From a virus, in the IMG/VR virus record IMGVR_UViG_3300028569_002813, positions 1 through 33,555 of that record: 33,555 bases of DNA; one strand, given 5' to 3'. The translations under genes were made by a program, and so were the position numbers. Below, piece by piece: positions 1-33,555 of this stretch (the stretch's first letter is position 1; the number at the start of each line of letters is the position of its first letter). The notes under the pieces were generated by a model that was not told where the DNA came from, made no database searches, and saw only the letters and a list, made by a program, of their open reading frames with translations.

Positions 1-528
1 ATGTACAACTATTTCAAAGTGTCAAAAGACGCCGATCTAGGTAAAACATTTACCGATTTTTTAATAAAATGTAATAAAGTGAGAGAAGTGTCTAATGCAT
101 TGGTTAGAGAAATCACCCAAAGTGATGATGTGGATCATTTCATCCCTTTAGATTCTGTTGCAGGTGGTATCTATTCCATACCTATGGCTACTGCTCCTGA
201 CATGACGGTCTGGAAAATTGACCCCAAAACAAAAGCCTACTTACCTCGTGCCACTAAAGAAGGCGATTTAATTACACAAAAGTTCGATGCACTTCCCTAT
301 GTATCAACTAACGACTTGAATGCAATCATTGGCTTTAAATCACACATAACCGTTTTAGGTGGGCAATTGAGGTCTTTTATGACTTACGGTATTGTTCATG
401 TTGATTACGGTTACATAATCCAGATTTTTCCTAACACTGGCTGGCAACAACCTGTCGATATGATTGAAATCACGAAAGGCGAATACGACAAATTAGCCAA
501 GAAAAAGAAAGCAGCTCCCGAATCATGA
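1..528 (+). CDS. Hypothetical phage protein with C-terminal ITKGEYDKLAKK tail
   Basis: I do not recognise this 175-residue protein. It has no signal peptide or membrane segment and looks like a soluble alpha/beta protein. Its last 25 residues carry the stretch VDMIEITKGEYDKLAKK followed by a lysine-rich end. Almost the same stretch closes the next gene, encoded by a 54-bp near-identical DNA repeat (one mismatch), so the two genes share a C-terminal module. The window opens exactly on this ATG, so upstream signals cannot be seen and a more upstream start is possible. It leads a co-directional string of small genes that reaches the HU-like gene, which suggests an early or accessory operon. Confidence 0.7.
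   Translation: MYNYFKVSKDADLGKTFTDFLIKCNKVREVSNALVREITQSDDVDHFIPLDSVAGGIYSIPMATAPDMTVWKIDPKTKAYLPRATKEGDLITQKFDALPYVSTNDLNAIIGFKSHITVLGGQLRSFMTYGIVHVDYGYIIQIFPNTGWQQPVDMIEITKGEYDKLAKKKKAAPES
451..504 (+). repeat. 54-bp direct repeat, copy 1 (C-terminal tail)
   Basis: This segment is identical to 856-909 except for one base (ACG against ACT). It is in the same reading frame in both genes and encodes the shared tail PVDMIEITKGEYDKLAKK. The third-position-only change indicates a recent duplication or gene conversion under protein-level constraint. Confidence 0.9.
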
Positions 529-570
529 CACCCAAATCAACGAATTTTTCAATTAAACCTCCCTTAAAAA

Positions 571-927
571 ATGAAAACCTACAAAAACACTGATAAGATA
601 GTTATTGAATACACCTGTCATAGCGAATCCCAAAGACAAGAGTTTATTTCGTCTTTTGTTGGAGTTAGTGGATTATACAAAAAGGCCGCAGGCTTTTTAT
701 CCTCTGACCCTGACGACCTAACCATCCTTTTTGAAACCTGCATTTCAAACTTCGCCGATGTTTTCTATTACATGGGAGCAATGGCCGAGCGAAGAACCCA
801 GCACAACAATTTCCAATTCAAAATCACTTTTGCCGATGAAAAACCTCAAAAAGAACCTGTCGATATGATTGAAATCACTAAAGGCGAATACGACAAATTA
901 GCCAAGAAAGGAGAGTCTCAATCATGA
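571..927 (+). CDS. Hypothetical phage protein sharing the C-terminal tail of its neighbour
   Basis: This 118-residue soluble protein is of unknown function. The body is unlike the preceding gene, but it ends in the same PVDMIEITKGEYDKLAKK module. Just before the tail it has the phrase FKITFADEKP, and a related phrase (FSIHFADDGP) ends the next gene, so three successive proteins share pieces of their C-termini. Its stop overlaps the next start as ATGA at 924-927, the usual sign of translational coupling. The start at 571 follows a short A-rich spacer after the upstream gene. Function is not inferable beyond membership of this small-gene operon. Confidence 0.7.
   Translation: MKTYKNTDKIVIEYTCHSESQRQEFISSFVGVSGLYKKAAGFLSSDPDDLTILFETCISNFADVFYYMGAMAERRTQHNNFQFKITFADEKPQKEPVDMIEITKGEYDKLAKKGESQS
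856..909 (+). repeat. 54-bp direct repeat, copy 2 (C-terminal tail)
   Basis: Second copy of the repeat at 451-504, placed at the 3' end of the next gene in the same reading frame. One mismatch over 54 bases. Confidence 0.9.
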
Positions 928-1421
928 AACCCCTATCAATCGACGGTGCAATCAGCACGCTCCAGAATCTCGAAAAAGCCTACGATACCCTTCACTATAC
1001 AGCTCATTTTAAGCTTTGGAGTGATTCTGTCGAAGAGCATTACAAATACCTGATTGACAGATGCCAATTATTCATTGGACAGGCTTTCAAAGCCACTACC
1101 AATCAGGAACGGTATGTTTTTGCAATCAGAATAAGCTCCACTAACTATTTAGGGTTTGCAATCCATGACCGTGTCACTCAAAAAGAAATCTATTCTGCAT
1201 TTCAGGGGGATGACTATATTCAGATTGGACTTAGAAGAAACCGCTATCAATACGACGAAAGGTACAATTCTAATTCCTGCAAATACCTGATTGAATCTTT
1301 CCAATACCTCCAACAGCACCTCAATCAATTACATAAGCTAAAGAAAACCAAAGATGAGCCTAAACCTAAAAAAAGCGATACTGCATTCAGCATTCATTTC
1401 GCTGACGATGGCCCTTTTTAG
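924..1421 (+). CDS. Hypothetical phage protein
   Basis: This 165-residue protein is not recognised. It is mainly helical at the N-terminus, rich in Tyr, Asn and Gln in the middle, and has a lysine/proline linker (about residues 138-150) before the short tail FSIHFADDGPF, which resembles the FKITFADEKP segment of the upstream protein. It starts at the ATG of an ATGA overlap with the upstream stop, so translation is probably coupled. The 3' end overlaps the next open frame. No signal peptide, membrane segment or catalytic motif is visible. Confidence 0.65.
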   Translation: MKPLSIDGAISTLQNLEKAYDTLHYTAHFKLWSDSVEEHYKYLIDRCQLFIGQAFKATTNQERYVFAIRISSTNYLGFAIHDRVTQKEIYSAFQGDDYIQIGLRRNRYQYDERYNSNSCKYLIESFQYLQQHLNQLHKLKKTKDEPKPKKSDTAFSIHFADDGPF

Positions 1422-1719
1422 CTACAGCTGTTTCAGCAGGTTGGACCGTCCCGCCGTAAATACCGCTTCGGCGGACCGCGATACTCAAGCAAATACCCAA
1501 ATCCAAAAAATCCCCGTCAGCGGCATGACATACCTCATTATTACCACCCCCAATGGAGTCACTCTTGCCAACGTCACCAAGGATAGCTTTGAAGTGATCC
1601 TTCGCAAACGCAACGAAATTTATTTAGATTCGCCAACCGTCAATCCAAACAAAAATGACAAAAGCAGACGTAGTAACCGAAATTTCTTATCAAACAAAAC
1701 AGACAAAACTCGAAATTGA
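1408..1719 (+). CDS. Hypothetical small protein, start uncertain
   Basis: An unrecognised frame of 103 codons from ATG 1408. It holds a plausible compact segment (GMTYLIITTPNGVTLANV, then KDSFEVILRKRNEIYLD) and a basic end that reads through the start of the HU gene. A start at ATG 1354 would add LKKAILHSAFISLTMALFSYSC, which looks like a lipoprotein signal ending in Cys, but it overlaps the upstream gene by 68 bp. A GC-rich palindrome (1463-1477) is translated in frame as part of NTASADRD, so part of the sequence may be repeat-derived. I am fairly confident the frame is coding and unsure of both its start and role. Confidence 0.45.
   Translation: MALFSYSCFSRLDRPAVNTASADRDTQANTQIQKIPVSGMTYLIITTPNGVTLANVTKDSFEVILRKRNEIYLDSPTVNPNKNDKSRRSNRNFLSNKTDKTRN
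1463..1477 (-). repeat. REP-like GC-rich palindrome (in-frame copy)
   Basis: CCGCTTCGGCGGACC is one of several short palindromes in the window of the form GGTCCGCCGnnGCGG, here in inverse orientation. The core CCGC-TTCG-GCGG would fold as a UUCG tetraloop hairpin in RNA. This copy is unusual in lying inside an open frame. Confidence 0.6.
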
Positions 1720-1939
1720 GAGAACAGTCAATGCCCTTTTGGAGGTCATCAAAGACAAAATCACCCAAAAAGAAACCATTTACCTACGTGGTTTTGGCAA
1801 CTTTCAGGCCAAGCATCGCCCTAAGCGCCATGCCCGAAACATCCAAAAAAACACCGCTATCGTCGTAGAAGCTTACGATTGCCCCACATTCAAGCCATCC
1901 AAAGAATTCATCGAACAAGTCAAGAAAGGAGGCCAATAA
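1655..1939 (+). CDS. HU/IHF-family DNA-binding protein
   Basis: This 94-residue protein has the HU fold layout. The N-terminal helices begin MTKADVVTEIS, the LRGFGNF signature is at about residues 44-50, the basic beta-arm follows, and the C-terminal FKPSKEF segment is intact. HU proteins bind and bend DNA as dimers; in a phage such a protein may assist integration, replication or packaging. The arm-tip position that is normally proline (RNPQTG in typical HU) reads RNIQKN here, so the intercalating proline near residue 63 is replaced by Ile. The start overlaps the previous frame by 65 bp but matches the family N-terminus well. Its stop overlaps the next start (TAATG), and AAAGGAGG ahead of the next gene suggests coupled translation. 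Confidence 0.92.
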   Translation: MTKADVVTEISYQTKQTKLEIERTVNALLEVIKDKITQKETIYLRGFGNFQAKHRPKRHARNIQKNTAIVVEAYDCPTFKPSKEFIEQVKKGGQ

Positions 1940-2199
1940 TGTCAGCAACAAAAGACCTGAAAACATTTATAGCTGCCTCCCTAAGCAAAGAAGGCCTTGC
2001 CCAAATAACTGTCGATTATCTGAAAGAAATCAGGAGAGCCTTTAATGAAAGTGATATTGAAGGGATTGAAGGATATGACTACGAACTCGAACTGATTCTC
2101 GAAGTAATGGATAAAAACAGATTTCCTGACGATTACAAAATATTGACCGAGTTAGCGGAAGTCTTAGAAGAAATTTTTGAGGAACTTGACGACCTTTAA
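1939..2199 (+). CDS. Hypothetical small acidic protein
   Basis: An 86-residue, strongly acidic protein ending LEEIFEELDDL. It is predicted to be all helical and has no recognised domain. The frame is open further upstream to 1879, but ATG 1939 is the better start because it overlaps the HU stop (TAATG) and is preceded by AAAGGAGG at 1925-1932, one of the few strong ribosome-binding sites in this window. Coupling to the HU gene suggests a partner or a regulator expressed in step with it. That relation is inference. Confidence 0.7.
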   Translation: MSATKDLKTFIAASLSKEGLAQITVDYLKEIRRAFNESDIEGIEGYDYELELILEVMDKNRFPDDYKILTELAEVLEEIFEELDDL

Positions 2200-2211
2200 C
2201 TTCCTAATCCA

Positions 2212-2409
2212 ATGAATCGAAAACAAGACATCGCCGACGCGCTCCGCTCCCAAGTCGATAAACTCAACTTCTACATGGCCGTAGCAAACTCCGAGGAATT
2301 ACAGGTAAAACTTATTTACAATATTCCCTCTACCAAAGCCGCCAATCCCGGGCAAATAAGACAAGTACTTGACGTCGAAGTAACTGACCTAAAGCCCCCA
2401 ATCACATGA
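2212..2409 (+). CDS. Hypothetical small protein
   Basis: A 65-residue frame starting 12 bp after the previous stop, with no recognised domain. The N-terminal half is helical and charged (RKQDIADALRSQVDKL); the C-terminal half is probably beta (ELQVKLIYNI, then QVLDVEVTDL). It continues the co-directional small-gene string and is followed at once by a GC-rich hairpin (2423-2438), which may end or attenuate the transcript. Confidence 0.55.
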   Translation: MNRKQDIADALRSQVDKLNFYMAVANSEELQVKLIYNIPSTKAANPGQIRQVLDVEVTDLKPPIT

Positions 2410-2422
2410 CAGAAAATCAAAT

Positions 2423-2438
2423 CCCCGCTTCGGCGGGG
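2423..2438 (+). repeat. UUCG-loop hairpin, REP-like
   Basis: CCCCGC and GCGGGG flank a TTCG loop, giving a very stable hairpin, followed by GGCCGTTTTATG. It belongs to the same short palindrome family as 29001-29015 and 29860-29874. It may act as a weak terminator between the two small genes on either side. Confidence 0.6.
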
Positions 2439-2484
2439 GGCCGTTTTATGAAAATTCCAAAAGATAGCTTAACACTCAAAACCA

Positions 2485-2751
2485 ATGGACGAAAAAAATA
2501 AAAGCGAGACAAATTTCACTTTTGAAGGCTCTTTTGAGGTTTCAAAGACGAATACCTACCAACCAAGAAGATTCCTAAAGTTTGACCTAACATTAAAGCC
2601 TGTTGATCAATTCCTTGAATCAGAGGTTTTTACGGCCTTCCTACCTATCGAATTACGGCAAATACAAGAACTCAACAACCGCCTCGAACGTGGGCAATGG
2701 CTCATGCACGGCCAATTCTACTACGTCGAATTCAGACCCTCAATTTTTTAG
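2485..2751 (+). CDS. Hypothetical small protein
   Basis: An 88-residue soluble protein with no recognised family. It starts with an acidic/polar segment, then aromatic-rich beta-like segments (FTFEGSFEVS, WLMHGQFYYVEF) around a helix (LPIELRQIQELNNRLE). It is the last gene of the first transcription unit; a strong terminator follows about 90 bp downstream. Function cannot be inferred. Confidence 0.6.
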   Translation: MDEKNKSETNFTFEGSFEVSKTNTYQPRRFLKFDLTLKPVDQFLESEVFTAFLPIELRQIQELNNRLERGQWLMHGQFYYVEFRPSIF

Positions 2752-2781
2752 AATAAATCCCTACCTTTGCCACCCAATAAC

Positions 2782-2812
2782 GGTCCGCCGTTGCGACTGT
2801 CCGCCGTTGCGG
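2782..2812 (+). repeat. Tandem pair of REP-like 15-mers
   Basis: Two copies of a GTCCGCCGTTGCG unit lie 16 bp apart (2782-2795 and 2798-2812). The same core recurs at 15618-15632 and, inverted with AA/TT centre changes, at 1463, 29001 and 29860. The copies are intergenic and non-coding here. Confidence 0.65.
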
Positions 2813-2840
2813 ATGCAAAATCTATCAGTGTTTTGACCCG

Positions 2841-2900
2841 AATCCCAACCTCGCTGCGAATCGAACCGCCGATGCGGTTGGGATTTTTAATTTTTTTTTA
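2841..2900 (+). terminator. Rho-independent terminator of the first gene block
   Basis: A perfect 10-bp stem (AATCCCAACC at 2841-2850 with its complement at 2876-2885) is followed by TTTTTAA and a run of nine T. The loop contains a further REP-like unit (2863-2877). It separates the small-gene operon from the tail-fibre unit. Confidence 0.85.
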
Positions 2901-2907
2901 CAAAATC

Positions 2908-2944
2908 CCGTCCTTTCCCCCACATCCTCTCCTCATTACCTTCG
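2908..2944 (+). promoter_or_regulatory. Putative phage promoter, CCGTCCTTTC type
   Basis: CCGTCCTTTC at 2908-2917 lies 19 bp ahead of TACCTTCG (2937-2944), close to the Bacteroidota -7 box TAnnTTTG. It sits between the terminator and the tail-fibre gene, 20 bp before the ATG. The motif recurs with the same spacing at 11256, 20753 and 31388. Confidence 0.6.
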
Positions 2945-2963
2945 TTCAAAAAAAAACGAAGCT

Positions 2964-3935
2964 ATGCCCACTTATTCTCAAGTAGTAGCCTACATAGACG
3001 ACATTCGAGCCGCTACCCCTGCCAATCCGGTTTCCCATACTGACTTTGCCGACGTCCTGAAATCAGTCCTGGACTACTTCTCCAATACCGGCGCTTGGGA
3101 TCCTGTTGCTGCCATGAACGTGGCCAATTCCAAAGCAAATGTCAATGGCCAAACCTTTACGGGAACGGTAACCTTTTCAGGCCCTACCAACTTCTCCAAC
3201 CTTGCCACCTTCTCCGACCTTGCCACCTTCTCCAACAGCATCAACCTGCCCGTTGCAGGTGCCAGCGCAGCTGTTGCGGCCAAAGGCATCACTTTCAAAG
3301 ATTCGGAGTACATTCTTGGCTATGCCGGCGATACTGCAGCTGCCAATCTCATTGGAGCAATATTCTCCCACCTCGACTCAGCCTCCTACGCTTTTCGCCT
3401 CGGTAAACATACAGGGGCCGCGCTCTTGGCAAATGGCTCCAACTACACACCCCAATTCATCATTGCAAATTCGGGCGTTGGTCACTTTGCCTCCCGCCTG
3501 CATATCAACATCGGGAGCGACTTCACCGACCAAACCGTCCCGCTCTATGTCAATGGAGCAGGCCGCGTAGTTGGGCTATTATCACCCAACCGCCTCGCGG
3601 GAGCATCCGCCGCCCCAACCATTGCCGCAGGCACTGGAGCCGGCACCACACCCACCATCAGCATTGTTGGCAACGACATAGCGGGCAGAATCACCATCAC
3701 TACGGGCACAACCCCTGTAGCCAACGCTACCATTGCCACCGTTACGTTTGCAGGCGGAGCATTCGCCGCTGCCCCCTACATACACCTGACGCCCTCCAAC
3801 CAATTAGCCGCCGCCTTGAGTGGAGCCAATATGGTATTTCCGTCATCCACCACTACTACGTTGGTGCTCACCTCCGGCACCACTGCCCTTACCGCCGCCA
3901 CTACTTATACCTTCAACTATCTTATCATTCAGTAA
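2964..3935 (+). CDS. Tail-fibre or appendage-like structural protein
   Basis: A 323-residue Ala/Thr/Ser-rich protein of low complexity. The first about 40 residues form a small helical N-terminal domain. Then comes a repeated phage-fibre-like stretch (TFSGPTNFSNLATFSDLATF), a region rich in Gly and Ala, and a beta-rich C-terminal domain with alternating Thr/Val and NYLIIQ at the end. This layout (anchor, shaft, C-terminal beta domain) fits a short tail fibre or receptor-binding appendage. The assignment is by composition and context rather than a diagnostic motif. It is the first gene after a strong terminator and a CCGTCC-type promoter. Minus-strand frames opposite it arise from its biased codons. 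Confidence 0.6.
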   Translation: MPTYSQVVAYIDDIRAATPANPVSHTDFADVLKSVLDYFSNTGAWDPVAAMNVANSKANVNGQTFTGTVTFSGPTNFSNLATFSDLATFSNSINLPVAGASAAVAAKGITFKDSEYILGYAGDTAAANLIGAIFSHLDSASYAFRLGKHTGAALLANGSNYTPQFIIANSGVGHFASRLHINIGSDFTDQTVPLYVNGAGRVVGLLSPNRLAGASAAPTIAAGTGAGTTPTISIVGNDIAGRITITTGTTPVANATIATVTFAGGAFAAAPYIHLTPSNQLAAALSGANMVFPSSTTTTLVLTSGTTALTAATTYTFNYLIIQ

Positions 3936-3937
3936 TA

Positions 3938-4399
3938 ATGAGCAATATTTGGAAAATCACGCCTTGGTTAGTCTCCAGCACTAATCGCACCGCACCACCC
4001 ATCGAAATCTTAGGATTGCGGATCACTTACACCGATGGAGTTATTGCCGTCAACAACAATGACCAAAACCCCATTGTCCTTCTTATCAGTTACTTCGACA
4101 ATGAAGGCCGCGAACGCGCTTTCCTGCGTGACAACATCAGCGCTGCCGTCATCGCCCAAAAAGGTCTCGAAATGGGAATGAGCGGCCAACCTTTGAAAGA
4201 CTTCGTCAACGACACCATGAACACGATCATCGTTCATGCACTCGGCGGTACCACCAAAGAAGAGCGTTACGCCACTATTTCAGCCCTTGCTCAAATGTAT
4301 GGACAAAACCTTCTTCCCATCGAAGAGCAAACCGGAATTTTTATTGAACCTCATCAACCCGAAACGCAAAATGAACAGCCCTCAAGCCCAACCGAATAG
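3938..4399 (+). CDS. Hypothetical protein following the tail fibre
   Basis: This 153-residue protein starts 2 bp after the fibre stop. The N-terminal half is beta-like (IEILGLRITYTDGVIAV, then IVLLISYFDNEGRERAF); the C-terminal half is helical and ends in a Pro/Glu/Gln-rich tail. No known domain is recognised. Immediate adjacency to the fibre gene suggests a fibre assembly factor or a second appendage component, which is inference only. Its 3' end overlaps the next small gene by 29 bp. Confidence 0.65.
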   Translation: MSNIWKITPWLVSSTNRTAPPIEILGLRITYTDGVIAVNNNDQNPIVLLISYFDNEGRERAFLRDNISAAVIAQKGLEMGMSGQPLKDFVNDTMNTIIVHALGGTTKEERYATISALAQMYGQNLLPIEEQTGIFIEPHQPETQNEQPSSPTE

Positions 4400-4565
4400 T
4401 CAGGAAATTGTCATTGCCCACTTCACGGCTCAGGACGTGAAGGCCATCAAAGCCAACATTGCCGAACTCAGCGAGTCGGGACGGATCGGCAATGCCGACT
4501 CCATCGCCCAGCGTTTCGACGCCGCCATTCAACGCGCTCAAGCCCCAATCGAACCTCAGCCATGA
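4371..4565 (+). CDS. Hypothetical small protein
   Basis: A 64-residue protein. The frame is open upstream, but ATG 4371 is chosen because it gives only a short overlap with the previous gene. It contains a helical segment (VIAHFTAQDVKAIKANIAEL) and ends in a Pro/Gln-rich tail. It overlaps the next gene as ATGA at 4562-4565, implying coupled translation. No family is recognised. Confidence 0.55.
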   Translation: MNSPQAQPNSQEIVIAHFTAQDVKAIKANIAELSESGRIGNADSIAQRFDAAIQRAQAPIEPQP

Positions 4566-4957
4566 CCACTTACCCCAAGGTATTATTATTGAAGCCACTC
4601 AATGCCCCAAAAAACGATTGGTGGCAAGTAGCGGAACGCGTGCTAGTCAAATGCGACCTTCATCCGCTTGGGCGCTTTCACATTCCCGCAGGTTTCAATA
4701 CTGATTTTGCCTCCCTTCTGCAATTACTTTGGTGGTTTATCCCCCCGCATGGTCTCACGGCGATGCCCTGCCTCGTTCACGATTTTATGTACGAATGCCG
4801 AAAGTTCGACTATAGCCGACTGGAAGCGGATGTGTTTTGGTACAATCTGATGAAACAAGCAGGCGTACCGCGTTGGCAGCGAGCTCTTATGTTTGGCTAT
4901 GTTAGATTATTGGGCTGGATTACCTGGAATCAATTTAGGAGGCAAAAATCCAAATGA
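4562..4957 (+). CDS. DUF1353 family phage protein
   Basis: This 131-residue protein matches the DUF1353 pattern of phage proteins. It has an aromatic N-terminal strand, then PAGFNTDFASL (about 42-52), CLVHDFMYE (about 71-79), a helix with SRLEADVFWYNLM (about 85-97), and YVRLLG near the end. The family is common near phage lysis and tail-end genes; its biochemical role is not established. It is ATGA-coupled to the genes on both sides (4562-4565 and 4954-4957), placing it in a tight cassette with the following membrane protein. Confidence 0.88.
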   Translation: MTTYPKVLLLKPLNAPKNDWWQVAERVLVKCDLHPLGRFHIPAGFNTDFASLLQLLWWFIPPHGLTAMPCLVHDFMYECRKFDYSRLEADVFWYNLMKQAGVPRWQRALMFGYVRLLGWITWNQFRRQKSK

Positions 4958-5340
4958 AAATCCTAATCAGTCTATTAAGCCGCATAGGTAGTTTCTGCAA
5001 GAAACCTATCCAAAGCACTACGCCAAGCCGAGCTCAATTTATAGTCCCTGTTCTCACTTACCTGCTTACGCTTGGTACAGGTATTTGGTTGGGAGTAGTT
5101 ATTCAAGGACGGCAAATATCGCGATACCAGCAGCTTGCTCAACAAGCCGTCAAGCGCGAACAAAGCCTGCTCGACTCTTTACATAATTCCTCATCCATTG
5201 CCTCAAAAGACCATACCATTGCACTTCAAGATGAAACCATTCTCAACCTTCGTCAGCGGCTTCGTTCTGACAGCATTACTCACCTTACCGAGCTTGAAGC
5301 CATACGCGCAATCAACCAATACCTCAAGCCCAACAAGTGA
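4954..5340 (+). CDS. Membrane-anchored coiled-coil protein, possible spanin
   Basis: A 128-residue protein with one membrane segment at about residues 30-50 (FIVPVLTYLLTLGTGIWLGV), followed by a long helical region rich in Gln, Ser and Leu. This resembles an Rz-type inner-membrane spanin: N-terminal anchor plus periplasmic coiled coil. The next gene begins inside it in another frame (ATG 5231) and encodes an exported coiled-coil protein. Such nesting is characteristic of spanin pairs, and this supports the reading without proving it. It is ATGA-coupled to the DUF1353 gene. The endolysin lies 9 kb away, so the lysis genes would be split. Confidence 0.6.
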   Translation: MKILISLLSRIGSFCKKPIQSTTPSRAQFIVPVLTYLLTLGTGIWLGVVIQGRQISRYQQLAQQAVKREQSLLDSLHNSSSIASKDHTIALQDETILNLRQRLRSDSITHLTELEAIRAINQYLKPNK

Positions 5341-5701
5341 CACCATTGCAATCCACCCCCTCTCCTATAAGGAGAGGGGGCATGGGGGTGAGGTTGAACA
5401 GTATGTCCAAAATTCCCGGGCCGTTCTGGATAGTCTGATGCGCTTTCAAGACGCAAAAATTAACCTACAGCTTAAAAATAAGCAGGTAAGCACCCTCCAA
5501 ACCCAACTCACCGAGTGCCATATCCAAAGCACCAAACTCCGAACCGATGCCAACGAAATGGCCGTCCACCTTTTCGACGCTAACACTTCTTATGAGATCC
5601 TGCACCGCCGTTTTCGCCGTGCCCAGCTGGAACGTTGGGCGTGGCGCATCGGTACGGGAATCGTTGCAGGATTGTGGATTAAAAATTCACTAAATCACTA
5701 A
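5231..5701 (+). CDS. Exported coiled-coil protein with C-terminal hydrophobic segment
   Basis: A 156-residue protein from ATG 5231, which lies inside the preceding gene. This start gives a clean signal peptide (MKPFSTFVSGFVLTALLTL, cleavage near AQS), so it is preferred to the more upstream open frame. A coiled-coil region follows (about residues 70-135), then a hydrophobic end (WRIGTGIVAGLWI). Together with its overlap partner it could form a spanin-like envelope bridge, although no lipobox Cys is present. A 40-bp GC-rich palindromic repeat (5356-5395) is translated in frame as HPLSYKERGHGGEV right after the mature N-terminus, a likely insertion tolerated by the protein. Confidence 0.6.
   Translation: MKPFSTFVSGFVLTALLTLPSLKPYAQSTNTSSPTSDTIAIHPLSYKERGHGGEVEQYVQNSRAVLDSLMRFQDAKINLQLKNKQVSTLQTQLTECHIQSTKLRTDANEMAVHLFDANTSYEILHRRFRRAQLERWAWRIGTGIVAGLWIKNSLNH
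5356..5395 (+). repeat. Interspersed palindromic repeat R1 (inside a gene)
   Basis: An 11-bp perfect stem (CCCCCTCTCCT at 5356-5366 and its complement at 5370-5380) is followed by CATGGGGGTGAGGTT. The same design, a C-rich arm, a G-rich arm and a G-rich tail ending GTGAGGTT or GTGGGGTT, occurs at 15602, 16561, 20694 and 20809. Confidence 0.85.
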
Positions 5702-5708
5702 TTCACAA

Positions 5709-6272
5709 ATGACAAATGTAATCCGCATCCGTCCCGACGAAGATAAACTTCAGAAATACCGCGATTACTACGCCGGAGCCGCTGAATTGGACGAAGAAGA
5801 AAAAAAGTACCTCGACCGTTACGAACGCGTCATGTTGCTTTTTGAGCAAAACGAAGCCGACGAAGAACAGCCCGTTTGGACCCGTTCCGCCATCGTCAAA
5901 TTTGTCAGGGAGCATTATAAAGTGTCAGTTCAGATGTCCAACCGCATCGTCAACGAAGCCTTGGAATTATTCGGAGACATGCAACAGCTTTCTCTCCGGG
6001 CAAGAAAATCCTTTCGTCTTCAGCACTTGGATCGCCGCGAAAAAGACGCTGTAGCCTATGGTGACCTCATGGCCGCGGCTCGTCTAAACGACCAAATCAA
6101 CAAGATTCTCGGCACTTACAAAGAAGAGCTTACCACCGAAGAAGACGAAACCGACTACTCCGTTCCCACCACTATTAATTACGAACCGATAGATGTCCCT
6201 TACGAACTTATCCCGGACCATCCCCCTCAACCCGTGGCAAATCGAATTCCTCAAAGCACCGCAAAGAATTAA
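5709..6272 (+). CDS. Putative terminase small subunit
   Basis: A 187-residue acidic protein directly upstream of the large terminase and overlapping it by 80 bp. The N-terminal about 45 residues are highly charged. A helical region at about 55-95 (WTRSAIVKFVREHYKVSVQMSNRIVNEALELFG, described here only by position) looks like the DNA-binding helix-turn-helix part of TerS proteins. It is followed by a long helix (RLQHLDRREKDAVAYGDLMA) suited to oligomerisation and an extended C-terminal tail. TerS recognises phage DNA and hands it to the motor. The call rests mainly on gene order and fold pattern. Confidence 0.7.
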   Translation: MTNVIRIRPDEDKLQKYRDYYAGAAELDEEEKKYLDRYERVMLLFEQNEADEEQPVWTRSAIVKFVREHYKVSVQMSNRIVNEALELFGDMQQLSLRARKSFRLQHLDRREKDAVAYGDLMAAARLNDQINKILGTYKEELTTEEDETDYSVPTTINYEPIDVPYELIPDHPPQPVANRIPQSTAKN

Positions 6273-7689
6273 AGCCGCCGTCTGTGGCCGTGGTTCTGCC
6301 AAAACCAACACCCTCAACCACGTCATCGGACTCTCGGCCCGCAATCTCCCACGTGCCAAAGCATCACTCAATTGTACCCATTTTGGGCAAGCGCTCGAAA
6401 TCATTCTCGAACAATCGGAAGATGTCTGGAAAAGCTACGGACTCTATCCCTACGACCCCAAAACAGGCCGTGGCAACTATACCCTATTTCGACGCCCTCC
6501 CGACGACTGGACCCGTCCTATTTATGCGCCCAAAAAGTGGGAAAATGTCATCAGTTTCAAAACAGGCTATGCCCTGCAGCTGAGAAGCTACGACCGTCCC
6601 AATACCAACCGAGGTGGTAACGACTCCCAAAACTTCATCGACGAAGCTGGCTGGTTCAAAGAAGAATGGATTAACAAAATCATCCTTCCCCGAAACCGTG
6701 CTCCGCTCGACATCCAATCCAATCTCAACCTCGCTTTCTACTTTTTTACCTCCGTTCCCACCCACTCCGAAGGTCAGTGGATATGGAAATACGAGCAACT
6801 CGCCAAGGATCAGCCCGCAAAATACCGTTTCAACGAAGCCACCGCCAAGGATAATTATGCGTTGTTGGCCAAGGTTCCCGACTACATCGAAACCCAACGC
6901 GAAATCTTGGACCCCATCACCTTCGCCATCGAAATGATGAACGAGCGGATGACTCAGTTGGCTAACGGATTTTACCCAAGTTTTAACCAGGAGCGTCACG
7001 TTCAGCACGGCTATAACTACGATTTTGATGACGAACTCGGCCTGTGGCACAAAGAATTTAATGATTATGATGCCGAGGCAGTACTGGAAGTTTCTGTCGA
7101 TGCCAACGCGTCATTCACCTGTTGCTCCATTTGGCAGGAAAAGAAAGACACCGAAAACTGCATCAATGCACTTTTTGTGAAGCCCAACGAGGAAAAATCA
7201 AACCTCGTTCAGCGGCTTGCCTTCAAGTTTCACGAAACCTACGCCGCTCATAAAAAGAAAGTGGTGTATCTCTGGGGTGACCGAAATCTAACCTCCAAAG
7301 CCTCCCAAACCGCTGCTACTCAGCAGGATGTTTTCACCGAAACCCTGCGATTATTGGGCTGGACGGTTATCTCCAGAGTAAACGGTTTCAACTGGCTCCA
7401 CAAAGACAAACACTTTTTCATTGATGAGATTCTGAACGAAAAAAATCCACGTTTGCCCAAGATTCGATTCAATGCAAAAAAATGCCAATCCCTGATTTAT
7501 TCTATTCAGCAGGCACCAATAAACGACGATTTTACGAAGGATAAAAAATCTGAAGGCCGCAAAATTCCGCAAGAACTCGCCACCCACCTTTCCGATACGT
7601 TTGACTACTATGCCTGTGGCAAATACGGCAGCCGTACCGGTCGTTTTGGGGCTTCTGCCTCGGTTATACCGGCTTTAGGTTGGCTGTAG
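6193..7689 (+). CDS. terL: Terminase large subunit (packaging ATPase/nuclease)
   Basis: This 498-residue protein has both TerL domains. In the ATPase part, Walker A is GRGSAKT (32-38) after an NPWQIEFL adenine-binding motif, and Walker B is NFIDEA (147-152). In the RNase H-like nuclease part, acidic residues are visible in VSVDANAS (D303), LWGDRN (D363) and LSDTFDYY (D468/D471). It pumps DNA into the prohead and cuts the concatemer. ATG 6193 overlaps TerS by 80 bp but preserves the whole N-terminal ATPase lead-in, and no later ATG would keep Walker A. After it the packaging order is broken: an integrase block sits where the portal gene would be expected. Confidence 0.95.
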   Translation: MSLTNLSRTIPLNPWQIEFLKAPQRIKAAVCGRGSAKTNTLNHVIGLSARNLPRAKASLNCTHFGQALEIILEQSEDVWKSYGLYPYDPKTGRGNYTLFRRPPDDWTRPIYAPKKWENVISFKTGYALQLRSYDRPNTNRGGNDSQNFIDEAGWFKEEWINKIILPRNRAPLDIQSNLNLAFYFFTSVPTHSEGQWIWKYEQLAKDQPAKYRFNEATAKDNYALLAKVPDYIETQREILDPITFAIEMMNERMTQLANGFYPSFNQERHVQHGYNYDFDDELGLWHKEFNDYDAEAVLEVSVDANASFTCCSIWQEKKDTENCINALFVKPNEEKSNLVQRLAFKFHETYAAHKKKVVYLWGDRNLTSKASQTAATQQDVFTETLRLLGWTVISRVNGFNWLHKDKHFFIDEILNEKNPRLPKIRFNAKKCQSLIYSIQQAPINDDFTKDKKSEGRKIPQELATHLSDTFDYYACGKYGSRTGRFGASASVIPALGWL

Positions 7690-7717
7690 AAAAAATTCAA
7701 AAATAAGTGCTTAAATG

Positions 7718-7749
7718 TTTGTTCCATAGCGGAACATTTGTTATTTTTA
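7718..7749 (+). promoter_or_regulatory. Promoter with overlapping operator
   Basis: TTTG (7718-7721) and TATTTTTA (7742-7749) form a Bacteroidota-like -33/-7 pair with a 20-bp spacer. An inverted repeat, TGTTCC and GGAACA (7720-7736, 5-bp centre), covers the -33 edge and spacer, where a repressor would block polymerase. It precedes the small genes that end in an HTH protein. Confidence 0.55.
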
Positions 7750-7775
7750 CATCATCAAACAAATCAGTTATAATA

Positions 7776-7943
7776 ATGAAGCAACTCGAATTAATCATCG
7801 CCCGATTGGAAACAGCAAATATCCAACTCAAAAAAATCCTCGAAAATTTTGGGCAAAATCTAACAGAGGAGCAAGTAAATGAGATACTTGACGAAATTCT
7901 CAAAAATGAAGAAACAATCGAAAAACTAAAAAGGGGGCTTTAA
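7776..7943 (+). CDS. Small coiled-coil protein
   Basis: A 55-residue, almost wholly helical protein (MKQLELIIARLETANIQL onward) with leucine spacing typical of a coiled coil and an acidic second half. ATG 7776 is chosen because it lies just downstream of the promoter-operator at 7718-7749; the longer open frame would start inside the operator. It is followed 18 bp later by the HTH gene, so the pair is probably one operon. It could be a dimeric regulator or a partner of the HTH protein; no family is recognised. Confidence 0.55.
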   Translation: MKQLELIIARLETANIQLKKILENFGQNLTEEQVNEILDEILKNEETIEKLKRGL

Positions 7944-7961
7944 GCCCCCAACCCTAAAACA

Positions 7962-8234
7962 ATGGACTTACAAGCACAAATTCAAGCAGCACTTGCAGAG
8001 TCGAGAGCTGCTCGCCAAGAAGCCGAAAATTGGCTATCCGTAAACGGAGAAACAATTTCTCTAAACGAATGGCTTACCGCAAAAGAGTATGCCAAACGCT
8101 TTGGGTTGGAAAGCACTAATGTGGTAACTAACTGGATAAGAAGAGGTATTATCCCACCCGAAAACATACGAGTAATACAAGAACTTAACGACCTTCGGTT
8201 GATTAAGGCAATCCCCTACAAAGAGGTAGCCTAA
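7962..8234 (+). CDS. HTH (excisionase/MerR-like) DNA-binding protein
   Basis: This 90-residue protein has an N-terminal helix, then a winged-helix-like segment at about 38-75. LTAKEYAKRFGLES is a first and second helix, VVTNWIRRGIIPPENI the recognition helix and turn, and LRLIKAIPY the strand. This layout is typical of Xis/HTH_17 proteins, which bind attachment-site or operator DNA and govern excision. Its placement between an operator-promoter and an integrase gene supports a role in integration/excision control, possibly autoregulation through the 7720-7736 inverted repeat. A terminator follows at 8260-8292. The family call is firm for DNA binding and less so for the exact role. Confidence 0.7.
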   Translation: MDLQAQIQAALAESRAARQEAENWLSVNGETISLNEWLTAKEYAKRFGLESTNVVTNWIRRGIIPPENIRVIQELNDLRLIKAIPYKEVA

Positions 8235-8259
8235 CAACTGATTTGTTTGATAGTGCCCA

Positions 8260-8292
8260 ATCCCTGTGAGCAATGCTTGCAGGGATTTTTTT
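8260..8292 (+). terminator. Rho-independent terminator
   Basis: ATCCCTG at 8260-8266 pairs with CAGGGAT at 8280-8286, followed by a run of T. It ends the HTH-gene transcript. Confidence 0.8.
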
Positions 8293-8327
8293 ATTGAAAA
8301 CAAAAATAAATATTAACAAATGCTTGT

Positions 8328-8355
8328 TTTGTATTAATATATACTAATATATTTG
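8328..8355 (+). promoter_or_regulatory. Bacteroidota-type promoter
   Basis: The -7 box TATATTTG (8348-8355) fits TAnnTTTG exactly. Upstream TTTG (8328-8331) gives a 16-bp spacer, or TTG (8324-8326) gives 21 bp. The surrounding DNA is very AT-rich. It should start a transcript near 8361 that opens with the structured leader. Confidence 0.7.
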
Positions 8356-8361
8356 CATCGT

Positions 8362-8413
8362 CAATCAGGTGATTGATTCGGGTGGCAGCCCGATAAAGCA
8401 AACCTCAAATAAT
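8362..8413 (+). promoter_or_regulatory. Structured 5' leader of the 8421 gene
   Basis: Two successive hairpins: CAATC/GATTG (8362-8375) and TCGGG/CCCGA around TGGCAG (8378-8393). They are followed by TAAAGCAAACCTCAAA shortly before the ATG. A similar arrangement (hairpin with TGGCAG, then TAAAG and CAAACCTCAAA) precedes the next gene at 8909-8961. Confidence 0.5.
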
Positions 8414-8420
8414 TATAATC

Positions 8421-8900
8421 ATGCAAGCATTTATTGACCTCCAAAACCTCACTTTAGAAGAACTCCTTGATTTGCGCAGTGCTATTGATGAAAACATCAG
8501 CAACCGCCCCATGAATGAGCCCATCGCTCCCGAAACTCCACCAACTCCTGTCTATGAACTATCATGGGATTCCGGTGTATGCGATACCAGAAAGTGGAAA
8601 AAGCCATTTATAGCGCGTATTGTTGGTGTATCAGATGGAAAGTTAGACAGAGAGTTTATCGAATTGCCAACCAGCTATGGCTCAAAAAACTCAGTACAGG
8701 TAGCTGGCACTTTTACCGCAAAAGAGGGTGATATTTTAGAAGCTCGCGAAGGGGGAAGTTGGAAAAATGAATACCGATATTTCTATGTAGTAGAAAATGG
8801 AAAAATGAGAAATTTCGCCGATGCCACATTAGCCGGAAAAAAAATGGCAGTAATGCAATTTATGCTTGGTAATGGCACCTTAGAAGAATTGACCAAGTAA
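8421..8900 (+). CDS. Hypothetical protein
   Basis: This 159-residue protein is of unknown function. A short helical start (LTLEELLDLRSAIDENI) is followed by a Pro-rich linker (about 32-44) and a compact beta-rich C-terminal domain (about 45-150; VYELSWDSG, then KPFIARIVGVSDG and GDILEAREGG). No catalytic motif stands out. It has its own strong promoter and a two-hairpin leader, so it may be expressed in the lysogen apart from the structural genes. It is followed by a gene with a look-alike leader, and then the integrase. Confidence 0.65.
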   Translation: MQAFIDLQNLTLEELLDLRSAIDENISNRPMNEPIAPETPPTPVYELSWDSGVCDTRKWKKPFIARIVGVSDGKLDREFIELPTSYGSKNSVQVAGTFTAKEGDILEAREGGSWKNEYRYFYVVENGKMRNFADATLAGKKMAVMQFMLGNGTLEELTK

Positions 8901-8908
8901 ACAAAATA

Positions 8909-8961
8909 AGCCCGTGGGCTGGCAGGCTCACGGGCTAAAGAAAGTAATCGCAAACCTCAAA
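8909..8961 (+). promoter_or_regulatory. Hairpin leader of the 8975 gene
   Basis: An 8-bp perfect stem (AGCCCGTG at 8909-8916, complement at 8929-8936) with a 12-base loop containing GGCTGGCAGG, then TAAAG and GCAAACCTCAAA before the next ATG. It may be an attenuator or a processing signal, and it resembles the leader at 8362-8413. Confidence 0.5.
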
Positions 8962-8974
8962 ATTTACAATCACA

Positions 8975-9229
8975 ATGCAAAAGTACAATAATTGTAAGAT
9001 AATTACCCTACACGAAGCCCTCGAAAATGGGTATGTCGTAATGCAGGTCATTGAAATTCTTGGAATAAAATCAATGGGCTTTTTCGACCCGGATGATGTA
9101 TTAGACATTCCGTTTGTAAGCATTCCTTACGAAAATTGGGGAGAAGAAGCCATGAAAACTAAGCTCATCATGGGCTCCAATATACCCGGGCATCAATCTC
9201 CCCTATTTATTTTAGGCGTAATCCTATGA
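8975..9229 (+). CDS. Hypothetical small protein upstream of integrase
   Basis: An 84-residue protein, not recognised. Its sequence alternates short strands and turns (IITLHEALENGYVVMQVIEILGI, given by position 9-31) and ends hydrophobic (PLFILGVIL). Its stop overlaps the integrase start as ATGA (9226-9229), so the two are translationally coupled. This suggests a helper or regulator of integration, which is inference from position only. Confidence 0.55.
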   Translation: MQKYNNCKIITLHEALENGYVVMQVIEILGIKSMGFFDPDDVLDIPFVSIPYENWGEEAMKTKLIMGSNIPGHQSPLFILGVIL

Positions 9230-10179
9230 GATGGTTTAGCAAAAAGCCACTCGCTCTATACATTAAAGAGCGAGTGGCTCTTATCGAAAAAGGTGAAGTT
9301 CTTACTAAGCAGGGTAAGAAGTACTCCTATGCCAGCAAGCAACGTATTGTCGGGATTTTAAGACAGCTGGAGGCCTATGAAAAAATTACGAAAGTAGCCT
9401 ATGCTCAGGAGATGGACGACAAATGGTTTGAAGGTTTTCTTTCTTATCTTATAAGTTTAGGATTAAAGAAAAATACAATTAACAGTAGTGTAAGAAACCT
9501 TGTCTCCATTTTACGGAAATTTTGTAAGGAAAATAAGGTGTTTTGTTTGGTGGATGAATTCAGGTATGGGCCTGAAATTACGACTCAGGTGTTTAACAAT
9601 GTAGCAGAAATTAAGAAAATAATCGGGCTTGATTTGTCGAGTTTGCCCGGTTTGGAAGCTATCAGGGACGCCTACGTAATACAGTGCTATACCGGCTTAC
9701 GGCGCAGTGATCTCAAAACTTTATTGTCGGATATTAGCCTCTATACTCTTCAAGAGAATGGCCGCAAATATTTTCGTATAAGAACCGCCAAAACCGATAC
9801 GGTTGTGGTGATTCCTATCGCCAATGCTATTTTGCAAATTCTTGAAAGAAGAAATTGGAAGCTCAAACATTGTTCTATTCAACTTTACAATAGGCAGATT
9901 AAGCATATTGCAGAGTTGGCCGGAATAACCCAATCCACAGAAGTGTATTTTACTAAAAATGGCCAAAAAACGAAGGAAGTTTACCCAAAAAATGAATTAA
10001 TGAGCAGCCATACCGCGCGTCGCTCATTTGCTACGAATGCTTTTTTGGCAGGTATTCCAACCCTGAAAATCAGGCAGATTACCGGACATACCACCGAGGC
10101 ATCTTTTATGGCCTACATTCGTTCAGATGGCATGGAGTCGGCATCTACTATTGTTGACGCGCCATTTTTTCGAGACTAA
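9226..10179 (+). CDS. int: Tyrosine recombinase (phage-type integrase)
   Basis: This 317-residue protein has an N-terminal core-binding (SAM-like) domain at about 1-110 and a catalytic domain at about 130-310. The active-site set is complete: R159 in TGLRRSDL, K189 in TAKTD, H262 and R265 in SHTARRSF, H288 in ITGHTT, and the nucleophile Y297 in FMAYIRS. It catalyses site-specific integration and excision. It is coupled to the upstream small gene by ATGA. Its position between terL and portal is unusual, since integrases usually lie at the prophage edge. No tRNA-like attachment site is visible nearby, so attP is unassigned. Confidence 0.93.
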   Translation: MRWFSKKPLALYIKERVALIEKGEVLTKQGKKYSYASKQRIVGILRQLEAYEKITKVAYAQEMDDKWFEGFLSYLISLGLKKNTINSSVRNLVSILRKFCKENKVFCLVDEFRYGPEITTQVFNNVAEIKKIIGLDLSSLPGLEAIRDAYVIQCYTGLRRSDLKTLLSDISLYTLQENGRKYFRIRTAKTDTVVVIPIANAILQILERRNWKLKHCSIQLYNRQIKHIAELAGITQSTEVYFTKNGQKTKEVYPKNELMSSHTARRSFATNAFLAGIPTLKIRQITGHTTEASFMAYIRSDGMESASTIVDAPFFRD

Positions 10180-10183
10180 ATAC

Positions 10184-10191
10184 TATCTTTG
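10184..10191 (+). promoter_or_regulatory. -7 promoter box
   Basis: TATCTTTG fits TAnnTTTG exactly, immediately after the integrase stop and 26 bp before the next small gene. No matching -33 element is at the usual distance, so strength is uncertain. Confidence 0.4.
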
Positions 10192-10217
10192 TATAGCATA
10201 TACTAACCTCCAACCCC

Positions 10218-10397
10218 ATGCTAAACGAAGAAATTGAGCGTAAATACAAAATTATTAAGCTAACCCTAAACGTTGGCGATGACGAAATATCCCAGATGTT
10301 TGGTTATAAAACTGCTGCGGCCTTTCGTTCGTCCAGCGCTCGCGAACGCATTGTGGTTGGCATTGTAAAGCTGTACGAAAAAATAAAAATGTTGTAA
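10218..10397 (+). CDS. Small HTH-like protein (59 residues)
   Basis: This short gene begins MLNEEIERKYKIIKLTLNVG. The helical stretch DDEISQMFGYKTAAAFRSSS, followed by ARERIVVGIVKLYEKIK, resembles a small helix-turn-helix: the first helix with a Gly turn, then a Ser/Arg-rich recognition helix. The start follows a -7 box (10184-10191), and the stop is 7 bp before the next ATG, so the two were probably one operon. A role as an integrase-linked regulator is plausible but unproven. Confidence 0.6.
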   Translation: MLNEEIERKYKIIKLTLNVGDDEISQMFGYKTAAAFRSSSARERIVVGIVKLYEKIKML

Positions 10398-10404
10398 AAA
10401 AACG

Positions 10405-10707
10405 ATGAAACACCTTGTTAAAGTAATAGTCTCAGATGGTTTGCCTTTGCCAGAATTTTAGACATCTGTACGAAATTCTGTCATTTATCTCTCTAATGAC
10501 GCTTATCAAAAATTCAATAACTTTGTGCAGGCAAAGGCGAAACGACGATATATACTCTATATCGCACAGCACAATAAGGAAAGGTTGTGCTTTCAAATGT
10601 GGTCATGCTTAATGGAGGCCATCAATATCCTGCGAAGCGGGGGGCATAAAGGTAGCTTAACCAACTACTCTGTTTGCGGAACAAACTTTGGAATGAAGTG
10701 GAGATAA
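10405..10707 (+). pseudogene. Gene interrupted by an in-frame TAG
   Basis: ATG 10405 opens a frame (MKHLVKVIVSDGLPLPEF) that hits TAG at 10459-10461 and then stays open in the same frame to 10707. The second part (SVIYLSNDAYQKFNNF, then AKAKRRYILYIAQHNKERLC) reads like ordinary coding sequence and has no ATG of its own; only GTG 10525 is available. The simplest reading is a roughly 100-codon gene broken by one nonsense mutation. Alternatives are a sequencing error, amber read-through, or a shorter gene from the GTG. No family is recognised. Confidence 0.5.
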
Positions 10708-10737
10708 GCCTTTGTCTTTTTATTAATTTTGTACTGC

Positions 10738-10854
10738 GAATAACCATAAACGACGGCCCTCATCGGGCATATACCGGGAAAAGAGGCAACTTGGAGAATT
10801 CCTGTAACAGTTGACCTCATGCGCCCCTCAGCAATCCGGCTGAGGGGCTTTTTT
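10738..10854 (+). ncRNA. Candidate structured small RNA
   Basis: A non-coding interval of about 117 nt preceded by TAATTTTG (10724-10731, -7-like) and closed by a strong terminator. It can form GCCC/GGGC near 10755-10767. It also forms a longer stem pairing GAGGCAACT (10783-10791) with AGTTGACCTC (10809-10818, one bulge), enclosing GGA/TCC. No -33 element is obvious, so it may instead be the 3' end of the upstream transcript. Confidence 0.35.
10823..10854 (+). terminator. Strong rho-independent terminator
   Basis: A perfect 10-bp stem (GCCCCTCAGC at 10823-10832 and its complement at 10839-10848) with a 6-base loop, then six T. It also touches the stop codon of the convergent minus-strand gene at 10853. 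Confidence 0.9.
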
Positions 10855-11215
10855 ATTTCTTCAACGGCATTAAATGGCCTACTCGCGCTTTAAGGTGCTC
10901 AATCGTCATTGCCGTTCTTCTATCATTGTCTTCCCAAATCTCATATACCTCAAGCATAGTAAAAGGATATTTCTCCGAAAGCCAACGTAGCGTATCAATG
11001 TCTTCATCGCTCAATTTTTGCAAAGGACTTGCCAACGATGGTCGAATCACGTATTTCTTCATCATGGATTCATACACCAAGTCCATCCGCTCAGTAGTAC
11101 GTTTTATCCCTGAAACCCCGCGCTTACTCTGAAACAGCACGGCAAAGGGTGACAGAGTCCACCACACCAAGTGAAACCCCACGTTTCTCCAAAAATAACC
11201 CCAATTAATCTGCAT
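10853..11215 (-). CDS. Hypothetical minus-strand protein
   Basis: This 120-residue protein starts at the ATG ending at 11215. The longer open frame adds a Cys/Gly-rich extension unlike a normal N-terminus and runs into the portal-side promoter, so it is rejected. The N-terminal part is aromatic and hydrophobic (WRNVGFHLVWWTLSPFAVLF), possibly membrane-associated. The C-terminal half is helical (LSDEDIDTLRWLSEKYPF). It is the only minus-strand gene between the terminase and 30 kb, which fits a lysogenically expressed accessory gene. No family is recognised. Confidence 0.6.
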   Translation of the reverse strand: MQINWGYFWRNVGFHLVWWTLSPFAVLFQSKRGVSGIKRTTERMDLVYESMMKKYVIRPSLASPLQKLSDEDIDTLRWLSEKYPFTMLEVYEIWEDNDRRTAMTIEHLKARVGHLMPLKK

Positions 11216-11255
11216 GACATTTTTGTTTTTAATGCGGTTGGCCGGAGTGTAAATC

Positions 11256-11292
11256 CCGTCCTTTCCCCTCCCGTTTCTACCCGCCAATTTAG
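11256..11292 (+). promoter_or_regulatory. Putative phage promoter, CCGTCCTTTC type
   Basis: CCGTCCTTTC (11256-11265) is followed after 19 bp by CAATTTAG (11285-11292), an imperfect TAnnTTTG box. It lies in the gap between the minus-strand gene and the portal block, as a promoter of that block should. Confidence 0.5.
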
Positions 11293-11339
11293 CGAAAAAA
11301 AGCGGTTCGCCACAAGGGTGGCCCCGCGCAACGACGAAA

Positions 11340-11702
11340 ATGCAATCCTTGAAGCGGGAAGCTGTCCTCTTTGATTTCTTCAATGGCCTCGAAGCCGATG
11401 GAAGTCCCCGTGTGGCTAATTTTTTATATTACAAAACGGATGGTACCGTCTCTGAGAAGCGCAATTGTACCCGCTCTTTTGAGGATGTTGTCAAAATTGT
11501 TGCCAAAGCTTCTAAAGAGGCCGAGAGTGTCAAGGTTGCTAAAAAGCGAGACACGCCCAACCTCAAGTCCAACTTCATGATCCGCATTCGATTTGTGGAA
11601 AGTGAAAAGACGGAGTTCCGAAACCTAAAAATTAAGCTCTTAACCCACTATCGTCCACGCGGCTCTGCCGAATGGTTCGAAATAATCCACCCATCACGTT
11701 AA
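11340..11702 (+). CDS. Hypothetical protein preceding the portal
   Basis: A 120-residue basic protein without a recognised domain. Visible segments are an N-terminal stretch with two short strands (AVLFDFFNGL, RVANFLYYKT), a Lys-rich helix (FEDVVKIVAKASKEAESVKV), and a beta-like end (NFMIRIRFVESEK, then AEWFEIIHPS). It is the first gene after the CCGTCC-type promoter and sits 16 bp before the portal gene, so it is likely co-transcribed with it. A head or portal accessory role is inferred from position. Confidence 0.65.
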   Translation: MQSLKREAVLFDFFNGLEADGSPRVANFLYYKTDGTVSEKRNCTRSFEDVVKIVAKASKEAESVKVAKKRDTPNLKSNFMIRIRFVESEKTEFRNLKIKLLTHYRPRGSAEWFEIIHPSR

Positions 11703-11718
11703 CGCAGACGCGCAGTCC

Positions 11719-13014
11719 ATGCTCCATCCAATCTCCAATAACCTTACCCTCGCCACCAATAGCAAAACAGGCGCTTTCCTGACCTTTGTCGGTCACGACC
11801 AAGCCCACACGCCCAACGTTGGCTGGTACGATACCTCCGAGGCGCTCTATCCAGAACACTACCCGTGGGGTTTTCGTGACGACAAACCCAACCAGATGCA
11901 CAAGCTGATGGCAGAAAATGATAAGGCTACCCAGTTGCTCCGTACCCAAACCAAATACATTGTGGGCGCTGGCGTAGGAGCCTTTCGGAAAATCGTCGAA
12001 AATCGGAAGGTTATCTATGAACCTTACGAAGCTCCCGAACTTCAGGACTGGATGGAAGCCGCCGAGGTACAGGATTTCTTCAAAGCACTCGCATGGCAGT
12101 GGTCATTCTCCTGGAATAGTTTCGCCAATATCAGTATCAGCTATCAGGGTGGGCGTTTCTTCGCGCGGCCTACCGTGCGCGATTTATTCACAGTAAGAAG
12201 CGGCCGTATTATGGCAGGGGAAAGCCGAGTGCAGCGCTTCTTTCTTTCTGACAAATTCGGTACACCTTACCACCGCGTAGCCCCCAAAATCATCGTTCCT
12301 GCCTACGACACAGCCTTCCCAACGGCATACGCCGAAAGCATCATGCATGTAAAAGAACCCATCCCGGGGCAACCTTTTTACGCGTTTGCAGGATGGTGGG
12401 GTGGTGAAAAATGGTTAGAAGTTTCCAACCTTATCCCACAATTTCACATTTCAGGTTTGAAAAATGGGTACAACATCAAGTACTTGATTAAGATACCGGT
12501 AGATTATTTCATTCAACAGGGCATCACCGATGAAGCCGCTCAGCGCGCCGCCTTTGCCGAGCTTCAGTCCAACTTTGACCGGTGGTTGTCTGGTGTCAAC
12601 AACGTCAATAAGGCGTTGATTACTCGGTATTTCATGGACAACACGGGCAAACACGTTGCGGGCATTGTCATAGAGCCGCTCAATAATCCCCTTTCCGACG
12701 AAGCCTATACCCGAGTAAGTCAGGTAGCCGATACTAACCACGCCTCCGCCCATGGTATCCCCGCCGCCCTTGCAGGAATTGACACAGGTTCCAAACTCGG
12801 CGGTTCAGGATCAGAATTGCGCCTTGCTTACGAGTATGTCAAAATGATGACCGCCACCGACCGCACCGCCCAAATGAAACCCATTCTTGCTGCTGCCCGT
12901 ATCTCGGGTGTTCTCCCACGTGACGTCACATTTCAGGTAATAGACTCCCAAATGACCACGCTGGATGTCAACCCCACCGGTACTCAAAACGTTATCGCCC
13001 CCAATCAACAATAA
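11719..13014 (+). CDS. Putative portal protein
   Basis: A 431-residue protein with portal-like traits. An alpha/beta N-terminal part (residues about 50-120, DKATQLLRTQTKYIVGAG) is followed by a wing rich in strands and a long helical stem. Near residues 335-375 there is a stretch (HGIPAALAGIDTGSKLGGSG, then ELRLAYEYVKMM) of the kind seen in portal proteins just before the C-terminal helix. Portals form the dodecameric ring at the head vertex that TerL docks on. The N-terminus, which names NVGWYDTSEALYP, fits Bacteroidota phage portals that I recall. The gene is separated from terL by the integrase block. Confidence 0.72.
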   Translation: MLHPISNNLTLATNSKTGAFLTFVGHDQAHTPNVGWYDTSEALYPEHYPWGFRDDKPNQMHKLMAENDKATQLLRTQTKYIVGAGVGAFRKIVENRKVIYEPYEAPELQDWMEAAEVQDFFKALAWQWSFSWNSFANISISYQGGRFFARPTVRDLFTVRSGRIMAGESRVQRFFLSDKFGTPYHRVAPKIIVPAYDTAFPTAYAESIMHVKEPIPGQPFYAFAGWWGGEKWLEVSNLIPQFHISGLKNGYNIKYLIKIPVDYFIQQGITDEAAQRAAFAELQSNFDRWLSGVNNVNKALITRYFMDNTGKHVAGIVIEPLNNPLSDEAYTRVSQVADTNHASAHGIPAALAGIDTGSKLGGSGSELRLAYEYVKMMTATDRTAQMKPILAAARISGVLPRDVTFQVIDSQMTTLDVNPTGTQNVIAPNQQ

Positions 13015-13017
13015 GCC

Positions 13018-13995
13018 ATGCCCACTCTTATCAACAATACCGAGCTTTTGAAGGCACAGTTAGGAGGTATTCAGAAATCCCTTGACTTCAAAACCATCGA
13101 ACCTTTCGTGGCCACCGCCGAGCGTCGCTTTATTGTTTCGGCCATTGGCAAAGACTTCTTTGCGTTTTTGTGCACAACATCCGACACCAAGTACACAACC
13201 ATCAAAGCCCTTGCCATCAAAGCATCGGCATGGTATGCCTATTTTCTGGCCTTACCTCACTTGAGGGTGGTATCAGGTGACTTGGGTGTCATGATGAATC
13301 AACCCGCCCGCACAAGTATGGCTCCCAAATGGGCGCACGTAGATTTGCTGGCCAGTACCTCCGAAAATGCCGATGCTGCTTTAGAAGATTTGTTGGAAGA
13401 ACTCGAAAGTATCTCCAACAACAATGCTTTTCCAGAATGGACAAACTCCGAGGGTTTCAAGCAAAACCGTCACCTCATCATTCGGAATGCCACTCAGCTG
13501 ACCGAAGTTTTGCCCGCCGTTCAAAACCGCCGTCGCACCTTCATGGCCCTGCGTTTTTACCTGAAAAAATCAGAAGACACCATCGCCACCGCCGTATGTA
13601 CCGAGGAAGTGATAGAAGCGCTCAAGGCCAAATACGTCAATACTCCCGATACCCTGAGTGCTCCTGAAAAGAAACTCCTGAAGCTCATCGGTGAGCTCAT
13701 CGCTCCCTACTCATTATACAGGGCTATTCCTGCCTTACGATTGAAAGTAGAAGCCGATGGCCTCTATGTCCAAACCATCGACGATGCCATGAAAAACCAA
13801 GCGCCCACTACCTACCCCGCCGTCGATGAGTTACGAAAAGAGTTATTCAACACGTTCAAAGAAGCCGAACAGGCCCTCGTAAAATACCTTGACGCTACCG
13901 CCACTGAGTCTGTCTTTCCAAAATACTACGAAAGAAAGCAAGGCAATGCCCGCAGCGTCGTCACAGTTTCCCCCAACTCACTCGGCTTTTTCTAA
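13018..13995 (+). CDS. Putative head-tail connector or neck protein
   Basis: This 325-residue, mostly helical protein starts 3 bp after the portal stop. The N-terminus (NNTELLKAQLGGIQKSLDF, then TIEPFVATAERRFIVSAIG) and the repeated aromatic helices resemble a Bacteroidota phage family of unknown function found next to portals (DUF6712-like, from memory, not verified). The C-terminal end (SVFPKYYERKQGN, then VVTVSPNSLGFF) is extended. A connector or neck role is inferred from adjacency to the portal gene. Confidence 0.55.
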   Translation: MPTLINNTELLKAQLGGIQKSLDFKTIEPFVATAERRFIVSAIGKDFFAFLCTTSDTKYTTIKALAIKASAWYAYFLALPHLRVVSGDLGVMMNQPARTSMAPKWAHVDLLASTSENADAALEDLLEELESISNNNAFPEWTNSEGFKQNRHLIIRNATQLTEVLPAVQNRRRTFMALRFYLKKSEDTIATAVCTEEVIEALKAKYVNTPDTLSAPEKKLLKLIGELIAPYSLYRAIPALRLKVEADGLYVQTIDDAMKNQAPTTYPAVDELRKELFNTFKEAEQALVKYLDATATESVFPKYYERKQGNARSVVTVSPNSLGFF

Positions 13996-14010
13996 CCCCG
14001 TCTCATTAAA

Positions 14011-14823
14011 ATGACAACTACCAACCAACGCCAACTAAGAAACGGTTCGCCTTCTTCCCCCGAAGTCGTCATCGCACTCAACGGGAAAACCATCACTTCC
14101 GACCAACTGGAAGCCTTGCAAAAGCAGGCAGTCGAAGCCGCTGAATTAGCTAATCAAGCAGCTTTGCAGCTACAGGAAGCCGAAAAAAGCAAGCAAGAAG
14201 CCAGCAAAAAGCAGCTACAGCGCGAATATGAGGGTATTTTAGCCGATGCTGATAACTACCGTAAGTCATCACGTAACCCTGATATTTCCGAAACTGAACG
14301 CGAAAAATTCCTGCGTTGGTCAGCCGCCGCCGAAGCCAATGCCCGCGAATTAGGAATTGAACTGGGTATCGTTGCGCCCGAAGTGGACGAAGATGAAAAA
14401 ACCGCCACCGCCCGCCGTAATAAGCTGCACCGCATTTTGGCCATTTGCCAAGTACTTGGTTTGCTCGGAATCCTCTGGATGACCCTCGACGCCTTCTTTT
14501 GGGTGGGCGATGTGATCACCCAACACAACGCCAACGTCCCCGAAGGTGGTCAAACCCTCCGCCCTGCCTACGACCTGTCGAGTGTACAAAAGTACATCTA
14601 CGAGAGCTTCACCATGTTTGCCGATTTGCCACGCGCCGCCCTTCTGTGCCTGTTGGTCATGCCAACAGTAGTGCTGTACATTGTCCCTATTATCAAATCA
14701 AAAAAAGATTTCTGGACCGAATTCTTTACTGACCTCACCCCATGGCAACGATCAATTTTAAGCGTCATTACTATTATTGGATTCTTGTTATTATCAGTCT
14801 TGGCGCACATGGCCAAACCGTAA
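14011..14823 (+). CDS. Multi-pass membrane protein with N-terminal coiled coil
   Basis: This 270-residue protein has a cytoplasmic N-terminal half with a long Ala/Gln/Glu-rich coiled coil (about residues 35-110). Three hydrophobic segments follow: about 148-170 (ILAICQVLGLLGILWMTLDA), about 208-228 (AALLCLLVMPTVVLYIVPI) and about 247-267 (SILSVITIIGFLLLSVLAHM). It overlaps the next gene, an exported endolysin-like protein, by 82 bp. The combination suggests a lysis cassette in which this protein could be a holin, antiholin or regulator. Function is otherwise unknown. Confidence 0.6.
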   Translation: MTTTNQRQLRNGSPSSPEVVIALNGKTITSDQLEALQKQAVEAAELANQAALQLQEAEKSKQEASKKQLQREYEGILADADNYRKSSRNPDISETEREKFLRWSAAAEANARELGIELGIVAPEVDEDEKTATARRNKLHRILAICQVLGLLGILWMTLDAFFWVGDVITQHNANVPEGGQTLRPAYDLSSVQKYIYESFTMFADLPRAALLCLLVMPTVVLYIVPIIKSKKDFWTEFFTDLTPWQRSILSVITIIGFLLLSVLAHMAKP

Positions 14824-15356
14824 AAGCACCCAAGCCAAGTTTTCCCACAAAGCCCGTTGTGACGAATGAAGCCGAGTTGCGTCGTGCAATTTGTGACACT
14901 GCCAAAACCCAACTGAAACTGCGTGAAAAGCCCGGAGCCAACAACCAGCACCCACAAATCACCATCTACAACCGAGCCCTTGGAGTGCCCGCCAATGCCT
15001 TCTATTGCGCCTCTGGAGGCTATTGGTGCCACCTCAAAAACGGTGTTCGTCTCCCCATTTCCGCACCTGCTGCCGTGCGGTCGTGGTTTGCCGACCCCAA
15101 AAAGCACGTCAAATGGAAGCAAGGCGAAAAAGTGCAGTTGTTCGATGCCGTGTCCCTCTTCAAAAGCCACGTCGAATTCGTAGCCGATCCTGCGGGATTC
15201 GATGACGATGACGAAGATTTCGTGAAACTCATCGGCTTCAACACCACTGGTGCAAGTACCAAAATGCAAGGCTGTTACCTTAATTACCGCCACAAAGACT
15301 GGATAAAAGCCGTAGCCAATCACATTACCCCATTTTTAAAATCACAAAAACCATGA
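14742..15356 (+). CDS. CHAP-like peptidoglycan amidase/peptidase (endolysin)
   Basis: A 204-residue protein with an N-terminal hydrophobic signal (YYYWILVIISLGAHGQ). The cysteine-peptidase-like domain has a Cys region AFYCASGGYWCHLKNGV (about 87-102, nucleophile probably C89) and the His motif FKSHVEFVAD (H143). The closing segment (LIGFNTTGASTK, then GCYLNYRHK) corresponds to the GN-rich end of CHAP domains. It would cut peptidoglycan crosslinks or stems in the periplasm. The signal peptide implies Sec export rather than release by a large-hole holin. It is ATGA-coupled to the downstream small membrane protein (15353-15356). Confidence 0.78.
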   Translation: MATINFKRHYYYWILVIISLGAHGQTVKAPKPSFPTKPVVTNEAELRRAICDTAKTQLKLREKPGANNQHPQITIYNRALGVPANAFYCASGGYWCHLKNGVRLPISAPAAVRSWFADPKKHVKWKQGEKVQLFDAVSLFKSHVEFVADPAGFDDDDEDFVKLIGFNTTGASTKMQGCYLNYRHKDWIKAVANHITPFLKSQKP

Positions 15357-15589
15357 AATTCGGACTCACTCAACTCGGTATAAAAACACCGAGAATCGTT
15401 CTTCAAATCATTCAGATTTCGGCTGCACTCGGCGCCGCACTCGTTGCCTTTTTTGCCGCTGTCGAATTCCCTGCCGCCACCGAATCTGCCATCCTCAAGG
15501 TATATTCAGCGGTAGCAGCTGCTATTGCCATCCTCGGTCAATTTTTCGGTGTAGAACCCACTACCACCTATCCAACCACCAAAAAATAA
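15353..15589 (+). CDS. Small two-segment membrane protein, holin-like
   Basis: This 78-residue protein has two hydrophobic segments, at about 14-37 (RIVLQIIQISAALGAALVAF) and about 45-66 (AILKVYSAVAAAIAILGQFF), and a polar C-terminal end. Size, topology and tight coupling to the endolysin gene fit a small holin that depolarises or perforates the inner membrane. No sequence signature proves it. A palindromic repeat separates it from the next gene. Confidence 0.6.
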   Translation: MKFGLTQLGIKTPRIVLQIIQISAALGAALVAFFAAVEFPAATESAILKVYSAVAAAIAILGQFFGVEPTTTYPTTKK

Positions 15590-15601
15590 TTGCTCCCTTC
15601 T

Positions 15602-15654
15602 CCCCTCCCTTACAGACGGTCCGCCGTTGCGGGAGGGGCCGGGGGTGGGGTTTT
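15602..15654 (+). repeat. Interspersed palindromic repeat R2 with nested REP-like unit
   Basis: The CCCCTCCC arm (15602-15609) and GGGAGGGG arm (15631-15638) enclose GGTCCGCCGTTGCGG (15618-15632), followed by the usual tail GGGGGTGGGGTTTT. It ends directly against the ATG at 15655, so the repeat forms the whole leader of the next gene. It is a composite of both repeat families in the window. Confidence 0.85.
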
Positions 15655-16515
15655 ATGAAAATCTGGCTCAACAATATCGAATACACTTTACCTTCCTCGT
15701 GGCCGCAAGTCCCCTCACCGAGCGTGATGGGATTATTGCGTATTGCTCACGAACAACCCTGCAACGAGCGTTCTAAGCTTGCTGCCCTGCGTTTGGTCAA
15801 TCCCATTCCCCCAAAAATTTTCAGGAAACTGCTGGATTGGCAAGTTAACGAGTTACTGCAAACCTTCGATTGGCTCTGGGAGCATCCTTTTGAAGGCCGT
15901 CCTTTCGAGTCCTTTGAGCATCATGGCAAGGTATATTTCACGCCCAAAGAAAAATTTGGGGTAAGCTCTTATGCCGAGTGGCTCACCGCCGTGGTGTATC
16001 TGTTTCAAGCCTACTACGACACCGAAACGCCCCGCGAACTCTCCGCCGCCCGTCTCGTTGCCACCCTATGCCGCCCCTCCATGCCGACGGCGGGAACGAA
16101 CTTCCCACCTCCCGACTGGACAGGAGACCACCGCCAACCCTTCAATGAGCACCTTATCGAAGCCCATGCTGAAGCATTCAGCGACCTCCCCGTTGGCATC
16201 CTTGCCGCCATCATTCAATATTTCGTTGACGAGCTCAATTGGCTCTACGACTCCTACGACGTATTTCAGGATTCCACCCCCGAAACCGTCAGAGGTGAAC
16301 CCATCGTTCAGGAATTCGATTGGCACGAACGACTTTTGGGAATGAAAAACCTCCGTTACGTCGTGGCCGAAGAAAACATTCTGGGCAACGTCAACGAAGT
16401 AATGAAAGCCAACATCAACGACGTCTTTGATGCCCTCGAACGCCTCAAAACAAAACACAATGGCGGTCGACACGTCACACCAACTCAACCAAACTACGAA
16501 GATGAAACTGATTGA
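15655..16515 (+). CDS. Putative tail assembly protein
   Basis: A 286-residue acidic protein. A short beta start (MKIWLNNIEYTLP) is followed by helices with many aromatic residues (LLDWQVNELLQTFDWLWEHP). A middle helical domain (SSYAEWLTAVVYLFQAYYD) and a His/Asp-rich C-terminal part follow. It overlaps the next gene (ATG 16502, stop 16513-16515). Position ahead of tail genes and overlap with the following gene suggest a tail chaperone or a tail completion protein. No A-rich slippery site was seen at the overlap, so a frameshifted product is not claimed. Confidence 0.5.
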   Translation: MKIWLNNIEYTLPSSWPQVPSPSVMGLLRIAHEQPCNERSKLAALRLVNPIPPKIFRKLLDWQVNELLQTFDWLWEHPFEGRPFESFEHHGKVYFTPKEKFGVSSYAEWLTAVVYLFQAYYDTETPRELSAARLVATLCRPSMPTAGTNFPPPDWTGDHRQPFNEHLIEAHAEAFSDLPVGILAAIIQYFVDELNWLYDSYDVFQDSTPETVRGEPIVQEFDWHERLLGMKNLRYVVAEENILGNVNEVMKANINDVFDALERLKTKHNGGRHVTPTQPNYEDETD

Positions 16516-17014
16516 TTATTACCAAGACCAATTCAAAGAATATTTCCAACAATTCGTAACCCCCTCCCTACAGGGGCAGGGGGCAGGGGGTGGGGTTATG
16601 GGGTTAAAAGCCTACTACTGCGACCTCACCGAAACCGTCATCGCGGCTTCGCGTTCCGAACAAGAGTTTGGATACCCACTGTTGCACCTTGAGCTTCCCC
16701 AAGTTCGTTTCGAAGAAAAATCCGAACTGCTCATGGTGATCTGTGATACCACAGGTGTGGTACTTGTGAACCCTACCGAAGATACGCCCGCGGCTAAAAA
16801 CGCAGCATTGAAAACGTCTCGACAGATCTGGGATTCCATTTTTTCAACCCTGAAACGGGAGTCTGTTTACAAAGACATGCTCTTGGAATTCTCACTCAAC
16901 GGCGTGAAAGGCGAAGTAGTCCTTCCCACTTTTGCCGACCGCACCATTGGTTACGAGTTTCGCTTCTCCGTTACGTTTTTTGGCAGTGGCCATGTCGAAG
17001 AGGATGAAGATTAA
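16502..17014 (+). CDS. Putative tail completion/terminator protein
   Basis: This 170-residue protein is chosen from ATG 16502, overlapping the previous stop. Its N-terminus (MKLIDYYQDQFKEYFQQ), the middle (LEFSLNGVKGEVVLPTFADR) and the end (YEFRFSVTFFGSGHVEEDED) give an alpha/beta protein of the size of tail terminators. Residues about 21-33 (PSLQGQGAGGGV) are encoded by palindromic repeat R3, so the protein contains an in-frame repeat insertion. A shorter start at 16598, just after the repeat, is possible. Role inferred from size and position. Confidence 0.55.
   Translation: MKLIDYYQDQFKEYFQQFVTPSLQGQGAGGGVMGLKAYYCDLTETVIAASRSEQEFGYPLLHLELPQVRFEEKSELLMVICDTTGVVLVNPTEDTPAAKNAALKTSRQIWDSIFSTLKRESVYKDMLLEFSLNGVKGEVVLPTFADRTIGYEFRFSVTFFGSGHVEEDED
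16561..16597 (+). repeat. Interspersed palindromic repeat R3 (inside a gene)
   Basis: CCCCTCCCTACAGGGG followed by a G-rich tail ending GGGGGTGGGGTT. It has the same plan as R1, with a reduced stem. It is read in frame in the tail gene and adds a Gly/Gln-rich stretch. Confidence 0.8.
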
Positions 17015-17034
17015 TCCCCTAAAATCTTAGAATC

Positions 17035-19248
17035 ATGATTGATTTCGTTGCTGACTACCTCATTTATCAGCCCTTTAAACCGAGCCGTAACCGAATACAG
17101 CACACCATTACGGCTGCCAATCCAGATAACTATCCGGATCGCAATTTGCTGAAATACCTGCTTACCATTCGAGTTCCTGACTATCCGGGCAGTGATACGT
17201 ATGTAGATTTGGTTACCATCCCCAACCGCGAAAAACCGCCTGTTGTCGAAGGCATTACCAGCCGGTACGATGGTGCTAATTTTATCTTTGACAGCCTGTT
17301 GGATGGCCTAATGAAGCGCACAAAGCCAAGTTTCCGACTTTCGACCATAGCGGCAACTTCCCAATTGACCACCCCCTTTCGCTTAGTAGAAACGGTTCAA
17401 TACAATGGCGCTACAGCTTATTCCAATGCGTTGGTTGCCAGCTATGCGGCCAAGATGGGATTTACAGAGTCGGATTTTGACCAATGGGGCACTCGCTTCT
17501 TTTCCACCTATTTAGCCCAATCGCGTCAGTTCCTTACTTGGCAACCCAACAACAAACGCATCACCGAAACGCAGGAAGAATACCTGTATTTTCTGTTAAA
17601 CTTCACTCCTACACCCACCACGATAAAACTTCGTGTAAAAGCCATATATACCGATGCTTCAGAGCAATTATTGACCCCATTACAGTTAAGCGGAGTCCAA
17701 TTCGGGCAGGTGATTTGTGTACCCGTGGGTGTATATATCATTGGGGCCAATCCAGAAAAAACCCTGCAATCCTACCAAGTTTGGATTGCAAATGAGTTGA
17801 ATGACCGACTTTCTGAGGTTCGTACTTACCACCTTGAGTATCGGACTTTTGCTCAGGAACGTTCTATATTGTTCAGCAATTCGTTCAACACCTTCGATAC
17901 GCTCCGGCTCACCGGCGTATCTACCGAGGCATTGCAAGTGAAGCGCTACAGCGCTTACCGCGAAAAACCGCTCTACCTACCCGATGATTTTACCGAATTC
18001 TTTGTGGTTGACCGAGGCGGTGACCGTGAGCTCACAATCAGTACCGGCTTCTTTGAGCGTAACGTGGCCGCTCAGCTTCGCTATTTGGATGAGCTCTTGA
18101 TGACCGAGGAATGCTACCTCATTACCGACCGCAACCACGAACCGCTCGAACTCATCACCAACTCACTCGTTGACCATAACGACAATCCTGACCTTGTGGC
18201 TCGTCAGTTTCAGTTCCGTTATGTCAGGGAGCAGAAATCGTTCAGTTTTTTACCTGCTTCTCCACCTTTTTCAACCCGTCCAACCTATTGGAAATCCTAT
18301 GGCGTAGTGCAGATATTGGATGGTTTCGGAAAAAGAACCGGGTTTGTCAGGCCCACAAAAATCGTCAAAACCTACACAGATGACGACACCGCTGTAATTC
18401 CTTACACCCAAAAACCCAATACCGTTGGCGACCCTGATTACATTGACAGCTATTTTGACCCTGTCGTTGTGATTGGATCTACCCCATTCCCGAGCGCCGG
18501 TATTTCGAGAAATACCACCTTCAATCGCCAAGGGTGCGATAGCGGTTATACTGGCGGCCCTGCTGTAGTTGTTATTGAAGCTGGCAAGTATGGAGCGGAG
18601 GCCGCCGGCCTTGCCGATGCCATAGCCGAGGCTGAATACAATTCATTGAACACACAAGAGTATACCAACCTAAATGGCAGTTGCTATCTGTTATTTCAGA
18701 GTGCAGCTATATCGCGAAACTCCACCTATATGAGACAAGGCTGCACCCTACCCCAAACAGGCGGGCTCTGGACGGTCTCTGTGCCAATAGGCGCATTTAC
18801 GAGTGCTATTTCCCAAATTGATGCTGATACGCAAGCTACTGCCTATGCCAACATGATTGATACACAGGCCAATGCAAACACCAATGGCAGTTGTGTTGCA
18901 GGACAGTTTTATATTTTCACTCCCGCTTCTGGAAAAGCAAACTACCGCGTCTTTATTGCTTCTAACTTAGCAATAAATACGAATGGGTTTCAATCCAAGA
19001 GTCCAACCCAAAGTCTTACAAGAGGGATAAACAACAATATCGCAGTAACACCGCCGGGCACAGGAATTGCATTGCTGCATGACTCGCAGAGTCAGGGAAC
19101 TGTTGCTTACAAATATGAAATATACAAAAATGGCCAGCTTCTATCAAGTGGGTCCGGCACGATCCCCAACACGCAAGGCTTTCAGGTTTTTCTTAATCTG
19201 CCTACCTGTGCGGTTGGAGATCTAATGTATGTATATTTATACCCATAA
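17035..19248 (+). CDS. Tail protein with two DUF5977 repeats
   Basis: A 737-residue structural protein. Residues 1 to about 470 are beta-rich and resemble a tail-tip or baseplate component with no diagnostic motif. Two DUF5977 repeats follow: about 488-553 (SRNTTFNRQGC, then YTNLNGSC) and about 560-622 (SRNSTYMRQGC, then ANTNGSC). Each has the paired Cys/Gly pattern of the family, which is common in Bacteroidota surface and phage proteins. The last about 110 residues form another beta domain. DUF5977 modules are probably exposed and could bind the host surface. It lies between tail-completion and hub-like genes. Confidence 0.8.
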   Translation: MIDFVADYLIYQPFKPSRNRIQHTITAANPDNYPDRNLLKYLLTIRVPDYPGSDTYVDLVTIPNREKPPVVEGITSRYDGANFIFDSLLDGLMKRTKPSFRLSTIAATSQLTTPFRLVETVQYNGATAYSNALVASYAAKMGFTESDFDQWGTRFFSTYLAQSRQFLTWQPNNKRITETQEEYLYFLLNFTPTPTTIKLRVKAIYTDASEQLLTPLQLSGVQFGQVICVPVGVYIIGANPEKTLQSYQVWIANELNDRLSEVRTYHLEYRTFAQERSILFSNSFNTFDTLRLTGVSTEALQVKRYSAYREKPLYLPDDFTEFFVVDRGGDRELTISTGFFERNVAAQLRYLDELLMTEECYLITDRNHEPLELITNSLVDHNDNPDLVARQFQFRYVREQKSFSFLPASPPFSTRPTYWKSYGVVQILDGFGKRTGFVRPTKIVKTYTDDDTAVIPYTQKPNTVGDPDYIDSYFDPVVVIGSTPFPSAGISRNTTFNRQGCDSGYTGGPAVVVIEAGKYGAEAAGLADAIAEAEYNSLNTQEYTNLNGSCYLLFQSAAISRNSTYMRQGCTLPQTGGLWTVSVPIGAFTSAISQIDADTQATAYANMIDTQANANTNGSCVAGQFYIFTPASGKANYRVFIASNLAINTNGFQSKSPTQSLTRGINNNIAVTPPGTGIALLHDSQSQGTVAYKYEIYKNGQLLSSGSGTIPNTQGFQVFLNLPTCAVGDLMYVYLYP

Positions 19249-19250
19249 TC

Positions 19251-20690
19251 ATGTCAAAAACCACAATCGAACTTCGCATAAACGACCAAGTCGTTGACCA
19301 AGCTCGTGACCAAAAGGGAACGTTTGAGCGCCTCAACCCTTACCTCACTTACGAGGCGTCGGCTTTTTTGACGGATACCGCCAACATCCCTACGTTGCCG
19401 GATACCCCTACCAATCGGGGTATCTTTGGCTACGTAGATATTCCTTCGCTTGGCTCCAATGTGCCGCGTTTCAATTTTCAGCAGTACATCAATGGGTATC
19501 TGGTTTTAGAAGGCTTGGCCCTGTTAGTTGATTATACTCCCAAAAAAGGCTATTCGCTGAAAGTGGTGCAGCCCGTTGGTGAGTTTTTTGGAGACTATCA
19601 ACTCAAAAAACTCACCGACATTGATTTCGGTACCGTATCGCTCACTACGCCGTTGCCTGCGGGAGGGGTAGTCCAGAATAGCACTCAAAACGCCGTTTGT
19701 TTTCCTACCATTCTCAACCAAGACTACTACGGTACCAACGGCGCATCCATCACCTACGCCAACCGCGTCAATAATTATACCGCCGGAGCCTACACCGCCG
19801 CGGGTCCGCGAGTGCCAATGGTTTTTGTGAAGTACATTTTACGGCGCATTGCTACCCTTGCCGGAGTGACGATTGATGGTGCTTTTATGACCGACACCGA
19901 CATGGATGCGCTGATTTTATACAACGTCAGGGCGTTGGATGCGGCTACAGTGGTGACGCTCAACCGTCATTTGCCCGAAATGACAGTGGTGGAATTCATC
20001 GTCGAACTTCGCAAGTACCTCAACCTCAGATTAGATTTTGACACGCTCAACAAACGGCTTACCATCGGTTTTACGGAGTCGGTTTTCTCCCTTCAAACCA
20101 CACTGGATTGGTCAGAAAAGTTGGTGCTGGGAGCGCGAAAAATTCTCGAACGGGGCCGACGTTTGCAACTTACAATGGAACTGGACTCCAACGACGCGAT
20201 GGTAAAGGATCGCCCCGCCGCCCTTGCCGATTACCTCACGCCTGCCTTTGCCGATGACCTCACCATTGCCAAATTGTCCACCAAATTCTCTACGCTCGTG
20301 GTGGATGCCAGTACCGGCTTGGCCAATGCCCGGCAGTTGGGAGCCACCTCCCAATTTGCCCAACTCGACAAAAAATCAACCCCTCGTTTGCTGTTTTGGC
20401 AGGGAGTTCAGTCAGGTTTTCCCCGTGCTTTGCCTACCAATTTGGCCGCAACAAAAAGCCTGTATTGGAATGGCACAACAGGACTTATCAACTGGACATT
20501 TGCCAAAACCGAAGCTTTCCGCCGTCAAATCCACTACCTTGATTGCCAGTTGCTTCTTAGTGAGGCAGACTTGGCCTTGCTGGATTTTACGAAAAAAGTC
20601 CACGTAAACGGAGTGAATTACCTGCCCGTTCGTCTCTCCAACAGTTATCCTCTTACCCAACCCACCTCCGGCCTGTTGGTAAGTGCATAA
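19251..20690 (+). CDS. Putative tail hub/baseplate protein
   Basis: This 479-residue protein starts 2 bp after the previous stop. Its domains run from a beta-rich start (IELRINDQVVDQARDQKGTF) through a region that fits tail hub folds (FNFQQYINGYLVLEGLALLV, about 75-95). A helix-strand motif follows (VPMVFVKYILRRIATLAGVT; VEFIVELRKYLNLRLDFDTL), typical of LysM/hub-like junctions in phage tail proteins that set up the baseplate. A second beta half closes it. Placement between the DUF5977 protein and tape measure supports a tail-tip role. No enzymatic motif was seen. Confidence 0.6.
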   Translation: MSKTTIELRINDQVVDQARDQKGTFERLNPYLTYEASAFLTDTANIPTLPDTPTNRGIFGYVDIPSLGSNVPRFNFQQYINGYLVLEGLALLVDYTPKKGYSLKVVQPVGEFFGDYQLKKLTDIDFGTVSLTTPLPAGGVVQNSTQNAVCFPTILNQDYYGTNGASITYANRVNNYTAGAYTAAGPRVPMVFVKYILRRIATLAGVTIDGAFMTDTDMDALILYNVRALDAATVVTLNRHLPEMTVVEFIVELRKYLNLRLDFDTLNKRLTIGFTESVFSLQTTLDWSEKLVLGARKILERGRRLQLTMELDSNDAMVKDRPAALADYLTPAFADDLTIAKLSTKFSTLVVDASTGLANARQLGATSQFAQLDKKSTPRLLFWQGVQSGFPRALPTNLAATKSLYWNGTTGLINWTFAKTEAFRRQIHYLDCQLLLSEADLALLDFTKKVHVNGVNYLPVRLSNSYPLTQPTSGLLVSA

Positions 20691-20693
20691 TAT

Positions 20694-20745
20694 CCCCCTC
20701 CCTAAGTGGGGAGGGCGGGGCCGCCCGTGCGGCAAGGGGTGGGGT
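20694..20745 (+). repeat. Interspersed palindromic repeat R4
   Basis: CCCCCTCCC and GGGGAGGG arms with a GC-rich REP-like insert (GGCCGCCCGTGCGGC), then AGGGGTGGGGT. It lies just before the CCGTCC promoter at 20753. Confidence 0.8.
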
Positions 20746-20752
20746 GTTTTTC

Positions 20753-20788
20753 CCGTCCTTTCCACTCCCATTTTACCCCATTTCTTTG
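20753..20788 (+). promoter_or_regulatory. Putative phage promoter, CCGTCCTTTC type
   Basis: CCGTCCTTTC (20753-20762), 18 bp, then TTTCTTTG (20781-20788), a near-match to TAnnTTTG. It is bracketed by palindromic repeats R4 and R5 and precedes the tape-measure block. Confidence 0.6.
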
Positions 20789-20808
20789 CATCATCCCCCA
20801 CTATATTA

Positions 20809-20844
20809 CCCCTCTCCTGCAAGGAGAGGGGCAGGGGTGAGGTT
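20809..20844 (+). repeat. Interspersed palindromic repeat R5
   Basis: CCCCTCTCCT arm at 20809-20818 and its G-rich complement at 20821-20831, then CAGGGGTGAGGTT. It is nearly the same as R1 and lies 15 bp before the next ATG, so it would form a hairpin in the leader. Confidence 0.85.
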
Positions 20845-20858
20845 CAAACTCACACACC

Positions 20859-21374
20859 ATGTTTTCCAACGAACATCTCCGAGTTCTTCTCGAAAAATAC
20901 GTAAGCGAAGCCGTTGACGAAATGCAACGCCGTATCCGCTCCGCTGACCTCGTCATGACGGGCGAAATGCTCTCCTCTTTTCGAGTGGCATCTACCGAAA
21001 CGGGCAAAGATTACATCGCCAAGCAAATCAGCATGGTGGATTATGTCCGTATTCGCGACTTGCGTTCGATGCACTATGTCCGTACTCCACCCCTTGACTC
21101 AATGGAATATTTTGTTCGATCCTACGGAGTTCATCGCTTCTATTACGTCCCGGGCTATACCAACGGCAACATGCCTGCCGATGAAGACATTGCCATTCGA
21201 CGCATCGCGTGGGCTCTAAAAATGTCAATCAAACGCAAACCCGATGTCAAACGTGGCTACCGAGGCATTTACTCCGCTTCGGTACGCAAAGCCATGATTT
21301 CACTCAAGTCGCAGGCAGGGCAAGCGGGTGCAAGCTTCGCCATCAAGTACGTCAAAGAAACCCTTACCAAATAA
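20859..21374 (+). CDS. Hypothetical phage protein upstream of tape measure
   Basis: A 171-residue basic protein. Helical N-terminus (EHLRVLLEKYVSEAVDEMQR), then aromatic/Arg-rich segments (YVRIRDLRSMHYVRTPPL; MEYFVRSYGVHRFYYVPGY) and a basic C-terminal helix. It resembles minor tail or neck proteins only in size, charge and position. It is the first gene after a CCGTCC-type promoter and immediately precedes the tape measure, so it probably acts in tail assembly. Confidence 0.6.
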   Translation: MFSNEHLRVLLEKYVSEAVDEMQRRIRSADLVMTGEMLSSFRVASTETGKDYIAKQISMVDYVRIRDLRSMHYVRTPPLDSMEYFVRSYGVHRFYYVPGYTNGNMPADEDIAIRRIAWALKMSIKRKPDVKRGYRGIYSASVRKAMISLKSQAGQAGASFAIKYVKETLTK

Positions 21375-21383
21375 CCCACCCCA

Positions 21384-24300
21384 ATGGATTTAAGAGAACA
21401 GGCAGTCATTGAACTGATGCTCGAAACCAAGAAAGCCAATACCGAATTGGCGGGCCTCGAAGCAAATGCCAAAACCCTCAACAGCGAGCTCAAGAAAGTT
21501 GCCAAAACGGTAGGGGAAGGCTCTGACGAATGGAAGGCCGTAAAAGCTCAAGCCGATGAAGCAAGTAAGGCGGTGGTTGCCCATCGCCTCAATGTAGATG
21601 CCTCAAAACTCACCTACGGCCAACTGCAAAACCTTGTCAAGCAGTTAACCAATGATGTGAAAGGCTTAGTGCCGGGAACGGACGCTTTCAATGACGCCGT
21701 CAAACGCCTCAATGCCGCTGAAGACCAACTCAAAAAGGTCAATACGCAGGTGAAAGGCACCAACGAAGCCCTTGCCGAGACCTCTAAGCCCACGCTCTGG
21801 AACAATATCACGGGTGGTATCGGAAAAATGTCCACCCTTTTTCAAGGCTTCATTGGCCTTCAGGTTGTGCAGTTTTTGTGGGATATGGGCAAGGCCATAT
21901 TCGATATTACTGCCAAGTTTGAGAAGTACGAAAAAGTTCTTGAAACTGCGTTAGGTGGCCAAAAAGAAGCGAAAGCCGCAATGGAAGCCATCAAAATAAT
22001 GGCTGCCAATACGGCTTTCAGTGTGGACGAACTCACCGAAGGGTACGTCAAAATGGTCAATCGTGGCCTTCGACCTACGCAAAAAGAAATGGTCTCACTC
22101 TCCGACCTTGCCGCTTCTCAAGGCAAAACGTTTGACCAACTCGTCGAAGCCGTTTTAGACGCCCAAACTGCTGAATTTACACGATTAAAAGAGTTTGGAA
22201 TAAACGCAAAAAAGGAAGGTGATAATATTTCCCTCAGTTTCAAAGGTCAAACCCAAGTTGTTAAAAACAACGAAGAAGCTATTCTTGCCGCCATTGTGGC
22301 CATGGGTGCCATGACAGGCGTAGCAGGTCAGAACGCCAAAATGATGGAAACGTTAGGAGGCAAAACCTCCAATTTGGGCGACAATTTCGACTCTTTGATG
22401 GTAACGCTGGGTACAGGTCTCCGCCCTGTTTTTGTGGCTATTCTCGACCTGCTCAATGCCTCCATTCCGGTACTTCTGTTTGTTGGGCAAACGATTGGTA
22501 CGGTAGTCGTAGCAGCCAAAAGCCTAATCATGGGCATGGTCGATACCGTCAAAAACGGTGGAATGGCAATTGTTTCTCTCGCAGAGGCAGTAACCCAAGT
22601 GTCACAGGGAAACCTTGCAGGAGCAAAACTCTCGCTCGACAATGCCGTTGACTACGGTAACAAAACCCTCACTTCAATGAATTCCAATATTCAGCAGGGA
22701 GTCAAAGAAACCATTGCCATTTGGAAAGACCCAACTGCTGAGATTGAGTCAAAGTTTGCAGCGAAAAGACAAGGTGAAGCCCATTGGAAAACACTAAATG
22801 AAGAACAGAAAAAAGGATTTGATGAGCAAGTTAGAGCTTATAAATCTCAAGGAATAACCTTGACTGACGAACAAAAAAACACCCTTGCAAAACAGATAAA
22901 AGCGCACGAAGATTTTAACATAAATCTTACAGACGACCAAAAGAAATCACTCGAAGAGCGAAAAGCAGCCCAGAAAAAGCACTTGGAGGAAGTTCAGAAA
23001 GCCAACGAAGATGCCGTTGCTCAACTCAAAGACCTTAATCAGGAACTCTACCTTGACCACGTCAAACGTACCAAAGGCGAGTTGGAAGCATCCCGCGAAA
23101 AACTTCGCCTCGCTTACGAAGATGAAGTTGAAGCCGTCAATAAGTCCGTAGCCTCCAAGTCCAAAAAGGACGAATTGATTGCGGCATTGGAGAAAAAATA
23201 CCAAAACGACCTCACCGACCTCACCGAGCAACAATCCAAAACCCGAGCTGAAATCGTTGAACGATGGGTGGAAGATGAGTTTGTGAAGAAAATCAAAAAA
23301 GCCCAGGACTTTGCCAACTCCGAAAAGAAACGCATTGCCGAAAACATTGCCGATGAAAAGGAGCGAACTGAACTCATCCAAAAAGTAGAAAAGTGGCTCG
23401 ACGATGAAGTCAGAGGCATCAAAAAAGAAAAAGCCGATAAAGAAGCCGAACAACGAGCCGATGACCTAAAAAAGGAGCAGGAACTGGCCGATAAAAAGCT
23501 AAACGTTGAAAAGACCCTCAACGAACAGGAGCGTGCGGCCAACAAAGCCCTATTTGATTGGCGTGAATTAACGGCAAAAGGCAATGCCAATAAGTTAGCC
23601 GAAATCAAAAAGGAACAACTTGCTGCCGAGCTAAAGTACCTGCTTGAAAAGCTACGCATTGAGGAAGCCGAGGAACGGGCCAAAGCCGAGCGAGACATTA
23701 CCAATTCTGACCAGCTTGGCACTGCCATCAAAAACATCGAAGACCGTTTCCGAAACGAGCGACTTACCGCCGAAAAGAAAACCGCCGATGAAATAAAGCA
23801 GGTCGAAAAAGAACTCAAAGAAGCCCGAAACGCCCGTTGGAAGGAAGGCTCCGACGGCATCAAAGCCCTGCTTGAAGGCGACCTCAGCGGCTTTGTAGGT
23901 CACATGGGCAACATCGTGAAAGGCGAAAAATCTGCTTGGCAGGAACGCCTCTCCGAAAACATGGAGAAATACGAGGCTGTGGCTCAGTTGGCTCAAGCCG
24001 CCGTGGCCTTCCTCAAAAAACTCTCCGAGGAGCGCCTCAAGCGCGAACTTGCCGACATTGAAAAAGAAAAAACGGCCAAAATCGCCGCTGAAGAGGCCAA
24101 AACCGAAGCCACCATTGACGCCATCGAAGCCCAGCGCGATGCTGAACTCGACCGAGTTGAACAGGAATTGTTGGCCAATCAGTTAGAGAAAAAAGAGTTG
24201 ACAGAACTCAACGATTCGTTTACCAAAGCAAAACAGAAAGTAGAACTTGAGTACCAAGCCAAAATAAAGGAAGCCCGCGACAAAGGCAATAAAGAGGAAG

Positions 24301-25394
24301 TAGCCCGCTTAAAGGCCGAACAAGCTGAAAAAATAGCAACCGTTAAGTCGCAAATTACCCAAGATGCCCTCGGTGCCGAGAAAGCCACCGCCATCGAAAA
24401 ACAACTTACTGCCGACAAAAAGGTCGTAAACGATAAGTACAATGCCTCTATACTTTCTGCTAAAAAGAGTCAGGAAAATAGCATTGACAACATCAATAAA
24501 CAGGCTGCTGAAAAGGAAAAAGCTGCCAAAATGAAAGCCTGGCAGGCACAGCAGAAAGCAGATATCGCATCGGCAATTATAGCCGGTGCCTTAGCTACGA
24601 TTAAGGCCTTGGCCTCCGGTTTCTTTCCTGTCAACTTGGTCTTTGCCGCCGCCACCGCCATAGCCACCGGTATCCAAGTGGCCATGATAAAGCGCCAACC
24701 CGCTCCCACCTTTTCTAGTGGTGGTATGTTGTGGAGAAACGCAGGTGTACTGCGTGGAGCATCGCACCAACAGGGAGGCATTGACATGATTGACAACACC
24801 ACAGGTCAAAAAGTAGCCGAGGTCGAAAACAAAGAAGCCTACATCGTAAGCAGTCCCGTCACCGACTATCACCGCGATACCCTCAATGAAATTATCAATC
24901 AATCATTAACAGGCAGACCCGCACCTTTGCGCCGTCGTGGCAACAAAAAACGGTATGCCATTGGCGGTGCCTTCAAGCCCGAAGGTGAACGCCCCTTTTG
25001 GGAAAAGAACTTCTACCAAGATGGCCGTCCAAGTTATGATGATAACAACGAATTTTCGGCAGGCGATTCGGGCGCCAACTCCTACGGAAGCAGTAGTAGC
25101 AGTAGCGATGGTGGTGATTATTCAGCGGGAAGCAGTGGCGATGGTGGTATCAATGTAGACGAGGCCAAAGCAGCTGGTGAGGCCGCCCGTCAGCAGGGAG
25201 AAAACCAACTCAAACTATTGGAAGAAATTGCCCGCAATACCAAAGAAACCAATGACACCGTTCGCAAATTGGGAGATAAGGTCAACGAAACCACTTCGGC
25301 AGTGCGTGGGGTAGAAGGTGCCGTTCGCGGGCAGGATCAGTCTTGGCGTTTGGATAACATCGTCAATGCAATTTCTAACTTAGGAGGGAAATAG
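21384..25394 (+). CDS. Tape measure protein
   Basis: This 1336-residue protein is the longest gene. The N-terminal about 120 residues are coiled coil. A hydrophobic/amphipathic region follows (about 150-180), and then the tape-measure domain at about 185-350 (EKVLETALGGQKEAKAAMEA; FSVDELTEGYVKMVNRGLRP; VSLSDLAASQGKTFDQLVEA), with a second hydrophobic stretch at about 360-390. Three tandem 22-residue repeats with the phrase LTDEQK lie at about 470-535. Long Lys/Glu coiled coil fills 540-1055, a hydrophobic segment lies near 1060-1100, and the tail is Ser/Gly-rich. Such proteins set tail length and are ejected with the DNA. Length would suggest a long-tailed siphovirus. Large antisense frames opposite it come from its repetitive Lys/Glu codons. 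Confidence 0.92.
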   Translation: MDLREQAVIELMLETKKANTELAGLEANAKTLNSELKKVAKTVGEGSDEWKAVKAQADEASKAVVAHRLNVDASKLTYGQLQNLVKQLTNDVKGLVPGTDAFNDAVKRLNAAEDQLKKVNTQVKGTNEALAETSKPTLWNNITGGIGKMSTLFQGFIGLQVVQFLWDMGKAIFDITAKFEKYEKVLETALGGQKEAKAAMEAIKIMAANTAFSVDELTEGYVKMVNRGLRPTQKEMVSLSDLAASQGKTFDQLVEAVLDAQTAEFTRLKEFGINAKKEGDNISLSFKGQTQVVKNNEEAILAAIVAMGAMTGVAGQNAKMMETLGGKTSNLGDNFDSLMVTLGTGLRPVFVAILDLLNASIPVLLFVGQTIGTVVVAAKSLIMGMVDTVKNGGMAIVSLAEAVTQVSQGNLAGAKLSLDNAVDYGNKTLTSMNSNIQQGVKETIAIWKDPTAEIESKFAAKRQGEAHWKTLNEEQKKGFDEQVRAYKSQGITLTDEQKNTLAKQIKAHEDFNINLTDDQKKSLEERKAAQKKHLEEVQKANEDAVAQLKDLNQELYLDHVKRTKGELEASREKLRLAYEDEVEAVNKSVASKSKKDELIAALEKKYQNDLTDLTEQQSKTRAEIVERWVEDEFVKKIKKAQDFANSEKKRIAENIADEKERTELIQKVEKWLDDEVRGIKKEKADKEAEQRADDLKKEQELADKKLNVEKTLNEQERAANKALFDWRELTAKGNANKLAEIKKEQLAAELKYLLEKLRIEEAEERAKAERDITNSDQLGTAIKNIEDRFRNERLTAEKKTADEIKQVEKELKEARNARWKEGSDGIKALLEGDLSGFVGHMGNIVKGEKSAWQERLSENMEKYEAVAQLAQAAVAFLKKLSEERLKRELADIEKEKTAKIAAEEAKTEATIDAIEAQRDAELDRVEQELLANQLEKKELTELNDSFTKAKQKVELEYQAKIKEARDKGNKEEVARLKAEQAEKIATVKSQITQDALGAEKATAIEKQLTADKKVVNDKYNASILSAKKSQENSIDNINKQAAEKEKAAKMKAWQAQQKADIASAIIAGALATIKALASGFFPVNLVFAAATAIATGIQVAMIKRQPAPTFSSGGMLWRNAGVLRGASHQQGGIDMIDNTTGQKVAEVENKEAYIVSSPVTDYHRDTLNEIINQSLTGRPAPLRRRGNKKRYAIGGAFKPEGERPFWEKNFYQDGRPSYDDNNEFSAGDSGANSYGSSSSSSDGGDYSAGSSGDGGINVDEAKAAGEAARQQGENQLKLLEEIARNTKETNDTVRKLGDKVNETTSAVRGVEGAVRGQDQSWRLDNIVNAISNLGGK

Positions 25395-25430
25395 TTAACT
25401 TTCGGTTATACAAAAACGACCGCATCGGCT

Positions 25431-25898
25431 ATGAATCGTAAAATAGAGGTAAAAGTTCCAGTTCCGCGTTATGTGAAGAAGTTTTTGGAACGTACGTATC
25501 GTTATGAGAAAGGCGCTATTTACGTTCGCCGCGACGAAACCCTCGGTATCCTGATTGAGTCGCTTTTGGAGAAAAACTTCACCTCCCATCCACCCAAAGA
25601 AGCTGAGGGGTGTTGCGTAGTTATCAAGATTTACCAGGACGCGAAACTGTTGCACGTGCCCGAGCACCGGCTCCATTACCTGACCAAGATTCTGACCGAT
25701 GAGTTTGAAGAAGCCCTCAAATATTACAGCCAATGCGGGTATTCTATATCCCGCGCCTATGAGCCGCATATTAAACGGTTTCTCGAAATGTACGATATCG
25801 ATGACGATGACTTGAGTGTCAATACCGCCGCCCGAAAACTCCGCACGGCGGAAGAGAAAATAGAGCTCAAACAAAAAAAATTTTGCGACGTTATGTGA
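25431..25898 (+). CDS. Small protein encoded next to a direct-repeat array
   Basis: A 155-residue protein, not assigned to a family. The first half is basic (VPVPRYVKKFLERTYRYEKG) followed by LGILIESLLEKNF. The middle is alpha/beta (CCVVIKIYQDAKLLHVPEHR), and the C-terminus is acidic then Lys-rich (FLEMYDIDDDD; TAEEKIELKQKKFCDVM). A basic N-terminal segment plus helices would fit DNA binding. Its stop codon lies within the first of four 20-bp direct repeats (25885-25964), the arrangement of a gene and its own binding sites. It may be an initiator, partition or regulatory protein; this is inference. Its insertion among tail and head genes is unusual. Confidence 0.6.
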   Translation: MNRKIEVKVPVPRYVKKFLERTYRYEKGAIYVRRDETLGILIESLLEKNFTSHPPKEAEGCCVVIKIYQDAKLLHVPEHRLHYLTKILTDEFEEALKYYSQCGYSISRAYEPHIKRFLEMYDIDDDDLSVNTAARKLRTAEEKIELKQKKFCDVM

Positions 25899-25964
25899 CC
25901 GATTGCGACGTTATGTAACCGATTGCGACGATACGTAACCGATTGCGACGTTATGTAATAATTT
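25885..25964 (+). repeat. Four 20-bp direct repeats (iteron-like)
   Basis: Four contiguous units beginning GCGACG at 25885, 25905, 25925 and 25945. Consensus GCGACGTTATGTAACCGATT; the second copy matches it exactly, the first differs at one position, and the third and fourth are more divergent. Each contains the dyad GTTA-TG-TAAC or a variant. The exact 20-bp period puts every site on nearly the same DNA face. A partial inverted match lies near 25993. Confidence 0.92.
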
Positions 25965-26070
25965 CCCGATAAATCAAAAACCCGTAACCGTCTTACATAC
26001 AAGGTGCAACGATGTAGTCAAAAATACTTTTTTAATCCACACCCCCTCAAAAACCCGTCCCTTCAAAATT

Positions 26071-26616
26071 ATGGAAAACCTCAAAATAGGCGATTGGAAA
26101 GGTAGCAATAACGCAGGTTACGTCCGTCGTTTGGTGCTCGTTCCTGACACTGATATCGAATACCTGCCTGATCCTTCCTTACTGTTAGGCTACACCGACA
26201 CCCAACTCATCAATATGGCAGATGTACCCATCAATGCCGATGCTCAGACCATCACCTTCGATTTTCCTGCCAAGACCTGTCAATACAACCTTTCGCAAAA
26301 TCAGTCGAATGATGGCCCATTGTACCTAATAAGTATTCAAGGTCTGCTTCCAAAGTTATTGGCTGCTATTGCACGAAATTTGGGAAAAGGTCGTAATCTC
26401 CGATGGATTGCTTTTTTTCAAGACCACAACAGCAACTTCTACATTGCAGGTACTCCAGACTATCCACTTACGCTTACCTACTCGCAATCCATCAACGACC
26501 AAAACAATACCGCCATATTTGTGGCAGGTCGTACCCCCAACGCTCCGCTCAATACTACAGCCCTCCCCATTCTAACCCGAACATTCAGCACCGGCTTCAG
26601 TCGTGCTTTTGCGTAA
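26071..26616 (+). CDS. Tail-tube-like protein, paralogue 1
   Basis: This 181-residue protein has the alternating-strand pattern of tail-tube proteins. It begins YVRRLVLVPDTDIEYLPDP, then has ITFDFPAKTCQYNLSQNQ and a helix (LLPKLLAAIARNLGKGRN). A RWIAFFQDHNSNFYIAGTP hairpin and a final strand region (TAIFVAGRTPNAPLN) follow. The same order is seen in the C-terminal 184 residues of the gene at 29043-29825, so the two look like divergent paralogues. It might form a tube or tail-tip ring. CCGTCC (26055) is present just upstream but too near the ATG to act as the promoter type seen elsewhere. Confidence 0.55.
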   Translation: MENLKIGDWKGSNNAGYVRRLVLVPDTDIEYLPDPSLLLGYTDTQLINMADVPINADAQTITFDFPAKTCQYNLSQNQSNDGPLYLISIQGLLPKLLAAIARNLGKGRNLRWIAFFQDHNSNFYIAGTPDYPLTLTYSQSINDQNNTAIFVAGRTPNAPLNTTALPILTRTFSTGFSRAFA

Positions 26617-26630
26617 GTTTATAGGTAAAT

Positions 26631-26662
26631 AGAAAGGATGGTCTTAAAATACCGTCCTTTCT
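26631..26662 (+). terminator. Hairpin terminator between tail and head genes
   Basis: A 12-bp stem (AGAAAGGATGGT at 26631-26642, ACCGTCCTTTCT at 26651-26662, one G-T pair) with loop CTTAAAAT. The arms are A-rich then T-rich, as in bidirectional terminators. It contains CCGTCCTTTC by virtue of its arm, so it should not be counted as a clean promoter copy. Confidence 0.65.
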
Positions 26663-26705
26663 ACTGCCAACCATACCTCCGAAACTTGCACCTTCAACCA
26701 ATCTC

Positions 26706-27476
26706 ATGATGGTGCAAGTTATTCCCTCCGGTCTATACGCAATCAAAGACGAAACGCATATTAGTGTTGCGCAGGCCTCTGCATTTCCAATTCTCTCCCG
26801 TGAGGATATGCAGCGCCTCAATAATTTTAGAAGCTCGGAGAATCCTTCCATTTTCGAATTTTCAATTGATGGGTTCATATCTCCATCCTCTATCAACTAC
26901 TACACAAGGATTCTGGAAATTGCCAATCGCGCCAGCGATATCAAAGGCGTATTGCTCGAAATCAAAACGGCGGGGGGAATGGTCGACCAATTGGTAGCCT
27001 TTGCTGATTTTCTGTACAAGTACCCCAAGCCCATCGTTACCCACACTTCTTATTGCTGCTCTGCGGGCTGTTGGATAGCTTCCCAAACCAACGAGATCAT
27101 TGCCGAGCCTCAAAGCTCCACCGAAATCGGCAGTATCGGAATCATCTACGTTCACTACGACCAATCCGCCATGTACGAAAAGCAGGGTATCAAAGTGATA
27201 GTGTTCCGCAGTGAAGGTTCTACCCGCAAAGGAGTTCCCAACTCATACGAACCGCTCGACCCTGAATCAGCCGCCCGCTTCCAAGCCCGGGTCAATGCCG
27301 CCAACGTAGAGTTTAAATCCTACGTTCGCCGTGGCCGTGGAATGCGCCTCAAGTCCGACGCTGTTTGGACCGGCGATACTTTCGATGCCGATGCTTCTGT
27401 TGCCGTTGGCCTTGCCGACCGCAAAGGCACCTATGCCCAAGCCCTTCAACGCGTCATTCAACTTTCCGACAAATAA
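26706..27476 (+). CDS. S49-family (SppA/ClpP-like) head maturation protease
   Basis: A 256-residue protein with the S49 peptidase layout: a substrate-strand region (GVLLEIKTAGGMVDQLV, about 81-97), the Ser motif SYCCSAGCWIASQTNEIIAE (Ser119), the QSSTEIGSIGIIYVH loop (136-150), and a downstream Lys (K175 in STRKGVPNS) suited to a Ser/Lys dyad. It probably trims scaffold and capsid proteins in the prohead. It is followed 7 bp later by the scaffold and then the major capsid protein, which is the usual order. It is preceded by a hairpin terminator. Confidence 0.88.
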   Translation: MMVQVIPSGLYAIKDETHISVAQASAFPILSREDMQRLNNFRSSENPSIFEFSIDGFISPSSINYYTRILEIANRASDIKGVLLEIKTAGGMVDQLVAFADFLYKYPKPIVTHTSYCCSAGCWIASQTNEIIAEPQSSTEIGSIGIIYVHYDQSAMYEKQGIKVIVFRSEGSTRKGVPNSYEPLDPESAARFQARVNAANVEFKSYVRRGRGMRLKSDAVWTGDTFDADASVAVGLADRKGTYAQALQRVIQLSDK

Positions 27477-27482
27477 TCCACA

Positions 27483-27908
27483 ATGAACAAACCCGAATCT
27501 TCCGTTTTAGCCCGAATCCTTGCGTCTGCCTATACTTTCGTAGCTGGCAACGCAACCCAAGAAGTCCTCAATGCTGCCGAAGCCGAAGCTACCCAGGTAC
27601 AGGCCAATATTGATGGCTTGACAGGACAAATCACCGCACTTACTGCCGAGCGTGATGGTTTCCAGACGCAGGTCACCGCATTGTCAGGCCAAGTCGCCGC
27701 TATATCTGCCGAGCGCGATACTCTTTCTGCCGAAGCAGAGCAACTCCGTCAGTGGAAAGAAAACCATGCCAAAACCACGCAGGCTGTAGTTCCGGGTCAG
27801 GATCAAAACCTAACCGGTGACGATGTCATTTCAAAATTCCCCGAAGGAAGCCTGATGCGCACCGCACTGGAGGCAATTGTTGCCAAGCCAACTGCCCCTA
27901 AAAAGTAA
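27483..27908 (+). CDS. Capsid scaffold protein
   Basis: A 141-residue protein. Residues about 28-95 form a long coiled coil of Ala/Gln/Thr/Glu heptads (LTGQITALTAERDGFQTQVT; AAISAERDTLSAEAEQLRQW), with a C-terminal segment (GDDVISKFPEGSLMRTALEA) and a Lys/Pro end. It starts 7 bp after the protease gene and lies before the capsid gene, which is the typical place of a scaffold that is digested by the protease. A hairpin at 27911-27934 separates it from the capsid gene. Confidence 0.8.
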   Translation: MNKPESSVLARILASAYTFVAGNATQEVLNAAEAEATQVQANIDGLTGQITALTAERDGFQTQVTALSGQVAAISAERDTLSAEAEQLRQWKENHAKTTQAVVPGQDQNLTGDDVISKFPEGSLMRTALEAIVAKPTAPKK

Positions 27909-27910
27909 CA

Positions 27911-27934
27911 CTGAGGGACACGAATGTCCCTCAG
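27911..27934 (+). promoter_or_regulatory. Perfect hairpin between scaffold and capsid genes
   Basis: A 10-bp perfect stem (CTGAGGGACA and complement) with loop CGAA. No T run follows, so it is more likely a partial terminator or RNA processing/stability element than a full stop. Such a site could set the ratio of scaffold to capsid messages. Confidence 0.6.
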
Positions 27935-27972
27935 TCATTTATCGAACCAACTTTTAATTTTTTAAAATACCC

Positions 27973-28932
27973 ATGCCACAATCACTTGACTTAACTGCGA
28001 TTCCCGCCGATTTGCAGCGTTATGTCGAAGCCAATCCCGAGATTATCACTGACCTCGTGCAGGATGGCTTCCAGCAAATCAATAACGACTTCGATGTTCG
28101 CTACGCTGACGACGAAGAAGTTATCACCAACATGCACGTGATGGACATCCTGCGTGTTGCTTCCGATGATTTCACTCCCTTAAAGGCTGCTGAGTTTGGC
28201 TATCGGAAGTGGAAAATGCAGGAAGTTGATGCGGATATGTTTATCCCACGTTCACAGCTTACCAGTTTGGCAAAATCATGGCTCCGTGATGCCAAACGTG
28301 TCGGAAGTGTTCAGGAAACATTGGACAATCCGTTCGAAGCATTCTTTCTGCGCGAAATCATCCAAGGACAAGGCTTATTCATGCGTGAAAACTCCGCATG
28401 GAAAGGTGACCAGGATACTGCACAAACAGGATCACTGTACGCTTTGGACGGCTTGCTTTACAAAATGATTGCCGGGGTTGCCGATGGCAGTATCCCTGCC
28501 GCAAACACGCTTACGATCACCACTTTTGCCGATGATGCTGCAGTCTATGACCACATTCAGGCATTGTGTGATAAGTACGCTGACGTACTGCCTCGCCTTG
28601 CCGAAAGCCGTGGTGAGATTCGCCTTTCGCGAAAAATGAAAATGCGTTACGACAAAGGCCGTCGTGCAAAATTCCCCAACACCGTTGGTCCGCAGGATGT
28701 CGCCTTGTCACCGGATGATTACGAAAACTTGGTGTTTACCGTTGACGTAGGTCTTTTCGGAAAAGACACCGTGATTATCACGCCTCCCAAGAACCTGTTC
28801 TTCGGTACCGATGGCAGTCAAAACCGCCTCACTATCATTCAGGACGTGAAAGGCTGGAAAGTCAACCTGTTCTTCAGAGCCGCGTTTGACTTTGCCTACG
28901 GTAAGTTCATCGTCCGCAACAACAAAGTATAA
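27973..28932 (+). CDS. Major capsid protein
   Basis: A 319-residue protein with HK97-type order. The helical N-terminal arm (LTAIPADLQRYVEANPEI) leads to a long E-loop region (residues about 60-110, with MFIPRSQLTSLAKSWLR) and the P-domain helix (DHIQALCDKYADVLPRLAES). A C-terminal A-domain follows with strands (NRLTIIQDVKGWKVNLFFRA, then FDFAYGKFIVRNN). Position right after protease and scaffold, and size, support the call. There is no long N-terminal delta domain, which agrees with a separate scaffold gene. Confidence 0.85.
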   Translation: MPQSLDLTAIPADLQRYVEANPEIITDLVQDGFQQINNDFDVRYADDEEVITNMHVMDILRVASDDFTPLKAAEFGYRKWKMQEVDADMFIPRSQLTSLAKSWLRDAKRVGSVQETLDNPFEAFFLREIIQGQGLFMRENSAWKGDQDTAQTGSLYALDGLLYKMIAGVADGSIPAANTLTITTFADDAAVYDHIQALCDKYADVLPRLAESRGEIRLSRKMKMRYDKGRRAKFPNTVGPQDVALSPDDYENLVFTVDVGLFGKDTVIITPPKNLFFGTDGSQNRLTIIQDVKGWKVNLFFRAAFDFAYGKFIVRNNKV

Positions 28933-28941
28933 CGCCCAAAT

Positions 28942-28968
28942 GGGGGTTTGTCGATAATGACAGCCCCC
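28942..28968 (+). promoter_or_regulatory. Hairpin after the capsid gene
   Basis: GGGGG (28942-28946) with CCCCC (28964-28968) and an inner TGTC/GACA stem with loop GATAAT. No T run follows, so it may protect the 3' end of capsid mRNA or lower read-through. Confidence 0.5.
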
Positions 28969-29000
28969 ACTTCCTTTACTGATAGACTCCCTAAAAGCCA

Positions 29001-29015
29001 CCGCTTCGGCGGACC
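29001..29015 (-). repeat. REP-like palindrome
   Basis: CCGCTTCGGCGGACC, identical to the copy at 1463-1477. Intergenic, between the capsid gene and the next start. Confidence 0.65.
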
Positions 29016-29042
29016 CAAACACACAAAATTTCCACAAAAGCA

Positions 29043-29825
29043 ATGAAAAATTTCCTTAAAATCTTAGCCTTTACCCTGCTTTTTATAGGGTTTACGAGCC
29101 CAAATGAAGCCCAAATTTTGCCTTTTTTTTACAATCCTGCCATCGAATGCACACAGGAAAGTGCAAAAGTCTGTATTGTAAGTCAAGTAGTTGAAGCAAG
29201 CCGGACAGTTGCCGAATTCGTACAATACCACAACCCATTTTCTGAACATAAAAATGATGCTGCACCTGTTATGGGGTTAGTTGCGTTGGTAGGTATTCGA
29301 CGAAAATCAGGCCCAAAACCGGGTGGCAACAAACGACTGTATCTGTGTCCTATTGATCAGCTCCAAGATGTAGAATTTCCTACGTATGCTGACGCCGTTG
29401 CGGGTGAAATTATCACACCTATTCCCCTTATCTTAACTCCTACGCCTCAGAAATTTACCGAGATTCAAGCAGCTTACGACACAACAAAATGGGGTTTTTC
29501 CTCGAAAGGAAAGTCTGGGAACCAATCCTTCGAACAAAACGTCAGTTTTGACATTTACGGGATTGACAAAGACTCTATTTCGTTAGTAGCCAAGTTGCTT
29601 AATAGACCCTGCGTCATCATCGCTCGTGGCAATAACAACACCAATTACTTCGTCGGCTCAATCGACACCCCACTCGAATTTGAGATTCAATCCGATTCAG
29701 GAGCAAAAGGGTCAGATCCTCAGAAAATCACTTTTGCTGCCAAAAATGACGGTCTAATGTTTCCTGTCATTCCGCTTGGCACAGCTGCTACCTTCGCAGT
29801 TGAGCCGTTGCCTGCCCTTGCATAA
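29043..29825 (+). CDS. Tail-tube-like protein, paralogue 2, with odd N-terminal extension
   Basis: The open frame is 260 residues. Residues 77-260, from ATG 29271 (MGLVALVGIRRKSG), resemble the tube-like protein at 26071: KRLYLCPIDQLQDV, then SFEQNVSFDIYG, LVAKLLNRPCVIIA, TNYFVGSIDTPLEFEI and KITFAAKNDGLMF. This could be the major tube protein. Residues 1-76 instead form a Sec-type signal peptide (FLKILAFTLLFIGFTSPNEA) plus a short exported-looking segment, which makes no sense on a tube protein. The true start may be 29271, leaving a 338-bp region with a hairpin and a REP unit upstream. A gene fusion or deletion remnant is the alternative. Confidence 0.6.
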   Translation: MKNFLKILAFTLLFIGFTSPNEAQILPFFYNPAIECTQESAKVCIVSQVVEASRTVAEFVQYHNPFSEHKNDAAPVMGLVALVGIRRKSGPKPGGNKRLYLCPIDQLQDVEFPTYADAVAGEIITPIPLILTPTPQKFTEIQAAYDTTKWGFSSKGKSGNQSFEQNVSFDIYGIDKDSISLVAKLLNRPCVIIARGNNNTNYFVGSIDTPLEFEIQSDSGAKGSDPQKITFAAKNDGLMFPVIPLGTAATFAVEPLPALA

Positions 29826-29845
29826 CCTGCCTTAACTCCTTTGAA

Positions 29846-29890
29846 GTTGGGAGAGTCATCCGCTTCGGCGGTCCGATCCCAGCTTTTTTT
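29846..29890 (+). terminator. Terminator with a nested REP-like hairpin
   Basis: A 7-bp outer stem (GTTGGGA at 29846-29852 with TCCCAGC at 29877-29883) encloses CCGCTTCGGCGGTCC (29860-29874), followed by seven T. The REP-like unit has become part of a terminator. Confidence 0.8.
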
Positions 29891-29924
29891 ATAACTATTT
29901 TTCTCAGTCCAAAACTTGAAAATC

Positions 29925-30146
29925 ATGCTTACCAAATTTAAGGTTGACAAAGAAGCCGCCAAAACAGAAACATGGTTCCATCCAATCAAAGGCCGTACCG
30001 TTTGCATCGCCGACATTGTCGATACAATGACTGATGCCGAAGCCGAAATTTTCTATAATGGCGGCTGCAAAGCCATCACCAAAGTAGAAGATACTGCCAA
30101 GGTAGCCCCCGCTAAAGATGCCGATGTTTTAGCTAAATCAAAATAA
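29925..30146 (+). CDS. Small phage protein, possible head-tail joining
   Basis: A 73-residue protein from ATG 29925; the TTG at 29916 is less likely. Core FHPIKGRTVCIADIVDTMTD, then EAEIFYNGGCKAI, and a Lys/Ala-rich end. No family is recognised. The core looks like a small DNA- or partner-binding fold of the type encoded after capsid genes. It is bounded by a terminator on each side (29846-29890 and 30152-30178), so it may be transcribed partly by read-through or from its own promoter, which I could not identify. Confidence 0.6.
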   Translation: MLTKFKVDKEAAKTETWFHPIKGRTVCIADIVDTMTDAEAEIFYNGGCKAITKVEDTAKVAPAKDADVLAKSK

Positions 30147-30151
30147 GCAAG

Positions 30152-30178
30152 AGGTCGGTTCGCCGACCTTCTGTTTTT
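30152..30178 (+). terminator. Terminator with UUCG loop
   Basis: AGGTCGG (30152-30158) and CCGACCT (30163-30169) around TTCG, then CTGTTTTT. Perfect stem, strong tetraloop, clear T tail. Confidence 0.85.
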
Positions 30179-30195
30179 AACCCCACTCACTGAAC

Positions 30196-30459
30196 ATGAA
30201 ACCCATCCAAACCCTCGAAGCCGATTTGTGGTTAGCCCAAAGAGCAAATCGACGTTATCCCAGTGAAGAAAAACAGGCACTTGTTGATTCTATCGAAGCC
30301 GAAATTGCTGCTCTGACCAACCCATTACCTACGGCCGACCCCGCTGCCGAAGCCAATGCTCAATCGCAAAATCCAACAGCAAACGACGTCGAAGAAAAGC
30401 CTAAAAAAGAGACAAAACCGAAGGCTCCTGCTAAAAAAAAAGAGGAAGAGTTGAAGTAA
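30196..30459 (+). CDS. Small protein with an A9 frameshift site near its end
   Basis: The 0-frame product has 87 residues: a helical N-terminal part (MKPIQTLEADLWLAQRANRR) and a Pro/Ala/Glu/Lys linker (about 44-87). It ends KKKEEELK after a run of nine A (30433-30441). A -1 slip in this run would continue into an otherwise startless open frame to 30641, giving a product of about 148 residues. Only the short form has an ordinary stop. In context this resembles a phage gene with programmed frameshift or transcriptional slippage, as in tail assembly chaperones. A sequencing or real indel in the homopolymer is the main alternative. Confidence 0.6.
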   Translation: MKPIQTLEADLWLAQRANRRYPSEEKQALVDSIEAEIAALTNPLPTADPAAEANAQSQNPTANDVEEKPKKETKPKAPAKKKEEELK

Positions 30460-30641
30460 ATGAATCAGACCGGCTTCGAGATGAAATTAGACAAGTAGTA
30501 CTTGAAGCCGGTCATCTCTCCAACCAACTTGTCAAGCTTTACCCTTCCCCATCTCCCGAAATAGTCAAGCAAATTTTAAGACTTGACAAGAATCACACTC
30601 AATTGCTCTTAAAGTACCAAAATTCAGTCAAAAATAATTAA
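30441..30641 (+). CDS. Frameshift extension of the 30196 gene (-1 frame)
   Basis: Open frame of 66 codons entered only by a -1 shift at the A9 run: RGRVEVNESDRLRDEIRQVV, then LEAGHLSNQLVKLYPSPSPE and IVKQILRLDKNHTQ. It has no ATG, GTG or TTG start before its last part, yet its composition and helical pattern look coding. It stops 10 bp before a terminator (30652), which places the true end of the operon here. The fused product would join an acidic linker protein to a compact helical domain. If the run is miscounted, the two parts are simply one gene. Confidence 0.5.
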   Translation, partial: RGRVEVNESDRLRDEIRQVVLEAGHLSNQLVKLYPSPSPEIVKQILRLDKNHTQLLLKYQNSVKNN

Positions 30642-30651
30642 ACTCAGACCC

Positions 30652-30690
30652 TCAGACAACTGACAGATGGACAGCTGGTTGTCTGATTTT
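30652..30690 (+). terminator. Terminator after the frameshifted gene
   Basis: TCAGACAAC (30652-30660) and GTTGTCTGA (30678-30686) form a 9-bp stem followed by TTTTG. It ends the head operon. Confidence 0.75.
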
Positions 30691-30783
30691 GATAATATCT
30701 ACAATAAACCACACACACGTCGAAATGCGCGCCCTTTAACGTCAGCCACTTTGATTTTTGATTTTTTACGAATATCTGAAAGC

Positions 30784-31062
30784 CTATTTCTTGGCCAGAT
30801 ACTCAATCATCCAGTGCCTCAGCTTCCCTTTTAACCAATCAAATCTTTTGAATTCTTCGGACTTTAAGTACTGTTGCAAATGGACAACCACTTGCTCATT
30901 GACCTGTATGCAATCATTCTGTTGTACAAATTGCTGCATTTCTTCCTTATCAGTGAAGGTTAGTATTTGACCAACGAAAGAAGGGTCTTGGGTATGAACA
31001 ATAAAAGCCGCTCCTGGTTGAGCGGCTTCATTTTGTGCAATCAAAAATTTTGGTGGCTTCAT
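30784..31062 (-). CDS. Hypothetical minus-strand protein
   Basis: A 92-residue soluble protein with no recognised family. The N-terminal half has strands (KFLIAQNEAAQPGAAFIVHT) and a stretch of Gln and Val (MQQFVQQNDCIQVNEQVVVH); the C-terminal half is a Lys-rich helix (FDWLKGKLRHWMIEYLAKK). It is coupled to the upstream minus-strand gene by ATGA at 31059-31062. The pair forms a small operon opposite to the head genes, consistent with lysogenic accessory expression. Confidence 0.6.
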   Translation of the reverse strand: MKPPKFLIAQNEAAQPGAAFIVHTQDPSFVGQILTFTDKEEMQQFVQQNDCIQVNEQVVVHLQQYLKSEEFKRFDWLKGKLRHWMIEYLAKK

Positions 31063-31304
31063 GATGGACTTTCTGGAATTGCCCCACGAACAAGAGGAAG
31101 GAATGAAACCTTATCTCCTGCCAATGGATACTGGATTACATACAGTACCTGCTCGCTTCCTTCCTCAGTAAGGTAGTATGGGACATACAAATGATCCCGG
31201 ATATAAGCAGGTATACAACGATTTTTCCAACGCGAACTCATCGCATCGATTTGGGTGAGATGCTTTTTACCAAGCTCCCTGCCCACTTTAAATTTATCTC
31301 CCAT
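31059..31304 (-). CDS. Hypothetical minus-strand protein
   Basis: An 81-residue basic protein, first gene of the two-gene minus-strand operon. It contains DKFKVGRELGKKHLTQIDAM and an aromatic middle (YIRDHLYVPYYLTEEGSEQ), then beta-like LYVIQYPLAGDKVSFLPLV. No family is recognised. It reads divergently from the methyltransferase gene; the gap between them holds an inverted repeat and a CCGTCC-type promoter for the latter. A toxin-antitoxin-like or regulatory pair is possible but there is no direct evidence. Confidence 0.55.
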   Translation of the reverse strand: MGDKFKVGRELGKKHLTQIDAMSSRWKNRCIPAYIRDHLYVPYYLTEEGSEQVLYVIQYPLAGDKVSFLPLVRGAIPESPS

Positions 31305-31341
31305 TGCAATAGCCGTTTTGTTCAGCTGACACCGCTGTTTT

Positions 31342-31364
31342 TAGCGTCTATTTTTTTGACGCTA
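31342..31364. promoter_or_regulatory. Inverted repeat in the divergent promoter region
   Basis: TAGCGTC and GACGCTA (31342-31348 and 31358-31364) flank a 9-base T-rich centre. It lies between the two divergent units and upstream of the CCGTCC promoter, a possible operator for either side. Confidence 0.45.
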
Positions 31365-31387
31365 TTCCGTCACAAAGTTGACAAATT

Positions 31388-31423
31388 CCGTCCTTTCGTG
31401 CAAGCATTGTGGGAATACTTTTG
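31388..31423 (+). promoter_or_regulatory. Putative phage promoter, CCGTCCTTTC type (best copy)
   Basis: CCGTCCTTTC (31388-31397), 18 bp, then TACTTTTG (31416-31423), a full match to TAnnTTTG. It is 24 bp before the ATG at 31448. This copy favours a start at 31448 rather than 31409, which would lie upstream of the -7 box. Confidence 0.7.
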
Positions 31424-31447
31424 CAGCCCAAACAAAATACCCACACC

Positions 31448-32245
31448 ATGACAGTTGTAAAACCCCTCTTCAAAACCCCAATCACCTACTATGGAGGCAA
31501 ACAAATGATGCTTCCCCAAATCATCCCCAAAATTCCAACCCACAAAACCTACATTGAACCATTTTTCGGAGGTGGGGCTATTTTCTGGGGAAAAGAACCA
31601 TCCGATGCCGAGGTCGTCAATGACCTAAACAGTAACCTCATTACCTTTTATAAGGCACTCAAATACGACTTTGATGCATTAAAAACGATGGTTGATGAGA
31701 CATTTCACAGCCGAGCTCAGCATAAGGATGCCGACGATATTTATGAGAACCCCGCGGAAAAAGATGACCTCCGTACTGCATGGGCAGTCTGGGTCCAAAC
31801 TAATATGTCCTTCGGGAGCATGATAGGAGCGGGCTTTGGATATGACCGAAACGGGAAATGCCCACTGAAACTTTTCAATAAAAAGGAGGCTTTGACCTCG
31901 GCCTATAAAGACCGCCTCAAAAAAGTCACTATTGAAAATAACGACGTTTTCAAGGTCATCAAAGCCTATGATTCTCCCGACGCCTTTTTTTACCTTGATC
32001 CGCCTTATGTTTCATCAAATCAAGGTCACTACTCAGGATACAGCGCCGACGATTTCAAAAAGCTGCTTGATGTCTGCTCCCAGCTACAAGGCAAATTTCT
32101 GCTGAGTTCTTATCCCGAAACTCAACTTTTTGAATACATCAATAAATTTGGTTGGAAAAGCGAAACACACGAAAAAAACCTCGCAGTTGACGGGCGTCGT
32201 AAAGAAAAGAAGAAAAAGACCGAATGCCTGACGTGGAACTACTGA
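31448..32245 (+). CDS. D12-class DNA adenine methyltransferase
   Basis: This 265-residue protein has TYYGGKQMM (about 13-21), YIEPFFGGGAIFW (motif I, about 35-47), and DPPY (motif IV, 184-187) in FFYLDPPYV, with the family's Asn-rich and aromatic pattern between. Such enzymes transfer a methyl group from AdoMet to N6 of adenine. Phages use them to evade restriction or to mark DNA. ATG 31448 is chosen because it follows the CCGTCC-type promoter and keeps all motifs. It is an isolated gene ended by the minus-strand terminator region; no partner restriction enzyme was seen. Confidence 0.93.
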   Translation: MTVVKPLFKTPITYYGGKQMMLPQIIPKIPTHKTYIEPFFGGGAIFWGKEPSDAEVVNDLNSNLITFYKALKYDFDALKTMVDETFHSRAQHKDADDIYENPAEKDDLRTAWAVWVQTNMSFGSMIGAGFGYDRNGKCPLKLFNKKEALTSAYKDRLKKVTIENNDVFKVIKAYDSPDAFFYLDPPYVSSNQGHYSGYSADDFKKLLDVCSQLQGKFLLSSYPETQLFEYINKFGWKSETHEKNLAVDGRRKEKKKKTECLTWNY

Positions 32246-32325
32246 AAAACACCCCCGGGGTCGCCTAACCACCCTCCCCAAAAAAAGATGTAGGATCCTA
32301 TCGGCATTTCAACCTATGCGATATC

Positions 32326-32362
32326 TAACAAAAATACCTCGCTGAAATCATCAGCGAGGTAT
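32326..32362 (-). terminator. Terminator of the amidoligase operon
   Basis: A 12-bp perfect stem (ATACCTCGCTGA at 32334-32345 with its complement at 32351-32362, loop AATCA). Read on the minus strand it is followed by TTTTTG, so it ends the minus-strand operon. Confidence 0.85.
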
Positions 32363-32389
32363 CCCAACCAAAAACACCAAGCAAAGTAT

Positions 32390-32638
32390 TTATTCGGACT
32401 CGACTTCTATCAAAAAGCCGTTTTCGATTAATCTCGAAAAAACGTGCAAATCCATCAACTCCTTTACCGGTTTCTGCACTTTTTCTCCCTCCCATTCATC
32501 CAGGCGCTGCCATAAGTCATTTAAAAAGTCTCCATGAAATTTGTCGGCATCAAATAATGACGTTTTTTGATAGGCTTTTAATATATCGGTAGAAGTACTG
32601 CCTTGCAGTACCTCCCCGGTTGTTGTTTTGTATGTCAT
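32390..32638 (-). CDS. Hypothetical partner of the amidoligase
   Basis: An 82-residue acidic protein with no recognised family. It has a Thr/Ser/Lys start (TYKTTTGEVLQGSTSTDIL), an aromatic middle (FLNDLWQRLDEWEG), and ends with acidic residues (LIEVESE). It is ATGA-coupled to the amidoligase gene (32635-32638), so the two are almost certainly co-translated. Amidoligase-family genes are known to occur beside small genes that could encode their substrate or a partner. Which of these applies here is inference. Confidence 0.65.
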   Translation of the reverse strand: MTYKTTTGEVLQGSTSTDILKAYQKTSLFDADKFHGDFLNDLWQRLDEWEGEKVQKPVKELMDLHVFSRLIENGFLIEVESE

Positions 32639-33555
32639 GCGGCTAAATCGTTTCTGCGGTTATAAAGATAATTGTAAATCTCCGGTTGGTTAAATTTCTG
32701 TAAGCTTTCAAAAGTCGCTTCTGATTCCGACACTTTGTGCTTTTTAGAGAAGTCAACCAAATTATGTAAAAACATGACCCAATTTTTGATTTTTTCAAAT
32801 TCGGTCGTTCCGCTATGTTGGCGAAACTCAATGCTTCCGTGTCTGATAAAGCTTTGAAGGTTAATTTTTTGGTAGCGAGTGCCGATGGCCGTGGCTAATT
32901 CTCTAATTCCCGTTGCGGCTTCTATTTTAGCCTTTTCGCTTCGTAGGCTTTTGCAGTATTGGTTATTGTTTCCCCGGCGGCTGTTTGGAAGAAAAGTATC
33001 TATTTGACTTTCATAAGCAGCATAATTAAGCATCAAATTCTTTACCTCGTTGATGCCCATCCCTGCGGCATCAAAATGGACGTGCGTTCCGCAGGTTTTG
33101 TTGATTTTTGCTCTTATCGAAGTCAAAGCCTCACAAACCTTTCTCAATTCCTCAAGCCCGGCTTCTCCTTCCAAAATCGGGCTTACGATTTCAAAACCGT
33201 TGTCGCCGCTGATGCTTGCGTCGGTTACAATTTTCCACCATCCGCGAGTGCTATGGTTATAACTTTCATCTTCAATTCTGATTCCTGCCGTTCTGATGGC
33301 TGCAAGTACCTTCGAGCGCGTTACTCCGTGGGCTTCAATTTCAATCCCGAATTTTTTGTTGAAAACAGATGGGCGAAAAATCCCTTTTATTTGAACTTGG
33401 CTTGGCCAGTACTTTGCAAAAACATTCTGAACAAATCCGTAATTGCCACCTGTCAAATCAGCAACCTCTCTTCTGGTTAATCCCAAAGCCAAAAGCTGCC
33501 GAATTTTCTCTGTTTTTGTAAGGCTTTCGTTGCTTAAAATCGTTTGCGTATTCAT
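32635..33555 (-). CDS. Amidoligase-family (glutamine-synthetase-like COOH-NH2 ligase) protein with N-terminal HTH
   Basis: This 306-residue protein has a catalytic domain with FGIEIEAHGV (69-78), CGTHVHFDAAG (155-165) and SIEFRQHSGT (241-250). These are the acidic and His/Arg motifs expected of the Amidoligase_2 fold, which uses ATP to join a carboxylate to an amine. Residues about 10-55 contain KTEKIRQLLALGLTRREVAD, a helix-turn-helix-like N-terminus that may bind DNA or be a recruiting module. The window ends exactly on its ATG (33553-33555), so upstream signals are unseen. It leads the minus-strand operon with the 82-residue gene and a terminator. Confidence 0.88.
   Translation of the reverse strand: MNTQTILSNESLTKTEKIRQLLALGLTRREVADLTGGNYGFVQNVFAKYWPSQVQIKGIFRPSVFNKKFGIEIEAHGVTRSKVLAAIRTAGIRIEDESYNHSTRGWWKIVTDASISGDNGFEIVSPILEGEAGLEELRKVCEALTSIRAKINKTCGTHVHFDAAGMGINEVKNLMLNYAAYESQIDTFLPNSRRGNNNQYCKSLRSEKAKIEAATGIRELATAIGTRYQKINLQSFIRHGSIEFRQHSGTTEFEKIKNWVMFLHNLVDFSKKHKVSESEATFESLQKFNQPEIYNYLYNRRNDLAA

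Follow-up and report, generated by a model that had tools for sequence, protein, structure and literature searches.

What do four 20-bp direct repeats do at the very end of a small gene, between the tail and head genes of a phage, and which protein reads them? The window in which they lie is the whole stretch of DNA analysed here, an entire IMG/VR record of 33,555 bases; because the nearest relative of the repeat-bearing gene was found in Runella sp. MFBS21, its source reads as a phage or prophage of a Runella-like bacterium. Upstream of this gene, which encodes 155 aa, lies the tape measure gene (21384-25394, 1336 aa), and after the array a gene of 181 aa is followed by those for an S49 head-maturation protease (at 26706), a scaffold-like coiled-coil protein and a probable capsid, for which a single-sequence search of viral contigs and phage records gave no match. 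The original prediction placed the array between tape measure and head genes, and the PHROG tape-measure and S49 protease matches bear this out. A D12 adenine methyltransferase gene (31409-32245) comes after the virion genes, and an amidoligase gene on the minus strand (32635-33555) reaches the window's end. A very divergent TerL-like ORF (6193-7689), with Walker A GRGSAKT and Walker B FIDEAG motifs (both read by eye) and without a match in Pfam or PHROGs, is preceded by an ORF in the TerS position (5709-6272) that has a helix-turn-helix-like stretch. The features of the locus are as follows.

25431..25898, plus strand: 155-aa gene, proposed late-regulator protein and candidate binder of the array (ORF; 80 non-redundant relatives; AlphaFold2 model)
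25885..25964, plus strand: array of four 20-bp direct repeats in the register of the original prediction, unit 4 degenerate (Tandem Repeats Finder and consensus match)
25890..25900, plus strand: unit 1 core, about -5 to +5 round GTGACC at 25895, including the gene's stop codon TGA (alignment with relatives)
25910..25920, plus strand: unit 2 core, GTAACC at 25915 (alignment with relatives, core limits)
25930..25940, plus strand: unit 3 core, GTAACC at 25935 (alignment with relatives, core limits)
25950..25960, plus strand: unit 4 core, degenerate, GTAATA at 25955 (alignment with relatives, core limits)
26055..26064, plus strand: CCGTCCCTTC box, 102 bp from the unit 4 core, homologous to the GTCC box of relatives (weak for the window itself)
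26071..26616, plus strand: next gene, 181 aa, NAGYVRxL family, first after the array (ORF; protein of no known function)

Tandem Repeats Finder reports the array at 25883-25958 with period 20, 3.8 copies, 91% matches and a score of 131, which makes it the top-scoring tandem repeat of the whole window. Together with the matches of the units to their consensus (19/20 at 25885, 20/20 at 25905, 18/20 at 25925 and 16/20 at 25945), this confirms the four contiguous 20-bp repeats that had been predicted at 25885-25964. As was also predicted, the array begins within the last codons (Cys-Asp-Val-Met) of the 155-aa ORF, so that its units straddle the stop codon. No further copy of the unit with up to three mismatches occurs elsewhere in the window, where shuffles lead one to expect 0.00; an 18-bp tandem repeat at 3187-3236 runs in coding phase within a 323-aa ORF (2964-3935). 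The dyad that had been proposed for each unit is present in the window as an imperfect GTTATGTAAC, but it is specific to the window, the units of relatives being asymmetric direct repeats. Judged from those relatives, the functional register in the window is GTGACC, GTAACC, GTAACC and GTAATA at 25895, 25915, 25935 and 25955, and these cores are nearest to the GTAACG arrays of three loci (L036, L126, L129).

The product of the adjacent gene is a small basic protein, within the about 130-170 aa sought in a late regulator; its predicted pI is 8.2, and relatives range from 8.2 to 9.7, with a median of 9.3 among those that bear arrays. AlphaFold2 modelled it with a mean pLDDT of 89 and a pTM of 0.81, predicting a beta-alpha-beta-alpha-beta N-terminal part, a long central helix and two C-terminal helices. 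It belongs to no Pfam or NCBIfam family and no named PHROG family: similarity to the late-regulator families described in these three collections is absent, and profile searches of the same collections gave no match to a replication family. A Pfam Pfk_N match fell below its cut-off and was set aside, as was phrog_19731 (unknown function), matched by one family member alone. An Rfam search gave no match. A fold search of the PDB with the model found nothing significant and no recognised DNA-binding domain, and its weak DdmD and PTP1B rows were set aside as non-significant.

The sole strong structural match is gp39 of the Polaribacter phage Leef_1, an uncharacterised protein of 157 aa that is a true homologue (Foldseek E 5e-7, TM-score 0.74, hhalign probability 98%). 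Its gene lies two genes before the head protease/capsid gene and has no array after it; AAAGATTACA sites are found upstream of it instead. Seven such AAAGATTACA-like sites, in both orientations and with three of them 40 bp apart, occupy 29150-29397 of Leef_1, in the gap that separates gp38, the integrase gene, from gp39. Either the integrase, with these as its arm sites, or gp39 itself could be what binds them.

Is the association of gene and array peculiar to this phage? Single-sequence searches (tblastn) for the 155-aa gene in viral contigs and annotated phage records returned no relative, and the nearest one, 74% identical, came from a scan of genome contigs of Runella sp. MFBS21, where four 20-bp units stand at the same place in other letters. 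From this Runella seed, searches of whole genomes and viral contigs gathered relatives from 21 and later 61 of the 222 genomes searched in one bacterial family, from 27 of 390 at the level of the order and from 9 of 395 at that of the class, as well as from 21 viral contigs. The array statistics were calculated on 80 non-redundant relatives (<85% identity). The score for a four-unit array exceeded all of its own shuffles in 55 of these 80, and in 52 of those it was at least 0.55; these 52 have their four units at a spacing of 20-21 bp, in the same position and in different letters. The core letters by clade are AAAAAGTCCGG, AAAGGCCA, TTTGGGCCGGAT, AAAGTCCACTT, TTTTGTCCG, GTAACGGATTTGCG, CGTCGGT, TTTTGTCAGGG, GTTGTTCAC and TGTCCT, and the window's own repeat letters, exact or degenerate, found no match in viral contigs or in the Runella genome. 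The repeat letters are private, with the geometry alone in common, and a gene-plus-array layout of this kind recurs across viruses of Spirosoma/Runella-like bacteria. The proposal that the two form a pair, to be sought in close relatives that keep the gene, is sustained in that the Runella locus with the 74% identical gene and most others retain the four-unit 20-bp array with changed letters.

Within about 360 kb of phage loci round the gene, period-20 signals occur at this place only, and the other periodic signals are mostly multiples of three, as in coding DNA. Among the units of one array, a core of about 11 bp, from -5 to +5 about the core G, is conserved (0.59-0.90), and the spacer between cores is at background (0.34-0.41), several of the registers having been set by hand on a GTCC-like core. 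A conserved core with a random spacer at exact spacing means that the spacing itself is selected, and that the repeats are not merely recent duplications. Such spacing would be as expected for proteins lying side by side on one face of the helix, in support of the predicted iterated sites for cooperative protein binding. In three loci (L125, L126, L129) the arrays are mixed: the unit closest to the promoter is of GTCC type, and three others are of GTAAC type. A Hymenobacter-like clade and other distant relatives possess the gene and no array, and a search for relocated arrays in five array-less Hymenobacter-like and related loci found none that was convincing, with the exception of L084. There, a two-unit 21-bp repeat (CCCGGTTTGTCCCAGGAATTT; about 14795-14825, minus strand) precedes a different GTCC-27-type promoter; since the 25431-family gene of this genome is array-less, it is perhaps an array that has moved.

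If the letters differ from phage to phage, with what do they change? The more alike two 155-aa proteins are, the more alike are their array cores (rank correlation 0.65), and a partial Mantel test that controls for the next gene leaves 0.61 (permutation p 0.001). The converse test, core similarity against the next gene with the 155-aa protein controlled for, gives 0.00 (p 0.47). The core letters therefore change along with the 155-aa protein, and the next gene has no part in this, although part of this co-divergence is plain linkage, since the array overlaps the 155-aa gene. The result supports, and does not prove, the 155-aa protein as putative binder of the array.

The sequence that follows the array points to a target. 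In most relatives a terminator hairpin comes after it, then GTCCTTTY, 27 bp and TAnnTTYG, with the ATG of the next gene 3-5 bases on; measured from the last G of the TAnnTTYG box in 33 loci, the ATG stands 2-7 bases away, mostly 4. TAnnTTTG is the -7 box of the Bacteroidota housekeeping sigma factor and is placed at -12 to -5 (PMC9723704), which would set the start of transcription at the ATG or within a few bases of it. The virion-operon mRNAs of these relatives would then be leaderless or nearly so. In six whole host genomes the combination GTCC-N-TAnnTTYG occurs no more often than its reversed control, and it is thus not a general host promoter. The GTCC box also occurs at other phage promoters that have no array, and it is constant while array cores drift (GGCC, GTAAC, GTTCAC, GTCGG). 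In the window, CCGTCCTTTC boxes occur at 2908-2944, 11256-11265, 20753-20762, 26652-26661 and 31388-31423, and those at 2908 and 31388 are followed 26-27 bp on by TACCTTCG or TACTTTTG, just before a gene. They look like a phage-specific late promoter class that is present in relatives too.

A promoter-like element follows the gene in all 37 relatives measured, and its distance from the array is discontinuous: the unit 4 core lies 67-69, 78-79 or 88-91 bp from the promoter GTCC in 37/37 loci, with none between. The phase resultant is 0.86 at a period of 10.9 bp, against 0.54 for the largest of 2000 null draws, and when the data are collapsed to 16 values a resultant of 0.854 is reached in 0/5000 draws. 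The protein tree requires at least 10 switches among the three distance classes, and proteins 75-81% identical (L026, L008 and L032) stand at 67, 78 and 89 bp. Gains and losses of length in the stretch from array to promoter are thus accepted only when they amount to whole helical turns. The period agrees with the helical repeat of 10.95-11.6 bp that DNA loops display in living E. coli (PMC1762422). A "regulatory centre" was one of the roles originally suggested for the array, and it is the one that phasing to a virion-operon promoter favours.

The window and its closest kin depart from this arrangement. The last core and the GTCC box are separated by 102 bp in the window and by 113 and 81 bp in the Runella loci L004 and L006, respectively, a deviation of 1.3-2.1 bp from the mean phase in a register set by hand. 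In these three no -7 box stands at +27, and the ATG follows the GTCC box after only about 11-16 bases. For the window's CCGTCCCTTC box the ATG is only about 13 bp away, and this GTCC box is the sole promoter-like element found there. No plus-strand terminator was found in the window; the DNA after the array, read by eye, is moderately AT-rich, and in most relatives it forms a GC-rich hairpin. With -7 box and terminator missing in its clade, the mechanism in the window rests on its relatives, and we infer from them binding by the 25431 protein, an activating effect and operation of the same mechanism here. The L019 and L025 groups are exceptions of another kind: their promoter box is 30 bp from the last unit, out of phase, and array core and promoter box share GTCC or GTGTCCT. 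In one genome of the latter group (G050), three near-identical copies of the gene (L025, L028, L030) each have an array of three TGTCC units spaced at 21 bp, from which the promoter box is a further 30-bp step away, and the terminator precedes the array.

Our preferred reading, to which we give a probability of about 0.6, is that the 25431 gene encodes a small DNA-binding late regulator, that the array contains its cognate sites and that it acts on the promoter of the next virion operon. The sequences themselves establish that the array exists, that it recurs along with the gene in a fixed geometry, that it co-diverges with the protein and that in relatives it is phased with the promoter. In the proposed mechanism, the 25431 product would bind the four 20-bp repeats that stand where its own gene ends, and about four copies, side by side on one face of the helix, would act on the promoter of the next operon (GTCC box, 27 bp, TAnnTTYG box and a start codon few bases on). 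The protein would most likely be an activator, contacting RNA polymerase at this phage-specific promoter or looping to it. As the gene lies directly behind the tape measure gene, the regulator may couple the tail block to the virion block that follows.

Late regulators of Gram-positive phages have a matching layout. In Staphylococcus phage phi13, Ltr, of the Ltr/RinA group, is likewise a small basic protein, encoded immediately ahead of the late promoter that it controls. Four repeats occupy the 3' end of that gene, from -107 to -42 relative to the start site, and the late promoter is lost when they are deleted (PMC13123087). The phi13 repeats lie amid the genome's switch to packaging genes, and the present array lies between tail and head genes. 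The present system further differs in its 20-bp units placed further upstream, the terminator that usually intervenes, the helical distance classes and the Bacteroidota-type -7 box, and the 155-aa protein has no sequence relation to the NCBIfam or Pfam models of Ltr/RinA regulators. Alt of Lactococcus phage TP901-1 (140 aa), as summarised in the same source, is a late activator that binds four imperfect direct repeats just after its own gene, at -76 to -32 from the start (PMC13123087), again nearer to the promoter than the array is here. Profile comparison found Alt and the 155-aa protein unrelated (hhalign probability 0.1%). The 25431 protein would accordingly resemble an Ltr in its way of working and not in sequence. 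Loops made by lac repressor and AraC share with the present system a dependence on helical phase of about 11 bp per turn in living cells (PMC1762422); the phasing reported here is natural variation across genomes and not a measurement, and the proteins are unrelated.

The same phasing admits an opposite effect, in that the protein might hold array and GTCC box together, loop out the intervening 67-113 bp and so silence the virion promoter, in the manner of lac repressor on O1 and an auxiliary operator; a timing brake or a negative feedback would then be the role of the gene. Phasing of about 11 bp over 6-10 turns is the behaviour of repression loops (PMC1762422), most array cores resemble the promoter box in being GTCC-like, with letters common to both in the L019 and L025 groups, and the placing of the GTCC box in the window's clade, immediately ahead of the ATG and with no -7 box, would suit an operator. 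We nonetheless think repression unlikely, given the constancy of the box while cores drift, its presence at phage promoters without arrays and the fact that the known four-repeat systems at the ends of regulator genes are activators (PMC13123087). A GTCC box that changes with the array core was found in few groups only (L019, L025, L015), so that one shared binder for both elements is unproven. Less probable again is binding of the array by some other factor, a phage regulator or host protein, to which the neighbouring gene is merely linked. That Hymenobacter-like relatives retain the gene without the array would fit such a factor, and the overlap of array and gene means that co-divergence could be linkage; yet the core letters track the 155-aa protein after control for a next gene only about 150-200 bp off, which itself adds nothing. 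Nor would a host factor be expected to need a different core in each clade, and prophages of a single genome (G195) have GTCCGG in L010 and L026 and GTCGGT in L029.

A role of the array in RNA, as an attenuation or antitermination site in the 3' untranslated region, is suggested by its usual place between stop codon and intrinsic terminator, but we hold it to be very improbable. In the three G050 loci the order is reversed, which would put the array outside the transcript of the gene and points to DNA, and its RNA fold is not unusual (z -0.13). The fixed 20-bp spacing with random spacer and the phase relation to the promoter, a property of double-stranded DNA, argue in the same direction. Direct repeats of about 20 bp that overlap the gene of their presumed binder also resemble the iterons of the lambda origin, of plasmids and of terminase sites, and a replication origin and a partition site were among the roles originally suggested for the array. 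We find a replication origin, partition site or packaging (pac) site the least credible reading of all, and the comparison with lambda superficial, the late regulators of Gram-positive phages being closer. The array is phased to a promoter and sits among structural genes (tape measure, tail, head) with no replication gene beside it, and what usually follows it, read by eye, looks like a GC-rich terminator hairpin more than an AT-rich unwinding element. Against a pac site, the TerS-position and TerL genes lie 20 kb away at 5709-7689 and have no similarity to the 155-aa protein, which also speaks against the 155-aa gene as a small terminase beside TerL. Recurrence, co-divergence and helical phasing to the promoter together make a DNA-bound regulator of the next virion operon far likelier than an origin or an RNA element.

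Beyond the locus itself, we tentatively suggest a wider picture, which is possible but doubtful as a whole. The proteins may form a new and fast-diversifying family in Bacteroidota phages, each regulator having a private four-site array and driving the virion operon by a helix-phased, looped contact across an intrinsic terminator onto a phage-only promoter class, GTCC-27-TAnnTTYG, with the start codon at or near the start of transcription; the same protein may read the GTCC box of other late promoters and so be a global late activator of the whole phage group. Late-gene control in Bacteroidota phages appears little described, and a literature search on the subject found nothing. A protein family without a curated match, a target array and a promoter signature would together make late operons and their regulators recognisable in many prophages. 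Dozens of diverged pairs of protein and array offer natural variation from which to learn how this unmatched fold reads DNA, and the natural 11-bp distance classes make looping versus activation directly testable.
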